Assembly (NCBI RefSeq): GCF_000332175.1
Contig: NZ_KB235914.1
Location: 2,414,868-2,478,867 of the forward strand
Length of the DNA: 64,000 nucleotides
Source of the DNA: Pseudanabaena sp. PCC 6802
GTDB lineage: Bacteria > Cyanobacteriota > Cyanobacteriia > Pseudanabaenales > Pseudanabaenaceae
Reading direction: 5' to 3'
Shown here: in pieces, positions 1 to 64,000 of the stretch
How positions within the stretch are numbered: the first letter of the stretch is position 1
Layout of the letters: every line of letters starts with the position of its first letter
Notes under the pieces: generated by a model
The model's input: the letters and a program-made list of their open reading frames with translations, nothing else
The model's database searches: none
Told to the model about the DNA's origin: nothing
Program-made: the position numbers and the translations under genes

Positions 1-549
1 GGTTACTATATTATTACCAGAGTTTGCGCGATCGCGTTGTATTCCAGAGTATGAATCGCTCAGTTTCAGTAGATATGAGGCTAGGCGTTGCGGTACATCC
101 TTAAAGGACAAATCTTCTACCAGATCCGTTAAATGTCGCAAATGCTGTGAAAGACTAATCAGCATATTAATCGCGATATCAGGGTATTGATGCAGTACAT
201 CCAGGAACGATCTGCGCGGGAACAAAATCAGTTCTGTTGGTTCTAGAGCAGATGCTGATGCTGGAAAACGTCTGCCATCTAACGCTGGTACTTCTGCAAA
301 GTTTTCTCCTGGCTCAAAGATGCGCAGAATTTGCTCTTTACCGTTGGGTGCAGTCTTAAAAATTTTAACTCGCCCCATTTTGATGATGAAAAAGCCCGTA
401 GCTTCGCTATCCTGCATAAAGACAATTTCTCCCTTTTGGAATCGTTGCAGTTGGGCAATTTGCGCTACGGATCCGAGTTGTTCCAAGGATAATCCTCGAA
501 ACATCAGCGTTGTCTGCAACCAGTCTCTTAAAGCGGATTCGATCGACAT
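1..549 (-). CDS. CRP/FNR-family transcriptional regulator, N-terminal part (cut by window edge)
   Basis: Read on the minus strand from an ATG at 549, the frame stays open for 183 codons to base 1, so the gene continues outside the window. The visible part is a cyclic-nucleotide-binding-like beta-barrel: a hydrophobic start (SIESALRDWLQTTLMF), then QRFQKGEIVFMQD, FFIIKMGRVKIFK, QILRIFEPGENFAEV and PTELILFPRRSFLDVL, followed by a long dimerisation helix (QHLRHLTDLVEDLSF). The PGENFAEVPALDG stretch is the equivalent of the CRP phosphate-binding cassette but lacks the classic R-S pair that binds cAMP, so the ligand is open. The helix-turn-helix would lie beyond the edge. Family assignment is firm; target genes are unknown. 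Confidence 0.88.
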   Translation of the reverse strand, partial: MSIESALRDWLQTTLMFRGLSLEQLGSVAQIAQLQRFQKGEIVFMQDSEATGFFIIKMGRVKIFKTAPNGKEQILRIFEPGENFAEVPALDGRRFPASASALEPTELILFPRRSFLDVLHQYPDIAINMLISLSQHLRHLTDLVEDLSFKDVPQRLASYLLKLSDSYSGIQRDRANSGNNIVT

Positions 550-582
550 TTGCCCCAGCTTGAATGAAGAAATCTACTGTTT

Positions 583-741
583 TATAGCGGTTTTTACTTG
601 AAAACGGGTTTTATTTTTGGGGTGGAGGGGTTCCACACGGCAGTGGTTCTAGCGGGGAACCCCCAAGACCGTCCTGCCTCCCCTTCTTGGGGGCATTGCC
701 CCCAGCCCCCTCTACTCACCTCCAATCTAAAAACCGCTATA
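583..741. repeat. type A palindromic repeat, long form (copy A1)
   Basis: Bounded by inverted ends TATAGCGGTTTTTA and TAAAAACCGCTATA. The interior has GC-rich inner stems (GGGGGCATTGCCCCC) next to GGGGT/ACCCC arms. This copy carries an extra block of about 45 bp (ACGGCAGTGGTTCTAGCGGG and following) that is also in the copy at 2600-2755 but not in the short copies at 4056-4168 and 20343-20455. It encodes nothing visible and looks like a non-autonomous mobile or REP-like element. Confidence 0.85.
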
Positions 742-1264
742 ATTTGCTTTCTTGGCTCAGAGCTAAAGTTGGCTGCAGCAGCCTGAACCAAGGCTGCGAT
801 CGCGATATTTCAACAGGTTTAAGCTTCTACCTGCTATCGATCGCAAAGCTTTTGGGTAAGTTCTACTCCAAAGTATGCCAGTGTATCGTAGCATTTATGC
901 AATCCAGATCTAACTTCTGTCAAGGGCCTCCTAGAAGTTTGTCCGATTCGCGCCTGAGTAATTCATTGATGACTTTTCGACCGTTTTTATAACTTTCCAA
1001 TCGGAGCGTATTCGAGTCTGAATATCGGAAAGTGACGATATAGATGATATGGTAATATCCCAAATCTGTGGGCTGACATTATGAAATTAATGAGGGCAAG
1101 ACTTGCAAAGAAACAGTAACCACAGATTCAGCGCACTACCCCGAATCCATAATTGTACAATCTGGTTGATACTGACTGTCGAGAGTTCGTCGGCTAAAAT
1201 GCAAAGTTTTTCTGCGGCGGGTGAGGGCTACCGTTAGCTGATTGTCAGAGCCAAGCCAGTACCA

Positions 1265-1360
1265 ATTTTGATTTATTCTAAAAGACAGAACGTTTTGCAC
1301 GATCGAGGTCTGATTTTGATTTATTCTAAAAGACAGAACGTTTTGCACGATCGAGGTCTG
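1265..1360. repeat. perfect 48-bp tandem duplication
   Basis: Two back-to-back identical 48-bp units, 1265-1312 and 1313-1360. Each begins ATTTTGATTTATTC and ends CGATCGAGGTCTG. No spacer lies between them and no third unit was seen, so this is a simple tandem duplication and not a CRISPR array. It sits about 120 bp upstream of the choloylglycine-hydrolase-like gene and could lie in its promoter region. Confidence 0.95.
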
Positions 1361-1476
1361 AAACTATTGGTGCTATAGCCGATACTGGGAAGATCGTACA
1401 TCGTGTCAAGTCTACCAAAATTTGCCCTTGTGCTTACAGCTACTCTTATCCTTCTGGTCACTAACTGAGGAGTTGC

Positions 1477-2550
1477 ATGATGAAAGTAACAACTAAGACT
1501 ATTCGCGGAGCCATGTGTGGCGCACTGGTTGCTGCGATGTTTGAATTTACTCTATGGCAGCCTATCGCCAATGCCTGTACTCGCATCCTATGGAACAATA
1601 ACAAACTGACGGTTGTAGTTGGACGGACAATGGATTGGCCAGAATCTACCGAGCCAATCCTCACTGTTTTTCCACGGGGGATGAACCGGAATGGCGGACT
1701 TCTCGGACCAAGTGTGGTCGTTAAAGAGAATCCAGCCCGGTGGACCTCAAAATACGCTAGTCTCGTGACCACAATCTATGGTGTTGGCACTGCCGACGGC
1801 TTCAACGAAAAAGGTGTGGGAGCGCATATGCTTTTCCTGACTGCAACTGATTTTGGGGCACGAGATCGCAATCTGCCCGGCGTACAGGCTGGACTTTGGG
1901 CACAGTATGTTTTAGATAACGCTGCTAGCGTCGAAGAAGCCCTGGAACTGCTCAAAGCGATTCAACCGATCTTGGTCGAATATAAGGGGCATAAGTCAAC
2001 GGTGCATCTGTCGATCGAGGATGCGAATGGAGACTCGGCAATTATTGAGTACATCAATGGGAAAATGTTGGTTCATCACGGTCGCCAGCACCGCATCATG
2101 ACGAACGACCCACCCTTTGACAAACAGTTAGCACTTCTAAAACAGTGGGATTTTACGAATGCTACTCGCGCAACTCCTCTGCCGGGTAACGTTTCCCCAA
2201 CCGATCGCTTTGTCCGAGCTACCTTTTTTCAAAAGATGCTACCCGAACCCAAAAACGACCGGGAAGCGATCGCGGGCATCCTCGCAGTCGCGCGTAATGT
2301 TTCTGTTCCTTTCGGTGCGCCTAACTACGCTCCTGGCACTTTGTATAACACCGAATACCGAACCGCAATCGATCTCATCAATCGGCGTTATTTCTTTGAG
2401 TTGACCACCAGCCCCAACGTGGTTTGGGTGGATCTCAAGACGTTCGATCTAAACCCCGGCGCATCGGTGATGGTTCTCGACCCAGATAATATTGATTTGT
2501 CGGGCAACGTTACAGCAAAGTTCCAGAAGGCTGCAAGAGCGCCATTCTGA
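1477..2550 (+). CDS. secreted choloylglycine hydrolase / penicillin V acylase-like Ntn amidohydrolase
   Basis: A 357-aa protein with a signal peptide of about 33 residues ending ...PIANA, directly followed by Cys34-Thr-Arg. Cleavage there would expose Cys34 as the N-terminal nucleophile, as required in the Ntn-hydrolase fold. Arg50 and Asp53 stand at Cys+16 and Cys+19, the spacing of Arg18 and Asp21 relative to Cys2 in bile salt hydrolases. Asn210 in IMTNDPPF and an arginine in DRFVRATFF (244 or 247) match the other catalytic positions. The family cleaves linear amide C-N bonds. In a cyanobacterium bile salts are unlikely substrates; N-acyl homoserine lactones or penicillin-like amides are possible, which is inference. 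Start at 1477 or the adjacent ATG at 1480; both fit the GAGGAG site. Monocistronic, with repeats on both sides. Confidence 0.9.
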   Translation: MMKVTTKTIRGAMCGALVAAMFEFTLWQPIANACTRILWNNNKLTVVVGRTMDWPESTEPILTVFPRGMNRNGGLLGPSVVVKENPARWTSKYASLVTTIYGVGTADGFNEKGVGAHMLFLTATDFGARDRNLPGVQAGLWAQYVLDNAASVEEALELLKAIQPILVEYKGHKSTVHLSIEDANGDSAIIEYINGKMLVHHGRQHRIMTNDPPFDKQLALLKQWDFTNATRATPLPGNVSPTDRFVRATFFQKMLPEPKNDREAIAGILAVARNVSVPFGAPNYAPGTLYNTEYRTAIDLINRRYFFELTTSPNVVWVDLKTFDLNPGASVMVLDPDNIDLSGNVTAKFQKAARAPF

Positions 2551-2599
2551 AGGAATCTAAGTTCCTTTACCTTAGATATTCCTACGATCGGATCGCTCG

Positions 2600-2755
2600 T
2601 ATAGCGTTTTTCAATTGAGAACAGGTTTTATTGATGGGGTGAAGGGGGGAACACGGCAGTGGCTCTAGCGGGGAACCCCCAAGACCGCCCTGCCTCCCCT
2701 TCTTGGGGGCAACGCCCCCAAACCCCCTTCTCGTTTTCATCTGAAAACCGCTATA
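2600..2755. repeat. type A palindromic repeat, long form (copy A2)
   Basis: Starts TATAGCGTTTTTCAATTGAG and ends CATCTGAAAACCGCTATA. The interior closely matches copy A1, including the extra block ACGGCAGTGGCTCTAGCGGG, and has the inner stem GGGGGCAACGCCCCC. It lies just after the choloylglycine-hydrolase-like gene. Confidence 0.85.
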
Positions 2756-2938
2756 GGTTGGGTTGACGCAGGAAACCCAACCACCTTTCATCTGAATAAT
2801 TCCGCCACTTCAGCGAGATTGCTGGCTAACCTTTGCATGCACCGAACGGATTGGCAATTCTGACTCGGTTTCAAACGGAGCTGCCGCTGATGGTACTGGC
2901 TGTTATGCTGCCAAACTAATTCTTCAGCGAACACATGA

Positions 2939-2971
2939 TATAGCGGTTTTCACTTGAGAACGGGTTTTTAT
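2939..2971. repeat. type A repeat, solitary left end (copy A3)
   Basis: TATAGCGGTTTTCACTTGAG followed by AACGGGTTTTTATG matches the first 33 bases of type A copies, but the GC-rich interior and the right end are missing. It is a truncated relic about 70 bases beyond the 3' end of the binding-protein gene. Confidence 0.75.
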
Positions 2972-3039
2972 GAGAGAGGAATACAGTAAGGTTGAAGGCA
3001 ATCTCGTTGTTAGTGATGTAGTTGCTATAGTTGGAGACT

Positions 3040-3918
3040 TTATAAATTACGCGATCGCCGAAATTCTCGCACTACTTCCTTTGCATCGCGCTTTTCACCA
3101 TCCACCATGAAATTGAGGCGGCGCATATCTGATTCCGATATCTTGCCTTCTAAGCTCTGTAATACTTTATTCAATTCTGGATGCTTTTCTAAGGTAGCTT
3201 TACGCACGATGATAGTAGCGTCATATGGTGGGAAGTAGTTCTTATCATCTTTGAGAACAAAGAGATTTAAGCTAGAAATTAAGCCAGCCGTGGAATCACC
3301 GGCAATCAGGTCTACCTGTTTATCCGCGATCGCTCTATAAGTTAATCCCAAGTCCATCGATCTCGGTGGCTCGGCAAACTTGAGGCCGTAGGTTTTCGCT
3401 AGTCCTTCAAAGCCATCGGCTCTTTGCGTAAATTCATAGCCGAAACCTGCTCTCCATTTAGAGGTATATTTGGCAGCATCGGAAATCGTTGTAATCCCTA
3501 ACTGTTGGGCATCCTGCTGCCTAATAATAATCGCAAACGTGTTATTAAATCCGAGAGGTGCGGTGACGCTCAGTCCAAATTGGTCGGCATAGGCTTGCTT
3601 CACCTTTTGGAATACGACTTTAGAATCTTTAATGGGTTGGTTTTTGAGAATAGCGGTAAATGCCGTGCCCGTGTACTCGGGATAGATATCGATTTCACCT
3701 GCAATGATACCCTGATGGCAGATAAACGTTCCTCCCAGATTGAGACGGCGCTCCACCTTCAAATTCGTTTTTGCCTCAACCTGTTGCGCTAGCAGTTCGC
3801 CTAATATCACCTGTTCGGTAAAGTTTTTGGAAGCGATCGCAATCCGTCGCTCCTGGTTATTACTACATCCAACTAATGTTGCAGCTACCAGGAAAATGGC
3901 ACAAACTTGCTTAATCAT
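3040..3918 (-). CDS. glycine betaine/choline-type ABC transporter substrate-binding lipoprotein (OpuAC/ProX family)
   Basis: A 292-aa binding protein. The ATG at 3918 gives a lipoprotein signal (MIKQVCAIFLVAATLVGC) with Cys18 in a lipobox; a GGGAAG site lies a few bases upstream. A longer in-frame reading from a GTG at 4014 would run through a repeat element and is rejected. The mature part has the OpuC/ProX pattern: IAIASKNFTEQVILGELLAQ, an EIDIYPEYTGTA ligand-loop segment, and the closing VDLIAGDSTAGLI. The family captures betaine, choline or similar quaternary amines outside the cytoplasmic membrane. No permease or ATPase gene is nearby, so it either works with a transporter encoded elsewhere or is an orphan. 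Family firm, ligand unproven. Confidence 0.88.
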   Translation of the reverse strand: MIKQVCAIFLVAATLVGCSNNQERRIAIASKNFTEQVILGELLAQQVEAKTNLKVERRLNLGGTFICHQGIIAGEIDIYPEYTGTAFTAILKNQPIKDSKVVFQKVKQAYADQFGLSVTAPLGFNNTFAIIIRQQDAQQLGITTISDAAKYTSKWRAGFGYEFTQRADGFEGLAKTYGLKFAEPPRSMDLGLTYRAIADKQVDLIAGDSTAGLISSLNLFVLKDDKNYFPPYDATIIVRKATLEKHPELNKVLQSLEGKISESDMRRLNFMVDGEKRDAKEVVREFRRSRNL

Positions 3919-3948
3919 GAGAAGCTTCCCAAAAACTCTAATCAATCG

Positions 3949-4052
3949 TATAGCAGCAGACAAATCGGTTATTACAGGGGGTGTGGGGGCTGCGCCCCCA
4001 CGCAGGGGATCCACCCTTGCACCCCGTACTAAGCCTATTGGCTATAGCTATA
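3949..4052. repeat. type B palindromic repeat (copy B1)
   Basis: About 104 bp running from TATAGCAGCAGACAAATCGG to TATTGGCTATAGCTATA, with inner stems GGGGGCTGCGCCCCC and GGGGT/ACCCC-type arms. It closely matches the copies at 37786-37888 (opposite orientation) and 60262-60365. Only three bases separate it from the type A copy at 4056. It sits directly upstream of the binding-protein start, inside what would be its leader. Confidence 0.85.
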
Positions 4053-4055
4053 TTT

Positions 4056-4168
4056 TATAGCGGTTTTCAGATCGGAAAGAGCAGGGGGTTTGGGGGCGTT
4101 GCCCCCAAGAAGGGGTGGAACCCCTGCACCCCGTCAATAAAACCCGTTTTCAAGTGAAAACCGCTATA
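4056..4168. repeat. type A palindromic repeat, short form, inverted (copy A4)
   Basis: 113 bp with ends TATAGCGGTTTTCAGATC and AAGTGAAAACCGCTATA. Its interior is the reverse complement of the short copy at 20343-20455, so it is inserted in the other direction. It abuts type B copy B1. Confidence 0.88.
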
Positions 4169-4472
4169 GTAGCTGTCAGCTATCAGCAGTTGGCTAAATA
4201 TTGTTAGGTCTAATCCCATGAACCCAACTGCTAATTCGCTGAGGTTGACGGTCTTGACTCGAAATAGGGCAATTAAAAATAAGGTGAGAATTCGATCTAT
4301 GCAGGGAAATACGAACTGCGCGATCGCCCCCTGCTCCCGATGATGTTGATGTTTGCTTTCAGGCAGTATCGCCGTGACTAAGATTAAAGTTCAAATCGCG
4401 ATCGCCTCTTGGGAAGAGGTGGGTAAAATCGCAACATAGTTTCACCTGCAAGCTACCCCCAGAGAAGAACTT
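4169..4472. other. gene-free leader region
   Basis: 304 bases before the 864-aa gene. A short AGCTGTCAGCTATCAGCAGT motif lies at 4171-4190 and resembles a sequence found again in the psbD-psbC spacer. An AGAGAAG sequence about 10 bases before the ATG at 4473 can serve as ribosome site. No other feature seen. Confidence 0.5.
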
Positions 4473-7067
4473 ATGAATGCGATCGCCCCATCGGATCGGG
4501 ACAGGCTGGACGCACACCTTGCCTCAGTCGATATTCCTGCCGTTTTTGCCCTGCTGCAAACCTATCCAGACCTGCGCCACACCGACCTGCCTGGTGTCGA
4601 TAAGGCTACCTTGAAGGCGATCGCAGCTAAGCCTCAAGCTGTCAGGCAGATGGCATTGGGGTTTGCTTCAACTTCGCCATCAATCCGCCGATTCTGTAAG
4701 AAATATTTCCCCAAATTAGGCGCATTGGCTGCTACAGATCTGCTCTATCTCTTTATCGAGAGCCTCGATCCCCTGCGTCCCGTCGCCAGCAACGCAGATG
4801 GCTTGCTGGGAAGTTGCGGCGGCTATGCCAGTCCCCTAGGACAAGCTATTCGCGAGGCAAATATAAGTATGGAGATCCGCCGCCCTGAAATTGAGGTGTA
4901 TTCCGATGCATCGCGCTTGGCGCGGGAAGTACTCGATCCTTTGCCATCCGCCCTTGCTGCCACTGATTTCGCGACCGTTCTCCTTGCCGTCGAGTATTAC
5001 TTTGGCTTGGGAGTCTTTTACTCATTTACCCCTAACGATTACAAATCGCCGATAGCAAAGCAAAGCGAAGAACTGTTAGCAGGAATTTCCTACCACCTTA
5101 CCGGCGCGTTCAAAGAAGTGCTGCGATCGCGCGCGCAAAAAGGGGATGCCAAACTATACGATGCGATGCGAGCCTGGATTTGCTACGAACCTCTCCTGGA
5201 ACAGGAATGCTGGCAGGGGACTGCCATAGAATGCGTGCGTACCAGGTTTTTCCGCTTGCGTCGGAAGGATGTGGCCAGCATGAACCTGCACTGGTCTGCT
5301 GCCGACAATTTCGCCGCTTTTCCGCAGGAGCAACGCACTGCTCTCTATCTGCTTCTGCGAGATAGTTTATCCCGGTTGAGCGATCGCGATGCTGGCATGA
5401 TGCGCTCCTACAGCCTGCGCTACTATCAGGAACGCTTTCCCGACGAAGCCAACCAAGCAGAGCAAATGGCGCTTCTAGGAACCCCTGCACCAACAAAAGC
5501 CGCAGCTATCCCCACAAAATTCCAACCAGAAACAGCACGAACTTTCTCTCCTAGCACTACAAAAAGCTTTCCTTCGTTTGCCGTCGATCGCGAGGATGCC
5601 CTGCACTATCTACTGGCGATCGCCAATTTGATGAAACTACACGGAGTAGCAAAGGCAATCCACGAACAGGATCTCGGCAATATGTGGAAAGAAGATTTCC
5701 CGCCGCCCAGCAGCGATCTACTCGTGCAACGAGACGAACAATTACTGCAAGAGATACGTCAACTTGTCAAAGAGCGAGGGCGCAGAATTTCGATCGCAGC
5801 GATCGAGCGTACCGACTTCGGCGAGCGATTTTTAGATTTGCTACAGCGCGCCACGGCTCTGCCAATCGCCCGCTACGAAAATGCCAAAGAGCGAGGAGAA
5901 CTCGATCGCGATGAAAGTCAGCAAGAGCTTTACCTCTGTGCTAATTGGTTGATGCAGGCAGCATTAACCTTCTTGCCCGATCCGTCATTCCAACAGTGGT
6001 TGGAAATATGGCGCGATCGCATCGTGCCATTATCCCCCTTTGCCAGCTATTCTACCTTCGGCAGATACGACTCCCTACCCCAACTGATCGAAGCACGATT
6101 CCCCGACGAAGCTCCCTTTTTACTATTGGAGTTACAAGCAGAAACAAAATGGCCGAATTGCGATGCGGATTGGCAGCGCCGCCTCGCCCAAGCCTACGCA
6201 CAGGGCGGAGATCGCGGCAGGCAAACCGTACGGAAAAATCTCGCTGGCGTTTCTCTCTTATCGAACGAACACTACCGTAGGAGCGATTGGCACGCACCTT
6301 ACCAGTGGTTGATTTCGCAGTGGTGGGAACGACGGGATAGCGAACTGCTAGCAATTGCCTGCGATCGCTGTGCCATTCCCATGTATTGGAAAGGAGAGAA
6401 AGCCTACAGCCCGATTGTGAAGCAGTATCGCGACGATCGCGGCTACGCTGCCCGTACCTACGAATCCAGCGATGGCGCGATCGCCGTGCGAGACATTTGC
6501 ATGCTGGTACGCGATCTGCAACCTGACTTCTTAGCGGGCATTGTGCGGAACACCCTGCAATTAGCAGGGGATGAGCGAGCTGCCTGCACGCTACTAACCT
6601 GTTTTGCCACGATAGGCAGTGACTTAACTCCATTCCGTGCCTGTACGTCTGGTTTGTTGGAATTGCTGGAATCGCCCCATAATTACGCGATCGCGGCGGG
6701 CTTAGAGATTTTCTCAATGCGCTGGGAACTGGCAAAAGACAATCTCTCGGATCTTCTCCTCGCTGCCGATCGCGCCCTAGCTTCAACTTCTACGGGGATT
6801 GCTAAGCAGGCGATAGAATGTTTGGGACAACTGGCGATCGCCTATCCCGAAGCGAGGGAACAGGCGATGGCGAGTCTAGAAAATGCCCTGTATGGCGAGA
6901 CTAAATCCATTCTAGAAGAAACGCTAAAAACTTGGAAGAAATTTCTTGCGAAAGTGAAGAGTGCGGCATTCCCAGAGGCAGCGATCGCGCGCTTGCAGGA
7001 ATTGGAGCGCAGCGATCCGAAGCTTTACGGCAAACTCGTACAGCCGCTGATAGCCAACAGCAAATAG
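4473..7067 (+). CDS. uncharacterised 864-aa protein, predicted all-helical repeat architecture
   Basis: I do not recognise this protein with certainty. It has no signal peptide or membrane segment. The composition is rich in Leu, Ala, Asp, Glu and Arg, and the sequence reads as a chain of amphipathic helices. The last 150 residues look HEAT/ARM-like (ASTSTGIAKQAIECLGQLAI, AREQAMASLENALYGE). A Ser/Pro/Thr-rich linker near residues 340-365 (ETARTFSPSTTKSFPSF) divides it into two large parts. Downstream at 42 bp is a Uma2 nuclease gene and then a 387-aa gene, all in the same direction, which suggests one transcript. The pairing with a SWIM-protein-like partner recalls the MolR/SWIM/vWA-MoxR neighbourhoods of other bacteria, where a large helical protein accompanies a SWIM-type protein. 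That link is inference only. Confidence 0.6.
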   Translation: MNAIAPSDRDRLDAHLASVDIPAVFALLQTYPDLRHTDLPGVDKATLKAIAAKPQAVRQMALGFASTSPSIRRFCKKYFPKLGALAATDLLYLFIESLDPLRPVASNADGLLGSCGGYASPLGQAIREANISMEIRRPEIEVYSDASRLAREVLDPLPSALAATDFATVLLAVEYYFGLGVFYSFTPNDYKSPIAKQSEELLAGISYHLTGAFKEVLRSRAQKGDAKLYDAMRAWICYEPLLEQECWQGTAIECVRTRFFRLRRKDVASMNLHWSAADNFAAFPQEQRTALYLLLRDSLSRLSDRDAGMMRSYSLRYYQERFPDEANQAEQMALLGTPAPTKAAAIPTKFQPETARTFSPSTTKSFPSFAVDREDALHYLLAIANLMKLHGVAKAIHEQDLGNMWKEDFPPPSSDLLVQRDEQLLQEIRQLVKERGRRISIAAIERTDFGERFLDLLQRATALPIARYENAKERGELDRDESQQELYLCANWLMQAALTFLPDPSFQQWLEIWRDRIVPLSPFASYSTFGRYDSLPQLIEARFPDEAPFLLLELQAETKWPNCDADWQRRLAQAYAQGGDRGRQTVRKNLAGVSLLSNEHYRRSDWHAPYQWLISQWWERRDSELLAIACDRCAIPMYWKGEKAYSPIVKQYRDDRGYAARTYESSDGAIAVRDICMLVRDLQPDFLAGIVRNTLQLAGDERAACTLLTCFATIGSDLTPFRACTSGLLELLESPHNYAIAAGLEIFSMRWELAKDNLSDLLLAADRALASTSTGIAKQAIECLGQLAIAYPEAREQAMASLENALYGETKSILEETLKTWKKFLAKVKSAAFPEAAIARLQELERSDPKLYGKLVQPLIANSK

Positions 7068-7108
7068 AACGCGTAATATATACTTAATCGCTACGGAGTA
7101 CTCCTAAC

Positions 7109-7720
7109 ATGATTGCTCAAATCGAAAAAACTCACTATACACCCGAAGAATATCTGGAATTAGAAATTGCTTCAGATGAGCGACATGAATATAATGACGG
7201 AGAAATTATTCTAATGACTGGCGGCACCCCCAATCATAACAAACTTGCTCTTAGCTTTGGCGCTATGCTTTTATTCTCGCTAAAGCGTCAGCCCTATGAA
7301 GTTTTCGCTACGGATCAACGGCTCTGGGTACCTAGGAAACGCATCTATGCCTATCCTGATGTCATGGTAATGGCGCAACCGATCTCCTATGCTGAAGGTC
7401 GCCGCGATACTTTAATCGACCCAATTCTGATTGCTGAAGTTCTTTCCCCATCAACTCGAAACTACGATCGCGGCGATAAATTTATTGCTTATCGCACCAT
7501 TCCCACCTTTCAGGAATATTTGCTAATCGAGCAATCGAACGTGCATATAGAGCACTACTTCAAAACTGCAACCAGCCGCTGGACATTTGTAGAATACGAA
7601 GACATCGATCTCTCAATTCCTCTACAGTCGATAGGCTGTGATGTAGCGATCGCCGATTTGTACGACAAAGTTGAGTTCGAGATTACCGAAGATCCCGATC
7701 GAGAATCCATGCCGCAGTGA
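7109..7720 (+). CDS. Uma2 family (DUF820) restriction endonuclease-like protein, intact
   Basis: A 203-aa protein of normal family length. It has the usual order: YTPEEYLELE at the start, DERHEYNDGEII, then the PD-(D/E)XK-like core with YPDVMVM (about residues 88-94), PILIAEVLSPST (about 112-123) with the conserved Glu, and DRGDKFIAYR supplying the downstream Lys. The C-terminal beta strands end in LYDKVEFE. Uma2 proteins are very numerous in cyanobacteria and their cellular role is unproven. This is the only one of three Uma2 loci in the window that is complete. It sits between two unassigned genes in one direction, so co-transcription is likely. Confidence 0.92.
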   Translation: MIAQIEKTHYTPEEYLELEIASDERHEYNDGEIILMTGGTPNHNKLALSFGAMLLFSLKRQPYEVFATDQRLWVPRKRIYAYPDVMVMAQPISYAEGRRDTLIDPILIAEVLSPSTRNYDRGDKFIAYRTIPTFQEYLLIEQSNVHIEHYFKTATSRWTFVEYEDIDLSIPLQSIGCDVAIADLYDKVEFEITEDPDRESMPQ

Positions 7721-7733
7721 GAGAGATGTAGAT

Positions 7734-8897
7734 ATGGAAGCCTCAATAAGTTACACTTCCAACAGTCAAGCCATATTAGACGGCGATCGCACTGCTCTCT
7801 ATTTTGCTCCCAATCTCTATCGTCCCCCTGTCAATTTACGCGCTCGCATCAAAGACGTATTGCCGTTTCGCGATGCCATGCTAGCGTTGCGGGACTGTAT
7901 TGTTTCAGAACTGTACGTCAGCGATCGCGAGATTGCGGATAGACAGAACGATCCGGTAATTACTGTCGCTCCCGATCGCGTCTTTTTTGAGGCTTTTTCG
8001 CGGGACGAATCGACCTACGCGCGTTTGTCGCTAAAGGTTGCTGCCCTCACCGAGATAGAAGCCCTGCAACCGGGATGTACCAACATCGATTTTTCCGATA
8101 ACTTACAACGAGGCTTGCAACAGATGCGCAGCACTCGCCCCACCTACCTGGACGTGCGCCGCGAGGAGGTTGCGGTTCGAGTTAGCGATCGCACTGTGCG
8201 CGAAGCCCGCATTGTTTTACCCGATACCTGGGTGCAGGGATTTCTAGAAGTACAATCGGCATTGCGTTTGCCCGCAGTTGCCCTCACCGTTCACCCGCAG
8301 GATTTACGCAATCTGCTTGCCTATCTCAAGCAACGCAAAACCAAGATCTCACCGCGCAGTTTGCGCTTTCGGTTGGAACCAGGACAACCGCCAGAAGTCA
8401 CTGTTGAACCCTGGAACCAGATGTTTTGCTGGCAGCGATCGCAACACGCCGCCAATATCGCCACTGAAATCAGGATATGGGGTCGCCGTCGCCTGTTATT
8501 GCTAGAGAAAATCTTGCCGCATCTCAAGCAAGTCCGCGTCCTGTTGCAAGGCACGGGCTTACCGTCGTTTTGGATCGGCGATCTGGGCAATCTCTCTTTT
8601 CTACTCGGTCTTTCCGCTTGGACGGCAAGGGACTGGACGGAAACCGAGCCAGATCGTGTAGCGCAACCCACCACCCCCCTATCAGAGTCGCAACGAAACG
8701 AACTGCTCCACTTTCTTGCTGGCAAGGTATCCGTGGTACACCATGAAATTACTCTCGCTCTTGGTTGGACGGATGCTGAGGCGATCGCCGGACTGAACGA
8801 ACTATGCTTGCAGGGGCGCGTGCTCTTAGATCCCGAAACGCTTCATTACTACGTTCGCGACCTATTCCCCGAAACAGCGATCGCTCCTCATGCCTAA
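7734..8897 (+). CDS. uncharacterised 387-aa protein resembling the C-terminal part of SWIM-type proteins
   Basis: The start is taken at the ATG at 7734, 13 bases after the Uma2 stop; an earlier in-frame start would overlap Uma2 in another frame. The protein is soluble. The middle reads LPDTWVQGFLEVQSALRLPA, and the end (HEITLALGWTDAEAIAGLNE, then LCLQGRVLLDPETLHYYVRD) looks like a winged-helix unit. Both segments remind me of the region after the zinc finger in SWIM-domain proteins of vWA/MoxR clusters. However, there is no CxC...CxH zinc motif: the few cysteines are isolated. It may be a SWIM-less relative or something unrelated. It forms a same-strand block with the two genes upstream. Confidence 0.55.
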   Translation: MEASISYTSNSQAILDGDRTALYFAPNLYRPPVNLRARIKDVLPFRDAMLALRDCIVSELYVSDREIADRQNDPVITVAPDRVFFEAFSRDESTYARLSLKVAALTEIEALQPGCTNIDFSDNLQRGLQQMRSTRPTYLDVRREEVAVRVSDRTVREARIVLPDTWVQGFLEVQSALRLPAVALTVHPQDLRNLLAYLKQRKTKISPRSLRFRLEPGQPPEVTVEPWNQMFCWQRSQHAANIATEIRIWGRRRLLLLEKILPHLKQVRVLLQGTGLPSFWIGDLGNLSFLLGLSAWTARDWTETEPDRVAQPTTPLSESQRNELLHFLAGKVSVVHHEITLALGWTDAEAIAGLNELCLQGRVLLDPETLHYYVRDLFPETAIAPHA

Positions 8898-8920
8898 AGC
8901 AGGCTGTTCTTCGACATGTT

Positions 8921-10396
8921 TTAGCAGACTAGTTTCAAGTTAATGTGGGTAGTATCGTGACTGGCATTAACAGTTACTATTTGTCCTAACTCTAAAGAGG
9001 GGGGAGATTCCATAATGTACACAGCTTGCATCCAACAGGTATCTCGAACAAACGGACTAGTTTCTAAATAGATCTCATCATCTAGCCACAAACCGAACCA
9101 AAAAGCGATTGCATGGCAGGTGCCGCTTTGAATAATTGGGACTGACAAATTGCGGGTTTCAGGCTTAATGTCATCACCATCAAAGTCGAACGTAAAAACC
9201 TCAAATTGCTCGGACAACGATTGATAAGGGAAATGGCGTACGAACAATTGCAGATATGATGAACGATTGGAGAAAGCATTAAATAAACTCAAGTCGAATC
9301 CCGATACATTTTGGACTCTATCCTCATGAAAGATATCTATACTATCAAGTAAGACAGCATAGACAGTTGCAGATTTGGGAATGATTTTGGCATTGGGCTT
9401 CAGCAATTCGCTGCGGGCATGGCGAACTGAAGGGACGACGTATTCTGCTAATAGTCCAACATCTAAGATTTCACTTACCAAAACATCAGCAGGTTCTGCT
9501 AGATCGCTGCCAATTTTGAGATCGTTGGACATCTTGTTAAACGCTGTGATGCGAGCGCTGTAGCCATTTGCTTGAATGATTTGACGCGCGATATTAGCGA
9601 TCGGTTTTACTTTCTCGCAGGTATAGACATGGCTAGCTCCTGCCCTTGCTGCCATCATCGCAAGTAAGCCAGAACCAGAACCAATATCTAACACAATAGA
9701 ATCATCTCCTATTGCTCTTTTCAATGCTCTTTCATAACAATTATTGCGATATTCATCGTTCATCATAGGGAAATGCCAGCGAGGCACAAATTTGACGTAA
9801 ATTTGGTTCAGCTTTCCCAAGAGGTCAGGCAAATTAGGATTAATACCGAATGCTTTTTCATAACAAGCGATAGCTCCTTCATACATTCCTTGGTTAGCGA
9901 GACAGTTGCCGATATTGCAGTAAGCCTCTGCATAGTCAGGATTGCAAGCAATTGCTTTGTTAAAACATTCGATCGCCAGTGAATAGTTGCTGCGGTCGTA
10001 TTCAATATTTCCTAGCTCTAGATAGGCAACGGCAAATTCAGGATTGATTTCAGTAGCTTTTCTATAAGCAGTTTCTGCTTCTGCTGTCTGTAAATTACCG
10101 TGAAGGTAATAACCATAGTGCAGATAGCAGCTTGCATAGTCAGCTTCCATTTCAAGAGTACGTTGATAGTAATCAAAAGCTGCATCCAAAATATTGGCGG
10201 TACTTGCCAAAGTATTGGCAGGATCGTAATGATTTGCAGCATATTCGTGGCGAATAGAAATCGCTCGCTCAAACGTAGGGATGGCATTTTCCCACATTTC
10301 CTGGCTTACATAGGCATTAGCCAAGCGAAACCAGGCTTCATCATCAAAGGAATGACGTTCAGCAATGTTTTTCAGATCTTCTAGAGACATAAGCAT
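8921..10396 (-). CDS. TPR-repeat protein fused to a protein arginine methyltransferase-like domain
   Basis: 491 aa. Residues 1-200 are five to six tetratricopeptide repeats (for example FAVAYLELGNIEYDRSNYSL and YAEAYCNIGNCLANQGMYEG). Residues 215-491 are an S-adenosylmethionine-dependent methyltransferase: motif I VLDIGSGSGLLAMMAARAG at 235-253, an acidic CEK after strand 2, and SEILDVGLLAE at 308-318. Its two glutamates, E309 and E318, are nine apart, as in the double-E loop that holds the substrate guanidinium in PRMTs. The C-terminal beta-barrel-like part is present, but the canonical THW loop is reduced to TTHINL. A TPR-PRMT architecture suggests modification of an arginine on a partner protein; the substrate is unknown. 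The ATG at 10396 has AAAGAAG upstream; a second ATG is two codons in. Confidence 0.85.
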   Translation of the reverse strand: MLMSLEDLKNIAERHSFDDEAWFRLANAYVSQEMWENAIPTFERAISIRHEYAANHYDPANTLASTANILDAAFDYYQRTLEMEADYASCYLHYGYYLHGNLQTAEAETAYRKATEINPEFAVAYLELGNIEYDRSNYSLAIECFNKAIACNPDYAEAYCNIGNCLANQGMYEGAIACYEKAFGINPNLPDLLGKLNQIYVKFVPRWHFPMMNDEYRNNCYERALKRAIGDDSIVLDIGSGSGLLAMMAARAGASHVYTCEKVKPIANIARQIIQANGYSARITAFNKMSNDLKIGSDLAEPADVLVSEILDVGLLAEYVVPSVRHARSELLKPNAKIIPKSATVYAVLLDSIDIFHEDRVQNVSGFDLSLFNAFSNRSSYLQLFVRHFPYQSLSEQFEVFTFDFDGDDIKPETRNLSVPIIQSGTCHAIAFWFGLWLDDEIYLETSPFVRDTCWMQAVYIMESPPSLELGQIVTVNASHDTTHINLKLVC

Positions 10397-10534
10397 ATCG
10401 ATCTTCTTTCACAAAACAGTTTTGATTTTGGGCAACTTCCTCCACCCAAATACCACGCCGATCGGGTTGAGTTCGTTTAAGAAATATGAAGCTAAGCGAT
10501 GAGCGTGCTAGAAAGGATTTACTAGATTTTTTAG

Positions 10535-10834
10535 CTACGCGGCATCTCCTACTGGTATAACTGAAAGCTTAAAGCCTAATTCATTTAATGCTTGAATTAA
10601 AACAGGCAGATTTAAATTAGTTGACTGAGAAAGAATATTTTGGATTGCTTCTTGATTCAAGATTGTTGATGAACTGTCTAACATGGCAAGCCTAGCTTCT
10701 GCAACATTTCTTAATGCTAAAAGCAATTCATCATAATTACACTCTTCTAACACAGCATCTAAGTAGGCTGCTGCCTCTTGAGGATCTTTTAGAGACTCAA
10801 TTAAATAAGAATGATAGCTCCTACTCGTTGGCAT
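10535..10834 (-). CDS. putative antitoxin of a RelE/HigB-type module
   Basis: 99 aa from the ATG at 10834, which lies inside the end of the toxin gene (14-bp overlap), the typical coupled arrangement. A longer frame continues upstream but only as the shifted reading of the toxin. The protein has the form of addiction-module antidotes: SYLIESLKDPQEAAAYLDAV, then LLLALRNVAEARLAM, then a degenerate helix-turn-helix and a closing LIQALNELGFKLSVIPV. In family members the HTH binds the module's own promoter and the C-terminal part neutralises the toxin. Here the HTH segment (NQEAIQNILSQSTNLNLP) is less regular than usual, so DNA binding may be weak. Confidence 0.78.
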   Translation of the reverse strand: MPTSRSYHSYLIESLKDPQEAAAYLDAVLEECNYDELLLALRNVAEARLAMLDSSSTILNQEAIQNILSQSTNLNLPVLIQALNELGFKLSVIPVGDAA

Positions 10835-11165
10835 GTTCGCGTTGCTTGTAGTCAAGCCAAAATTGTTTAGCCTGTAAAATATCGCGTTCTTGAGTGCTTT
10901 TGTCTCCACCACATAGTAGCAGAATAATAAGTAGATCGATCTGAGCAAAATATACCCGGTAGCCAGGCCCATAATCAATTTTAAACTCAAACACCCCTCC
11001 TCCGACAGAGCGATAATCGCCTAAGTTTCCTAGCTCTATACGATCTAGTCTTTTCCTAATTCTTGCTCTAGCCTCTCGATCTCGTAATGAGCTTAGCCAA
11101 GATGAGAATGGAGTTTCTCCCTGGCTTGTTTCGTAGATTCTAAGCTCCTGGGGATGCGATCGCAT
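10821..11165 (-). CDS. RelE/ParE-superfamily toxin (phage Gp49/HigB-like)
   Basis: 114 aa. The sequence follows the addiction-module killer pattern: ETPFSSWLSSLRDREARARI, RKRLDRIELGNLGDYRSVGG, GVFEFKIDYGPGYRVYFAQI, LLILLLCGGDKSTQERDI, then the closing helix AKQFWLDYKQ. Members are ribosome-dependent or free mRNA interferases; the YRVYF and GGDKSTQ segments are the conserved core. The toxin is the first gene, as in HigBA order, and is followed by the antitoxin with a 14-bp overlap. It is one base order away from the broken Uma2 gene upstream, in an accessory stretch. All core segments are present, so the toxin is probably functional. Confidence 0.88.
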   Translation of the reverse strand: MRSHPQELRIYETSQGETPFSSWLSSLRDREARARIRKRLDRIELGNLGDYRSVGGGVFEFKIDYGPGYRVYFAQIDLLIILLLCGGDKSTQERDILQAKQFWLDYKQREHANE

Positions 11166-11183
11166 ATTAAACCTGAGGTTTTT

Positions 11184-11826
11184 CTATACTTGGCATAGTT
11201 GGGCAATCGGAATTTGTAGATCGGCAAATGTCAGGGGAGCGATCGCCCCAGAAGTTAATATCAATTCCGTAGTATATTCACCGTTGACCAAATCCCTAAA
11301 TACAATTAACCGTGCATTATTAAGATCGACAACCCAATATTCCTGGATGCCCGCTTCGGCATAGATCGACTTTTTGCGCCCCAAATCTTTACTCAGTGTG
11401 GCTTGGGAAAATTCAATCAGACAGAAGATATCATCGGGATAGGGATGATGTTCGAGATAGAGTTTGCCCAATGGCTTCACAACTGCGATATCTGTTTCTG
11501 GTTCGGAATCGTTGGGAAGGGTTACAGGTTTACTGCTCCGGCAACCTGAGATATTACAGGAGATACCGTTGTTTCAAGGAACACTGCTCAAAAAATGTAG
11601 GTTCTATTATTGCCGGAGCAATAGCGTCGCGGATTTTAGCGCGATCGCCCAGCAATGTTCTTAGATAATCCGCAACCTCTGTATTGGAGTAAGCATGAGG
11701 TACTCCCTCTGACGGCATTAAAACAATTTCTCCCTGCAACAACTCAACGGAGACATCCTGAAACAGACCCTCCTTAATCGCTTGATGGTATCTCTCAACC
11801 GTCCATTTATCTGTAGTTACAGCCAT
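11184..11826 (-). pseudogene. Uma2 family gene interrupted by an 89-bp mini-element
   Basis: The N-terminal half (ATG at 11826: WTVERYHQAIKEGLFQDVSV ... LLGDRAKIRDA) and the C-terminal half (KPLGKLYLEHHPYPDDIFCL ... DLQIPIAQLCQV) of one Uma2 protein lie in different frames. The break is exactly an insertion at 11533-11621. If the insert and one copy of the flanking TA are removed, the minus strand reads on in frame as RDAKPVTLPNDSEPETDIAV, joining VKPLGKLY, which is the normal Uma2 sequence at that place. In the present state translation stops inside the insert after ...CSLKQRYLL. The C-terminal half keeps the IEFSQATLSKDLGRKKSIYA core, but without the strand before it. Confidence 0.9.
11533..11621. 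mobile_element. 89-bp MITE-like insertion with TA target duplication
   Basis: Inverted ends TGCTCCGGCAA (11534-11544) and TTGCCGGAGCA (11610-11620) are perfect 11-bp complements. TA dinucleotides flank the element at 11531-11532 and 11622-11623. A TA duplication is what IS630/Tc1-mariner-type transposases leave. The element has no coding capacity, so it would need a transposase from elsewhere. I saw no second copy in this window. Insert plus duplication is 91 bp, which shifts the Uma2 frame by one. Confidence 0.85.
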
Positions 11827-11895
11827 AGCCGTTACCTCAACCTTCGCTAACTATTGTTGTTAGGTTGCATCAAAGTTGTACGAACTGAAATTACC

Positions 11896-13080
11896 CTAGC
11901 GAATATATTCCTTCAGAACGCTGTTGCGGTTGGGGTGGCGGAGTTTGCGCAGAGCTTTGGCTTCGATTTGGCGAATGCGCTCGCGGGTAACGTTGAAAAT
12001 TTGACCGATTTCTTCCAATGTCTTCATGCGTCCGTCGTCGAGACCGTAGCGCAGTTTTAATACATCCCGTTCCCTAGGGCTAAGCGTACCGAGTACGCTT
12101 TCTAAATCCTCGCGCAACAGATTCTTAGCAACCTGATCGTCCGGTGTTTCACCGTCGGACTCGATAAAGTCGCCCAGACGCGAATCCTCTTCCTTCCCGA
12201 TCGGAGTTTCCAGAGAAATTGGCAACTGCGCTGATTTGGCAATAAAGCGCAGCTTTTCAATTGTCATTTCCATACGGGTGGCAATTTCCTCTTCAGTTGG
12301 TTTGCGCCCCATTTCCTGCGATAAAAGTTTCGTGGTTTTCTTGATGCGCGAAATGGTTTCGTACAGGTGCACGGGCAGGCGGATCGTGCGCGATTGATCG
12401 GCGATCGCTCTGGTAATTGCCTGACGGATCCACCACGTGGCGTAGGTAGAGAACTTATAACCCTTTTCGTGATCGAACTTCTCTGCTGCCCTGATCAGCC
12501 CCAAACTGCCCTCCTGGATCAAGTCCTGGAACGACAGACCGCGATTCATGTATTTCTTGGCGATCGATACCACCAGTCGCAGATTGGACTGTACCATCTT
12601 GTCTTTGGCACGCCGCCCCGAATGCAAGCGCCGCCGAAAATCGCCCAAGGGCATTTCCATTTCCTTTGCCCAATCCGAATCCTTCACATCTTCGGGATTA
12701 TCGATTTGCAGTTGGGCAGCAAGCTTCTCGCGGGTTTGCTCCAGAACTAACAGATCGGCAATTTTTCGCGCTAACTCAATTTCTTCATCTGCCCGTAGCA
12801 AACGGATACGACCGATTTCTTGCAGGTACAGTCGAATTGAGTCCTCGGTGTAGTGCTTCTTTTTAGCCTGGCTGGCACGCTTTTTCGGGCCTCGGGCTTT
12901 ACCAGGCTTGCCATCTTCCTCATCCTCGCCGGAAATGTCAATTGCACTGCCAGCTTCCTCTTCATCATCGAGGCTATCATCATCTTTCTCCAGATCTTCT
13001 AGATCTAAAGCAGACTCATCATCTCGATCGCTGGGCAACATGGTTTCAATTTCTGCGGGGAAGTTGATGGCTTTGCTCAT
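11896..13080 (-). CDS. sigA: primary RNA polymerase sigma factor, group 1 sigma-70
   Basis: 394 aa. After an acidic and basic N-terminal tail ([15 protein letters not shown], then [16 protein letters not shown]) comes region 1.2 ([19 protein letters not shown]), region 2 with the core-binding and -10 recognition helices ([37 protein letters not shown]), region 3, and region 4 ending in the HTH ([20 protein letters not shown]) and [11 protein letters not shown]. Region 1.1 is short and the large non-conserved insert of E. coli RpoD is absent, as in cyanobacterial SigA of about 390 aa. It directs the core enzyme to housekeeping promoters. The completeness of regions 1.2-4.2 and the group 1 recognition helix support the primary factor; a group 2 factor is less likely. 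Confidence 0.95.
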
Positions 13081-13413
13081 GCCCGATTCCTCTAGCTCCG
13101 TACTTGGTTAAACTGTATGTGTAATTAAACTGACGTAAATAACGATCGAATGGTTGGAGGTAGCACTAGCGATCGCTCAGACGTTAGCGATCTAAATGAC
13201 CGAAATAAATTCTAGCCTTTAGTTAATCTACTTCTAAGTTAGCAACTAAGATTTTAGATAACTGGTGCCGCTACCCTTAAATATTTCCCTTAATCTTGGC
13301 AGATTGTAGCCTCTCTAACGTATAAATTAAGCTGTGGCTGTAGTCATTTCATGACTTGCTTGGCAAAAACTATATAAAAACTGTATTAAGTTAGTTTCGC
13401 ACTTTTCATTTAT
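13081..13413. other. divergent promoter region of sigA and the DUF2854 gene
   Basis: 333 bases between the sigA start (minus) and the next plus-strand gene. It is AT-rich toward the right end (ACTATATAAAAACTG at about 13368-13382 could hold a -10 element for the rightward gene). No RNA gene or hairpin with a T-run was recognised. Confidence 0.45.
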
Positions 13414-13989
13414 ATGCTACGACAAATTTCTCTCAGTTCGGTATTTTTGCTAATCGGAATAGCATTAAGTGCGATCGGCGTATATGCCTACGCTACTGGT
13501 AATCCTACCCTCAACCTCGCTGGATTTTTCTATGGTATCCCTATTTTACTTGGGGGCGCAGCCCTAAAATCAGCGGAAGTTAAGCCCAGTCAGTTTTTAT
13601 ATCCCTCTTCCGATCTTGCTTTAAAATTGCGCGATACCCAGGCAACACCAACCCAAATAAAGGTGCGCCAGGATGTTACCCGCTATCGCTACGGCATCCG
13701 CGCTCACCTGGATGCAGCGTTGGAAAAATTAGGTATGAGTCCTACCAACGAGGAAAGACCGGTTTTAGCTGGTATTTATGAAGAGGTATTTCAAGCCGAG
13801 GGGCAACCCGATACCTACAGTTTAGTTTTGCGCTTTCAGTCGCCGCTGATTGGTTTAGAAACATGGCAAGAGAAACAGGAAAAAATTGGTAGATTTTTCG
13901 GCCCTGGTGTAATTGCTCAAGTCACCAGACCAGAAGTACAGAGCGAAATTCCCTTAGTCGATCTACGCCTAATCTCAGCAATTAACTGA
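13414..13989 (+). CDS. DUF2854 family membrane-anchored protein
   Basis: 191 aa. The first 55 residues form two transmembrane helices (SLSSVFLLIGIALSAIGVYA and LAGFFYGIPILLGGAALKSA) separated by the family's TGNPTLN turn. The remainder is a soluble domain containing RQDVTRYRYGIRAHLDAALE and a closing QVTRPEVQSEIPLVDLRLIS. The family is restricted to cyanobacteria and plastid-bearing plants, and its function is not known; location in the thylakoid or cytoplasmic membrane is expected from the helices. The next gene, a GNAT acetyltransferase, begins 20 bases after the stop. Confidence 0.88.
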   Translation: MLRQISLSSVFLLIGIALSAIGVYAYATGNPTLNLAGFFYGIPILLGGAALKSAEVKPSQFLYPSSDLALKLRDTQATPTQIKVRQDVTRYRYGIRAHLDAALEKLGMSPTNEERPVLAGIYEEVFQAEGQPDTYSLVLRFQSPLIGLETWQEKQEKIGRFFGPGVIAQVTRPEVQSEIPLVDLRLISAIN

Positions 13990-14009
13990 GTTTTAAATTT
14001 TCTAACGGT

Positions 14010-14504
14010 ATGCATGCGATTGAGATCCCAACAAGTAAAGATTTCGAGGCGATCGCAGATCTGAATGTCTCTGCCTACGCAGAATTTGCGCCGTATCTTC
14101 AGCCTGGATCGTGGGAAATCATGCAGAAGACCTTGCGCAACATCGCAGAAAGGGCAGAGAGATCGGAGTTTGTAGTCTGTCGTTCTGGCGATAACATCGT
14201 CGGCTCGGTTGCTTACTGTCGGGCAGGTAAAGGCGACCCAGCAATTTTTACGCCGGATATGGCTTCGATCCTCGTATTGGCAGTTCACCCGCAGCATCGA
14301 GGTAAAGGCATTGCCAAGGTTTTAATCTTGTCATGTATTTCGAGGGCAAAAAGTGACAGAGCGGGTTCGATCGGTCTTTTCACCAATGAACTGATGTTGC
14401 CTGCGCAACACATCTATAGGTGCTTGGGTTTTCAGCAAGACCTGGAGTTGCCCAAGCGTTACGGCATAAGGTACTTTCGGTTTGTGCTTTTGTTAGATAG
14501 TTAA
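14010..14504 (+). CDS. GNAT family N-acetyltransferase
   Basis: 164 aa. It carries the acetyl-CoA-binding core: ILVLAVHPQHRGKGIAKVLI at about residues 90-109 includes the Q/R-x-x-G-x-G/A loop, preceded by the strand VGSVAYCRAG and followed by SIGLFTNELMLPAQHIYRCL and GFQQDLELPKRYG, the usual motif B region. The substrate cannot be told from the sequence; small molecules or protein N-termini are typical for the family. It is tightly spaced between the DUF2854 gene and tsaC (5 bases to the next ATG), so all three are probably co-transcribed. Confidence 0.88.
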   Translation: MHAIEIPTSKDFEAIADLNVSAYAEFAPYLQPGSWEIMQKTLRNIAERAERSEFVVCRSGDNIVGSVAYCRAGKGDPAIFTPDMASILVLAVHPQHRGKGIAKVLILSCISRAKSDRAGSIGLFTNELMLPAQHIYRCLGFQQDLELPKRYGIRYFRFVLLLDS

Positions 14505-14509
14505 TTGTT

Positions 14510-15097
14510 ATGGCATTAGTGTCGATGGCGGCTTTAGTTGCAGGAGCGCGATCGGGGCGGATAATTAGTTTCCCAACCGATACGGTTCCGGCGATCGCTT
14601 CGATTGCAGATCGAGCCGAAGCCATCTTTGCGCTGAAAGAGCGCCCTCAAGATAAGCCCTTGATCTTAATGGCGGCACGACTGGCGGTTTTGCTAGATTT
14701 TGTCGATACCGATCGCCCTGCCCTAACAATTTGGCAGCGGTTGGCTTGCGCTAAGCTGCCGGGTGCTTTAACCTTAGTTCTGCCTGCCAACGAACGCGGG
14801 AAGCGACTCAATCCTGGTGCAACTACACTGGGGATTCGCATTCCCAAATGCGATGAGGCGATCGCCGTTTTGCAGCAAACTGGCCCTTTGCTCACGACCA
14901 GCGCTAACAAAAGTGGCGACCCTCCTCTACGAAAATTAGGAGAAATCGCAGCTTGCTTCCCCCACGTACTCGTTATGCGCGATCGCGACCCAAACGCGAT
15001 TACTGGTAGCGGCTTACCTTCAACTGTTGTTAAATGGACAGATGATGGTTGGCAAGTGCTAAGGCAGGGACAGGTGAGAATTGATGGTTATTTGTGA
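14510..15097 (+). CDS. tsaC: L-threonylcarbamoyladenylate synthase, YrdC/Sua5 family
   Basis: 195 aa, one YrdC domain. It makes threonylcarbamoyl-AMP from threonine, bicarbonate and ATP, the first step of the t6A modification at position 37 of ANN-decoding tRNAs. Visible signatures are RIISFPTDTVPAIASIADR, the KERPQDKPLILM nucleotide-binding segment, and LLTTSANKSGDPP, the S-A-N motif of the catalytic pocket. It lacks the C-terminal Sua5 domain, so it is of the short TsaC type. A second ATG at 14525 is a possible alternative start. It follows the GNAT gene closely. Confidence 0.9.
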   Translation: MALVSMAALVAGARSGRIISFPTDTVPAIASIADRAEAIFALKERPQDKPLILMAARLAVLLDFVDTDRPALTIWQRLACAKLPGALTLVLPANERGKRLNPGATTLGIRIPKCDEAIAVLQQTGPLLTTSANKSGDPPLRKLGEIAACFPHVLVMRDRDPNAITGSGLPSTVVKWTDDGWQVLRQGQVRIDGYL

Positions 15098-15124
15098 GTG
15101 TTTGCGATTAGAGGAGTATGAACT

Positions 15125-15715
15125 ATGCACTGCCCTAAACATAAAGAAACTGATTTAAAAGCGACTAGAATCTCTGGCGATCTAGCAGCGCAACAGTGTT
15201 CTCAGTGTCAAGGGGTTTGGATACCTGCCCTAGAGTACAGTGCTTGGCAGGCTAAGCAAACTCAGCCATCTGCTAGTAAGCAGTCAATTCCACAGTATCC
15301 AGCGTCATTAACGCAATCGTCTAACTTCACACCGTCGGAATTTGATGCTAAAGCAGGCTTTTGCCCGGAGTGCGGTATTTACCTTTCTAGAGCTAAAGTA
15401 CCCTTAAAAACACCTTTCTACGTGGAACGCTGTCTCAGTTGCAGTGGCATTTGGTGCGATCGCGGTGAATGGGAAGTCTTAGAGAATCTAAACCTGCATA
15501 CCAACGTGCCGCAGCTATTCTCCAATCAGTGGCAGGCGCACATGCGAGAAATACATCAAGCAGAGATAGAGCGGCAAACATTAATTGATAAATTAGGTGC
15601 AGATGTGGCAAACCGCCTGTTTGAGTTGGTAAGCATCCTGGAGAAGCACGAGCACGGTAATTTTGCTGCTGCCTATCTGGTACGACATTTCGATCGCGAT
15701 AAGGCAAAGAAATAG
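15125..15715 (+). CDS. zinc-ribbon (TFIIB-like) domain protein
   Basis: 196 aa with two zinc-ribbon units: MHCPKHKETDLKATRI...QQCSQCQGVWIPALEY at the N-terminus and FCPECGIYLSRAKV...ERCLSCSGIWCDRGEWE at about residues 77-117. The C-x-x-C...C-x-x-C-x-G-x-W pattern is that of the zf-TFIIB family of small bacterial proteins. The C-terminal third is helical and charged (IHQAEIERQTLIDKLGADVA). Biochemical role unknown; nucleic-acid or protein binding is plausible. It lies 27 bases after tsaC and 9 bases before the permease gene. Confidence 0.82.
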   Translation: MHCPKHKETDLKATRISGDLAAQQCSQCQGVWIPALEYSAWQAKQTQPSASKQSIPQYPASLTQSSNFTPSEFDAKAGFCPECGIYLSRAKVPLKTPFYVERCLSCSGIWCDRGEWEVLENLNLHTNVPQLFSNQWQAHMREIHQAEIERQTLIDKLGADVANRLFELVSILEKHEHGNFAAAYLVRHFDRDKAKK

Positions 15716-15724
15716 GCACAAAGC

Positions 15725-16675
15725 ATGGATTTCACTTTATTTTTGCAGCAATTTCTCAATGGCGTGTCAACGGGTAGCGCCTACGCCATTTTTGCTTTGG
15801 GCTATACACTGGTATTTTCGATCCTGGGAATTATTAACTTCGCGCACGGTGCCGTGTTTACCCTAGGGGCATATTTTACCTACAGCCTCACTGGAGGGGC
15901 ATTTGGGTTTAACGGTCTGTTAGCAAATGCCAAATTACCCTTTGCTTTAGATTTCTCGATCGCTCTGTTGCTTGGGAGTATTTTGTCTGGACTGGTCAGT
16001 GTAGTAATCGAGCGTCTAGCGTTTCGTCCGTTGCGGCTCAAACAGGCTGACCCCCTACTCACGCTCGTTTCCAGTTTAGGCGTGGCGATCGTAGTTGTAA
16101 ATTTAATTCAGTACCTGGTCGGATCTGAAAGTTATACCTTCCCCGATAACGTCTATGGAAATTTACCTGCTGCCATCAACTTTGGCACAGAAGCCCGTCC
16201 CATCCTGATACGGACAGCGCAATTAGTGGTGTTTGGCGTTTCGGGTATTATGCTGGTAGCTCTGACCTATCTGATTAACTTCACAAGGTTGGGTAAAGCT
16301 TTGCGTGCTGTAGCGGAAAATGCTACTACTGCAAGTTTGTTGGGAATTAATACCGATTTCTATATCCTGTTCACTTTCTTTATCTCAGGTTTTTTGGCGG
16401 GAGTGGCAGGTACGCTATTAGGTACCAGCGTTGGGATTCCTGGCCCCTACTTTGGTGTTAGTTACGGCCTTAAAGGACTGGCTGTAATCGTATTGGGCGG
16501 TTTAGGTAGTATTCCAGGTGCGGTATTGGGTGGAATTGTTATCGGTCTAATTGAAGCATTTGTCCCCGCCGACTATTCCGCCTACAAAGACGCTGTGGCA
16601 TTTGCCGTGTTATTTCTAATGTTGTTAGTTAGACCCCAGGGTCTGTTAGGGCGCAGTTTTGCGCAGAAAGTATGA
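15725..16675 (+). CDS. livH: branched-chain/neutral amino acid ABC transporter permease, LivH type
   Basis: 316 aa, about eight membrane helices. Characteristic pieces are LNGVSTGSAYAIFALGYTLV at the start, GIINFAHGAVFTLGAYFTY, the central RPLRLKQADPLLTLVSSLGV, RAVAENATTASLLGI (the EAA-like loop that touches the ATPase), and GLGSIPGAVLGGIVIGLIEA. In cyanobacteria this corresponds to the NatD-type subunit of the N-I neutral amino acid transporter, in the cytoplasmic membrane. The next gene, the LivM partner, overlaps it by ATGA, so the two are translationally coupled. Binding protein and ATPase genes are not in the window. Confidence 0.92.
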   Translation: MDFTLFLQQFLNGVSTGSAYAIFALGYTLVFSILGIINFAHGAVFTLGAYFTYSLTGGAFGFNGLLANAKLPFALDFSIALLLGSILSGLVSVVIERLAFRPLRLKQADPLLTLVSSLGVAIVVVNLIQYLVGSESYTFPDNVYGNLPAAINFGTEARPILIRTAQLVVFGVSGIMLVALTYLINFTRLGKALRAVAENATTASLLGINTDFYILFTFFISGFLAGVAGTLLGTSVGIPGPYFGVSYGLKGLAVIVLGGLGSIPGAVLGGIVIGLIEAFVPADYSAYKDAVAFAVLFLMLLVRPQGLLGRSFAQKV

Positions 16676-17652
16676 TTGAATTTTTGAACACCTACGGCAC
16701 CGTCATTGTTTCCATGGTTTTTGGGGCAATTTTGGGACTTTCTGTCTATTTGCCGCTGATGGCAGGGCAGTTATCGCTGGCAACACCTGGATTTTATGCC
16801 TTGGGTGGCTACATTTCAGCTATCCTCTCAACTAAATATTTCCTCACGCCGGATGGCAATCCACTCAACCCATTCCCGATGCCGCTATTGCTCCTGGAAA
16901 TGCTTTTAGCAGTAGTAGTTTCCGCGATCGTCGCGATATTGCTGGGTATTCCCGTGCTGCGGTTGCGGGGTATTTATCTGGCGATCGCCACGATCGCGTT
17001 TGTTGAGGTCTTGCGCTTCCTTTGTCAAAATTTAGAAATTACCGGCGGTGCGATCGGCATACCAGGAATTCCCCAGCCATTTAATTCGCAGATCGATTAC
17101 CTCTGGGTAGCGCTGCCCCTATTAATCTTGAGTATGTTCTTTATCTATCGCTTGGAACGCATTCGAGTTGGCCGCGCCCTCACTGCAATCCGCGAAGATG
17201 AGCTAGCCGCTGGCGCAATGGGAATCAATCCCGCCTACTACAAGGTACTTTCCTTTACGTTGGGAGCGATTTTAGCTGGTGCCGTAGGAGCCGTTAGCGC
17301 TCATTTTCTCAATACTTGGAATGCCAAGCAGGGGACGTTTGACGCTAGTATCACCTACCTGGCATTTGTGCTAATCGGTGGCTCGCGCACGTTCGTCGGC
17401 CCTGTCATTGGCGGTATGGTGCTCACGGCTTTACCGGAAGCTTTAAGGGCGATCGCTGGAGTCAGTGGTATTCCTATCTGGTTATCTCAGTTTCTGCGCG
17501 ATGGTCGGTTTATCATTTTCGGTTTGCTGATCGTGTTGGGTAGCATTTTCTACCCGCAAGGCATCATTACGCCCGACTTACCAAGCAAAATCAAGCAATT
17601 AGTACAAATGAGCTTGGCACTCTTTAAACCCAAGGTAAAGTCGAGCAAGTAA
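16672..17652 (+). CDS. livM: branched-chain/neutral amino acid ABC transporter permease, LivM type
   Basis: 326 aa, about eight to nine membrane helices. Family marks are LPLMAGQLSLATPGFYALGG near the start, VLRLRGIYLAIATIAFVEVL, the AIREDELAAGAMGINPAYYK cytoplasmic loop and FVLIGGSRTFVGPVIGGMVL. It pairs with the preceding LivH-type permease to form the membrane channel of an amino acid importer, probably the NatC-type subunit of cyanobacteria. The start ATG overlaps the previous stop. It converges with msrB, whose stop lies six bases further on. Confidence 0.92.
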   Translation: MIEFLNTYGTVIVSMVFGAILGLSVYLPLMAGQLSLATPGFYALGGYISAILSTKYFLTPDGNPLNPFPMPLLLLEMLLAVVVSAIVAILLGIPVLRLRGIYLAIATIAFVEVLRFLCQNLEITGGAIGIPGIPQPFNSQIDYLWVALPLLILSMFFIYRLERIRVGRALTAIREDELAAGAMGINPAYYKVLSFTLGAILAGAVGAVSAHFLNTWNAKQGTFDASITYLAFVLIGGSRTFVGPVIGGMVLTALPEALRAIAGVSGIPIWLSQFLRDGRFIIFGLLIVLGSIFYPQGIITPDLPSKIKQLVQMSLALFKPKVKSSK

Positions 17653-17657
17653 TTCAA

Positions 17658-18077
17658 CTATTCGGATTCGGCCTCGGGCACAAATTTCATAGCTACACCG
17701 TTCATGCAATAGCGCTGGCTGGTGGGTGCGGGGCCGTCGTCAAATACGTGACCCAGGTGTCCCCCACAACGGCGGCAATGTACTTCGGTACGAGTCATGA
17801 ATAAAGAGCGATCTACTGACGTAGCGATCGCGCCTTCAATCGGCTCGAAGAAGCTCGGCCAACCCGTACCGCTATTAAATTTGGTGTCGGATTTAAACAG
17901 GGGCAGATCGCACCCTGCACAGAAGTAAGTACCTTTGCCATACTGCTTATCCAGGGGACTGGTGCGAGCGCGTTCCGTACCGTGTTTGCGCAACACCTGA
18001 AACTGTTCCGGCGTTAAAATTTCTTGCCATTCCGCCTCAGTCTTAGCGACTTCAAATTCTTCGTTAACTTTCCCCAT
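17658..18077 (-). CDS. msrB: peptide-methionine (R)-S-oxide reductase
   Basis: 139 aa from the ATG at 18077 (MGKVNEEFEVAKTEAEWQEI), with GGGGTG upstream; a TTG 14 codons earlier is less likely. It reduces R-methionine sulfoxide in proteins. The zinc site is made by CAGC and CRRC, the substrate pocket by SGTGWPSFFEPI, and the catalytic cysteine lies in QRYCMNGVAMKFVP near the C-terminus. The length and all key residues are standard for MsrB. It is a single gene, converging with livM. Confidence 0.95.
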   Translation of the reverse strand: MGKVNEEFEVAKTEAEWQEILTPEQFQVLRKHGTERARTSPLDKQYGKGTYFCAGCDLPLFKSDTKFNSGTGWPSFFEPIEGAIATSVDRSLFMTRTEVHCRRCGGHLGHVFDDGPAPTSQRYCMNGVAMKFVPEAESE

Positions 18078-18282
18078 TGCGATTGGCACCCCTATATTAG
18101 TAATTAATCTCTCAGACAAATTTAGCTTTTTAACGCCACAAATTATTCAATCTAAGGTCATATTTTGGGAAAAGACAGTAAGTCTTATACGTATGTTCTA
18201 CTGCTTTAGTTATTAGTTCTGACAATGAACAATTCCTGCTAATGCTCAAGAGCAAAACCATTGAAACGATCGTAATTCTTGA

Positions 18283-18660
18283 TTATTCTTCGATTCTGTC
18301 GTAATTCGCTCTTGCCTCTTCTACGGCTTGAAAATTAGCAGTTGACCATTCACATAGGCTCTTTAGAACTTGATTCAGCGTTTGTCCGAGCGGCGTTAGG
18401 GAATATTCGACCATTGGCGGGACAACGGGATAAACTTTGCGAGAAACTAGTCCGTTTCGCTCCAAATCCCGTAGAGTTCGTGTGAGCATCCGTTGAGAAA
18501 TATCACCAATCTCGCGCTGAAGTTCACCATAGCGTTTTGTACCGTGAGACAGCACATATAGTGCTGCTACAACCCATTTATCGGCAATCAAGTCGAGCGT
18601 TTGGCGCAGATAGGGATGAGCGTCAAGTAGAGCAGGAGTCGAATCTTTGGATTTACGCAT
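18283..18660 (-). CDS. HxlR/MarR-like winged-helix transcriptional regulator
   Basis: 125 aa from the ATG at 18660; a GTG seven codons upstream is possible. The HxlR signature is complete: LDLIADKWVVAALYVLSHGT, RYGELQREIGDISQRMLTRT, LRDLERNGLVSRKVYPVVPP, MVEYSLTPLGQTLNQVLKSL. HxlR regulators act as dimers and often sense electrophiles or oxidants through cysteine; the only Cys after the start is in SLCEWS near the C-terminus. It is divergent from an isochorismatase-YciI-DUF1772 cluster and very likely controls it from the shared 112-bp region. Confidence 0.92.
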   Translation of the reverse strand: MRKSKDSTPALLDAHPYLRQTLDLIADKWVVAALYVLSHGTKRYGELQREIGDISQRMLTRTLRDLERNGLVSRKVYPVVPPMVEYSLTPLGQTLNQVLKSLCEWSTANFQAVEEARANYDRIEE

Positions 18661-18772
18661 ACATTTTTGTGTGTATAGCACTATTTTGTGTCTACTTGCG
18701 AATTTGAAGATACACGCAATATAGTTGATTTACGCTAAAAAAACAAAGAGGTTCAATTAAGGGATCGATACC
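18661..18772 (+). promoter_or_regulatory. intergenic promoter/operator between the HxlR regulator and its divergent cluster
   Basis: TTGCGA at 18696-18701 and ATATAG at 18719-18724 are separated by 17 bases and can serve as -35 and -10 for the rightward genes. GTGTAT (18671-18676) and ATACAC (18710-18715) form an inverted pair; the right arm lies in the promoter spacer, a position where a bound regulator would block RNA polymerase. Such GTGTAT/ATACAC arms are the sort of site HxlR proteins use. The binding itself is inference. Confidence 0.5.
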
Positions 18773-19363
18773 ATGAATACGATTTTCAAACATGAAGAAA
18801 CTGCACTAGTGTTGATCGATCATCAAATTGGAACTATGCAGCTAATCAAGAATATTTCACTGGATGTAGTTAAAAGGAATGTGCTTGCCTTAGCTAAGAC
18901 TGCCAGCATCTTGAATATACCTGTCGTGCTGACCAGTAGTCAGGAAGAAAACATTCAAGGAGCGCTACTGCCAGAACTACAAGATATTGTGCCAGAGGCT
19001 TTTGCTACGAGAGTTAAACGAGCAGGAATCGTTAATGCCTGGACTGACTCCAACTTCAGAGATGCTGTTGCTAAGACAGGTCGCAAGAATTTGATTATGG
19101 CAGGTGTCACAACCAGTGTTTGCCTTGTATTTCCAGCGATTGATGCTGTCAGTGCTGGGTTCAGTGTTCAAGCCGTGATGGATGCTTCTGGTTCACCCTC
19201 TGATTTAGCAGAAGAAATGTCACGTCGGCGCATGGAAAACGCTGGAGTCGTCCTAACTGCCACGGACACAATTATGGCTGAACTAGCTCAAGACTGGAGT
19301 ACTCCAACTGGACAGCAAATTATTCAGGTCATGTTTCAAAACGTTCTGCCTTCTATTCACTAA
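18773..19363 (+). CDS. isochorismatase-family cysteine hydrolase (YcaC-like)
   Basis: 196 aa. The catalytic triad is visible: Asp in ALVLIDHQIGTMQLI, Lys in ATRVKRAGIVNAW, and the nucleophile Cys in MAGVTTSVCLVFPAIDA preceded by the cis-peptide G-V-T-T stretch. The family hydrolyses amides or vinyl ethers; this subgroup (YcaC-like) has no settled substrate, and true isochorismate hydrolysis is not implied. It is the first gene of a three-gene rightward group (with YciI-like and DUF1772-like proteins) divergent from an HxlR regulator. This arrangement is typical of stress-inducible detoxification sets. Confidence 0.88.
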   Translation: MNTIFKHEETALVLIDHQIGTMQLIKNISLDVVKRNVLALAKTASILNIPVVLTSSQEENIQGALLPELQDIVPEAFATRVKRAGIVNAWTDSNFRDAVAKTGRKNLIMAGVTTSVCLVFPAIDAVSAGFSVQAVMDASGSPSDLAEEMSRRRMENAGVVLTATDTIMAELAQDWSTPTGQQIIQVMFQNVLPSIH

Positions 19364-19418
19364 ATGGTTTCACATCTGATTGTTTCCCGTATCGAATTGA
19401 AGTTAGGAGCAAGATTGT

Positions 19419-19808
19419 ATGAATTTCTCCCGTATTGAAGCCAGCAAGATCGTCGAGAGTTCTGCACCCTCATTGCGGCTGCAATTGTATGTTGTAACTT
19501 CAACAGCCAACAGCCTCGATGCAGTAAAGCAGAATCTCCCAGAACATCGAGCTTATTTGAGAGATCTTGAAGATCGCAATGTTTTGTTTGGAGCAGGACC
19601 GCTCTGGACAGATGACGGACAATATTTTGAAGGTGATGGCATGTTGATTTATCGAGCAACATCTGTAGAAGAAGCAACTGCGATCGCACAAGCCGATCCG
19701 ATGCACACAAGCGGCGCACGTACTTTCAAAGTCCGTCCTTGGTTACTCAATGATGGCAGCATCACCATTCGCGTTACTCTCTCAGAACCGCAACGTAGCG
19801 TTATTTAA
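19419..19808 (+). CDS. YciI-like family protein
   Basis: 129 aa. The core is a dimeric ferredoxin-like fold of the YciI family: LQLYVVTSTANSLDAVKQNL, PEHRAYLRDLEDRNVLFGAG with the conserved His, GEGM-type strand YFEGDGMLIYRATSVEEATA, and AQADPMHTSGARTFKVRPWL with the Asp-Pro pair. Members are thought to be small-molecule enzymes or sensors of unknown reaction. An AGGAGC site lies about 8 bases before the ATG. The gene lies 55 bases after the isochorismatase-like gene and 10 bases before the next membrane protein. Confidence 0.85.
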   Translation: MNFSRIEASKIVESSAPSLRLQLYVVTSTANSLDAVKQNLPEHRAYLRDLEDRNVLFGAGPLWTDDGQYFEGDGMLIYRATSVEEATAIAQADPMHTSGARTFKVRPWLLNDGSITIRVTLSEPQRSVI

Positions 19809-19818
19809 GGATTTAGTC

Positions 19819-20298
19819 ATGTTCAAGCTTGCGAGACTTTTCAACTTACTTTCTGTAATTGCCCTCAGTTTATTTTGTGGTGCTTTCCTCTTCATTGCCC
19901 TAGTGGTAGTCAAATTTTGGCAAGCCGTAGAACCCGATGTTTTTCTCAATTGGATGAGCGATCATTTCTTTCGGTTTCCAGTACTCATGCTTCCGTTAAA
20001 TCTAGTTGCTTTGGTGCTAACGATCGCAGCATTCGGCACGGGTTGGAAATCCTCAAGCCGATTCAATTTGGGACTCAGTGCAATCTGCATCTTCATCTGT
20101 ACGCTCACATTTCCGATCTACTTCGCAGGTGCAAATGCCGAATTCTTAAATCGTCAGCTTGCACTGTCTCAGATTGCGAGTGCGATCGGTACTTGGGCAC
20201 TATGGCATTGGATTAGAACTGGACTCGCATTGATAGCACTCATCTTGGCCAGTTTTGCCTTATTTCAGCAATCGCCAAGCCTGGAGGATGTATCGTGA
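19819..20298 (+). CDS. small four-helix membrane protein, DUF1772/anthrone oxygenase-like
   Basis: 159 aa from the ATG at 19819, which has TTAAGG just upstream; the longer in-frame reading begins inside the YciI-like gene and is rejected. Four hydrophobic helices are visible (LLSVIALSLFCGAFLFIALV, PVLMLPLNLVALVLTIAAFG, FNLGLSAICIFICTLTFPIY, TGLALIALILASFALFQQS). The topology and the W-x-R-x-G-L-A ending WHWIRTGLALIA fit DUF1772-type proteins, some of which are oxygenase-related, but the match is not certain. As the last gene in the HxlR-controlled group it probably acts with the two enzymes upstream. Confidence 0.7.
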   Translation: MFKLARLFNLLSVIALSLFCGAFLFIALVVVKFWQAVEPDVFLNWMSDHFFRFPVLMLPLNLVALVLTIAAFGTGWKSSSRFNLGLSAICIFICTLTFPIYFAGANAEFLNRQLALSQIASAIGTWALWHWIRTGLALIALILASFALFQQSPSLEDVS

Positions 20299-20342
20299 GT
20301 ACCAACAATTACAGATAGCATTTCTCTTAATGATTCAAGGTA

Positions 20343-20455
20343 TATAGTGTTTTTCAATTGAGAACAGGTTTGATTGACGGGGTGAAGGGGTTCCACCCCT
20401 TCTTGGGGGCAACGCCCCCAAACCCCCTTCTCGTTTTCATCTGAAAACCGCTATA
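20343..20455. repeat. type A palindromic repeat, short form (copy A5)
   Basis: 113 bp from TATAGTGTTTTTCAATTGAG to TTCATCTGAAAACCGCTATA. The interior is the short version (GGGGTGAAGGGGTTCCACCC then TTGGGGGCAACGCCCCCAA). The right third is nearly identical to copy A2. Confidence 0.88.
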
Positions 20456-20563
20456 GGTCAATTGGCACAGACCGATTATCCAAACCAAAAACAGGGAGCA
20501 ACTTTACCTGAAATAACTGTCCTTGTCAGCATCAGAACCTACACTCAGGACAAGACCTCATGG

Positions 20564-20588
20564 GTAAGGTGGGCAATGCCCACCTTAC
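20564..20588. repeat. perfect 11-bp hairpin
   Basis: GTAAGGTGGGC, a 3-base loop AAT, and GCCCACCTTAC. No T-run follows on the plus strand, so it is not a classical terminator. Its position between two same-strand genes and its perfect symmetry suggest a REP-like palindrome. Confidence 0.8.
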
Positions 20589-20674
20589 AATGACGTTGAA
20601 TAACATGGGTAGCGATCGCCATTCTGCCATAATGCCTTTACAATAAAACGGTTAACTTAGAGGTTGCGCTTTAT

Positions 20675-21616
20675 ATGTCTATGAGACGCAGACAAATGCT
20701 ATTACTAGTCGGCACCGGACTGGGGGCTGCTGTTGCTGGGGGCACGATCGCCAAGTTGATTAGCCCTGGCTCGGAGTCTAAATCCGCCAACAGCCCCGAT
20801 CCGCAAAGCTCTTATACTGCCAAAGCCGAGAATGTTAGCACCAGGGGTAACGAGCAAACCCCATTACTCAGATTTACCGCGATCGCCGATACGGGTACGG
20901 GTGACTTTGGGCAATACGCCGTTGCAGATGCAATGGCAAAATACTACGAAGCAAAACCCTATCCATTGGTAATTTTAGCTGGAGATAATATCTATCCCAA
21001 TGGCGAGATCGAGCGAGTCAAGAGCGTATTTGAGGAACCTTACAAACCACTACTATCAAAGGGCGTGGAATTTCACGCCGTACTCGGCAACCACGACATT
21101 ATTACCGATAACGGCGTACCTCAGATCGAATACAAGCCTTTCCACATGCCAGATCGCTACTACACATTTCGTCAGGGATCGGTACAGTTTTTTGGGATCG
21201 ATACCAATGTTAACAGCCCTTGGAAGAAACAGTTAGCCTGGTTAGAGGAAAGCCTGGCTGCCAGCGATGCCCCCTGGAAGATCGTATTTGGGCATCATCC
21301 CATCTACTCCTCTGGGTTCTATGGCAATACCCAAGCTTTCATCGACGATCTTTCTCCACTATTTGCGAAATATAACGTTCAACTCTATCTGTGCGGGCAC
21401 GATCATAACTACGAGCGCTCGAAGGATATCAAAGGCACGACCTATATCGTGCATGGTGGCGGCGCTCACACTCGTTCCGTGGGAAAATCTGCAACCACTG
21501 CCTACGCGATCGCCAAGCGCAGCTTTGTAGCATTGGAAGTCTACGAGAAACGGATCGTGACGGAAGCGATCGGCACGGATGGAAAAGTATTCGATCGCGG
21601 TGAGATACTTCTATAG
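20675..21616 (+). CDS. exported metallophosphoesterase (purple acid phosphatase-like), possible Tat substrate
   Basis: 313 aa. The N-terminus (MRRRQMLLLVGTGLGAAVAG) has two arginines before a hydrophobic stretch, a Tat-like or Sec signal. The metal-binding motifs run in order: IADTGTGDFGQYA (D), VILAGDNIYPNG (GD), AVLGNHDI (GNHD), KIVFGHHPIYSSG (GHHP) and LCGHDHNYERS (GHDH). This is the calcineurin-like phosphoesterase set of the short PAP/ACP5 group, which hydrolyses phosphomonoesters outside the cytoplasm. The gene stands alone. Phosphate regulation is plausible, but I see no Pho box. Confidence 0.9.
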   Translation: MSMRRRQMLLLVGTGLGAAVAGGTIAKLISPGSESKSANSPDPQSSYTAKAENVSTRGNEQTPLLRFTAIADTGTGDFGQYAVADAMAKYYEAKPYPLVILAGDNIYPNGEIERVKSVFEEPYKPLLSKGVEFHAVLGNHDIITDNGVPQIEYKPFHMPDRYYTFRQGSVQFFGIDTNVNSPWKKQLAWLEESLAASDAPWKIVFGHHPIYSSGFYGNTQAFIDDLSPLFAKYNVQLYLCGHDHNYERSKDIKGTTYIVHGGGAHTRSVGKSATTAYAIAKRSFVALEVYEKRIVTEAIGTDGKVFDRGEILL

Positions 21617-21655
21617 TAATCCTATCTGAGTTGTAAAATCCCCTCTCAAAATACT

Positions 21656-21913
21656 TCAAAACATTTCCACACTAGATGAGAATATTGGCTCGACATGAAT
21701 AGCGTTAACGCGCTTGGGACGCACGAATAGGATTTCATTATCAGCTTTCATGGGCATCAGTAGCAGGTCGTCATCTTCGGCTTTGGGCTTAAACTTAGAT
21801 GCGTACCAGGTTTTGACTTCCTCGATCGTATTAAAGCGCATATGTGCGACGTGATTTCCTTCGAGCATCAGATGCACAATATATTCGTCAGGCTTTCTGG
21901 GTTCTCTAGGCAT
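21656..21913 (-). CDS. small conserved-looking hypothetical protein
   Basis: 85 aa: MPREPRKPDEYIVHLMLEGN, HVAHMRFNTIEEVKTWYASK, then an acidic DDDLLLMPMKADNEILFVRP and a hydrophobic end. There is no signal or membrane helix. The alternation of short strands and one helix (EEVKTWYASKF) looks like a small alpha/beta fold. I do not recognise the family. The start has GGTGG/AT-rich sequence upstream in the 84-bp gap shared with the divergent coaX. Coding is likely because composition and frame are well behaved, but function is unknown. Confidence 0.65.
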   Translation of the reverse strand: MPREPRKPDEYIVHLMLEGNHVAHMRFNTIEEVKTWYASKFKPKAEDDDLLLMPMKADNEILFVRPKRVNAIHVEPIFSSSVEMF

Positions 21914-22000
21914 AATAATGGTGGAAAATGATGTTAGGTCATATTATGCCTAATTATGCCCAAAAGTACCTGAAGTAAATGAATATTTAAAAGCTGTTTG

Positions 22001-22693
22001 ATGACCAAAGAAACATGGCTGGCGATCGCAATCGGTAATACTCACATTCGTGCTGCTATTTTTAGCGGTACGGAAATATCAGTGGAATATGTCAAGCCAC
22101 ATATAGAACTCGATGAGTTAGAGTACGAATTAGATCGGTACTCCTACGATCGGATTTTGATCGCTTCGGTTGTGCCAGACGTGGTCACGCCGTGGCATGG
22201 ACTCGCGCACACCCAGATCGTTTCCAGCCAGTTGGTACCGATCGGAGGCATCTATAAAACGTTTGGAGTAGATCGCGCCTTGGTGGCACTGGGGGCGGGT
22301 GTTACCTATGGTTATCCCGTTTTAGCGATCGATGCTGGAACATCGCTAACACTGACTGGCATTGATGCTACGCCTGCTTTAGTCGGAGGGGCAATTTTAC
22401 CTGGGTTGCACGCCCAGTTTAAATGCTTGCGTCTCAATGCAGCATTATTACCCTTAGCTAACCCTCCCAGCGAACTGCCGACTTTGTGGGCGAATGACAC
22501 GATCGCATCCATGCAAAGCGGTGTTGTCAATACTGTAGTAGCAGGGTTGAAGCGCTTCATCATTGATTGGCAAAAACAGTTTCCTCGCACGCCAGTCATT
22601 ATCACGGGCGGTGAAGGCGAATATATCCAGAGTTATCTGCAGGGTGGCAAACTGGATAAGAGGTTGATTTTTTGGGGTATGCGATCGCTCTAA
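22001..22693 (+). CDS. coaX: type III pantothenate kinase
   Basis: 230 aa from the ATG at 22001 (a TTG lies just before). CoaX phosphorylates pantothenate in the first step of coenzyme A synthesis. The ASKHA-fold signatures are AIAIGNTHIRAAIFSG (phosphate 1 motif), PIGGIYKTFGVDRALVALGA, and VLAIDAGTSLTLTGIDA with GGAILPGL after it, which carry the catalytic Asp and the nucleotide loop. FIITGGEGE-like text near the C-terminus (VIITGGEGEYIQ) is the last phosphate-binding part. It is a little shorter than the usual 250 aa. It is followed 28 bases later by an ABC-2 permease gene. Confidence 0.9.
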   Translation: MTKETWLAIAIGNTHIRAAIFSGTEISVEYVKPHIELDELEYELDRYSYDRILIASVVPDVVTPWHGLAHTQIVSSQLVPIGGIYKTFGVDRALVALGAGVTYGYPVLAIDAGTSLTLTGIDATPALVGGAILPGLHAQFKCLRLNAALLPLANPPSELPTLWANDTIASMQSGVVNTVVAGLKRFIIDWQKQFPRTPVIITGGEGEYIQSYLQGGKLDKRLIFWGMRSL

Positions 22694-22721
22694 GATCGAG
22701 ATCGAGCAATGGAGACAAAAA

Positions 22722-23504
22722 ATGCAGAGATACTGGCGGACGTTAAGGTTATTCTGGAGTACGGCGATCGCAGCAGAGATGGAATACCGTCTTAATTTTG
22801 TCCTGGCGGCAGTAAGTAGTTTGGGCAGCCTTGTTGGGAGCTTATTCGGTCTATTTCTGTTTTATCGAACCGGCTATACATTTTCCGGTTGGCAATGGGA
22901 AGAAGCTTTAGTAGTACTGGCAGTTTTCACAATTTTGCAAGGATTTGCTGCTACTTTCCTCATCCCCAATCTCAGCCGCATTGTCGATCGCGTCCAGCAG
23001 GGAACCTTGGATTTTGTTTTACTCAAACCAATTAGCAGCCAATTCTGGCTATCAACACATACTATTTCACCTTGGGGCCTACCGGATTGTATTTTTGGGT
23101 TAATTATCTTGGGTTACGCTGGTACGAAACTGCATTTGGGAATTGCTAGCTATCTATTTGGTGCTATCCCTTTGCTATTAGGATTTCTCAGCCTCTACAG
23201 CATTTGGTTTATGCTGGGCGCTACCAGTATTTGGTTTGTCAAAATCTATAACGTTACAGAAGTTCTCAGAGGCTTTTTAGAGGCAGGACGCTTTCCTATG
23301 GTTGCCTACCCTACTTCCTATCGCTTCTTTTTTACCTTTGTAATTCCCGTCGCATTTTTAACGACGGTGCCGTCTGAAACTTTGCTGGGTCGGGGTGAAA
23401 TTATCTGGATACTGGGAGCCGCTATTCTAGCCGGATCGCTTTTCTTTGCTTCGCGAATATTTTGGGGCTTCGCATTGCGTTTCTATACCAGTGCTTCCAG
23501 TTAG
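22722..23504 (+). CDS. ABC-2 type transporter permease (DUF990-like)
   Basis: 260 aa, six membrane helices. The sequence RYWRTLRLFWSTAIAAEMEY, RLNFVLAAVSSLGSLVGSLF then the conserved RIVDRVQQGTLDFVLLKPIS (cytoplasmic loop with G-T-L-D-x-x-L-L-K-P) identifies the DUF990/ABC-2 permease group of multidrug or polysaccharide export systems. Such proteins usually come as pairs with a second permease and an ATPase; neither is adjacent here. The cargo is therefore unknown. A bidirectional-looking hairpin follows 12 bases after the stop. Confidence 0.88.
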   Translation: MQRYWRTLRLFWSTAIAAEMEYRLNFVLAAVSSLGSLVGSLFGLFLFYRTGYTFSGWQWEEALVVLAVFTILQGFAATFLIPNLSRIVDRVQQGTLDFVLLKPISSQFWLSTHTISPWGLPDCIFGLIILGYAGTKLHLGIASYLFGAIPLLLGFLSLYSIWFMLGATSIWFVKIYNVTEVLRGFLEAGRFPMVAYPTSYRFFFTFVIPVAFLTTVPSETLLGRGEIIWILGAAILAGSLFFASRIFWGFALRFYTSASS

Positions 23505-23515
23505 AACTAACCAAA

Positions 23516-23546
23516 ACGGACAGGCTAAAATTGCAAACCTGCCCGT
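23516..23546. terminator. terminator-like hairpin between convergent genes (type E repeat)
   Basis: ACGGACAGG ... CCTGCCCGT pairs over nine bases with one mismatch around the loop CTAAAATTGCAAA. It lies between the stops of the ABC-2 permease (plus) and the RTX protein (minus) and could serve both. The CAGG...AAACCTGCCC arms recur at 30494-30551 and 41909-41968. Confidence 0.6.
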
Positions 23547-23570
23547 CTTGATGCTGCGATCGCGCGCAAT

Positions 23571-24227
23571 TTAGTCTGGAGCGCTGGTAAAACGCCCAGC
23601 TAATTGACCTGGAGTAAAATTCAAAACAACGCCCAGGAAGTCACCAGTTGTACCAATTCTAATCAGCGTGTCAGCCGCAGTAAATGGCAGGCTGCCACCA
23701 CCAGAAACTAGAGAGATACCAGATTCAGTGAGACCACCAGTAAGGCCGATCAGATCGCCACCCTGACCAAAATCGAGAATTTGATCCGCTAGCGCTGCGT
23801 TAGCTATCGCCGTATCGGTTCGGAGTACAAAAACATCGTCTCCACCACCTCCGATCAGAAAATCCTGACCGAAATCGCCGTAGAGAAAATCGTTACCATC
23901 GTCACCGTTCAAACCGTCACTGCCCTGACCGCCGCGCACTATATCGTCACCAGCATTACCACCAACATTATCGTCTCCTAAGTTACCGTTAACCAGGTCG
24001 TTGCCGTCGCTACCAGTCAGAAAGTCGTTTTGTTGACCCCCTCGAATGGTATCGTTGCCACCACGACCGTCAATGACGTCGTTTCCCAGGTTGCCGTTGA
24101 TATCTTCGTCATCGCCTGAGCCACTAACCGTATCGTCACCCCCTAAACCCCTTACCGCACGACCAGCCACCTCACCTGGTGCAAACGTACGGTTATCTGG
24201 ACCATCAGTTAAATCGAAAAAATCCAT
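23571..24227 (-). CDS. RTX-type (hemolysin-type) calcium-binding repeat protein
   Basis: 218 aa from the ATG at 24227, with AGGGAGA upstream. After a short head (MDFFDLTDGPDNRTFAPGEV) there is a run of glycine- and aspartate-rich nonapeptides (GGNDTIRGG, GNDLVNGN, GDDIVRGG, GNDFLYGDFG) from about 30 to 140, the parallel beta-roll that binds Ca2+. A C-terminal domain follows (DQILDFGQGGDLIGLTGGLT, GTTGDFLGVVLNFTPGQLAG). RTX proteins leave the cell by type I secretion with an uncleaved C-terminal signal; there is no N-terminal signal here. It is a close paralogue of the gene at 24605-25261, of identical length. No ABC/HlyD exporter genes are adjacent. Confidence 0.9.
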   Translation of the reverse strand: MDFFDLTDGPDNRTFAPGEVAGRAVRGLGGDDTVSGSGDDEDINGNLGNDVIDGRGGNDTIRGGQQNDFLTGSDGNDLVNGNLGDDNVGGNAGDDIVRGGQGSDGLNGDDGNDFLYGDFGQDFLIGGGGDDVFVLRTDTAIANAALADQILDFGQGGDLIGLTGGLTESGISLVSGGGSLPFTAADTLIRIGTTGDFLGVVLNFTPGQLAGRFTSAPD

Positions 24228-24604
24228 AGCCAATCTCCCTGGAACTTATACACAACTGCAAGTAGATCTGTCTCTGTGAGTACAGCGGGATGCAATTCCT
24301 GTATCCCATGCCAAATCCGATATTGCTAGTGTATATAAGCTATCCTGCTCTTGACCCAACACAAGCAAATAACCTAAAAATTTCAGGATTTAAGCATGAA
24401 GATCGCGAAAAGCCAAGAACATTTGATTTCTTGGCTCATACCAAATCCGCATTAATTACCCCTAAGATTGCCTGGCGACTGGAAGTCGCGGCGACACCAA
24501 CAAAGTCCGCCTGCGCGGACTTCGAGTAACAAGGGGTTAGCAAACCAGGATTTGGCATCAAAACTAAATTGGGTTGATGGGTATGGGTATTACGTCACAC
24601 CAAA
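24228..24604. other. gene-free spacer between the two RTX paralogues
   Basis: 377 bases that include the inverted-end element at 24441-24555 and an isolated CCAAATCC at 24310-24317. The rest is leader sequence of the left paralogue. No protein-coding frame with recognisable content. Confidence 0.55.
24441..24555. repeat. element with CCAAATCC/GGATTTGG inverted ends and an inner palindrome (type C)
   Basis: CCAAATCC at 24441-24448 and GGATTTGG at 24548-24555 are perfect inverted ends. Inside lies GTCCGCCTGCGCGGAC, itself a stem-loop, next to GACTGGAAGTCGCGGCGACA. The layout is that of a short non-autonomous palindromic repeat. I found one copy plus one half-end (24310-24317) in this window. 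Confidence 0.6.
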
Positions 24605-25261
24605 CTAACCTGGAGCGTTGGTAAAGCGTCCGGTCAATAAACCAGGTGTAACGTTGAGTACTACACCTAAGAAATCGCCGCCTGTGCCAATTCTGATCAG
24701 CGTATCAGACGCAGAAAATGGTAGGCTGCCACCACCAGAAACCAGAGAGATACCTGCTTCGGTAAGACCGGCAGTAAGACCGATCTGGTCAATGCCATTG
24801 CCAAAATCATTAATTACATCGGCAAAGGCAGGATTAGCTACAGCAGTACCAGTTCTGAGGACAAACACATCATTGCCCGCACCTCCGGTAAGGAAATCCG
24901 TGCCAAAGTCGCCGTAGAGGAAATCGTTACCATCATCGCCGAAGACAGAGTCATTATCCTGCCCCCCGCGCACGATGTCATCGCCGCCACCACCAAAAAC
25001 GCTATCGTTACCCAAGTTGCCGTTACACGGATCGTTACCATCATTGCCATTTATGATGTCGTTCTCTCTTCCGCCTAGAAGAGTATCGTTGCCGCCGCCA
25101 CCACTAAGTATGTCGTTCCCAGTATTACCGTTGATATCTTCGGCATCAGCCGAGCCGTTTATCGTATCGTTACCGCCTAAACCACGAACTGAAGCGCCTG
25201 CGAGTTGGCCGGGTGCAAATGTACGGTTATCGGGGCCTTCAGTCAAATCAAAAAATGCCAT
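24605..25261 (-). CDS. RTX-type calcium-binding repeat protein, paralogue
   Basis: 218 aa from the ATG at 25261, with AGGAG nine bases upstream; an in-frame TTG farther out is rejected. The order of parts equals that of the neighbour at 23571-24227: head MAFFDLTEGPDNRTFAPGQL, G-G-x-G-x-D nonapeptides (NDTLLGGRENDIINGNDGND), the segment FVLRTGTAVANPAFADVIND, and the C-terminal GLTEAGISLVSGGGSLPFSA and LLTGRFTNAPG. The two differ at many third positions and scattered residues, so the duplication is not recent. Likely a secreted or surface Ca2+-binding protein; exporter not in the window. Confidence 0.9.
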   Translation of the reverse strand: MAFFDLTEGPDNRTFAPGQLAGASVRGLGGNDTINGSADAEDINGNTGNDILSGGGGNDTLLGGRENDIINGNDGNDPCNGNLGNDSVFGGGGDDIVRGGQDNDSVFGDDGNDFLYGDFGTDFLTGGAGNDVFVLRTGTAVANPAFADVINDFGNGIDQIGLTAGLTEAGISLVSGGGSLPFSASDTLIRIGTGGDFLGVVLNVTPGLLTGRFTNAPG

Positions 25262-25452
25262 AGATCTTGAACTCCTTACAATTTGCTTTGACAGGTTAGC
25301 CGAGCTTTCGCATAACCGCAAGACCCTGGGAAACAAGTTTGAATTAATCCCATGCCCAATGCTTGCCAGCCAACCACCGCGCTATTGACGCGCAGCGATC
25401 GAATAAGTTCGCGGAAGTTCGCAATTTACCCCAAAGAATTTCTGCCGAAGAT

Positions 25453-27636
25453 TTAATTGGCTTTGACCAGGGTACTATGCAGCTTGCGCAAGCTATACAT
25501 GGCCTGCACTTGTTCGTCGCGATCGCCGCTTTTCTTCGCAATCTCCAGCCACTGCTGGTAGCAAGAAATTGCCATGCGATGGTTGTCAAGCTCTCTATAA
25601 CCATGCCCCAGCCCTTTAAGCGCCGACATCTGTAAATGTTCGTTCCGCAGTTGGCGGGCGAGGTTGAGCGCTTGTTGGTGATATTCGATCGCCGTTTGTT
25701 CTAGTCCTTGGGCACTGTAGGCAAAACCCAAGGCAATCAAAGCATTCGTCTCTTTTTCGTAATTCCCCACAACTCTTGTAATGCCTAGGTATCGCTGCTG
25801 GCAATCTATGGCAGCCTGGTAATCGCCTAATTTATAGTAGGCGCTGCCCAGGTTGCCGAGAATACTGATTTCTCTAGCCTGGCGATCGCTCTCTGGTGGG
25901 GTACTGAGGAATTTTTGATAATAGCTAATGGCGGTGCGATACTGCCGCAGCGCGTAGTAGATATTACCCAAGCTACAGAGTGCGGCTGTTTGTGCCTGCC
26001 AATCCTGCTGCTCGCCCGATCGCATTAAGAATTGCTGGAAATACTTAATCGCAGTTTGGTACTGCCACATAGCTTGATAGGTCAGACCCAGCCCGTACAG
26101 CACCGAAAGCTCTAGATCGGGGCGATCGAGTTGAGGCACCAGCTTCAGTGCCATTTCGTAGAACTCAACTGCGGCATCTAGATCGCCGAGATAATAACTA
26201 GCGCCACCGCAATTGTGCAAAATTTGCCAGTGGCGATAGGGATCGCTGACTTTACTGCCACCGTTACGCCAGTTGTTGGGTAGCAGTTGTCTGTGCAGTT
26301 CCAGTATTAATGGCAATTCACCTATTTCTTTCAAGTAGTGCCAATCCGTATAGCGAATTACTTCCGATGCGGCATCCCAATCTTCGATCGCGCAGGCATC
26401 GCGATATTGCTTGAGCAGTGGTTTGAGATCCTGGCGCTCGGATTGCTCGCGTTCGGGAATGACTCGCAGCGCGATCGCCGCTACCTCAGGAGCAGGTTGT
26501 TTTAACAGATCGTCCTCTGCTAATGCCTCTAAATGCTCTAACGGTAGTTCGGCTACATCATCATGTTCTAACGGCAGTTCAGTTCCATCTTCCTCCTCCC
26601 ACATACCCTCAACCGTGGGTCGATCGGTAGTTTTGGTTGGGCGCTCTCTGCTCTCAATCTCTTCCTCTGGGGACTCGCCCACTAAAGGTGTGGGGATAAT
26701 ATTTGGTTCCGACTCATTCAACTCAGCCAGGACAGCTTGGAGGGCTTCGAGCGTCAGACTAGCGGCATCTTGAGCTTTTTGCGGACTATCTTTTTGCGGG
26801 CTAGTTGCGATCGCATCTTTAGCTTGAGGCTCAGTTTTTGAAGGTTGTGCTGCAGGAGGTTTAGATGCAACGGTTTTAACCGACTGAACAGGATCTGCCG
26901 ATTTGGTAGGCTGAACGGGTTCGACGACTTGGACAGGTGCAATAGGTTCGCTCGGCGCTGGTTTAACAGGTTCGACAGGTTTAGTAGGCTGAACAGGCTC
27001 GACAACTTTGGCAGACGCAATAGGCTTCACAGGTTCCGATTTAGCTGATGCGACTGGTTCGATCGGTTCCCCAGATTTAGCTGATGCAACAGGCTTAGCG
27101 GGTTCTGGTCGAACTGATGCCACCGACCCCGTTGGAGTAAATGGTTCGACGACATCATCAGATTCCTCATCATCATCGATCTCAGGCTCCTCGATCGCAT
27201 TCACGGGTACAAATTTTTTGCGCGGCAGGGCATCAACACTGCCAGGGGCATTAAAGTTCTTAAATAAGTGAGATGCCAATCGCGGGATAGAAGTGCTTTG
27301 AGTTAGGCTTGGTTCTTCCACAGGAGCGGGTTGGGTGGTAGGGGGCGCAACTCTGGCTGCTGCAATCGGCTTTGTCTCAGAAGCCAGAGGCGCTGATGAC
27401 ATTGACTCCAAATCCTTTGGTGCTATCCTTGCAACTTTTTGCCACTCCAGATCCAGCTTTTGACAGATACGCTGAAAGTTCTCAGAGTCGATTGGGCGGC
27501 CATTAAAAAAGTCGCTAACCTTACGAGTCGAAAGTCCTAGCTCAGCCGCAAATGCTTTCTGCGTGCTGAAATGGCGATCTAGAGCTAACTTAGCCCTACG
27601 GAGCCAATTGGATGAAACTTTAAGGGTTTGAGTCAT
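25453..27636 (-). CDS. helix-turn-helix protein with Pro/Val-rich linker and C-terminal TPR array
   Basis: 727 aa in three parts. Residues 1-75 hold an HTH-like unit (FSTQKAFAAELGLSTRKVSD, FFNGRPIDSENFQRICQKLD) of the XRE/lambda-repressor kind. About 90-420 is a low-complexity, probably extended linker with repeated PVASAK, EPVQPTKPVEPVKP and similar units, then acidic stretches. About 430-727 carries at least six TPRs (GLGLTYQAMWQYQTAIKYFQ, SLGNIYYALRQYRTAISYYQ, NLGSAYYKLGDYQAAIDCQQ, ALGFAYSAQGLEQTAIEYHQ). Similar HTH-plus-TPR designs work as ligand-sensing regulators in Firmicutes, but here the HTH may instead mediate protein contact. Single gene, minus strand. Function unassigned. Confidence 0.8.
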   Translation of the reverse strand: MTQTLKVSSNWLRRAKLALDRHFSTQKAFAAELGLSTRKVSDFFNGRPIDSENFQRICQKLDLEWQKVARIAPKDLESMSSAPLASETKPIAAARVAPPTTQPAPVEEPSLTQSTSIPRLASHLFKNFNAPGSVDALPRKKFVPVNAIEEPEIDDDEESDDVVEPFTPTGSVASVRPEPAKPVASAKSGEPIEPVASAKSEPVKPIASAKVVEPVQPTKPVEPVKPAPSEPIAPVQVVEPVQPTKSADPVQSVKTVASKPPAAQPSKTEPQAKDAIATSPQKDSPQKAQDAASLTLEALQAVLAELNESEPNIIPTPLVGESPEEEIESRERPTKTTDRPTVEGMWEEEDGTELPLEHDDVAELPLEHLEALAEDDLLKQPAPEVAAIALRVIPEREQSERQDLKPLLKQYRDACAIEDWDAASEVIRYTDWHYLKEIGELPLILELHRQLLPNNWRNGGSKVSDPYRHWQILHNCGGASYYLGDLDAAVEFYEMALKLVPQLDRPDLELSVLYGLGLTYQAMWQYQTAIKYFQQFLMRSGEQQDWQAQTAALCSLGNIYYALRQYRTAISYYQKFLSTPPESDRQAREISILGNLGSAYYKLGDYQAAIDCQQRYLGITRVVGNYEKETNALIALGFAYSAQGLEQTAIEYHQQALNLARQLRNEHLQMSALKGLGHGYRELDNHRMAISCYQQWLEIAKKSGDRDEQVQAMYSLRKLHSTLVKAN

Positions 27637-27816
27637 GACTTAATTTGGCGGATAAGGCGGATAAATACTGACAATGGCAAAAATCGAAACGTGTTTCTTG
27701 AGTCTTCATTTGAGTCTATTTTAGAAATAACCCGATTGGGCGATCGCACTCTCGAGAATATTCGCAAACCTGAAAATTTAGAATTATCATTAAAGCAGCG
27801 TTGAGATTGAACTTTT

Positions 27817-28464
27817 ATGACGACTAGTCAAATGCCTTACTCTCAAGTGCAAATTTCCGCTTGGTTGAGGGGCTTATTAAGTGTTGCTTGGGCAGATAGT
27901 GATTTTAGTGCTAGCGAGAAAAATTTACTACAAGAATTAACCCAAAGTCCAGAGTTGCACAGTAATATCAACCTGGAAGAACTGAAACCCATTACCCCGT
28001 CCGAGTTGGCTGAGGCCCTCGGTAAAGATCCGAAAATTACGCAAAATTTTCTACGTACGGCAGTGATGATTGCCATGGTAGATGGCATGTACTCCCAGAC
28101 AGAAGATGACCTGATCCAACAGTTTTGCGTAGCGCTCGGTCAAGAAATTAAGCCAATAGTCGAGCTGCGCAAAAAAATAGAGGCTTTACCTGGTAAAGAA
28201 CACCATCCCGATCTACTCAATCCCGTCAAAGAATGGTTAGATCGCCTGGATATTCACGATAAAAGGTTGGCTCATTTCCTGTGTAAAGCTATACCTGCGC
28301 AATGTCCATTTGAAAGGGATGTCATCCTATTCGGGCGGAAAGTTATGCACATACCTGCCATGTGTCAAATCAATCCGTTGTACGATCAGTTGGTTGGATT
28401 GCGCTTTCGTGCTATGAACTACTTAGCGGATGATTGCGACGAGGACGTATCGAAATACTGTTAA
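27817..28464 (+). CDS. TerB-like domain protein with Mo-dependent nitrogenase C-terminal (Mo-nitro_C) domain
   Basis: 215 aa. Residues 10-120 look like the TerB helical bundle (LLSVAWADSDFSASEKNLLQ, AVMIAMVDGMYSQTEDDLIQ, with the paired acidic residues of TerB). Residues 130-215 match the Mo-nitro_C family of cyanobacteria (PVKEWLDRLDIHDKRLAHFL, CKAIPAQCPFERDVILFGRK, HIPAMCQINPLYDQLVGLRF) with four conserved-looking Cys. Despite its name that domain is found widely outside nitrogen fixation, and no nif gene is near. Role unknown; metal or redox sensing is a guess. Followed by a small open frame and a DUF3611 gene. Confidence 0.82.
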   Translation: MTTSQMPYSQVQISAWLRGLLSVAWADSDFSASEKNLLQELTQSPELHSNINLEELKPITPSELAEALGKDPKITQNFLRTAVMIAMVDGMYSQTEDDLIQQFCVALGQEIKPIVELRKKIEALPGKEHHPDLLNPVKEWLDRLDIHDKRLAHFLCKAIPAQCPFERDVILFGRKVMHIPAMCQINPLYDQLVGLRFRAMNYLADDCDEDVSKYC

Positions 28465-28533
28465 GGGATTTGCGTATAAATAAAGGATCGGTTGTAGGAT
28501 GCCGTTAGCACCAGCGTGACGATCGGGAAATTC

Positions 28534-28656
28534 ATGATTCGGTCAATTATTAAAGTGCTAGTCTCTAATGTCCCTAATGATGTGTTTAATAAGATTGCCA
28601 ATCCAGTTATTATTAACCAGACTGCCCCTAGTGCCAACAAAGTTAAAATTCCATGA
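28534..28656 (+). CDS. possible 40-aa small protein overlapping the DUF3611 start
   Basis: ATG at 28534 opens 40 codons (MIRSIIKVLVSNVPNDVFNK ... NKVKIP) and ends with TGA at 28654-28656, overlapping the next ATG by ATGA. This exact overlap is the mark of translational coupling. No clear ribosome site (only GGGAAA about 6 bases upstream). I do not recognise the sequence; it could be a real small protein, a coupling leader, or chance. Confidence 0.35.
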   Translation: MIRSIIKVLVSNVPNDVFNKIANPVIINQTAPSANKVKIP

Positions 28657-29267
28657 CAAAAGAGCTAAAAGAGTCAGATCCTGGGTCGCCTTCACCCAAC
28701 GTGCTACGAATCATTCTGGCGCTACGGAAGTGGGGGTGGGGCAGTTTCTGGTCGCAGTTAGTCTTGGCAATCATTGCTAGTATCATCTTGATCGCAACTA
28801 TTCCATTTGTTACTCGGGCTGCGGCTCCCAATCCTAACGTTCCTATTGCTACTGCTCCCAGTCCTGGTATTGGCATGGGAATTTTATTTACCGTAATTGG
28901 TATTGGCATAGTTTATTTCACTGCGTTCTGGAGCTTTCGCTATACAAAGTTAGCCCAAAAGCTCAGAGGTGCAAATGGCGGGGAACGTCCATCCAAGTTG
29001 CAAACAGTAAAGTTATTAAAAACTGGGGCGATCTTCAGCTTGATTGGGATGCCAGTTACCCTAATCGGAGCTAATGCTATTGTTGGGGCGCTAACTATTA
29101 AATCTCTAACCCCACAGCCTACTGGCGGCTATGTTGGGGTTATTTCAGTGCAGCCAATTGATATGTTTGTAGTTCAGGCAAGCATTTTGACTATTCTGGC
29201 GCACTTTGTCAGTTTATTTGCTTCTCTGTGGTTATTAAACCGCGTTAGTGACAAGCCAACCAACTAA
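28653..29267 (+). CDS. DUF3611 family membrane protein (Tic21/PIC1-related)
   Basis: 204 aa with four membrane helices: FWSQLVLAIIASIILIATIP, GIGMGILFTVIGIGIVYFTA, TGAIFSLIGMPVTLIGANAI and VVQASILTILAHFVSLFASL. The loop FWSFRYTKLAQKLRG between helices 2 and 3 is the most conserved part. The family includes the chloroplast inner-envelope protein Tic21/PIC1, tied to protein import or iron transport in plants; the cyanobacterial role is unsettled and iron permease activity has been proposed. Start ATG overlaps the small open frame before it. Confidence 0.85.
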   Translation: MTKELKESDPGSPSPNVLRIILALRKWGWGSFWSQLVLAIIASIILIATIPFVTRAAAPNPNVPIATAPSPGIGMGILFTVIGIGIVYFTAFWSFRYTKLAQKLRGANGGERPSKLQTVKLLKTGAIFSLIGMPVTLIGANAIVGALTIKSLTPQPTGGYVGVISVQPIDMFVVQASILTILAHFVSLFASLWLLNRVSDKPTN

Positions 29268-29353
29268 ATTGAAGGTCATATGGGTTGCCTCCCCTTCGCA
29301 GGAGGACTGGAGGAGAGGTGGGGTTCGGTCCTAATAATTTCAGGCAATAGCAA

Positions 29354-30046
29354 GTGTGGCAAAAGCTTAATTTTGTTTTAGGCAAGTGTTTAGATGGGTT
29401 GCTTGAGTCAAAATGCCCCCTATGCCAGCGTTCTACACCAGATCGCATTTGTGGGGATTGCGATCGCCAAATAACTAGCTGTCGCTATCCTCAGTTTTGC
29501 CAACCCCAACCCTCCGCTCTAGTGCCAATGCTGTTTAGTTGGGGTGTATATGATGGCGCGCTGAAGCGGGCGATCGCCGCCTGTAAATACGAGCGTCATC
29601 CCGCGATTGCCACGCTGCTAGGTGTAAAGATGGCGCAGGCGTGGCAGCAAGATCCTATGGCAAAACAGTTATTACAACCCAGGTCTGGCAGTATAAGCGC
29701 GGTTCCTATTCCGCTGCATCCCCAGAGATTGCAGGCCAGAGGCTTTAATCAAGCCGAAGTATTGGCGAGTAGCTTTTGCGCAGAAGTAGGGTATCGCTGT
29801 TTTCCCCAAGCGCTGATCCGCACTAAGAATACTAAACCCCAAATCGAGACTAAAAACATACGGGAACGGGAGAGCAATCTAGCTCGCGCTTTTGAGATCG
29901 GAAAGATATCGGGGTTAGGTAAGTCGGTTATTTTAGTCGATGACATTTACACTTCAGGTTCGACCATACGCGAAGCGATCGCCACTCTAGCAGGCTCAAA
30001 TATTACCGTCAGCGCTGTAGTAGTGCTGGCAAAGCCAAAACTGTGA
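29354..30046 (+). CDS. comF: ComF family phosphoribosyltransferase-like protein
   Basis: 230 aa from a GTG start (MWQKLNFVLGKCLDGLLESK). The N-terminal zinc ribbon (CPLCQRSTPDRICGDCDRQ) precedes a type I PRT domain: VPIPLHPQRLQARGFNQAEV, the RTKNTKPQIETKNIRERESN flexible loop, and the PRPP loop VILVDDIYTSGSTIREA. ComF proteins take part in DNA uptake in competent bacteria; many cyanobacteria with type IV pili and competence genes have one. Length and order are standard. Converges with the DUF1825 gene, whose stop lies ten bases on. Confidence 0.93.
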   Translation: MWQKLNFVLGKCLDGLLESKCPLCQRSTPDRICGDCDRQITSCRYPQFCQPQPSALVPMLFSWGVYDGALKRAIAACKYERHPAIATLLGVKMAQAWQQDPMAKQLLQPRSGSISAVPIPLHPQRLQARGFNQAEVLASSFCAEVGYRCFPQALIRTKNTKPQIETKNIRERESNLARAFEIGKISGLGKSVILVDDIYTSGSTIREAIATLAGSNITVSAVVVLAKPKL

Positions 30047-30055
30047 GTTAGACTT

Positions 30056-30370
30056 TTATTTCAATTCGCTTTTCATGCGCTCTAGCGTCATGTTCATCTG
30101 ATCGAACATCTGCTGTGGGGTAATGCCAAAATTGCCAATCTGCGTTTGGAGCTGTTTCATAGTCATTTGCGCCATAAAGTCATCTGATAACTCAAACCGC
30201 TTCATAAAGATGCGGTAGCGATCCATCATTTCTTCCATCTTTTCGATGAACAGCTTTTTACCTTCGCGATCGAACTTACCGTAGCCAGCACCTAGCTCCA
30301 TGAGCGATTGATAGTCCTGAAATAAGCTGCGCGCTTCCTGTTGTACGATCTCAGAGTCAAAAAAACCCAT
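30056..30370 (-). CDS. DUF1825 family protein
   Basis: 104 aa from the ATG at 30370 (MGFFDSEIVQQEARSLFQDY); earlier in-frame starts (TTG at 30397 and two ATGs) are less consistent with the family, whose members begin MGFF. The protein is almost wholly helical and Met-rich (KMEEMMDRYRIFMKRFELSD, FMAQMTMKQLQTQIGNFGIT, MFDQMNMTLERMKSEL). This cyanobacterial family of about 105-110 aa has no known biochemical role. Soluble, no signal. Confidence 0.85.
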   Translation of the reverse strand: MGFFDSEIVQQEARSLFQDYQSLMELGAGYGKFDREGKKLFIEKMEEMMDRYRIFMKRFELSDDFMAQMTMKQLQTQIGNFGITPQQMFDQMNMTLERMKSELK

Positions 30371-30493
30371 ACCCATCATTTCAGTTAGACTTACCAAGCT
30401 TATTCTATCGCTTGATTCCCCAGGTTATTCACGCTTTGAGGTGGGGATATCCCTACTTAGGAGATTCCTACGAAACAATATACCTAGGTGTAA

Positions 30494-30551
30494 GGGCAGG
30501 TTTAGCCCAAGCCTGATGGTTTTAACCGAAGATAAACTGCAAAACCTGCCC
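30494..30551. repeat. type E inverted repeat
   Basis: GGGCAGGTTT (30494-30503) and AAACCTGCCC (30542-30551) are perfect 10-bp inverted arms around 38 bases that contain a further short pairing. The same arms occur at 41909-41968 and, shorter, at 23516-23546. It stands in the spacer between two minus-strand genes and may act as a terminator for the FHA gene. Confidence 0.7.
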
Positions 30552-30601
30552 CCTACGGGGATTTTATTTACTAGAAATCTCCTTAGCTTAATATTTGCAA
30601 A

Positions 30602-30952
30602 CTAATCATTAAAGTTATTCAAATATGTCAGGGTTACGTTAGGGGCCAGGGTAATCACATCGCCATGGCACAGATCGTATGAAGATATTTTTTGATTATT
30701 GTTAATGATGATGCCGTTTATACTTGGCTTACCAGATAAGTCGCCATCGACGATGCGGTAAAGATAGCGTCCTGGCTCAGAGCCAGGCACTCTCAGAATC
30801 AGAGCATGCTGGCGGGATACAAACCGAGAATGCAGGTGAATATTGTTGCTGACATCTCGTCCAATTGTATATTTCAACCCACCCAGCACAAACTTTCTGC
30901 TACCTTTAGCATCCACGATTAATAAAGCATGGTTACTCTGTGTCTCGCTCAT
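30602..30952 (-). CDS. FHA domain protein
   Basis: 116 aa from the ATG at 30952 (MSETQSNHALLIVDAKGSRK); it is essentially one forkhead-associated domain. The phosphothreonine-binding marks are FVLGGLKYTIGRDVSNNIHL (G-R), SRFVSRQHALILRV (S-R-Q-H), and DGDLSGKPSINGIIIN (the N-G turn, with SINGI in place of SxNGT). HGDVITLAPNVTLTYL is the final strand pair. It binds phosphothreonine peptides; a partner kinase gene lies about 5 kb to the right at 35754. Single gene on the minus strand. Confidence 0.9.
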   Translation of the reverse strand: MSETQSNHALLIVDAKGSRKFVLGGLKYTIGRDVSNNIHLHSRFVSRQHALILRVPGSEPGRYLYRIVDGDLSGKPSINGIIINNNQKISSYDLCHGDVITLAPNVTLTYLNNFND

Positions 30953-31443
30953 CAAAACTATTGAAACTAAATTTACGATCGCGATTTGTCTGCCTATACT
31001 TACAGGTATTACTCCGGATTTTTATAGGCTATATAGCTTACTATTCCCCAAAAATCATACATTGATATCTCTAAGTATTTTTAAATTCCCCAGTCCGAAG
31101 CATTTCTACACCCTGACTATTTGAGACTCGCGTTAAGCAAAGAGTAAAATAACGTCAGTTCGTCAGACCTCACCCCCAACTCTTCTCCTTCGAGGAGAGG
31201 GGAGCAAAACCCCGATCCTGCTGTTATTCCCCTCGCTTTTGAGGAGAGGGAGGTAGCGAGTAGGGTTCGTTTCCGTGGTTCGCCGAACTCACGTTAAAAT
31301 AATACTGAGATTTAAATAAATGTTGAAGCCATACACATTACTCCACATTACACATTAAAGCTAATTGGCGATAAAGGTAAAGAGCATTGCTTCCGAGCCA
31401 GGCTGTCGCAACATAAATTACAGAACCCAATCAGAAAGATCGC
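30953..31443. other. gene-free stretch with a type D repeat
   Basis: 491 bases between the FHA gene and prfB. It contains the inverted-end element at 31150-31296. The left part (30953-31130) is AT-rich and probably the leader of the FHA gene; nothing else supported. Confidence 0.55.
31150..31296. repeat. 147-bp element with 13-bp inverted ends (type D)
   Basis: TAACGTCAGTTCG (31150-31162) and CGAACTCACGTTA (31284-31296) are inverted with one mismatch. The interior has repeated CTTCTCC/GAGGAGAGGG arms (TCTCCTTCGAGGAGAG is a near-perfect hairpin). AAAAT borders both sides. It has no coding capacity and resembles the GAGGAGAGGGAG repeats that litter cyanobacterial spacers. Confidence 0.65.
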
Positions 31444-32551
31444 ATGGACTTAGCTGAAATTAAACGCCTCATCGACATACTCGCACAACGCCTGGGTAAC
31501 ACCCAGGACTATCTTTGACTTTCCCTCACTCAATGCCAAAGTTCTCGATCTAGAACAGGTCGCAGCCCAGCCCGAGTTTTGGAATGATGCCGATCGCGCC
31601 CAAAAGACTATGCAAGAACTCAACGAGCTTAAATCGCATATCGAGCAGTTTCAACGTTGGGGTAAAACGGTCGAAAATCTGCAAGCGATCGCCGAGCTAT
31701 TAGAACTCGAGTTAGACCAGAGCCTTTTATCCGAAGCCTCAGACAGTATAAAGCAGCTTAATCTCGAACTAGATCGCTGGGATTTAGAGCAGCTTTTATC
31801 AGGTCCTTACGATCGTTACGATGCCATCCTCACGATCAATGCCGGTGCGGGGGGGACAGACGCTCAGGACTGGGCAGAAATGCTACTGCGCATGTATACC
31901 CGTTTCTGTGAAGCTAGGGGGTACAAAGTACAGCTATCAGATATATCGGAAGGTGAAGAAGCCGGGATCAAATCCGCCACGATTGAGGTGCATGGCCGTC
32001 ATGCCTATGGCTATTTAGCCTCGGAAAAGGGCACCCATCGCCTGGTACGGATTTCGCCCTTTAATGCTAACGATAAACGTCAGACTAGTTTTGCCGGAGT
32101 TGAAATAATGCCCCTACTGGACGAAGAAGTCGAGTTGGAAATCGATCCCAAAGACCTGGATATCTCCACCACGCGATCCGGTGGCAAGGGCGGGCAGAAT
32201 GTCAACAAAGTAGAAACTGCGGTGCGAATTACCCATATCCCGACTGGCATATCAGTCAGGTGTACCCAAGAGCGATCGCAATTGCAAAATAAAGAGAAAG
32301 CCATGCAGCTACTTAAGGCAAAATTATTAATAATTGCCCAAGAACAACACGCGCAAAAAATTGCAGATATTCGTGGAGATATTGTAGAGGCAGCTTGGGG
32401 TAATCAAATTCGCAACTACGTTTTTCACCCTTACCAAATGGTTAAGGATTTACGCACGAATATCGAGACTGCCAATATTCAAGATGTGATGAATGGCGAA
32501 CTAGAGCCGTTTATTCAAGCCTACCTCAGGCAACAAAATAAGGTAGTTTAA
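31444..32551 (+). CDS. prfB: peptide chain release factor 2, with programmed +1 frameshift
   Basis: The gene begins at the ATG at 31444 ([20 protein letters not shown]), meets an in-frame TGA at 31516-31518 after codon 24, and continues in the +1 frame ([20 protein letters not shown]) to 32551, giving 368 aa. RF2 ends translation at UGA and UAA. The GGQ peptidyl hydrolysis motif is in [16 protein letters not shown] and the SPF stop-codon recognition motif in [17 protein letters not shown]. The in-frame UGA is itself read by RF2, so low RF2 lets ribosomes shift and make more: autoregulation known from E. coli. Annotating only 31610-32551 would lose about 56 residues. Confidence 0.95.
31505..31519 (+). 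promoter_or_regulatory. prfB programmed frameshift site
   Basis: AGGA (31505-31508) is the internal Shine-Dalgarno-like stimulator, followed by CTATCTTTGAC with CTT-TGA-C at 31513-31519. The E. coli site is AGGGGGTATCTTTGAC; here the stimulator is shorter but TATCTTTGAC is identical. Ribosomes slip from CUU to UUU and read GAC next. Confidence 0.95.
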
Positions 32552-32599
32552 GTCAACAATAATGGTTGTAGATCTAAAATTCAAAACTCAATAATTACT

Positions 32600-33049
32600 A
32601 TGACTAGGTGGCGGTATTTTGCATCCAATTGCGTTGGCCTCGCAGGGTTTTCGCTGTTATCGATCGCGATTTTAATGTTGGGCGCGCCAACGGCACGGGC
32701 GCAGGATTTTACTGACGACCAAATTTCTCGATATGCGGCGGCGGCAGAAGCGATCGAAGGCAAGCGCAACGAGGTACTGCGCAGAGCTAAAAATAATCAG
32801 GGGTGGGTATCTGTTGCTAGACAGGCAGAAGCACGGAATATATCCGTTTGCGAATTGAGTCCGAGCGAGCAACCTGAATTTCTGCGTAATTTATGTGGGG
32901 AATTATTCACCTATTCAGAACAAACGATCAGAAATAACGGTTTTTCTAGTAACCGTGAGTTTAATCAGCTCACTCAAGCCCAGCAGCAAAACAGCCAATT
33001 ACAAAGACGCATCCAGGAAAAGATCGTGCAAATAAGAGGTGGGAGATAG
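32600..33049 (+). CDS. secreted DUF4168 family protein
   Basis: 149 aa. A signal peptide (CVGLAGFSLLSIAILMLGAP, cleavage after TARA) leads to a helical mature domain: DDQISRYAAAAEAIEGKRNE, then FNQLTQAQQQNSQLQRRIQE, the N-Q-L/I-T-x-A-x-Q-x-x-x-x-L-x-x-R-I signature of DUF4168. A pair of cysteines (CELSP and NLCGELF) may form a disulfide in the periplasm or lumen. Function unknown; the family is common in cyanobacteria and some proteobacteria. It stands alone between prfB and ilvE. Confidence 0.85.
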   Translation: MTRWRYFASNCVGLAGFSLLSIAILMLGAPTARAQDFTDDQISRYAAAAEAIEGKRNEVLRRAKNNQGWVSVARQAEARNISVCELSPSEQPEFLRNLCGELFTYSEQTIRNNGFSSNREFNQLTQAQQQNSQLQRRIQEKIVQIRGGR

Positions 33050-33124
33050 ATTGGATTGGGATCGGTACAGGCAAATTTTTGCTTAAATATATAGACCGCC
33101 TACTTTTGTTACTGAGGTTTGAAT

Positions 33125-34045
33125 ATGTCTGACCAGTATGCCTACCTGCGTGGAGAATTTGTCCCTTTAGAGAATGCCTCGATCAGTATTCGTACCCATG
33201 CTTTTTTGTACGGTACGGCGGTATTTGAGGGGATTAAAGCATATTGGCTACCTGAGTCCGGTCAGATGGGCGTATTTCGGATGGCAGATCACTATAAGCG
33301 TTTGCAACAAAGCAGTCACATCTTGAGATTGCGATCGCCGATCGATGCTGACAAAATGGCTGAACTCACGATCGAGCTGATTAAACGCAATCAATGCCAG
33401 GCGAACACGTATATTCGTCCAATTGTATATAAGGCCGACCTGCGCATCGGGCCAATTCTGACAATTGCCAATACCCAAGACGACTTTTGCTTGTTTACCG
33501 TACCGATGGATGGTTACCTGGATACGAGTAAGGGACTGCACGTGGGGGTTTCATCCTGGCGGCGGCTGGATGACAATGCGATCCCAGCCAGAGCAAAAGT
33601 GAATGGAGCATACGTTAATACCGCCCTTGCTAAAACCGACGGTCACTTAGCTGGGTTTGACGATGTAGTGGTACTGACTAACGAAGGACATGTAGCAGAG
33701 GGCAGTGCCATGAACCTGTTCCTAGTAAGAGATAATTGTTTGATTACGAGCGCCATTACAGAAAATATCCTGGAGGGTATTACACGCAGTACTTTAATAG
33801 ACTTAGCGCAAAAAGAACTGGGTTTGTCAGTAGTAACGCGACCGATCGACCGAACCGAACTTTATGTTGCCGATGAAGCATTCTTTGCTGGCACGGCCAC
33901 GGAGGTGGCACCCATCACGAAATTCGATCATCGACCCGTAGGCGATGGCAATGTTGGATCGATCTCAAAGCAATTGCAAGATCTCTATAGCAAAGCGGTA
34001 CACGGGCTCTTACCAAAGTACGATCGCTGGGTGACTCGCGTTTAA
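33125..34045 (+). CDS. ilvE: branched-chain-amino-acid aminotransferase
   Basis: 306 aa from the ATG at 33125 (MSDQYAYLRGEFVPLENASI); a TTG two codons before is unlikely. Fold-type IV PLP enzyme that makes leucine, isoleucine and valine from their 2-oxo acids with glutamate. Visible are HAFLYGTAVFEGIKAYW, the catalytic lysine in PARAKVNGAYVNTALAK, the glutamate in GHVAEGSAMNLFLVRDN that contacts the pyridine nitrogen, and TRSTLIDLA with GTATEVAPI for phosphate binding. Size and motifs are standard. Confidence 0.94.
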   Translation: MSDQYAYLRGEFVPLENASISIRTHAFLYGTAVFEGIKAYWLPESGQMGVFRMADHYKRLQQSSHILRLRSPIDADKMAELTIELIKRNQCQANTYIRPIVYKADLRIGPILTIANTQDDFCLFTVPMDGYLDTSKGLHVGVSSWRRLDDNAIPARAKVNGAYVNTALAKTDGHLAGFDDVVVLTNEGHVAEGSAMNLFLVRDNCLITSAITENILEGITRSTLIDLAQKELGLSVVTRPIDRTELYVADEAFFAGTATEVAPITKFDHRPVGDGNVGSISKQLQDLYSKAVHGLLPKYDRWVTRV

Positions 34046-34078
34046 GATTTAAGATCGAAATGTAGTGAACCTAGAACG

Positions 34079-35674
34079 ATGCCATACCTAGTTAGCACCG
34101 ACGGTGGCGTTGATGGCAGAGTTACCAAGCTGAAAGCAGGACTGAATAGTATTGGTCGCCAGCCTGGCAACAGCATAGTCCACCAACATATGAGTCTTTC
34201 CCGACAACACGCTCAGATTTTAGTTACGGACCAGAGCGTTACTCTGACCGACCTCAATAGTCGTAACGGTACATTTGTTAACGATGTCAGGGTGCAGGAA
34301 TGCGAACTGCATGATAAAGACCTGATTCGCTGCGGCGATATCATGTTTAGATTTGCTGACAATCTAGTCACCGATCCCAGGCTGAATATTGCCAAGCAAG
34401 TTTCGCCAGACTCCAATCGCGTCATGATTAGCTCTCTGCTCAACCAGCAAAGCAGTCTCCACGCCAGTAGAGTATTGAAGATTAGCCCTCTGGATTCTAG
34501 CGAACGCGCCCTCGCTAAGCTGCAAATTTTACTAGAGGTGGGCAAGCAACTCTCGTTCCCTGAAGATCCAGATAAGCTCTTGGCGAAAATCCTCGATTTA
34601 CTATTTGACATCATGGAGGTCGATCGCTCTGCAATCCTGATGGTGAACGAGCAGACTGGGCAGTTAGAGAGCAAGGCATTTAAGCACAGGGCTGGTTTGG
34701 AAACCGACGACGACTATCACTTTTACAGCACGCAAATTACTAGTTTTGTGCTCGCGCATGGCGATGCCATTTTGACCAAAGATGCCCAGATTGACGAACG
34801 ATTCGACAGTTCCGCATCGGTGGTAGGTCTATCAATTCGCGCTTCTATGTGCGTGCCGCTCAAGCCCAAAGATGAAATTATCGGCCTTTTGTATGTTGAT
34901 AACCTATCCACATCCAATGCCTATTCCGACGAGGATCTAGAATTCCTCACAGCGCTTGCCAATCAAGCAGCGATCGCCATTGAAAACGCACGGCTATACA
35001 AGCAGATTGAAATGGAAGCCGTGACGCGCGCCAAATTCGAGCGCTTTTTCCCCCAATCGGTTAGCAAAAAAATTAGAGAAGAAGGCACTCTGGAAATCGT
35101 TGATACTGAGGTAACAGCCCTATTCTCGGATATTAGCGCTTTTACGGAACTATCGTCAGTGCTGGAACCGCGCCAGATAATTGCCATGCTGAACGATTAC
35201 TTTCAGGTGGTAGTAGAAGACATCGTATTTGAGTACGAAGGTACGCTAGAGAAGTATATTGGCGATGCTTTACTAGCAGTATGGGGCGCTCCGTATCAAA
35301 AAACAGACGATGCGGATCGAGCGGTAAGGGCGGCGATCGCGATGCAAAGAGCTGTATGCGATCTCAGTACGCGCTGGCTCCAAGAACGCAATTTTGGCAT
35401 TCAAGTTCACATTGGGATCAATACAGGTAGAGTGGCGGCTGGCAATATTGGTTCGCCCAAATTAATTCAATACGCCACGATCGGCGATACTACAAATGTC
35501 ACCAGTCGGATCTGTAATGTGGCGCAGGCTAATGAAATAGTGATTTCTCAGTCTACGCTCGATCGCCTGATCGAACGCAACCTCCCCTTGATAAAACTAC
35601 CACCAGTCAACGTGAAAGGGAAATCGGAAGCATTGCAGCTTTATAGACTAGATTGGCAGCAACTGCGATCGTAA
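34079..35674 (+). CDS. class III adenylate/guanylate cyclase with FHA and GAF domains
   Basis: 531 aa. About 1-95: FHA domain (GLNSIGRQPGNSIVHQHMSL, SRQHAQI, NSRNGTFVND). About 150-310: GAF domain (AILMVNEQTGQLESKAFKHR, RASMCVPLKPKDEIIGLLYV). About 335-525: cyclase catalytic domain with FSDISAFTELS and GDALLAVWGAP, which provide the two metal-binding aspartates, EKYIGDALLA carrying the adenine-selecting lysine, and HIGINTGRVAAGNIGS. It probably makes cAMP in response to a small ligand at the GAF domain or to a phosphorylated partner at the FHA domain. A Ser/Thr kinase gene follows at 80 bases, so phosphorylation by it is an attractive guess. Confidence 0.93.
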   Translation: MPYLVSTDGGVDGRVTKLKAGLNSIGRQPGNSIVHQHMSLSRQHAQILVTDQSVTLTDLNSRNGTFVNDVRVQECELHDKDLIRCGDIMFRFADNLVTDPRLNIAKQVSPDSNRVMISSLLNQQSSLHASRVLKISPLDSSERALAKLQILLEVGKQLSFPEDPDKLLAKILDLLFDIMEVDRSAILMVNEQTGQLESKAFKHRAGLETDDDYHFYSTQITSFVLAHGDAILTKDAQIDERFDSSASVVGLSIRASMCVPLKPKDEIIGLLYVDNLSTSNAYSDEDLEFLTALANQAAIAIENARLYKQIEMEAVTRAKFERFFPQSVSKKIREEGTLEIVDTEVTALFSDISAFTELSSVLEPRQIIAMLNDYFQVVVEDIVFEYEGTLEKYIGDALLAVWGAPYQKTDDADRAVRAAIAMQRAVCDLSTRWLQERNFGIQVHIGINTGRVAAGNIGSPKLIQYATIGDTTNVTSRICNVAQANEIVISQSTLDRLIERNLPLIKLPPVNVKGKSEALQLYRLDWQQLRS

Positions 35675-35753
35675 ATATTCGCGATCTAAATCACGTATGA
35701 CCCAAAATTTGCACGATATGATGGTTATACATTAGATATCCTTATTCACCAGT

Positions 35754-37325
35754 ATGGACAGCCCATTGCCTACAAATCCCTGGATTGGTCGTACGGTAGG
35801 CGATCGCAATCGCTATCGCATCAATGCTTGCCTTGGCGGTGGCGGTATGGGGGAGGTCTTCCTAGCTGTAGATACGCTTCTAGGGCAGGATGTTGCGATC
35901 AAAATGCTCAAAGAAAGACTAGTTTCTACAGCAGATCTGAGGAAACGCTTCGAGCGCGAAGTTTTACTGTGTGCGGCAATTAAAAGCGATAACGTCGTTC
36001 AGGTTAAAGATTATGGCGTGACGGCTGAAGGTTATCCCTATTACGTGATGGAATATTTAAGGGGGCAAACTCTAGGTCAACTCCTGCGTCAGGAAAAGAG
36101 ATTATCAAGGGCTCGCAGTGCCTACATCATACATCAGGTGTGTGCGGGGCTGCACTTAGCCCATCAAGGTGTGGTGATGTGGCACGATGGCAACGCTGAT
36201 AGCGAGCGCGTAAAAATCATTCACCGCGATTTAAAGCCTGAGAATATTTTCCTCGTTCCCACCAGCCTGGGTGAATTAGTCAAGATTCTGGATTTTGGGA
36301 TTGCCAAAATTGCCAATAACCATTTCTTTGCCACCAATACTGGTATGTTCATGGGCACATTTCAATATGCTGCCCCCGAGCAACTAGAAGTGCGCAAAGA
36401 TCTCAACGAACGCGCCGATATTTACAGCCTGGGTGTCATACTCTACGAAATGTTGAGCGGCACCGATCCATTTGGTTGTTCTCAAGCACAGGACGATAGC
36501 GGTTTGTGCTGGGTGCGCGCGCATATCTCCGAGCAACCCATACCCTTGCGATCGCAGCCCGGTTGCGAACAACTACCAGTGCAACTGGAAGCCGCCGTCA
36601 TGCGCTGCTTGCAAAAATCTCCCCGCGATCGCTTTGCCTCCGTCAAAGAATTGGATAAGGCCGTCCAAGATGCCATAGGCTTGCACTTAGATCCCGGTAG
36701 TATAGCTGTGGGTATTTCGCCTATCTCACATCTGCCTCAAAGTTTTACGCATGAAGAAAAAGCCCCGAGCGACCCGACGGTCTTGTCGCATTTGCAAGGA
36801 GAAACTATTGCCGAGCACCACGGCCATGCCGAAACGCGGCCAGAGCAAACTCTAACAGAAATCTCGCTGAAGAGATTAGAGACGCTGCTAGCTAAGTTTA
36901 TTGGTCCGATTGCTCCTGTATTGCTCAAACAAGAACTTGCAGCTAGCCATCATTTCACCGAATTGGTGGAGCGCCTGCGCGATCGCGTACCCGCAAAGTC
37001 CCAAAAGGAATTTCAATCTTTAAGTATGGATATATTAGGCATGGGAGCTTACCCGCCCACTGTGATCCAGAACCAAAAAACTCGACCATCAGAATCGGAA
37101 ATTACACCTGCCTTCACGCCGGCCTTAAGAGATCGTCCTGTTGACGAGCACTTCATCCACCGCTGCGAGCAAGAACTAGCCGATCTGATTGGCCCAATGG
37201 CACGCTTGATCGTGCAGCGATCTCTAAAACAAAAGAACTCGGTACCGGATTTGATTGAAGAGATCGTCCAACAAATTCCCAGTACGCAAGCCGCGAATGA
37301 GTTTCGCAGACGGGTGGCGAGTTAA
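35754..37325 (+). CDS. eukaryotic-type Ser/Thr protein kinase with duplicated C-terminal helical domain
   Basis: 523 aa. The kinase domain (about 15-300) has the glycine loop LGGGGMGEVF, VAIKMLKERL with the ATP lysine, HRDLKPENIF, DFGIAKI and YAAPEQLEVR; an insertion VVMWHDGNADSERVK precedes the catalytic loop. There is no membrane helix. The C-terminal 150 residues carry two copies of a helical unit: LLAKFIGPIAPVLLKQELA with FTELVERLRDRVP, and LADLIGPMARLIVQRSLK with VPDLIEEIVQQIP. Such paired I-G-P-x-A units occur behind kinase and GAF domains in cyanobacteria and probably bind other proteins. It follows the FHA-GAF-cyclase gene on the same strand. The stop overlaps that of the Rrf2 gene on the other strand. 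Confidence 0.92.
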   Translation: MDSPLPTNPWIGRTVGDRNRYRINACLGGGGMGEVFLAVDTLLGQDVAIKMLKERLVSTADLRKRFEREVLLCAAIKSDNVVQVKDYGVTAEGYPYYVMEYLRGQTLGQLLRQEKRLSRARSAYIIHQVCAGLHLAHQGVVMWHDGNADSERVKIIHRDLKPENIFLVPTSLGELVKILDFGIAKIANNHFFATNTGMFMGTFQYAAPEQLEVRKDLNERADIYSLGVILYEMLSGTDPFGCSQAQDDSGLCWVRAHISEQPIPLRSQPGCEQLPVQLEAAVMRCLQKSPRDRFASVKELDKAVQDAIGLHLDPGSIAVGISPISHLPQSFTHEEKAPSDPTVLSHLQGETIAEHHGHAETRPEQTLTEISLKRLETLLAKFIGPIAPVLLKQELAASHHFTELVERLRDRVPAKSQKEFQSLSMDILGMGAYPPTVIQNQKTRPSESEITPAFTPALRDRPVDEHFIHRCEQELADLIGPMARLIVQRSLKQKNSVPDLIEEIVQQIPSTQAANEFRRRVAS

Positions 37326-37765
37326 ATCGTAAATTCTGACTCCTGACCAAGGGCAGCCTGCCAACTGCGGGCATCATAGTACAAGTCCTCCAGGGAAATG
37401 CCGTATAGAGCATCTTTGAGTTTTTGGTGCAGTCGCTGCCACAGGGCATATGTGACCCAATCGTCGGCTTTGGCAGCATCCGGCTCTACTCTGGGTAGGG
37501 GGTTCGTATCCTCGCCCACGGCAGTAAGAATGTCGCCGAGGGAAATTAGCTTAGCCGATCGCCCTAGCACGTAACCACCATGCATTCCCCTAACCGACTG
37601 CACGAGACCTGCCTGCCTCAGCTCGATCAATAGTTTTTCCAGATACGGAGCGGGAATGGACTGACGATTTGCGATCGCTTTGACCGTTACTGGTTGTTTT
37701 TTGGCCCAGACAACCAAATCCAACATTGCTTTAACACTGTAATGCCCTCTTCGCGTTAACTTCAT
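37322..37765 (-). CDS. Rrf2 family transcriptional regulator lacking the Fe-S cysteines
   Basis: 147 aa. The winged helix MKLTRRGHYSVKAMLDLVVW, KAIANRQSIPAPYLEKLLIE and LVQSVRGMHGGYVLGRSAKL is typical of Rrf2/IscR, with wing R-G-x-x-G-G-Y. The protein contains no cysteine at all, so the [2Fe-2S] cluster of IscR or RsrR cannot form through the usual three Cys. The C-terminal part (YALWQRLHQKLKDALYGISL) is the dimer helix. It is the cyanobacterial Rrf2 type; its signal and targets are unknown. Convergent with the kinase gene, sharing the stop bases. Confidence 0.9.
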   Translation of the reverse strand: MKLTRRGHYSVKAMLDLVVWAKKQPVTVKAIANRQSIPAPYLEKLLIELRQAGLVQSVRGMHGGYVLGRSAKLISLGDILTAVGEDTNPLPRVEPDAAKADDWVTYALWQRLHQKLKDALYGISLEDLYYDARSWQAALGQESEFTI

Positions 37766-37785
37766 CGGTCAATTAAAAGACTTGT

Positions 37786-37888
37786 TATAGCTATAGCCAA
37801 CAGGCTTAGGACGGGGTGCAGGGGTAGAACCCCTGCGTGGTGGCTGCGCCCCACTCCCCCTGCCCTAACAGATCCGCATACAGCTATA
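37786..37888. repeat. type B palindromic repeat, inverted (copy B2)
   Basis: 103 bp from TATAGCTATAGCCAACAGGC to GATCCGCATACAGCTATA. Its interior (ACGGGGTGCAGGGGTAGAAC, GTGGCTGCGCCCCAC) is the reverse complement of copies B1 and B3. It lies 21 bases upstream of the Rrf2 start, inside its promoter region. Confidence 0.85.
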
Positions 37889-37954
37889 ACTTTCAATTTG
37901 CTCGACATATCAAACCTGTTAGATTAGAACACGTACGCTACGAGGTTTTGCACT

Positions 37955-38569
37955 GTGAAAAGTCTCAACAGATTGTTAGTTGTTTCCTCGCTTCTCTGGC
38001 TGACAACTAGTGCAGGCACTATGCCAAAAGCTAATGCCCAGGAAGTTCGTTCCCAAGCAGCTACGACAACTATTACGCCGCAGAAACGTCTACTCATTAA
38101 GGAACTTTTAACAATAACTGGAGCCAATAAAAATGCCGATCGAATTTTTGATTTAATGCTGGCTCAAACAGAATCGGATTTTCCCAAAATCATAACTGGT
38201 ATCCTGGACAAGAACCCAGCCTTAAGCAAACTCAGACCATCAGAGCGAGCGGAACTCCAGCAGAAGATCGGCACTGACGCTCTACGCATTAGTAAAAGAT
38301 ATCGAGAATTGCTACGCAAGCGCGTTAACTTTGCTGAGATCGTAGAGAATATCTCCTATCCTTTATACGATAAATACTTCACTGAAAACGAACTGAAAGA
38401 TCTAATTTCCTTTTATCAGTCCCCCACTGGCAAAAAATCGATTAGCGTTATGCCTCAACTCCTGACAGACTCAATGCAGCGATCTAACCAACTGCTAATC
38501 CCAAAACTACTAGATGTGATTAACGAGGTTCTGGTAGAGGAATTCCCTAACCTCAAACCTATAAATTAA
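37955..38569 (+). CDS. secreted DUF2059 family protein
   Basis: 204 aa from a GTG start (MKSLNRLLVVSSLLWLTTSA). Signal peptide cleavage is likely after KANA. The mature part is helical, and its C-terminal half has the DUF2059 signature: YPLYDKYFTENELKDLISFY and QSPTGKKSISVMPQLLTDSM. The N-terminal part has the usual LLTITGANKNADRIFDLMLA. Members are periplasmic proteins of unknown role found across proteobacteria and cyanobacteria. Single gene, just before tRNA-Pro. Confidence 0.88.
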   Translation: MKSLNRLLVVSSLLWLTTSAGTMPKANAQEVRSQAATTTITPQKRLLIKELLTITGANKNADRIFDLMLAQTESDFPKIITGILDKNPALSKLRPSERAELQQKIGTDALRISKRYRELLRKRVNFAEIVENISYPLYDKYFTENELKDLISFYQSPTGKKSISVMPQLLTDSMQRSNQLLIPKLLDVINEVLVEEFPNLKPIN

Positions 38570-38612
38570 ATCATTAGACACAAACTTAATGTAATATTAT
38601 GGTTTGTAACAA

Positions 38613-38689
<77 letters not shown>

Positions 38690-38709
38690 TTTTACGATCG
38701 CTTAGAACT

Positions 38710-39633
38710 ATGCTCCTTCCTACTACCGCCCCCGATTTTAAGTCTGGGTTCGTGGCTTTAATCGGGCGACCAAATGTAGGCAAGTCCACGTTGCTGAATG
38801 CTCTGGTAGGTCAAAAAATTGCGATTACATCCCCCGTCGCGCAAACCACACGCCATCGCTTACAGGGTATTCTGACGATGCCCCACGCCCAAATCGTCCT
38901 GGTCGATACACCTGGAATTCATAAGCCCCATCACCTCTTGGGCGAGACCTTAGTTAAAAACGCTGTCAGCGCGATCGCCGCCGTAGATCTAGTTATCTGG
39001 GTTGTCGATAGCACGGTACCGGCGGGGAAAGGCGATCGCTTTGTTGCTGATGCTATCCACAAAGCTGGTACGCCCGCGCTCGTAGGCTTAAATAAAATCG
39101 ACATCCTTTCGCCAGACCCACAGGGATCGCACCTCAACCTGGAGAGCTATAGCTCGATTGCTAGCCCCTACGGCTGGGATTTATGTCAATTTTCGGCTTT
39201 GACTGCAGATGGCTTAGATAATTTGAAGCAAATGTGTTGCGATCGCCTCCCAGCAGGCCCTTACTACTACCCACCCGAACTGGTAACCGACCAACCAGAG
39301 CGGTTTATCATGGGCGAGCTAATTCGAGAGCAAATTTTACTATTGACCCGCGAAGAAGTGCCGCATTCCGTTGCCGTGAGTATAGATCGCGTTGACGAGC
39401 AACCCAAACTCACTGCCGTTTTAGCCACTATTTATGTAGAGCGGGATTCTCAGAAAGGCATTTTAATTGGCAAAAAGGGTAAGATGCTTAAGGAAATAGG
39501 CACAAAAGCACGCGAGCAAATGCAAAAGCTAATTTTGGGTCAGGTACATTTGGAACTTTTTGTTAAAGTACAACCCAAATGGCGTTCCTCCAGAAGCCAA
39601 ATTGTAGATCTAGGGTACTCTATGGAATATTGA
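38710..39633 (+). CDS. era: GTPase Era
   Basis: 307 aa from the ATG at 38710; a longer frame would start inside tRNA-Pro and is rejected. Era binds the 3' end of 16S rRNA during 30S assembly. The G domain has GRPNVGKST (P loop), the TTRHRL switch I, DTPGIHKP (G3), NKID (G4) and SAL (G5). The KH domain carries the RNA-binding turn GILIGKKGKMLKEIGTKARE and ends VDLGYSMEY. All parts are complete. tRNA-Pro lies 24 bases upstream and may share its transcript. Confidence 0.95.
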   Translation: MLLPTTAPDFKSGFVALIGRPNVGKSTLLNALVGQKIAITSPVAQTTRHRLQGILTMPHAQIVLVDTPGIHKPHHLLGETLVKNAVSAIAAVDLVIWVVDSTVPAGKGDRFVADAIHKAGTPALVGLNKIDILSPDPQGSHLNLESYSSIASPYGWDLCQFSALTADGLDNLKQMCCDRLPAGPYYYPPELVTDQPERFIMGELIREQILLLTREEVPHSVAVSIDRVDEQPKLTAVLATIYVERDSQKGILIGKKGKMLKEIGTKAREQMQKLILGQVHLELFVKVQPKWRSSRSQIVDLGYSMEY

Positions 39634-40453
39634 CATTGAGGAACTATATCTACTGTTTCATGGCCTAAATCTAAGCTAGAGATCGCGGTAATTAATACCC
39701 AAGTCTACCAAGGCAATTATCAAGGTAGCTTGACATAGGATCTAATCCACCCGGGCGATACCCAAAGAATGGGTATATTCTGTATCATACACAACAGAAT
39801 GAACTCGGCATTACTGCCACGATTAATAAATGTATTTACTAAGTAAAGTTAAGCAAACCCCTGTTTTGCGAACAAATATAAAGGAGTTGCAATTACTGAA
39901 CCTTAGTATTAGGTTTTACGTTATGTAATGTTTCTAGAAGTGCTTATGACATTATTTACCCTCTATGTTTTTATGTTTATTGGTATCCCCTATCTTTTCT
40001 GGAAAGTAATTTCGCCTTTTACCTAGACCCCACTTTAGAGATTGGAAATGTTTGAAATTTAGGGGATAGTCTAACCCGCATTTCCTATTTAGTAGGTCTT
40101 ATACACAGCTAACCATCTATATCCTCCATACTTAGAACTACCTAAACCAGTGGTATGCTATTGATTTGGTTTCGGTAGGCTAGTAGCAGCCCAGGATGCG
40201 CCCTACATCTACACCCTGTGGCAAGTTGGTATATAAAGCTATTCCTCATTTTTGTCGGATATTCAGGTTATTCCTATTGAGCTTGTGGGGTTTCTTTTTG
40301 AGAAGCTAAACCCCGATCGCGAGCGGCAAATCTTAACACTACAAATCAACTGTGAACTTTTCTGAAGTTATCTGCTGATTCTGCTCTTAAGAAGGCGCTT
40401 ATTCTCTAGAATGTGAGTTTAAACCGTTCTTTTAAATTTTTAAAGAATTAAGT
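39634..40453. other. long spacer upstream of psaL
   Basis: 820 bases. ATACCC/GGGTAT form a small hairpin at about 39760-39777. A 26-codon hydrophobic open frame lies at 39946-40026. AAGGAG at 39881-39886 is a good ribosome site but has no convincing start codon at the right distance. The right third should contain the psaL promoter; I see no certain -35/-10 pair. Confidence 0.5.
39946..40026 (+). CDS. possible 26-aa single-helix membrane peptide
   Basis: ATG at 39946 opens MTLFTLYVFMFIGIPYLFWK and ends VISPFT, TAG at 40024-40026. The peptide is one hydrophobic helix with a charged exit, the shape of small photosystem or cytochrome b6f subunits, and AGAAG stands five bases before the ATG. It does not match PsaI, PsaJ, PsaM, PsbT, PsbM, PetN, PetL or PetG as I know them. 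It lies upstream of psaL. Could be real or chance in an AT-rich spacer. Confidence 0.35.
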   Translation: MTLFTLYVFMFIGIPYLFWKVISPFT

Positions 40454-40924
40454 ATGAGCTTTGTTAACCCTTATCATGGCGATCCGCAAGACGGTCACTT
40501 ATCAACACCCATAAGTGATTCTGGTTTTACGAAGGCTTTTATTGGCAATCTGCCTGCTTACCGCAAAGGGCTGTCTCCCAGCCGTCGTGGTTTAGAGATC
40601 GGCATGGCACACGGCTATTTCTTGTTTGGCCCAGAGGCACTCTGCGGTCCAGCCAGAGGCACAGATGCAGCCAGCATTGCTGCCTTACTAACTGTTGCCG
40701 GAATAATTACGGTTTTGACGATCGCTTTGTCCTTGCATGGCGAAGTAAAAACCGGAAAAGCTTTTGCAACCTATGCTCCTGAAGAGTTCAGAACGTCTTC
40801 AGGCTGGGGTGATTTTGCCAGCAGCTTCTTTATCGGAGCAGCCGGTGGCGCTTTTGTAGCTTATCTGCTATTTGCCAATCTTCCTGGTGTAGATGCCATC
40901 TTTAGAGGACTGGTTAACTATTAG
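40454..40924 (+). CDS. psaL: photosystem I reaction center subunit XI
   Basis: 156 aa. PsaL sits at the centre of the cyanobacterial PSI trimer and binds chlorophylls. The sequence is typical: NPYHGDPQDGHLSTPISDSG, NLPAYRKGLSPSRRGLEIGM, AHGYFLFGPEALCGPARGTD, then two or three membrane helices (ASIAALLTVAGIITVLTIAL, FIGAAGGAFVAYLLFANLPG). The H in MAHGYF and the E in RGLEIG ligate chlorophyll in known structures. psaI follows about 95 bases downstream, with a hairpin between. The ATG lacks a strong ribosome site (TTTAAAGAATTAAG upstream). Confidence 0.97.
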   Translation: MSFVNPYHGDPQDGHLSTPISDSGFTKAFIGNLPAYRKGLSPSRRGLEIGMAHGYFLFGPEALCGPARGTDAASIAALLTVAGIITVLTIALSLHGEVKTGKAFATYAPEEFRTSSGWGDFASSFFIGAAGGAFVAYLLFANLPGVDAIFRGLVNY

Positions 40925-40949
40925 TCTTGAACTATTAATCTTGTCTTAA

Positions 40950-40982
40950 GAAGCCCTATCCTTCAGGGTAGGGAGGATGTCA
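40950..40982 (+). other. hairpin between psaL and psaI resembling an IS200/IS605 right end
   Basis: CCCTATCC, loop TTCA, GGGTAGGG pair with one G-T wobble (40954-40973). The context GAAGCCC-hairpin-GAGGATGTCA (40950-40982) has the form that commonly closes TnpB-type IS200/IS605 elements and the 3' scaffold of their guide RNAs. No tnpB is present, so it would be a relic or a non-autonomous copy. It could also simply adjust the psaL to psaI transcript ratio. Confidence 0.45.
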
Positions 40983-41019
40983 AATCTATTATTCAACTTA
41001 AATTATAGGGAATTTATAC

Positions 41020-41136
41020 ATGTTAGGTTCATACGCAGCATCATATTTGCCCTGGATTTTTATTCCTGTAACCTGCTGGGTGTTCCCAATGGCAGCTATG
41101 GCTCTTTTGTTCCTCTATGTCGAGCGTGAAGCATAG
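41020..41136 (+). CDS. psaI: photosystem I reaction center subunit VIII
   Basis: 38 aa. The peptide begins [20 protein letters not shown] and ends FLYVEREA, one membrane helix with the PsaI hallmarks: the [12 protein letters not shown] entry and the C-terminal V-E-x-E-A. PsaI lies next to PsaL in the trimer contact region of PSI. TATAGGG upstream is a weak ribosome site. It follows psaL and ends before a rho-independent terminator, so psaL-psaI is an operon, the usual cyanobacterial arrangement. Confidence 0.96.
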
Positions 41137-41167
41137 ATTCACTCTTCAACTTTAGGAATTTATACTC

Positions 41168-41210
41168 AAAAAGGCGACTAGTTTGATTCTATTAGGCTGG
41201 TCGTCTTTTT
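41168..41210 (+). terminator. psaL-psaI terminator
   Basis: AAAAAGGCGACTAG and CTGGTCGTCTTTTT pair over 14 bases with G-T wobbles around a 15-base loop; the descending arm ends in five T. It lies 32 bases after the psaI stop. Confidence 0.85.
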
Positions 41211-41312
41211 GCATGGCTTGGGTTTGTTGATGGGCGGTGGGGGTATTTAAAATTAGGCCTTTGCAAAGCTATCTCGGCTACCCTATAAATATCAATTTGC
41301 AAATGGTTGGAT

Positions 41313-41816
41313 ATGTTTATGCAAAGGTTGGCACGGTTGTTTATTTACCCATTGATCCTGGCGATCGCGATCGCGGTGCTCAGACCTACCTTAGCTAGGG
41401 CTGAACCCCTATCATTTAATTTTGGTGACTTAAAAGGACGCGACTTTTCAGGCCAAGAGCTACGCGGTGCGGGCTTCGCTAAAGCCAATATGGAAGGTGC
41501 AAATTTTGCGAATGCCGATCTCAGAGGTGCGATTTTTAGTGCTTCAGTTCTGCGCCATGCCGATCTGCACGGGGCAGATTTTACCTCTGGTATGCTCGAT
41601 CAGACAGACTTTGCCAATGCCAACCTTAGTAATGCCATTCTGGTAGATACTATCTTGCTGCGAAGTACCTTTGATTTTGCCAATATTACAGGAGCCGATT
41701 TTACCGATGCGATCCTCGATGGCGCTCAGGTTAAATGGTTATGTCAAAAGGCTCAAGGTACCAACTCTAAAACAGGCGTGAGTACTAAGGAATCTCTGGG
41801 TTGCGACCCAAGTTAA
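41313..41816 (+). CDS. thylakoid lumen-type pentapeptide repeat protein
   Basis: 167 aa from the ATG at 41313 (MFMQRLARLFIYPLILAIAI); a TTG two codons earlier is possible. A signal peptide ending TLARAEP targets it to the lumen or periplasm. The mature part has about a dozen A(D/N)LxG/F-type pentapeptides (RDFSGQELRGAGFAKANMEG, ANFANADLRGAIFSASVLRH, ADLHGADFTSGMLDQTDFAN) that form a right-handed beta helix. A C-terminal pair of cysteines (KWLCQKAQ and SLGCDPS) probably makes a disulfide. It resembles the plant lumen proteins TL15/TL17, whose function is unknown. Confidence 0.88.
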   Translation: MFMQRLARLFIYPLILAIAIAVLRPTLARAEPLSFNFGDLKGRDFSGQELRGAGFAKANMEGANFANADLRGAIFSASVLRHADLHGADFTSGMLDQTDFANANLSNAILVDTILLRSTFDFANITGADFTDAILDGAQVKWLCQKAQGTNSKTGVSTKESLGCDPS

Positions 41817-41908
41817 TCAGATTGCCAAGCATAATGGGACTCAACCGGCTAAATAAACCTTGAAAAATTTGTTGCTGTAAAAAATACATTGGCGTAGGGG
41901 CAGGGACA

Positions 41909-41968
41909 GGGGCAGGTTTTGTACGAGCGTTATCGGTAACAAGCAAAAACTTTTAGCTAAACCTGCCC
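41909..41968. repeat. type E inverted repeat
   Basis: GGGGCAGGTTT (41909-41919) and AAACCTGCCC (41959-41968) are inverted arms. They match the copy at 30494-30551 in the arms but not in the loop. It is situated between two plus-strand genes. Confidence 0.7.
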
Positions 41969-42014
41969 GTACTTAGAGCATATCAATGAAAAATTTACAG
42001 GTTGAAAAATTTCC

Positions 42015-43562
42015 ATGAACCCCAACCAGATCCTGCTCTGGACAGTTTGTCTGTCTTGTATCTCCCTGCTAGTACAAATGGTGCGACTGGGTCGTCAAAG
42101 TGGTTGGGGGTGGATTGCAGGTACGATCCTGGTCGTCACGCTTGCCTTAGCTTATTTTGCGCCTACTTGGTCGAGCCTGGTTGGAGGCAGTCTCTGGGCG
42201 ATCTTGCTTGTCATCCCACTTTGCGGCTTGAATAGGCTTAATACTCTAGTCTCGCAGCAACGCTACAGGCATGCGCGCGAGCTAGCTCAGTGGTTGCAAT
42301 TATTGCATCCTATGGACGGACTGCCGGAATATCCTAAATTGCTCGAAGCTCTGGAGATGGGCCAGAACGGCGACTTTGAGCGGGCAACTAAAATTTTGAG
42401 CCGCTATCACAATTCTCCAACCCCCTTAGGTAGAACTGCTGTAGTGTTGCTCTATCGCATGGCAGGTCGTTGGCAAGATCTATTGCTCTGGATCGAAGAG
42501 AACTGCCCGCCTGAGATCTTGCAAACAGATGTAGAGTTAATGTTCTTTTACCTCAGAGCTTTAGGTGAAACTGGCGATCTAAATGGACTATTGCAAGGTT
42601 TAACGAGTTTTGAGCAGCTTGTTGGCAGAACTGGCGATCGCCAAAGTCTAGCTCTCGCAAGAATGATGGTGTTTGCCTTTTGCGGCGATCCTGCCCAGGT
42701 AAAACTCATGTTCGAGCATCAATTGGCCAACTATTCAGCTAGTTTTCAAAGTTTCTGGCTGGCAACTGCTGAAAGTGCCTGTGGCGATCTTTTAAGGGCA
42801 CGAGAAACTTTTGCAGATCTTTGCAATTCTGGCGATGCTTCGCTATGTAATGCTGCCAAGTGGCGACTATCTAGATCTCAAGTCGAGCCGCACGCGATCT
42901 TAACGGCATCGTCAATGCAAATTCTGGAGCGCCTCGGTCGCGAGGTACACCAAGAAAATATGTATGGCAAACCATCCCGTCGAGTGAGCCAGAAAGCCTA
43001 CGGTACATTTTTGCTCATTGGGATAAATCTGGTGGTCTTTGCGATCGAGCTCTTTGCTGGTGGTAGTGAAGATATTGAGGTACTTTACCGCCTGGGTGCT
43101 TTGGTACCAACCGTGATTTTGCAAGGTGAATGGTGGCGTTTGCTGAGTGCCACTTTTTTGCACTTTGGCTATTTGCACCTAGCACTTAATATGCTGGGGC
43201 TTTATTATCTGGGCATCTTTGTGGAACTGAAACTGGGAATCTGGCGCTACCTCGCAACCTACCTCTTTTGCGGGGTGGGGTCGATGTTAGTCGTGACAAT
43301 TCTCGCGATCGCGCAAAACGTCACAGGTCAAATTACGGTAGGAGCCTCCGGCGCAATTATGGGCATGGTGGGGGTAACGGGCGCTATTTTGTTTCAAGCT
43401 TGGCGGAGAGAGAAGTCGCGCTTTGCTGCCCAAAGATTGCGAACGATTATCGCGATCGTGTGCTTGCAGATGTTTTTCGATCTGACCACACCCAATGTCA
43501 GCGCGATCGGGCACACTTCTGGTTTGACTCTGGGATTTTTAATAGGTATGTTCCTCGCATAG
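42015..43562 (+). CDS. rhomboid-family intramembrane serine protease with N-terminal helical-repeat domain
   Basis: 515 aa. Two helices at the start (LLWTVCLSCISLLVQMVRLG, GTILVVTLALAYFAPTWSSL), then a soluble TPR-like region (about 80-310: LARMMVFAFCGDPAQVKLMF, FWLATAESACGDLLRARETF), then the six-helix rhomboid core from about 325. The catalytic Ser445 is in GASGAIMG, the His500 in IGHTSGLTLG, and HLALNMLGLYYLG in the second core helix supplies the His/Asn of the oxyanion region. Rhomboids cleave substrates within the membrane; the soluble part may recruit them. It lies upstream of psaA on the same strand, but a 298-bp leader separates them. Confidence 0.93.
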   Translation: MNPNQILLWTVCLSCISLLVQMVRLGRQSGWGWIAGTILVVTLALAYFAPTWSSLVGGSLWAILLVIPLCGLNRLNTLVSQQRYRHARELAQWLQLLHPMDGLPEYPKLLEALEMGQNGDFERATKILSRYHNSPTPLGRTAVVLLYRMAGRWQDLLLWIEENCPPEILQTDVELMFFYLRALGETGDLNGLLQGLTSFEQLVGRTGDRQSLALARMMVFAFCGDPAQVKLMFEHQLANYSASFQSFWLATAESACGDLLRARETFADLCNSGDASLCNAAKWRLSRSQVEPHAILTASSMQILERLGREVHQENMYGKPSRRVSQKAYGTFLLIGINLVVFAIELFAGGSEDIEVLYRLGALVPTVILQGEWWRLLSATFLHFGYLHLALNMLGLYYLGIFVELKLGIWRYLATYLFCGVGSMLVVTILAIAQNVTGQITVGASGAIMGMVGVTGAILFQAWRREKSRFAAQRLRTIIAIVCLQMFFDLTTPNVSAIGHTSGLTLGFLIGMFLA

Positions 43563-43860
43563 GTATGTTCTTCGCTTAAAGCTGGACTTTGTTAATTTTT
43601 TTTAAGGAAAATATTAAAAATCATCAACGTGAATTGACTGCGAATACTTGCTAATGCCTATCGGCTCTTACTTGAGCGCTATCTAAATAATTGTTAAGCA
43701 GTATCAAGATGGTTCCAGGTCTAAACCTATAATTACCCTTTAAGTCCTTAGCTTTCTATAACCGCAGTCCTTATTTTATTCATAGATTTAGCTTTATAGA
43801 TGGCGAAGGGACAAGCAAACACATAAACCTTGTCTTAATAAATTGAGAGAGGAAACCTCA
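43563..43860 (+). promoter_or_regulatory. psaA upstream region with candidate -10
   Basis: 298 bases of AT-rich leader. TATAAT at 43728-43733 is a perfect -10 hexamer; no good -35 stands 17 bases before it (CAAGAT at 43705-43710), consistent with an activator-dependent promoter. The transcript would have a leader of about 120 bases. GAGAGAGGAAACCTCA, with GAGG/CCTC able to pair, lies just before the ATG at 43861. Confidence 0.5.
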
Positions 43861-46119
43861 ATGACAATGACTCCTCAAAAGCCAGAGGCAAAGGTAAAAG
43901 TGAGTGTCGATCGCGATGTCGTGCCTACCTCGTTTGATACGTGGGGACAGCCAGGACATTTCGATCGCGCTCTAAAGAAGGGACCAAAAACCACTACCTG
44001 GATTTGGAACCTTCATGCCGATGTCCATGACTTTGATAGTTTTACAAACGAAGAAGACACTGCTCGCAAGATTTTTTCCGTCCACTTTGGACACTTGGGA
44101 GTTGTCTTTATATGGCTCAGTGGTATGTACTACCACGGCGCTAAATTCTCTAATTACGTTGCCTGGTTGAGCGATCCCGTAAAGATCAAACCCAGCGCGC
44201 AGGTTGTCTGGCCGATTGTCGGTCAAGAAATTTTAAATGGAGACGTCGGTGGCGGCTTCCAGGGTATTCAAATTACCTCCGGGCTGTTCCACATGTGGCG
44301 TGCTGCTGGTATTACAACGGAATATCAGTTGCTCTGCACGGCGATCGGCGGTCTGGTAATGGCTGGTCTGATGTTCCATGCCGGTTGGTTCCACTATCAC
44401 AAGGCCGCTCCTAAGCTGGAATGGTTCCAAAATGTGGAATCAGCGATGAACCACCACCTCGCTGGTCTTTTCGGGCTAGGTTCTCTAGCTTGGGCAGGGC
44501 ACCAGGTGCATGTATCGCTCCCAATCAACACCTTGTTAGATTTGGGTGTAGCACCTAAGGACATTCCAGCGCCACACGAGTTCATCCTGAACTCCAGCTT
44601 GATGGCAGAACTGTTCCCCAGCTTTGCTAAGGGTCTGACTCCTTTCTTTACGTTAAATTGGGGCGTTTACTCTGATTTCATCACGTTTAGAGGTGGTTTG
44701 AACCCTCAAACTGGCTCTTTGTGGATGACAGATCAGATCCACCATCACCTGGCGCTAGCGGTAATGTTCATTGTTGCCGGCCACATGTACCGCACTAACT
44801 GGGGTATCGGTCACAGCATGAAGGAAATGCTAGAAGCTCATAAAGATCCCGTAATGATTACCGGTAACGGTCACAAGGGTCTGTATGAAGTATTCAACAC
44901 TTCTTGGCACGCTCAGCTAGCAGTTAACCTGGCGATCGGCGGTTCAGTAACGATTATTGCCGCTCAGCACATGTATGCTATGCCTGCATACCCATACATT
45001 GCTACCGACTACGCCACTCAGATCTCGCTATTCACCCACCACATGTGGATTGGCGGCTTTATGATCTGCGGTGCTGCTGCTCATGCTGGCATTTTCATGG
45101 TGCGCGACTACGATCCAGCCGTAAATAATCACAACGTGCTGGACAACATTCTGCGTCATAGAGATGCAGTTATTTCTCACCTCAACTGGGTATGTATTTT
45201 CCTTGGCTTCCACAGCTTCGGTCTGTACATCCACAATGACACCATGCGTGCATGGGGTCGTCCGCAGGATATGTTCTCTGATTCAGCGATCTCGCTCAAG
45301 CCCATTTTTGCTAATTGGCTGCAAAGCCTTCATGCTGGTGCGGCTGGTGTCACTGCCCCCTATGCTGGTGCTTCTGTAAGCCCCATCTTTGGCGGTGATG
45401 TCGTTGCAGTTGGCGGCAAAGTCGCAATGGCTCACATGAATCTCGGTACGGCTGACTTTTTGGTGCATCACATTCATGCGTTCACCATTCACGTTACCGT
45501 CCTGATTCTGCTGAAAGGCGTGCTGTTTGCTCGCAACTCTCGTCTGATTCCAGACAAGTCGGAGTTGGGCTTCCGCTTCCCTTGCGATGGTCCTGGTCGT
45601 GGCGGTACTTGCCAAGTTTCAGCATGGGATCACGTGTTCCTTGGTCTCTTCTGGATGTATAACTGCATTTCCGTAGTGATCTTCCACTTTAGCTGGAAGA
45701 TGCAGTCTGATATCTTTGGTACTGTAGCCTCCAACGGCACTGTCACTAATATGACTGGTGGCAACTTTGCAGAAAGCGCATTAACCATTAATGGCTGGTT
45801 GCGTGACTTCCTCTGGGCACAGGCTACGCAGGTATTGACATCCTATGGATCTAGTCTATCTGCTTACAGTCTGATGTTCTTGGCTGCTCACTTTGTCTGG
45901 GCATTTAGCTTGATGTTCTTGTTCAGCGGTCGCGGCTACTGGCAAGAGCTAATTGAGTCTATTCTTTGGGCGCACAACAAGCTTAATTTTGCTCCAGCGA
46001 TTCAACCCCGTGCTTTGAGCATTACTCAAGGCCGTGCAGTGGGCTTAGCTCACTACCTCTTGGGTGGAATTACGACAACATGGGCTTTCTTCTTAGCACG
46101 CTATGGAGCACTTGGATAA
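43861..46119 (+). CDS. psaA: photosystem I P700 chlorophyll a apoprotein A1
   Basis: 752 aa from the ATG at 43861 ([20 protein letters not shown]), preceded by GAGAGAGG; a TTG six codons earlier is rejected. PsaA and PsaB form the PSI heterodimer that carries P700, A0, phylloquinone and cluster FX. The [4Fe-4S] FX loop is [19 protein letters not shown]. Eleven membrane helices and many His ligands ([26 protein letters not shown]) are present, and the end [20 protein letters not shown] is canonical. psaB follows after 24 bases. Length equals the standard 750-755 aa. Confidence 0.98.
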
Positions 46120-46143
46120 TAGCGAGGAGAAATAACTAAAACT

Positions 46144-48372
46144 ATGGCAACTAAATTCCCTAAATTTAGCCAGGACCTCGCTAACGATCCGACTACTCGT
46201 CGGATATGGTACGCGATCGCCACAGCTAACGATTTTGAAAGCCATGACGGCATGACTGAAGAAAATCTTTACCAAAAGATTTTTGCTTCTCACTTCGGCC
46301 ATCTGGCAATCATCTTCCTGTGGGTTTCTGGCAATCTGTTCCATGTCGCCTGGCAAGGTAACTTCGAACAATGGATCAAAGATCCAGTCAATACCAAGCC
46401 AATTGCACACGCAATTTGGGATCCTCAATTTGGCAAAGCAGCAGTTGAAGCTTACAGCCAAGCTGGTGCTACCAGTCCCGTTGATATTTGCTATTCAGGC
46501 GTTTATCACTGGTGGTATACCCAAGGGATGCGCTCCAATCAAGAGCTGTTTGGTGGCGCAATCTGGCTGCTGATATTGGCCGCCGTTCTGCTATTCGCGG
46601 GTTGGCTGCACCTGCAACCCAGTTTCCGCCCCAGCCTGGCCTGGTTCAAGAATGCTGAATCTCGCATGAACCACCATTTGGCAGGTCTGTTTGGCGTTAG
46701 CTCTTTAGCATGGGCCGGTCACATCATCCACGTGGCAATTCCCGAATCTCGCGGACAGCACGTCGGTTGGGACAACTTCTTGAGCGTTTCCCCTCACCCG
46801 GCTGGACTTGCTCCTTTCTTTACGGGCAACTGGGGCGTATATGCCCAAAATCCTGACACTGCCGGTCATATCTTTGGCACGTCTCAGGGCGCGGGTACTG
46901 CAATCCTGACCTTCTTAGGTGGGTTCCATCCTCAAACCGAATCGCTGTGGTTGACTGATATCGCTCATCACCATCTGGCGATCGCCGTGCTATTCATCGT
47001 GGCTGGTCACATGTACCGTACCAACTTCGGTATCGGTCACAGCATGAAGACCATCATGGAAGCACACAACCCACCGGCTGGCACTCCTTTAGGTGGCATC
47101 TTAGGTGATGGTCACAAGGGCATGTACGACACTTATAACGAGTCGCTCCACTTCCAACTCGGATGGCACCTGGCTTGTTTGGGCGTGCTAACTTCTTGGG
47201 TAGCGCAAAACTTCTACTCAATGCCTCCCTATGCCTTTATTGCCAAGGATTACACCACTCAAGCTGCTTTGTTTACTCACCACGAGTACATCGCTGGGTT
47301 CCTGATGCTGGGTGCGTTTGCCCACGGCGCGATCTTCTTGATCCGCGACTACGATCCCGAAGCTAACAAAAACAACGTTTTGGGTCGCATTCTCGATCAC
47401 AAAGAAGCGATTATCTCGCACCTGAGCTGGGTATCTCTATTCTTGGGCTTCCACACCCTAGGTGTATACGTCCACAATGACGTTGTAGTAGCCTTTGGTA
47501 CGCCTGAGAAGCAGATCCTGGTGGAGCCAGTGTTTGCTCAGTGGATTCAAGCAGCCCACGGTAAAGCTCTATATGGCTTTAACGTTCTGCTATCTAATCC
47601 TGATAGCGTTGCCACAACCGCATGGCCCAATCATGGTGATGTCTGGTTGCCAGGCTGGCTAGCTGCAATTAACAGCGAAACCATGTCTCCATTCTTGACC
47701 ATTGGCCCTGGCGACTTCATGGTGCACCATGCGATTGCGCTCGGCCTGCACACCACAACCTTAATTCTGGTTAAGGGTGCGCTAGATGCCCGTGGCTCTA
47801 AGCTAATGCCAGATAAGAAAGACTTTGGCTACAGCTTCCCTTGCGACGGCCCTGGTCGTGGCGGTACTTGCGACATCTCTGCTTGGGATGCCTTCTACTT
47901 AGCTGCTTTCTGGATGCTGAATACTATTGCCTGGTTGACCTTCTACTGGCACTGGAAGCACTTGGGTATTTGGCAAGGCAACGTTGCACAGTTCAACGAG
48001 AACTCAACCTACCTGATGGGATGGTTCCGCGATTATCTCTGGGCAAACTCCGCTCAGCTAATCAACGGCTACAACCCCTTCGGCATGAACAACATCTCCA
48101 TCTGGTCCTGGATCTTCCTGGGCGCTCACCTCTGTTGGGCTGTTGGTTTCATGTTCTTGATCTCGTGGCGTGGCTATTGGCAAGAACTGATCGAGACTTT
48201 GGTTTGGGCGCATCAACGCACGCCACTCGCTCAGCTTGTTTCCTGGAAGGATAAGCCCGTCGCTCTGTCAATCGTACAGGCTCGCTTAGTCGGTCTAGCT
48301 CACTTTGCAACTGGTTTCATCTTTACCTATGCGGCATTTGTGCTAGCCTCAACGGCAACAGCCTTTGGCTAA
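46144..48372 (+). CDS. psaB: photosystem I P700 chlorophyll a apoprotein A2
   Basis: 742 aa. Partner of PsaA in the PSI core. The start [20 protein letters not shown], the FX loop [20 protein letters not shown], the P700-side helix near [20 protein letters not shown] and the end [20 protein letters not shown] are all typical. The GAGGAG sequence upstream lies about 16 bases from the ATG, farther than usual, so translation may depend on psaA. Co-transcribed with psaA; a strong terminator follows 29 bases after the stop. Confidence 0.98.
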
Positions 48373-48401
48373 CAAACTAACAAGATTAGTCTTGTAGATT
48401 G

Positions 48402-48437
48402 AAATAAAAGAGTCTCCAAATGGGGACTCTTTTATTT
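48402..48437. terminator. psaAB terminator, bidirectional shape
   Basis: AAATAAAAGAGTCTCC, loop AAAT, GGGGACTCTTTTATTT: a 16-bp stem with one G-T pair and A/T-rich flanks on both sides. It ends psaAB on the plus strand and, read the other way, can serve the helicase gene whose stop is at 48444. Confidence 0.93.
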
Positions 48438-48443
48438 ATGAAC

Positions 48444-49934
48444 CTACCAATCTTCCGATGGCTCTGCTGCTTTGGGGCTATCGTAAGACTCCCCGCCGTA
48501 GACGATGCCCAACTGTCGGGATGATGGAAGGGCTGTGATGTTTGAACCATAACTCTCAGGACGTTCGCTTCTACCCCGTCGCCGCTCTGAAGTTCTCTCT
48601 TCACTGGTATTTTCGGCGATGACTTCGTAGAGAATGGCTTGTTTGTTGGGATCGGCCCCGCGTCGCAAAATTCGCCCCAGTCGCTGAATATATTCGCGAG
48701 CCGAACCAGTCCCCGAGAGCAAAATCGCTACGCTCGCGTCAGGTACGTCAACGCCTTCATTTAGTACGTGTGACGTGACCAGGGTTTTATATTCTCCCTG
48801 GCGAAATCGAGTTAAAATTGCGTGGCGTTCTTTTACAGGGGTTTGATGCGTGATCGCAGGAACGAGAAAATCCTGCGAGATACGGTAGACGGTGGCATTG
48901 TCATTCGTGAAAATTAGCACTCGCTCTGGATAGTGTTGCGCCAGTAAATCTGCCATCACCCGCAACTTGCCATCGGTGCCAAGCGCAATTTCCTTCGCCC
49001 GACGGTGCGCCAGCATTGCCCGCCTGCCTGCTTGCGATCGCGCGCTTGCCTGCACGAAGTTTTGCCAGCCCTGCATGCTCCCCAGAGAAATATGCGATTC
49101 CCTGAGAAATTGGTTGCGCGTATCGGTAAGTCGATCGTAGCGATCGCGCTCCTGACTGGAAAGCTTAACTTTAATTTGCACGATCTCATGATCTGCTAAT
49201 GCCTGGCCTGATAATTCTTCAGCGGTCTTGCGATAGACTTCTCGACCAATGAGTAAATCCAGATCGGCATGCCTGCCATCAGTGCGATCGGGTGTTGCCG
49301 TCAATCCTAATCGATAGGGAGCGATGGAATATTCGGCAATTACGCGATTGAAGTCGGTGGGTAGATGATGGCACTCATCAAATACCAATAATCCATATTT
49401 GTTACCCAAGGTCTCGGCATTGATTGCAGCACTATCATAAGTCGCCACTAACAATGGAGTTCTATCCCTAGAACCTCCTCCCAATAAACCGACTTCCACA
49501 TCCGGGAAAGCAGCTACCAGATGGGCATACCATTGATGCATCAGATCTATGGTTGGGACTACGATGAGAGTGCTGCGAGCTACGAGCTGCATCGCTAGTT
49601 GAGCTAGATACGTCTTTCCAGCAGCCGTGGGAAGTACTACAACGCCTTGCTTACCGGCCTGCTGCCATCCTTCTAGGGCTTCACTTTGGTGGCGGTAGGG
49701 TTGCATTTCCATACCAGGTATGAGACTCACCTCAGCAAACGCTTTTGCCTCATCAGTAAAACTTGCATCAGCAGATCGAAGTCCAATGACTATTTCGCGA
49801 TATCTATAGGCATAGGCGCGGAATTTTTCGACGCGATCGTCCCACTCAAAATATTCGACCCAGGCTTTGCCTTTGGGCGGTGGATGCAAAATTAACGTAC
49901 CGCGATCGAATTTTAGTGTGGGAGTTCTAACCAT
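48444..49934 (-). CDS. XPB/Rad25-like superfamily 2 DNA helicase
   Basis: 496 aa. Motif Q-like YRHQSEALEGWQQ, Walker A LPTAAGKTYL at 101-110, motif Ia VVPTIDLMHQW, DECH box at 186-189 (VFDECHHLP), motif III GLTATPDRTDGRHADL, RLGRILRRG motif VI near 430. The R-E-D-like and thumb features of XPB (after motif III) and an N-terminal 75-residue domain with WDDRVEKFRAYAYRYREIVI agree with the XPB-II type of archaea and some bacteria. These unwind or remodel DNA in repair; in archaea XPB-II pairs with the nuclease Bax1, but no Bax1-like gene is adjacent here. The C-terminus is a charged, disordered tail. Confidence 0.88.
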   Translation of the reverse strand: MVRTPTLKFDRGTLILHPPPKGKAWVEYFEWDDRVEKFRAYAYRYREIVIGLRSADASFTDEAKAFAEVSLIPGMEMQPYRHQSEALEGWQQAGKQGVVVLPTAAGKTYLAQLAMQLVARSTLIVVPTIDLMHQWYAHLVAAFPDVEVGLLGGGSRDRTPLLVATYDSAAINAETLGNKYGLLVFDECHHLPTDFNRVIAEYSIAPYRLGLTATPDRTDGRHADLDLLIGREVYRKTAEELSGQALADHEIVQIKVKLSSQERDRYDRLTDTRNQFLRESHISLGSMQGWQNFVQASARSQAGRRAMLAHRRAKEIALGTDGKLRVMADLLAQHYPERVLIFTNDNATVYRISQDFLVPAITHQTPVKERHAILTRFRQGEYKTLVTSHVLNEGVDVPDASVAILLSGTGSAREYIQRLGRILRRGADPNKQAILYEVIAENTSEERTSERRRGRSERPESYGSNITALPSSRQLGIVYGGESYDSPKAAEPSEDW

Positions 49935-50018
49935 GAGGGCTTAAGTTAAAGCTTCTCCAATATTTAGGACAATAGCCATAGCTCTACCAATTTCATGCAT
50001 AGTAGCCAGACTTGACCT

Positions 50019-50288
50019 CTAAGCATAGTCTTGGTACTCATAAAAGTCTTCAGCGTTGAGATCTGTAAACTCTACCAACTCACTGCCCGGTTCGTAGAAT
50101 GGACTCATAGCCTCAGCAGCGTGGACTAATTCCAACTTTTCCCTATCAGAATTAGGCTTTGATATATCTTCACGCACCAATCTTAGAGCAAATTCTATAA
50201 TTTCAAACCGCTCCTCGTTTGGCATTTGTCTTATTATTTCCAAGATTTCAGATTTCATCATCACTCTTTTCTGCATCATTACTTTCAT
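50019..50288 (-). CDS. small acidic protein, antitoxin-like
   Basis: 89 aa from the ATG at 50288; ATGs at 50261 or 50258 are equally plausible (AAAAGAG just upstream). The core KSEILEIIRQMPNEERFEII, EFALRLVREDISKPNSDREK is a helix pair of the sort found in small cyanobacterial antitoxins that accompany MazF or PIN toxins, and the acidic tail (FTDLNAEDFYEYQDYA) would be the toxin-binding part. No toxin gene follows on this strand: the helicase is next. It may be a solitary antitoxin or something else. Confidence 0.55.
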   Translation of the reverse strand: MKVMMQKRVMMKSEILEIIRQMPNEERFEIIEFALRLVREDISKPNSDREKLELVHAAEAMSPFYEPGSELVEFTDLNAEDFYEYQDYA

Positions 50289-50425
50289 TCTATGGCTATG
50301 TAGACGTGACAGCTCTGGTAGACCAGTGGGGCAAAGACCCCACGCAGGGTTGCCATCCCTTTCGAGCTGTCGTGTTTTCTGTTCAAATTGGTATTATTGT
50401 AAAGATTGCGGATCGGGGAATAGAA

Positions 50426-51139
50426 GTGAAATTTCTGATTTTAAGTCTTATCTTGTCTAGCTTTGGCTTTACTGCCTTTTCTTCTCCTGCCGTGGCTCAG
50501 GTCACAGAGCCAGCCCAGGCGATCGGCGTAGGAGATGGGGATACGATTAGGATCTCAGATCGAAATCGCGTTCTGACTGTTCGACTAGCTTGCATCGACG
50601 CACCAGAAAGTTCTCAACCTTGGGGAAAAATTGCGACTGAAAGACTGCGGCAGCTTTTGCCACAAGGTCAACCAGTTCAAATTAGACCGATAGAGCGCGA
50701 TCGCTATGGCAGAACCGTTGCAGAGGTGTTTATTGGCAATTCTAACTCTGTTAATCTCCAAATGGTGGCAGAGGGAACGGCTGTTGTCTACAGAAAATAC
50801 CTCAACAATTGTGCTGCTAGCAAGGATCGATATTTGCACGCAGAGGCGATCGCCAGACAAAATCACTTGGGTTTGTGGAGCCAGGCCGATCCGCAAATGC
50901 CTTGGGATTTCAGACAAGCGCAGCAACCGCGCAACCTATCGCATAAACCAGCGCAAACTATACCTCCGATCGCGCCTGACCGGCAACCGAGAGATCGTGG
51001 TGGTATTGCTAAAGACCTTGACTGTAAAGATTTTAAAACCCAAAGGGAAGCCCAGGCAGTTTTAAATGCCGATCGTACCGATCCGCATCGCCTCGATCGC
51101 GATCGTGATGGCATAGCATGCGAATCTCTGCCCAGATAA
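50426..51139 (+). CDS. secreted thermonuclease-like protein (SNase) with Excalibur domain
   Basis: 237 aa from a GTG at 50426 (MKFLILSLILSSFGFTAFSS, cleavage after AVA); an upstream extension would overlap the antitoxin-like gene on the other strand and is rejected. The SNase/OB fold shows GDGDTIRISDRNRVLTVRLA (Ca2+ aspartate and first catalytic Arg), CIDAPESSQPWGKIATERL, and IERDRYGRTVAEVFIGNSN with E and R of the active site. The C-terminal Excalibur motif DCKDFKTQREAQAVLNA and DRDRDGIACESLP binds Ca2+. It degrades extracellular nucleic acids, in the periplasm or outside. Confidence 0.92.
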   Translation: MKFLILSLILSSFGFTAFSSPAVAQVTEPAQAIGVGDGDTIRISDRNRVLTVRLACIDAPESSQPWGKIATERLRQLLPQGQPVQIRPIERDRYGRTVAEVFIGNSNSVNLQMVAEGTAVVYRKYLNNCAASKDRYLHAEAIARQNHLGLWSQADPQMPWDFRQAQQPRNLSHKPAQTIPPIAPDRQPRDRGGIAKDLDCKDFKTQREAQAVLNADRTDPHRLDRDRDGIACESLPR

Positions 51140-51161
51140 GAGATTGCTATAGCTATACATG

Positions 51162-51191
51162 GAAAAATAGAGGCAGTGTGAAGCTGCCTCT
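51162..51191 (-). terminator. rbcLXS terminator
   Basis: On the minus strand AGAGGCAG, loop CTTCACA, CTGCCTCT is followed by ATTTTTCC: a perfect 8-bp stem and a T-run. It lies 48 bases beyond the rbcS stop. Confidence 0.88.
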
Positions 51192-51238
51192 AAGTGTTGA
51201 ATTTATAGATTTAGAGATTTGAGTTGAACGAGAGTTGC

Positions 51239-51574
51239 TTAGTAGCGGCTCGCGTTGGGCTTGTGCACGATAAACATCGCCACTTGGCACTGCTTGATGT
51301 TGTCGAAGCCAACTACGCGAATGTAGCAATTGCCATAGGCAGAACGGCAAGCTTGAACTTCGCTGAGTACTTCTTGGGCGCTGGTGGCATTGAACATTGG
51401 CAACTTCCACATCGTCCAATAGTACCTGGTTGGGTCGGAATCTTCGTTAAACTCAACGCAAGGGAAAAATCCACTGTCGAGAATGTACTGAATCTGCTTG
51501 GCAATTTGAGTATCGCTCAGAGGGGGCAAGTAGGAAAGGGTTTCGTAACGTCTTTCTTTAGGTAAAGTTTGCAT
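51239..51574 (-). CDS. rbcS: ribulose bisphosphate carboxylase small subunit
   Basis: 111 aa. Form IB small subunit: [80 protein letters not shown]. Eight copies cap the octamer of large subunits in the carboxysome. It is the third gene of rbcL-rbcX-rbcS, 33 bases after rbcX, and is followed by a terminator. The length is standard for cyanobacteria, without the extra loop of plant RbcS. Confidence 0.97.
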
Positions 51575-51607
51575 GATTTTCTAGACCAATATTTTGGAGT
51601 TTACAGT

Positions 51608-52084
51608 TTAGCGATCGCCACCAGAAACCTGTGAGTCGGAATCTATAGATGTGTCTACAGTTTCTGGATCGACTGGCTCGGTAGCGCGATCGATATTGTG
51701 TTCAATACTTCGATTAGCAGATTCCGATGGATCTGGAGTAGTTGCTGAGAAATTGACAATTCTCTCTAAATGCTGGCACCTCAGTCGCATATTCGACTCC
51801 TGGATACCACTGCGAGTCATTTCAGGGAGGAAATCTGCGATCTCTTCGGCCAGGTGCTGCCGCACAGTCATAATGCGGAAAGCTAACTCTTGGTTTGCTT
51901 GTAGCAGAGCTTCTAGATATATCTCTCCATCCTGGAGCTTCCCAGTGGGTGAAAACCCGGCCAGCCAGTGTGCTAAGGGAGGGTTAGTCTCTTGTAGCTG
52001 ATCGACCACCGTTCGCATTGCCTCATAGGTAAGGTAGCTACTTAGGGTTTTAGCTGTAGCCTTGGCGATTCGCTTTAGATCCAT
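51608..52084 (-). CDS. rbcX: Rubisco assembly chaperone RbcX
   Basis: 158 aa. RbcX is a homodimeric four-helix bundle that clamps the C-terminal tail of RbcL during L8 assembly. The body MDLKRIAKATAKTLSSYLTY, EAMRTVVDQLQETNPPLAHW, LQDGEIYLEALLQANQELAF, RIMTVRQHLAEEIADFLPEM and NMRLRCQHLERI is canonical. Beyond about residue 110 there is an extra acidic, low-complexity tail (SESANRSIEHNIDRATEPVD), which makes it longer than the usual 125-135 aa. Position between rbcL and rbcS is the classical one. Confidence 0.95.
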   Translation of the reverse strand: MDLKRIAKATAKTLSSYLTYEAMRTVVDQLQETNPPLAHWLAGFSPTGKLQDGEIYLEALLQANQELAFRIMTVRQHLAEEIADFLPEMTRSGIQESNMRLRCQHLERIVNFSATTPDPSESANRSIEHNIDRATEPVDPETVDTSIDSDSQVSGGDR

Positions 52085-52181
52085 GAATGACTTGGAGATT
52101 AGGTCAGGAGTTTAAGTAAATATTACTAGCTCCCAACCCAATTTCTAGATAAGTTCCGAGATTTCTCCCCAAGATTAATTT

Positions 52182-53612
52182 CTAGAGAGTATCTACGGTG
52201 TCAAATTCAAACTTGATTTCCTTCCAGGTTTCGAGGGCGATCGCCAATTCAGGAGACCATCTGGCGGCGTCACGGAGCACGTCTGCACCTTCACGAGCCA
52301 GGTTGCGACCTTCGTTACGAGCTTGAACGCAAGCTTCAAGTGCAACGCGGTTAGCGGTTGCCCCAGGCGCATTACCCCAGGGGTGACCCAGCGTACCGCC
52401 ACCAAATTGCAGTACGGAGTCGTCGCCAAAGATTTCCACCAGAGCAGGCATGTGCCATACGTGGATACCACCGGAAGCAACTGCCATTACTCCAGGCATA
52501 GATGCCCAGTCCTGGGTGAAGTAAATACCGCGAGACTTGTCTTGTTCGATGTAGTTTTCGCGGAGCAGGTCTACGAAACCGAGGGTAGAAGCGCGATCGC
52601 CTTCTAACTTACCTACTACAGTACCGGTGTGGATGTGGTCGCCACCGGACATGCGCAAGCACTTCGCCAGAACGCGGAAGTGCATGCCGTGATTCTTTTG
52701 ACGGTCGATCACGGCGTGCATAGCGCGGTGGATGTGCAGCAGCATACCGTTATCGCGGCACCATCTTGCTAAAGAGGTGTTAGCGGTGAAACCAGCCGTG
52801 AGGAAGTCATGCATGATGATGGGCATTTCTAGCTCTTTGGCGAATTCCGCCCGCTTCATCATCTCTTCGCAGGTAGCGGCAGTACAGTTGAGGTAGTGCC
52901 CCTTGATTTCGCCAGTTTCGGCTTGAGCCTTGTGGATCGCATCGGCTACGAACAAGAAGCGATCGCGCCAGCGCTGGAAAGGCTGAGAGTTGATGTTTTC
53001 ATCATCTTTGGTGAGGTCGAGACCGCCGCGCAGAATTTCGTAGCAAGCACGACCGTAGTTCTTAGCAGAAAGACCGAGTTTGGGCTTAATCGTGCAACCC
53101 AACAAAGGACGACCGTACTTGTTCAGCTTGTCGCGCTCAACGGTAATACCGTGGGGAGGCCCTTGGAAAGTCTTGAGGTAGGCGACGGGAATGCGCAAAT
53201 CTTCCAAACGCAGCGCGCGCAGAGCTTTGAAACCGAACACGTTACCGACGATAGAGGTAAGCATGTTGGTGACCGAACCCTCTTCAAATAGGTCGAGAGG
53301 ATAAGCTACGTAGGCAATGTACTGATTATCTTCACCGGGTACTGGCTCGATGTCATAGCAGCGACCTTTGTAGCGATCGAGGTCGGTGAGCAAATCTGTC
53401 CACACAGTCGTCCACGTACCAGTAGAAGACTCAGCCGCAACAGCAGCACCGCATTCTTCGGGTGGTACGCCAGGTTGTGGAGTCATGCGAAAAGCAGCCA
53501 GAATATCTGTATCTTTTGGCGTGTAGTCCGGTGTGTAGTAGGTGAGTTTGTAATCCTTAACGCCAGCTTTAAAGCCTGCCGTTGACTTGGTTTGGGTTTG
53601 CGAATAAGACAT
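52182..53612 (-). CDS. rbcL: ribulose bisphosphate carboxylase large subunit, form IB
   Basis: 476 aa from the ATG at 53612 ([20 protein letters not shown]), with AAGGAG six bases upstream; a GTG/TTG seven codons earlier is rejected. It fixes CO2 on ribulose 1,5-bisphosphate. The activation lysine and Mg2+ ligands are in [17 protein letters not shown] (K-D-D-E), the catalytic lysine in [16 protein letters not shown], loop 6 in [20 protein letters not shown], and the E60-N123 region in [14 protein letters not shown] and [19 protein letters not shown]. First gene of the rbcLXS operon, 97 bases before rbcX. Carboxysome genes are not in the window. Confidence 0.98.
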
Positions 53613-54313
53613 TCTAATCTCCTTGTTGGTCAAATGAACTACCCTGTCTAACAGAGAAAATCTCGATTTCAGAGCTTCGCGCTAATACTCTAGACCTGGA
53701 TCGTTCGATCGGGTCAATGATAATGTCTCTATTAAGCGCGTAACGAGGTCAGTCCTTAACCCCGAAAATAATCCTAAAAAACAAAAGTTCTCTAGTTTAA
53801 TCTGTCACGAAGATCGCACATTATTGATTTCTATTTCACAAGCACTAGCGCCTGACAATAGCGCTTCACTGCAAAAGTACTTAATGAGAAATTAGTTGCT
53901 TTACTAATTTATTCCAGCTAACTTTATTCGCTAAATAATTCAAATTAATCGAATATATTAGGAACAAATTCCTAGCGGTGCCAAGATAGTAATTCCGCTT
54001 GAGTTGATGCTTATCTCTAGTAATTTGCGGTCTGCAAGACAGCTAAAACAATATTATCAGTAACGCGATCCATTAGAGTTTGCTAAATGTTTATAGACGT
54101 ATAGGCAAAACTTATACATTTATTCGTTGCCGATATTATGGCTTGCCGACTTACAATTTCCCGATTATCGCTAAGAACTTTACTCCTCAACTGACATCAA
54201 GAGTGCGTTTAAGTAAAACTTGCAGTACAGACTTTTAGAGTATGTGTAACACTCCAGTCAGTAATCCTACACCCCTGCGGTACGTTTTAATAAAATTTTA
54301 ATATTGAGAATTA
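53613..54313. other. rbcL upstream spacer
   Basis: 701 bases between rbcL and the MFS gene, both on the minus strand. It is AT-rich, with no coding frame. It must hold the rbcL promoter and leader (transcripts run right to left). I looked for NtcA-type GTA-N8-TAC and found only near misses. No RNA gene recognised. Confidence 0.5.
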
Positions 54314-55561
54314 TTACAGCACCAATTGCTCTTGTAGTAGGGATTTAAGCCTATTGACAATTGCAATTACGATCGCACTTCCCATCAAAGCGATTGCTGC
54401 CATCGTAATGCTAGATGAGAAAGCGATCGTTCTTTCGGGAAGTGGGAATATCAAACTAAATATGCTGGCAACCGCAGCAGTTCCGCCATAGTAAATCCCT
54501 ACACCCAACCCATTCCAACTTTTGGGCGTCGCAGTCAAGGCCAGAGGGATCGTGCCGTTAATGACAGCGCTCAAACATGCTAATAACAGAGCGATTGAGA
54601 CGATCGTTGCGATCGCTCCATGCACGATCGACATTAATCCCAACAGTAATGCCGCACCAAGGCAGCCGCTCGCCGTAACCAACTCGTTACCTAGTTTGGC
54701 GGCAAGCCACCCAGCCGGGATGGCAAAAACGGCTAAGCCGATTGCGATCGCTCCCATCCACAATTGCAGATTTGCGCCTGCGATCTCTAGCTGTATTAGT
54801 CGGGGTAAAGTCTCGCCAATTGCTAGACGCATACTCCAGGCGATCGAAATGCCTAATAAACCAAGCAGTAGTAATTGAGGCACGATTGTTTGAAGCGAAG
54901 GACAACTCTCAGTCCTATTTCTAGTTGCTGCGTCAGAAGTTGGGATACTGGATTTGACGAAACGCAATAGGGTTGCGGCTGCTAGAAATGCAAGCGAACT
55001 AACAGTGAAAGCAGTAGCAGCGCCAAAGCTAAAAATAAACCGATCTGCTAAAGGTTTAAGCGCTCCGATCGCACCACCCGTTAAGGTAAGCACGCTAAAT
55101 GCTTGGGCTAAGTTCGAGCCTCTCGCACACTGACCGAGCAAGGCGATCGCGGGGCTACGAAAAATAGCCATCGCCGTTGCCCAAACGAGCGCGAATGCGG
55201 GCAACAACCACCGCACCATACTCTGAGGATTGCCAAAGATGGTAACTGCGGGAATCGCCATAAAAAAGGCCGAGGCGAAAATTATGCCTGCCACAATCAA
55301 GGGCACGCTAGAACCCAAATTTTGCTTCTGGCGATCGCTAAGCCCGCCCATAATAGGTTCCATAAAGGCAGCAATAAAATTTTCGATAGTTAGTAATGTC
55401 AGCCCAAATGCTGGGTCAAAACCGAATTGTTTGAGTAAATCTGGCATGTAAATGTTGTAAACAACCCAGGCAAGCGAAATGGCGGCTTGAATCGCCACTA
55501 ATCCTGAAAGCAGCCGCCATTCTACTCCTGATGCTAAGAGAGCAGCCCTACCTTGACTCAT
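54314..55561 (-). CDS. major facilitator superfamily transporter
   Basis: 415 aa from the ATG at 55561 (MSQGRAALLASGVEWRLLSG). A TTG at 55603 has a better ribosome site (AAAGGGA five bases before it) and would add 14 residues, so the start is open. Twelve membrane helices in two halves; the loop GLSDRQKQNLGSSVPL after helix 2 matches the MFS motif G-x-x-x-D-R. AIFRSPAIALLGQCARGSNL is the second-loop motif. The substrate cannot be told; similar proteins are drug or sugar exporters. It is transcribed away from mdh, in the same direction, 96 bases after the mdh stop. Confidence 0.85.
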   Translation of the reverse strand: MSQGRAALLASGVEWRLLSGLVAIQAAISLAWVVYNIYMPDLLKQFGFDPAFGLTLLTIENFIAAFMEPIMGGLSDRQKQNLGSSVPLIVAGIIFASAFFMAIPAVTIFGNPQSMVRWLLPAFALVWATAMAIFRSPAIALLGQCARGSNLAQAFSVLTLTGGAIGALKPLADRFIFSFGAATAFTVSSLAFLAAATLLRFVKSSIPTSDAATRNRTESCPSLQTIVPQLLLLGLLGISIAWSMRLAIGETLPRLIQLEIAGANLQLWMGAIAIGLAVFAIPAGWLAAKLGNELVTASGCLGAALLLGLMSIVHGAIATIVSIALLLACLSAVINGTIPLALTATPKSWNGLGVGIYYGGTAAVASIFSLIFPLPERTIAFSSSITMAAIALMGSAIVIAIVNRLKSLLQEQLVL

Positions 55562-55657
55562 ATGATTTAGCTTTTTGCAAGAACTGATTTTTTGCAACCT
55601 CAATTGTTCCCTTTCTGTCTAAAGGGATTCATACCCAAAGATTGTAAGAAGCGATTG

Positions 55658-56632
55658 CTAAGGAAGAAGTAGCCCCATGGGAATTAGGCTGTCAATGTTT
55701 TGTCGTACCGACTTGGCAGAATTATGCAAAGCAGCTAGTTCGTTCTCAGCCAGGTTAAGTTCGACTACCGTGTCAACACCACGGCGACCTAATTGCACTG
55801 GTACGCCCATAAAGATATCGTACAGGCCATACTCACCATTGAGGTAAGCAGCTACAGGAATAATGCGACGGCGGTTGAGCAGGATGGCATCCACCATTTC
55901 ATAAGCAGCAGATGCGGGCGCAAAGTAAGCACTGCCAGTTTGCATGAGTTGCACAATTTCAGCGCCGCCATTACGGGTACGTTCGACCAGACGGGCGATC
56001 GCCTCTTCAGTCATTAGCTCGGTCAAAGGTACGCCACTGACCGTAGAGTAGCGCGGCAGCGGCACCATCAAATCGCCATGTCCGCCCATGACCATAGCGG
56101 TGACATCTTCGATCGAGATGCCCAGTTCCATAGCAATAAAAGCTTGGAAACGAGATGCGTCCAGCGCGCCTGCCATTCCCACTACTTGATGGCCGGGCAA
56201 ACCACTTACCTTCCACGCCAGATATGTCATCACGTCTAGTGGGTTGGTCACTACCACCACAATGGCTTTAGGAGAGAAGGTTAAGGCTTTGGGCGTTACC
56301 TCCGCCACAATTTCAGCATTAACTCGCAGCAGATCGTCGCGACTCATGCCAGGTTTGCGCGGTACCCCGGCAGTAATTACAATTACATCGGAATTAGCCG
56401 TTTCGCTGTAATCATTAGTGCCAATAATCATGCGATCGTGATGCTCGATCGCTCGAGCTTGCATCAGATCTAACGCCATCCCCTGTGGTTTCCCAGGCGC
56501 AATATCTAGCAGCACCACATCCGCTAAGTTCTTTTCGGCTAAGCGTTGGGCTAAAGTACCACCTACATTACCTGCTCCAATTACCGTAACGCGGGTGGAT
56601 GAAAATTTTTGTAAGCGAGTTGGCTTGAACAT
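55658..56632 (-). CDS. mdh: malate dehydrogenase (LDH-like type)
   Basis: 324 aa. The NAD site is RVTVIGAGNVGGTLAQRLAE; the substrate loop AGVPRKPGMSRDDLLRVNAE has arginine at the specificity position (Q102 of lactate dehydrogenase), so malate is preferred. The catalytic His is in MVMGGHGDLMVPLPRYSTV, with N-P-L-D in VVVVTNPLDVMTYLAWKVSG. It interconverts malate and oxaloacetate in the cytosol. The ATG at 56632 is directly preceded by AT-rich sequence without a clear ribosome site. It is the tetrameric, LDH-like MDH found in cyanobacteria. Confidence 0.95.
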   Translation of the reverse strand: MFKPTRLQKFSSTRVTVIGAGNVGGTLAQRLAEKNLADVVLLDIAPGKPQGMALDLMQARAIEHHDRMIIGTNDYSETANSDVIVITAGVPRKPGMSRDDLLRVNAEIVAEVTPKALTFSPKAIVVVVTNPLDVMTYLAWKVSGLPGHQVVGMAGALDASRFQAFIAMELGISIEDVTAMVMGGHGDLMVPLPRYSTVSGVPLTELMTEEAIARLVERTRNGGAEIVQLMQTGSAYFAPASAAYEMVDAILLNRRRIIPVAAYLNGEYGLYDIFMGVPVQLGRRGVDTVVELNLAENELAALHNSAKSVRQNIDSLIPMGLLLP

Positions 56633-57652
56633 ATATTTATGCAGGCTATAGGTTCCATACCTGCGAAAGATAAATACTTAAACGTAGCAGAGGCAAAATT
56701 TCCGCCTATATTCATCATATTCAGCAAGCCCAAGCCATTAGTACTCTATGACATTATCCTTAACAAAGTTCTGACTGATGGGAACGGATTCTTTCACATA
56801 GAAGGCTTGTCGCACTGTGGATCGCCCCAATTAATTGAACGGTGCGGCTCGATCTGTCCGGCGATCGCTCAGGGCTGGCGCGAGCTGAAAACGTTGTTAT
56901 ATCGAACTCAGCTTTTAGCCAATCTGGTTTAGCTGCAACCCTTTTATACATATAGCCTGCTGGGATCGTGGCGAGAGTCTTCCAAGAAACTAGATTTTTG
57001 CCAAGCATATTTTTAACAACTATGTATTAATAACTATATTTGGGTTTGATATAGGCAAGCTAAAAGGGGTAAAAGCCTCATCGCGCAAGACTTACATGGC
57101 AACCTGGCGATCTCTTGTCAAAGCAATCGGTAGAAATACTTATTGCTAAAAAGTCCAAAACCTAGCATTGATAAGTTATTCGGGTTAAGATTAACCTGTC
57201 ATTTTAATGATTTCTTTATATTTGAAATTCAAAGGATAAAACTGCTGAAACCCTCATGGGAACAGGAAAAATACATATACAATCGGTAATCCTCTAGATA
57301 GGGGATCGAACTGTAAAGATGTGTTAAGCTATTAAAAATATCCATGCAACCCCAAAAAGCCTCAAAGCTTTTTCAGTAGAGCAATGGAAGCTAATTGGAA
57401 TATTGCCCGCACTTAGTAGCTAAGTGAGGTGGCGTTTGCAGTTAGTGCAAACCTATTCTGATTCTTTTTAAGCTCCACATCTTGCCGACTAAGTTATTGC
57501 AAATATAAGCCAAAGTGTTGCTATACCAAGCTCTTTGGTGAATGTTCGCAGTAATGGTGGGTGAATTTATGTATTGCTGTGAAAAGTATGAGGAATAAGA
57601 AATCAATAATTTTCATCTCAAATCAGATTTATAGGTTTAGAGGGTTTAATTT
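56633..57652. other. spacer between mdh and psbD
   Basis: 1,020 bases between divergent genes. Two short opposed open frames (56639-56932 and 56760-57008) have no protein character. The right end carries three tandem hairpins (57354-57452) in the psbD leader. The region 57030-57340 is AT-rich and should hold the psbD promoter, but I cannot fix a -10. Confidence 0.55.
57354..57452 (+). promoter_or_regulatory. three tandem hairpins in the psbD leader
   Basis: Hairpin 1: AAAAAGC-CTCAAA-GCTTTTT (57354-57373). Hairpin 2: CACTTAG-TAG-CTAAGTG (57410-57426). Hairpin 3: GTTTGCA-GTTAG-TGCAAAC (57434-57452). All three have perfect 7-bp stems within 99 bases, about 200 bases before the psbD ATG. They could form an attenuator, an RNase E site array or a protein-binding leader. 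The regulatory role is inference. Confidence 0.6.
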
Positions 57653-58714
57653 ATGACCATAGCAATGGGACGGTCGCAGCAAGCCGAACGAGGATGGTTT
57701 GATGTCCTCGATGACTGGCTAAAGCGCGATCGCTTTGTATTCGTTGGCTGGAGTGGTCTGCTACTCTTCCCAACCGCATTTCTAGCAGTTGGTGGCTGGA
57801 TGACGGGCACCACATTCGTTTCTTCCTGGTATACCCACGGATTAGCTTCTAGCTATCTTGAAGGTTGTAACTTCCTGACCGCAGCGGTATCGACACCATC
57901 GCTGAGCATGGGTCACTCCATTCTGTTTCTCTGGGGACCAGAAGCCCAAGGCGACTTTACTCGTTGGTGCCAAATTGGCGGTCTGTGGACGTTTGTTGCC
58001 CTGCACGGTGCATTTGGTTTGATCGGCTTTATGCTGCGTCAGTTTGAAATTGCCCGCCTGGTTGGGATTCGTCCTTATAACGCGATCGCCTTTTCCGCTC
58101 CGATCGCAGTATTTGTCTCAGTTTTCTTGATGTATCCTCTGGGACAGTCTGGCTGGTTTTTTGCTCCTAGCTTTGGCGTAGCTGGCATTTTCCGCTTCAT
58201 CCTATTCGTGCAAGGCTTTCACAACTTTACGCTTAACCCCTTCCACATGATGGGGGTAGCAGGCGTTCTTGGCGCTGCTCTACTTTGTGCTATTCACGGT
58301 GCAACCGTAGAAAATACTCTGTATCAAGATGGTGAAGGTTCAACTACTTTTACGGCATTCAGTCCTACACAAGCTGAAGAAACCTACTCCATGGTTACCG
58401 CTAACCGCTTCTGGAGCCAGGTTTTTGGTATTGCTTTCTCTAACAAGCGCTGGCTGCACTTCTTCATGTTGTTTGTACCTGTGATGGGCTTGTGGATGGC
58501 CAGTATTGGGATTGTTGGCATCGCGCTCAACCTGCGAGCTTATGACTTTGTATCTCAGGAAATTAGAGCTGCAGAAGATCCAGAGTTTGAGACTTTCTAT
58601 ACCAAGAACTTGATCTTAAACGAAGGTATTCGTGCCTGGATGGCTACTCAAGACCAACCTGCTGAGAAGTTCGTCTTCCCCGAAGAAGTTCTACCTCGCG
58701 GTAACGCTCTGTAA
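57653..58714 (+). CDS. psbD: photosystem II D2 protein
   Basis: 353 aa. D2 binds the secondary half of P680, QA and the non-heme iron. Canonical parts are [40 protein letters not shown], the Fe/QA ligand [20 protein letters not shown], and the end [22 protein letters not shown]. The ATG at 57653 follows TTTAGAGGGTTTAATTT, with AGAGGG as ribosome site. The codon for the third-last Arg is CGC, which removes the GTG start that psbC uses inside psbD in most species. psbC begins 122 bases after the psbD stop. Confidence 0.98.
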
Positions 58715-58734
58715 GCTGTTCGTTGCTCTATTGG

Positions 58735-58777
58735 CAATTAGCTGTCAGCGTTTACTAAAATTGCTGATAGCTAATTG
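58735..58777 (+). other. hairpin in the psbD-psbC spacer
   Basis: CAATTAGCTGTCAGC (58735-58749) and GCTGATAGCTAATTG (58763-58777) pair over 15 bases with one mismatch. It has no T-run directly after, so it is more likely an mRNA-stabilising or processing structure than a terminator. The AGCTGTCAGC core recurs near 4171. Confidence 0.75.
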
Positions 58778-58836
58778 TTGTTAAGCATTTAAGATTATTT
58801 GTAAGAATAAGCAATTTTTTTAGGAGATATTCCCTA

Positions 58837-60228
58837 GTGACGACGACTATTAACTTCAATTCATTGGGGGTAGGCGGACGTACTCAAGACACATCTGGTT
58901 ATGCCTGGTGGTCTGGCAATTCTCGCCTGATTAACCTATCTGGCAAGCTGCTGGGTGCTCACGTTGCCCACGCTGGCTTGATCGTATTCTGGGCAGGCGC
59001 TATGTGCCTATTTGAGGTCGCCCACTTCGTCCCCGAAAAACCAATGTACGAGCAAGGTTTAATCTTGCTCCCTCACCTTGCTACCCAAGGCTGGGGTGTT
59101 GGCCCTGGCGGTGAAGTAGTTGATACTTTTCCCTACTTTGTTGTGGGTGTTGTACACCTGGTTTCCTCTGCCGTACTCGGCCTTGGTGGGATTTACCATG
59201 CCATTCGCGGTCCCGAAATCTTAGAAAACTACTCATCTTTCTTTGGTTACGACTGGAAAGACAAAAACAAGATGACCAACATTATTGGGTTTCACCTAAT
59301 CGTGTTGGGTCTAGGAGCTTTTCTGTTAGTGCTCAAGGCAATGGCTTTTGGCGGTCTTTACGATACCTGGGCACCAGGCGGTGGAGACGTTCGTTTAGTA
59401 ACCAATCCCACAATTAACCCCCTGGTTATCTTTGGTTATCTTTTAAGCTCTCCCTTTGGTGGATCGGGCAACATGGTTGGGGTTAATAACCTCGAAGATG
59501 TTGTAGGCGGTCACATTTGGATCGGTATCATCTGTATTAGTGGTGGTATCTGGCACATTTTAACCAAGCCTTTTGGTTGGGCTCGTCGTGCTTTAGTGTG
59601 GTCGGGTGAAGCTTATCTTTCCTATAGCTTGGGTGCGGTATCCTTAATGGCATTCATTGCTACCTGCTTTGTCTGGTTTAATAACACTGTTTATCCAAGC
59701 GAGTTCTTCGGGCCTACTGGTCCTGAAGCTTCACAAGCACAAGCGTTTACTTTCATCGTCCGAGACCAGAAGCTAGGTGCTAACATTGCTACTTCTCAAG
59801 GGCCTACTGGCTTAGGTAAGTATTTGATGCGCTCTCCTACTGGTGAAATTATTCTTGGTGGTGAAACCATGCGCTTCTGGGACTTCCGTGGCCCCTGGTT
59901 GGAGCCTCTGCGCGGTCCAAATGGAATAGAGATTGACAAATTTAAGAATGATATTCAGCCTTGGCAAGTTCGCCGTGCTGCTGAATATATGACACACGCT
60001 CCTTTGGGTTCGCTGAACTCTGTTGGTGGCGTTATCACTGAACTCAACGCCGTTAACTTTGTTTCGCCTCGTTCCTGGTTGGCTACTTCTCATTTCGTGC
60101 TGTTCTTTATGTTCTTGGTGGGTCACCTCTGGCACGCAGGTCGCGCTCGCGCTGCTGTAGCTGGTTTTGAGAAAGGTATCAACCGCAGCACTGAGCCAGT
60201 TCTATCCATGCCCGAGTTAGACAAGTAA
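58837..60228 (+). CDS. psbC: photosystem II CP43 protein
   Basis: 463 aa from a GTG ([20 protein letters not shown]), with AGGAGA about 10 bases upstream. CP43 is the inner antenna that also ligates the Mn4CaO5 cluster: the large lumenal loop E is intact ([20 protein letters not shown], with the Glu and Arg ligands in [11 protein letters not shown]-type context). Six membrane helices and the ending [20 protein letters not shown] are standard. Loop E excludes IsiA/Pcb. Unlike most cyanobacteria and plastids, it does not overlap psbD. The first 14 residues do not match the common N-terminus; homology starts at G-G-R. Confidence 0.97.
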
Positions 60229-60261
60229 ACCGCTGTTAGAGCGATCGTCTCAATCAGTTAA

Positions 60262-60365
60262 TATAGCTATAGACAGATCTGTTAAGACAGGGGGTGTAGG
60301 GGCGCAGCCCCCACACAGGGGTTTCACCCCTGCACCCCGTCCTAAGCCTGTTGACTATAGCTATA
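60262..60365. repeat. type B palindromic repeat (copy B3)
   Basis: 104 bp from TATAGCTATAGACAGATCTG to CCTGTTGACTATAGCTATA, interior CAGGGGGTGTAGGGGCGCAG and CCCCTGCACCCCGTCCTAAG. Same orientation as B1. It lies between the psbC stop and its terminator. Confidence 0.88.
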
Positions 60366-60385
60366 ACTACTTGTTAATCAAGTCT

Positions 60386-60416
60386 AAAAAGTCCCTAGTT
60401 TGACTAGGGACTTTTT
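60386..60416 (+). terminator. psbDC terminator
   Basis: AAAAAGTCCCTAG, loop TTTGA, CTAGGGACTTTTT: a perfect 13-bp stem ending in five T. It lies 158 bases after psbC; copy B3 is inserted between the gene and this terminator. Confidence 0.93.
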
Positions 60417-60430
60417 GCTAGGGGGTAAAT

Positions 60431-60754
60431 CTAAAAAAACTTGCCAACTACACAGTTGAAACCGGGCAGGATAGGGCTAGCGAGTTCGTCTTGCTCGACA
60501 TCGGAAAAAATAATTCCAGGCATAATCGCAGTTTCACCCAAACCACTCCGATCTGACCAATCTTTAAGTATAGCGCCAATATTTACACACAAGTTCTGAT
60601 GCTTCCAATGCGGTGCCCTGGTCACAAATAATTCTCCATCGATAATCTCGTAGCGATTAACGCGATCGCCTGCAAATAGCTCTAGATCTGCGGTAGTCCA
60701 GAGGATTGGGGACCGGGGGCTAGGGGTTGGGGGTTGGGGTGGAGTTGCTGGCAT
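60431..60754 (-). pseudogene. Uma2 family gene with internal deletion of the nuclease core
   Basis: 107 aa from the ATG at 60754 (MPATPPQPPTPSPRSPILWT). The first 75 residues are a normal Uma2 N-terminus (LELFAGDRVNRYEIIDGELF, HQNLCVNIGAILKDWSDRSG, GIIFSDVEQD). Then it jumps to ELASPILPGFNCVVGKFF, the usual C-terminal end of Uma2 proteins. The middle with the PD...E-x-K catalytic residues, about 80-90 residues, is missing. An in-frame deletion explains this best. The frame is still open, so a small protein could be made, but it cannot be a nuclease. Confidence 0.82.
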
Positions 60755-60866
60755 AAAGACTGCGCGCTCGTTGGCCTTAATAATAGTTGACTCTGGCAAT
60801 CTTGGTTACCAATAGCCTATACACTCTAATTTAAACCTTTAATATTTCCATATAAAACTCTTAGTA

Positions 60867-62012
60867 ATGACTCAAGTAATAGCGATCGACGACAGTCAGA
60901 AACCAGCACTCGCACCATTAATAATGCCCAACCGCCTGCTTCTAGGCCCTGGCCCTTCAAACGCACACCCAGATGTGCTTCAGGCCATGAGCAAACCACC
61001 AGTAGGGCATCTCGATCCAGCCTTCTTAACGCTGATGGATGAAATTCAGGCTTTGCTACGCTATACGTGGCAGACGGAAAATCAGCTAACTATTGCTGTA
61101 AGCGGTACGGGTACGGCAGCCATGGAAGCAACGATTGCTAATGCCGTGGAACCAGGTGATGTAGTTTTAGTTGGTGTTGCTGGTTACTTTGGTAACCGCC
61201 TGGTTGACATGGCCGGTCGGTATGGTGGTGACGTGCGAGTTATAACTAAACCTTGGGGGCAGGTGTTTAGACTGGAGGAGTTACGCGAGGCGATGGAAAC
61301 TCACCGTCCAGCAATCCTGGCTTTGGTACATGCCGAAACATCGACTGGAGCAAGGCAACCGCTAGAAGGGGTTGGCGATCTGTGTCGCGAATTCGACTGC
61401 TTGTTGCTAGTCGATACGGTCACGAGTTTGGGCGGCGTACCGATCTTTCTAGATCGATGGGGGATCGATCTGGCTTACAGTTGCAGCCAAAAGGGTCTGG
61501 GCTGCTCGCCCGGGGCATCGCCTTTTACGATGAGCGATCGCGCCATGAAAAAATTACAGCAACGTTCAGCTAAGGTGGCAAACTGGTATCTTGACATGTT
61601 GCTGCTTGGTAAATATTGGGGCAGCGATCGCGTCTACCACCACACCGCTCCGATCGAGCTTTACTATGGACTGCGCGAAGCCCTGCGCCTAATTGCCGCC
61701 GAGGGCCTGGACAACTGCTGGCAGCGACACCAGCAAAATGTCGAATATCTCTGGGACAGGTTAGAAGAGATTGGGCTGAAACTTCATGTCGATCGCGAGT
61801 TCCGCTTACCGACGTTAACAACTGTTTGCATCCCTGATGGTGCTGATGGCAAAGCGATCGCGCGGCAGCTACTACTCGAACATAACATTGAAGTGGGTGG
61901 CGGCTTAGGCGAACTAGCAGGAAAAGTTTGGCGGGTTGGGCTGATGGGCTTTAATAGCCGCCCAGAGAGCGTAGATCGCCTGATTGCAGCCCTGCAGAAG
62001 GTTTTACCCTAA
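60867..62012 (+). CDS. alanine/serine-glyoxylate aminotransferase family enzyme (class V)
   Basis: 381 aa. Fold-type I PLP enzyme: LLLGPGPSNAHPDVLQAMSK at the start, VSGTGTAAMEATIANAVEPG (phosphate/substrate side), LLVDTVTSLGGVPIFLDRWG with the PLP-ring aspartate, and SCSQKGLGCSPG where Lys209 forms the Schiff base. The C-terminal domain ends GGLGELAGKVWRVGLMGFNS. It matches AGXT-type transaminases that convert glyoxylate to glycine with alanine or serine, useful next to Rubisco for 2-phosphoglycolate salvage. The exact donor is not fixed by sequence. A single gene. Confidence 0.9.
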   Translation: MTQVIAIDDSQKPALAPLIMPNRLLLGPGPSNAHPDVLQAMSKPPVGHLDPAFLTLMDEIQALLRYTWQTENQLTIAVSGTGTAAMEATIANAVEPGDVVLVGVAGYFGNRLVDMAGRYGGDVRVITKPWGQVFRLEELREAMETHRPAILALVHAETSTGARQPLEGVGDLCREFDCLLLVDTVTSLGGVPIFLDRWGIDLAYSCSQKGLGCSPGASPFTMSDRAMKKLQQRSAKVANWYLDMLLLGKYWGSDRVYHHTAPIELYYGLREALRLIAAEGLDNCWQRHQQNVEYLWDRLEEIGLKLHVDREFRLPTLTTVCIPDGADGKAIARQLLLEHNIEVGGGLGELAGKVWRVGLMGFNSRPESVDRLIAALQKVLP

Positions 62013-62015
62013 AGA

Positions 62016-62978
62016 TTAAGTCTCTAATCCTGGTTGCCGATCTGATACATCAGATGCGTTTGGTGCATCAGATGCTTGGGGCAAATTTTGATTTAGGGCT
62101 TGCTCGAGTTGGGCATATTGGGCAGGCGAAATCATGCCTTGTATGGCTAATTTGAAACTAACATTGCCTTTGTTATCAAGCGATGTCCGACTAGCTTCCA
62201 GTATGAGATCGTTAATATTAGAACCGGGGCTGCGTTGTACGTGAATGGCCAGGTTGGGGATAGGAAATTGGTTTTGTGGATCGATCAGCGCCCCTGCCTT
62301 GACAAAATTATCATTCTTAATCAGGGTTAAGAAATTTTCAGATTCGCTCTGAGGAACGCTGCCGATAAGTGTTTTGGGCAAATACCACTCGTTACTTTCT
62401 TCACAGAACGGCTCTTTGGCAGCAGCAAAAGCCATAACAGCAATAATGCCTGAGATCGCAGCTAGCTCGATTGCCCAATACCCCCAAGCCCACTCATTTT
62501 TTAGCTCTAATTTACTACTGGATGATCTACCAATTTTCAGGCTCTCGCCAACACTAGCACGAAGTTTCATATATCCCCAAAAGCCATTAGAGCCTGTTGT
62601 CTGCTCTAATTCTCGATCGATAAAACTGTCGATTTGATTAGGATCGCTCTGACCTGGATTTTTTCTTTGTTCCTCTGCAACTTCTTGCCTAAATGCTAAA
62701 TAATAACCAGCATTGAGGGTGCCATAAATGACCAACCCCATTAAAACTGCAAAACCAGTGGCACCCAGGGGACTCCTTACTTTCCCCTGCTTGACGGCAT
62801 AAGCTTGTAAAAAACCACCACCAAAGCCCATGGCAATGGGAAATAGAAACCATAGGTAAATCAGACGTGCTACGGCAAAAGTCGCGCCGCCAATAGCTAG
62901 ACCGCCGATTAGGGCAGTTAAGGCCAACCAGGTATAGCCAGAACTCGGTACTTTGTTACTGGGTTTATAGAACTTCAT
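62016..62978 (-). CDS. uncharacterised membrane protein, 320 aa
   Basis: Not a family I recognise. Two or three helices near the N-terminus (WLALTALIGGLAIGGATFAV, RLIYLWFLFPIAMGFGGGFL, GATGFAVLMGLVIYGTLNAG), a soluble loop (EEQRKNPGQSDPNQIDSFID), then another helix pair (WGYWAIELAAISGIIAVMAF). The C-terminal half from about 195 is soluble with beta character (VPQSESENFLTLIKNDNFVK, VQRSPGSNINDLILEASRTS) and a Asp/Ala-rich tail. Located downstream of, and convergent with, the aminotransferase gene; the stop codons are four bases apart. Function unassigned. Confidence 0.65.
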   Translation of the reverse strand: MKFYKPSNKVPSSGYTWLALTALIGGLAIGGATFAVARLIYLWFLFPIAMGFGGGFLQAYAVKQGKVRSPLGATGFAVLMGLVIYGTLNAGYYLAFRQEVAEEQRKNPGQSDPNQIDSFIDRELEQTTGSNGFWGYMKLRASVGESLKIGRSSSSKLELKNEWAWGYWAIELAAISGIIAVMAFAAAKEPFCEESNEWYLPKTLIGSVPQSESENFLTLIKNDNFVKAGALIDPQNQFPIPNLAIHVQRSPGSNINDLILEASRTSLDNKGNVSFKLAIQGMISPAQYAQLEQALNQNLPQASDAPNASDVSDRQPGLET

Positions 62979-63228
62979 GATGCAATTTTGTATAAATGTC
63001 CTGGCAGGATTTTAAAACATGAGAAGGAGAAATCCTGCGATCGCGATCGCTTGCGCCCGGATAAAGATGATATAGCCAGCTTATGAATTAACTTTATCGG
63101 TAAAGACCACTTTATTTTAGTAATACCCCCATTAAAGCCTGTGAAAACCTTAATGTTAGAGGGGGTATTATAGACTTTAGATGAGGTAATCCTCCGAGCT
63201 TTGTACCTCTGGCAATCTTGGCCACAAT
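62979..63228. other. divergent leader region
   Basis: 250 bases between the membrane protein (minus) and the PAS sensor (plus). ATACCCCCATTAAAGCCTGT (63122-63141) and TAATGTTAGAGGGGGTATTA (63151-63170) contain TAATACCCCC/GGGGGTATTA, a perfect 10-bp inverted pair (63119-63128 and 63161-63170 approximately). This could be an operator or a terminator shared by both directions. Confidence 0.5.
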
Positions 63229-64000
63229 ATGCAGAAAATTCATCAGCCTGGTCTAACGCCACCTTTAGAGAAGCTAAATCACGCCTTAACAGGAGGTGCG
63301 GCTAAAGTTATCCCCGAGCACCCCCCAGATGCAAGCAGCAAAAAATTTTATACTGCACTGGCTGATGTAATGCCCGTGGGAGTTTTCTATACCGATGCCA
63401 GTTGTAATTGTCAATATATTAATCAACGCCTGAGTCAAATGATCGGGATGACTCTAGAGGCAGCCATGGGAGGAGGTTGGCTTAAAGGCTTATACCCGGA
63501 AGATCGCGATCGCGTTGCCCATGAATGGTTGCACGCGATCGATCGTGAAATCCCTTTTGAGTCAGAATTCCGCCTTCAAAGGCAAGATGGAAGCATAACT
63601 TGGGTATTTGGACAAGCCATAGCGGAAGGTAGTGGAAAAGACAAGATCTATATCGGTACGGTAACTGATATTAGTAATCACAAATCAATCGAGCAAGCTT
63701 TGCAGCAAAGCGAAACCAACTTCCGGGCTATTTTTGAGAAAGCTGCTGTGGGATTTAGCTATAGCGATCTAGAAGGTAAAATATTTCTAGTGAATCAGAA
63801 ATATGCTGATACGCTGGGATATACAACGGCAGAGCTTACGTCCATGCGCTTGCAGGATATCACCTATCCGCCCGACCGCAATAACGATGATAGCTATTTC
63901 AGACAATTACTAGCTGGCAAAATCGCAAATTACTCAATTGAGAAACGCTTCTTGCGTAGAGATGGTTCTCATATTTGGGTAAATCTGACTATGGCTCCGA
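63229..64000 (+). CDS. PAS-domain sensor protein, N-terminal part (cut by window edge)
   Basis: From the ATG at 63229 the frame stays open for 257 codons to the edge. It starts MQKIHQPGLTPPLEKLNHAL and has two PAS units with their C-terminal PAC parts: FYTALADVMPVGVFYTDASC, GMTLEAAMGGGWLKGLYPED, RLQRQDGSITWVFGQAIAEG, then FRAIFEKAAVGFSYSDLEGK, TLGYTTAELTSMRLQDITYP, EKRFLRRDGSHIWVNLTMAP. There is no membrane helix in this part. The output domain (histidine kinase or GGDEF are common) lies beyond the window, so the type of sensor cannot be given. Confidence 0.9.
   Translation, partial: MQKIHQPGLTPPLEKLNHALTGGAAKVIPEHPPDASSKKFYTALADVMPVGVFYTDASCNCQYINQRLSQMIGMTLEAAMGGGWLKGLYPEDRDRVAHEWLHAIDREIPFESEFRLQRQDGSITWVFGQAIAEGSGKDKIYIGTVTDISNHKSIEQALQQSETNFRAIFEKAAVGFSYSDLEGKIFLVNQKYADTLGYTTAELTSMRLQDITYPPDRNNDDSYFRQLLAGKIANYSIEKRFLRRDGSHIWVNLTMAP

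Follow-up and report, generated by a model that had tools for sequence, protein, structure and literature searches.

Separation of psbD and psbC in Pseudanabaenaceae and its recurrence among cyanobacteria

In Pseudanabaena sp. PCC 6802 the psbD and psbC genes are adjacent on the same strand with psbD first, yet the psbC frame does not begin inside psbD as it does in the overlap of about 16 nt found elsewhere. This locus raises the question of how the two genes came apart and which codon now starts psbC. The overlap has been called conserved across Cyanobacteria, and a connection with the origin of heterodimeric photosystem II has been drawn (PMC8047818). It is present in most cyanobacteria and all plastids (PMC9325196). 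The psbC start is GUG in both Synechocystis and tobacco (PMC9845219), and tobacco mutants in psbD translation show little effect on PSII (PMC8133689). A literature search whose coverage excluded subscription journals and supplements found no paper on the split in Pseudanabaenaceae.

The window is the whole stretch of 64,000 nucleotides that was analysed. On its forward strand psbD (D2, 353 aa, assigned from open reading frame and sequence) occupies positions 57653-58714 and psbC (CP43, 463 aa, GTG start) positions 58837-60228, with a 122 bp spacer (58715-58836) between the psbD stop and the psbC start. The psbD 3' end reads GAA GAA GTT CTA CCT CGC GGT AAC GCT CTG TAA (58682-58714, forward strand), with CTCGCGGTAACGCTCTGTAA at 58695-58714. 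The Shine-Dalgarno (SD) sequence of psbC, AGGAGA, occupies 58822-58827 and is separated from the GTG by 9 nt, and an N-terminal segment of 20 residues (58837-58896) precedes the conserved GYAWW. The psbD end, the GTG at 58837 with its own AGGAGA and the gap of 122 bp had been read in the same way in the initial annotation and were confirmed from the sequence. Two further observations made there were also borne out: the GCG at 58698-58700, the position equivalent in sequence comparison to the psbC GTG of overlapping genomes, and an old psbC frame of 28 codons that ends at a stop at 58782-58784. The psbD tail carries GAAGAAGTT and lacks the psbC SD (GAGG, in the second Glu-Val codons). Neither the GAG(G) ribosome site nor the CGT(GG) that serves psbC initiation in overlapping genomes is present at this 3' end.

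The genome (5.62 Mb, six contigs, 99.7% complete) gave a single D2-type match and a single psbD 3' end. It also contained a single psbC, the remaining CP43-family matches being psbB-like or isiA/Pcb-like. A second psbDC locus, the presence of which would have made the window pair a side copy, was not found; with one psbD and one psbC in the genome, the psbC of the window is the working CP43 gene. The pair differs from the FaRLiP-cluster paralogues psbD3 and psbC2 in being the genome's only pair, made up of standard psbD and psbC. The closest named relatives by CP43 were Pseudanabaena species and MAGs at 86-90% identity. A cluster of isiA/Pcb-like CP43 relatives (L003-L006) lies elsewhere in this genome (G000 C5:2986437-2996145); one member has an open frame of 511 residues and an adjoining fragment is broken by TAG.

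The separation of psbD and psbC is real, family-wide and recurrent in cyanobacteria, and is not special to one organism as had been supposed at first. The junctions of 22/22 Pseudanabaenaceae species were split, as were further named Pseudanabaena loci, with 83-268 bp between the psbD stop and the GTG, and these loci formed one CP43 clade (SH-aLRT 99). A junction pattern allowing any CGN codon was scanned across 386 genomes of the phylum and matched 137 of them, with CGT in every match. By hand count, 186 genomes belonged to the same class, 49 of which had no match, and loci from non-matching families were then inspected individually. Prochlorococcus-like loci (L057-L062) and a Gloeobacter-like locus (L063) overlap with GTG but were missed by the pattern through other residues or fell outside it. 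True splits were found in families f5 (probably Thermostichales), f17, f19, f25, f29, f37 and f38 and in Chamaesiphon. At least seven further families of the class thus contain the split, and the overlap is kept in Gloeobacter and most of the rest. As in the window, these pairs have an SD of their own, a GTG start and a spacer, here of about 85-190 bp, in which a stem-loop usually follows psbD. No complete psbD end lies close upstream of psbC in f26 (L046/L156) and L044. Five of the 137 matches (L151-L155, all from genus g34 of f25) are relics and not overlaps: each has a near-intact relic, and a complete second end of psbD is found 156-162 bp before psbC starts. At least 22 of about 180 class genomes were split or unlinked by hand count.

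On a CP43 tree, a quick one with weak deep resolution, the split trait required seven changes or more, of which well-supported branches force three. Both states occur within each of families f17, f25, f26 and f29, which is an independent argument for several events. Two loci, L120 (Filamentous cyanobacterium CCP5, ~2496-2557) and L126 (Nostoc sp. CHAB 5715, ~2469-2539), keep the overlap with CGC and have no psbC GTG; their tails resemble psbD2 sequence, as expected of gene conversion or an assembly chimera. Three class genomes of 2.8-3.1 Mb (G182, G216 and G300) had no intact psbC and are possibly those of non-photosynthetic endosymbionts.

The change from CGT to CGC had been taken as the loss of the old psbC start. 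Three of the 22 Pseudanabaenaceae species (L019, L027 and L030) keep CGT in psbD and are split nonetheless, which shows that this substitution is not what defines the change. All psbD 3' ends in 68 genomes were listed and sorted according to whether psbC starts inside them. In overlapping ends, Arg was CGT and the second Glu GAG in 63/63 cases each, and Gly was encoded by GGT or GGA alone. Free ends, those of monocistronic psbD copies (psbD2), had CGT in 25/59 and GAG in 24/59, and Pseudanabaenaceae ends had CGT in 3/22 and GAG in 0/22, the second Glu being GAA in all 22. Fisher's test put p for the contrast at or below about 2e-14, calculated over species that are not independent. It indicates that the overlap freezes the ribosome site and start codon within psbD and that splitting releases both. 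CGC is a consequence of the released constraint rather than the cause of the split. CP43 is affected as well: residue 2 was only Val or Glu in 30 distinct overlapping contexts, and after the split f1, f5 and f17 have Thr there, whereas f19 and f38 have Gln.

The origin of the present psbC start can be read from other split lineages. In f17, f19, f25, f29, f37 and f38 the leader of psbC is what remains of a psbD tail (GAGGTTCTACCGCGTGGTAACGC...), and hence the ancestral GTG has been retained in these families with a second psbD end now upstream of it. The f25 leader, TTGGAGGTTCTACCGCGTGGTAACGCTCTCTAATTC, is a nearly intact psbD tail (EVLPRGNAL*), and the actual psbD end lies about 150 bp upstream. 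The relic leaders of f37, f29 and f38 read EEVIPCGNAL, EEVIPGGNTL and KEVLPRAN, respectively. At L044 a decayed psbD tail of 41 residues, ETFYTKNNLLREDI..., runs to the psbC start (tblastn E 9.6e-8), and psbD itself is gone from the site. As in f25, a full psbD end with freed codon choice is present upstream in the window.

Most other split families retain a readable psbD-tail relic and a second psbD, whereas Pseudanabaenaceae have neither: a decayed or longer relic was sought in their spacers and was not found, and a single psbD was present in 21/21 genomes searched. The geometry of the psbC start is nevertheless that of the ancestor. Scanning the split loci for in-frame GTG codons preceded by an SD gave a GTG start in 58/58. 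GGAG lies about 10 nt before the psbC GTG in every Pseudanabaenaceae locus read, as in the overlap. Their CP43 has 19-21 residues before GFAWW, compared with 17-21 in nearly all overlapping genes and 24 in one. The N-terminus of the window, described in the initial annotation as unlike the common one over about 14 residues, is not of a new length and ends in a recognisable GGR.QD.SG motif. The first ten residues in Pseudanabaenaceae showed no significant similarity to the ancestral N-terminus. At the nucleotide level, the ten-base leader was nearer to the ancestral one than shuffles were (p ~0.003), a value that is too good because the genera are not independent. The same limit applies to its being nearer than 24 control sites, also measured over ten bases in related genera; the similarity was absent in genus g6 (L031).

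From the invariable GTG, the GGAG spacing, the N-terminal length and the likeness of the leader, we infer that Pseudanabaenaceae may have followed the same relic route as the other split lineages, with only moderate sequence support in this family. The GTG at 58837 is then most likely the ancestral psbC start. In the ancestral arrangement both this GTG and its ribosome site would have lain within the last psbD codons. A second psbD 3' end would have been placed upstream of the psbC start in the ancestor of the family, through either tandem duplication or recombination between psbD copies. The old tail, now serving only as psbC leader, would have decayed, leaving just the GGAG site and the GTG at their original spacing. 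The psbD tail in use, relieved of psbC initiation, could have drifted to GAA and CGC, and the intervening DNA would have become a spacer, which has a stem-loop immediately beyond psbD. We consider it probable that the split arose through such a second psbD end, with the start at 58837 retained and the tail freed. The history first proposed for this locus, in which the ancestral GTG became GCG and psbC restarted downstream, is probably wrong, since other split lineages keep the ancestral GTG; that lost-start history is probably inverted.

Recombination between psbD copies is the likely mechanism and is active: where a second psbD exists, the copy linked to psbC and the unlinked one are nearly identical as far as the stop codon and show no relationship beyond it. 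They were 100% identical over the last 60 bases in G098, G046, G245, G164, G229 and G027 and unrelated beyond the stop codon in split lineages; in the overlapping genome G192 they were only 87% identical over the same length. Pairs identical to the stop were L042/L167, L047/L166, L048/L170, L052/L168, L045/L169 and L054/L172. Carriage of the psbD2 3' flank into the split locus was rejected, because the paralogues match to the stop codon and not beyond. Given the single psbD in 21/21 Pseudanabaenaceae genomes, a donor copy is not seen in the family today.

The lost-start history can be restated as an insertion in the first psbC codons which, together with CGT to CGC, killed the old start, a new start and ribosome site arising beside the CP43 body. 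The old frame still reads AVTL... before its stop after 28 codons, the first ten CP43 residues of Pseudanabaenaceae differ from the common ones, and psbD is single across the family, all of which would suit this account. We regard it as unlikely, as the psbD-tail relics reveal another route in several lineages, GTG is found in 58/58 split loci, in Pseudanabaenaceae at the SD distance and with the N-terminal length of the ancestor, and relatives that retain CGT are split nonetheless. It is quite unlikely, too, that psbC uses another start codon or is fully coupled to psbD by read-through, so that the split has no consequence for expression. The genes do share a strand and a short spacer with no clear sigma-70 promoter (window spacer and L021). 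However, a strong SD and start are kept in all relatives and protein conservation begins there, and the gaps in termination-reinitiation coupling are usually much shorter than 122 bp.

That the split is the older state, kept in the early-branching Pseudanabaenaceae and f5 while the overlap arose later elsewhere, is very improbable. Both early-branching groups are split and have MT-type N-termini in common, but the Gloeobacter-like outgroup has an overlap with identical bases and GTG, the direction shown by the relics is from overlap to split, and the overlap also occurs in plastids (PMC8047818, PMC9325196). The initial annotation was thus right that the overlap has gone here from an overlapping ancestral state, the Gloeobacter-like L063 retaining CCCCGTGGAAACG. 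An assembly or gene-calling artefact is barely conceivable: some loci elsewhere (L120, L126) look chimeric, but the layout is identical in all independent Pseudanabaenaceae assemblies read, single-contig ones included.

The hairpin noticed in the spacer is real. It comprises about 18 pairs with arms at ~58731-58749 and ~58763-58780 (58731-58780, forward strand), shortly 3' of the psbD stop, and gave z = -4.5 for the spacer and -2.4 for the wider region 58690-58860 against dinucleotide shuffles. A stem-loop follows psbD in 7/7 Pseudanabaenaceae genera read (p ≤0.04 except in g6, 0.067) and in most other split lineages. Within genus Pseudanabaena it covaries strongly, 11/14 pairs having changed on both sides; the overall covariation score was reached by 0/500 shuffles and slid pairings fail. 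In this genus a second stem element of about 110 nt, conserved in sequence, adjoins the stem-loop upstream of psbC (L021 1288-1503 and 18 other Pseudanabaena spacers, alignment A1). Its core, AGTTTTTRGATTATGATG...TCATCAAAC, occurred once per genome in three genomes of the genus and in none of the other genomes searched. On the simplest reading the spacer may consist of a psbD 3'-end stabiliser or a weak or partial terminator, in the form of the stem-loop, and a psbC leader.

Other functions of the spacer were also considered. A search for sigma-70 promoters in the window spacer and in L021 gave none above chance, and an Rfam scan of the spacer gave no family above threshold. A small hairpin masking the psbC ribosome site was no better than shuffles (p = 0.06) and was rejected, as was a dispersed repeat formed by the stem-loop arms, since GCTGATAGCTAA has just five exact copies genome-wide. 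Within psbC, Rfam IsrR (RF01419) matched the antisense strand at 59254-59440 of the window. IsrR scored 115-175 bits antisense to every psbC tested and to both isiA-type loci (L021, L041, L049, L054, L003 and L004), which points to psbC/isiA paralogy. As psbC outscores isiA, IsrR annotations placed on psbC are probably artefacts of paralogy.

Compared with the overlapping psbDC operon, the window has the same genes, order, strand and GTG start, and likewise an SD followed by about ten bases and the GTG. It differs in its 122 bp stem-loop spacer, in a ribosome site outside psbD and in the unconstrained codons of the psbD tail. Translational coupling of psbD and psbC would have been lost in Pseudanabaenaceae. 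With psbC translated from its own ribosome site, the level of CP43 synthesis need not depend on termination at the psbD stop. A different D2:CP43 ratio, as proposed in the initial annotation, might follow. Tentatively, recurrent splitting might exchange the fixed coupling of the overlap for a spacer whose psbD 3' stem-loop is under selection, plus a long conserved structured psbC leader in genus Pseudanabaena, and so give separate control of D2 and CP43 synthesis. The existence of Pseudanabaenaceae and at least seven other families without the overlap indicates that it is dispensable. The split lineages are natural tests of the role of the overlap, and they reveal the codons that it had frozen.
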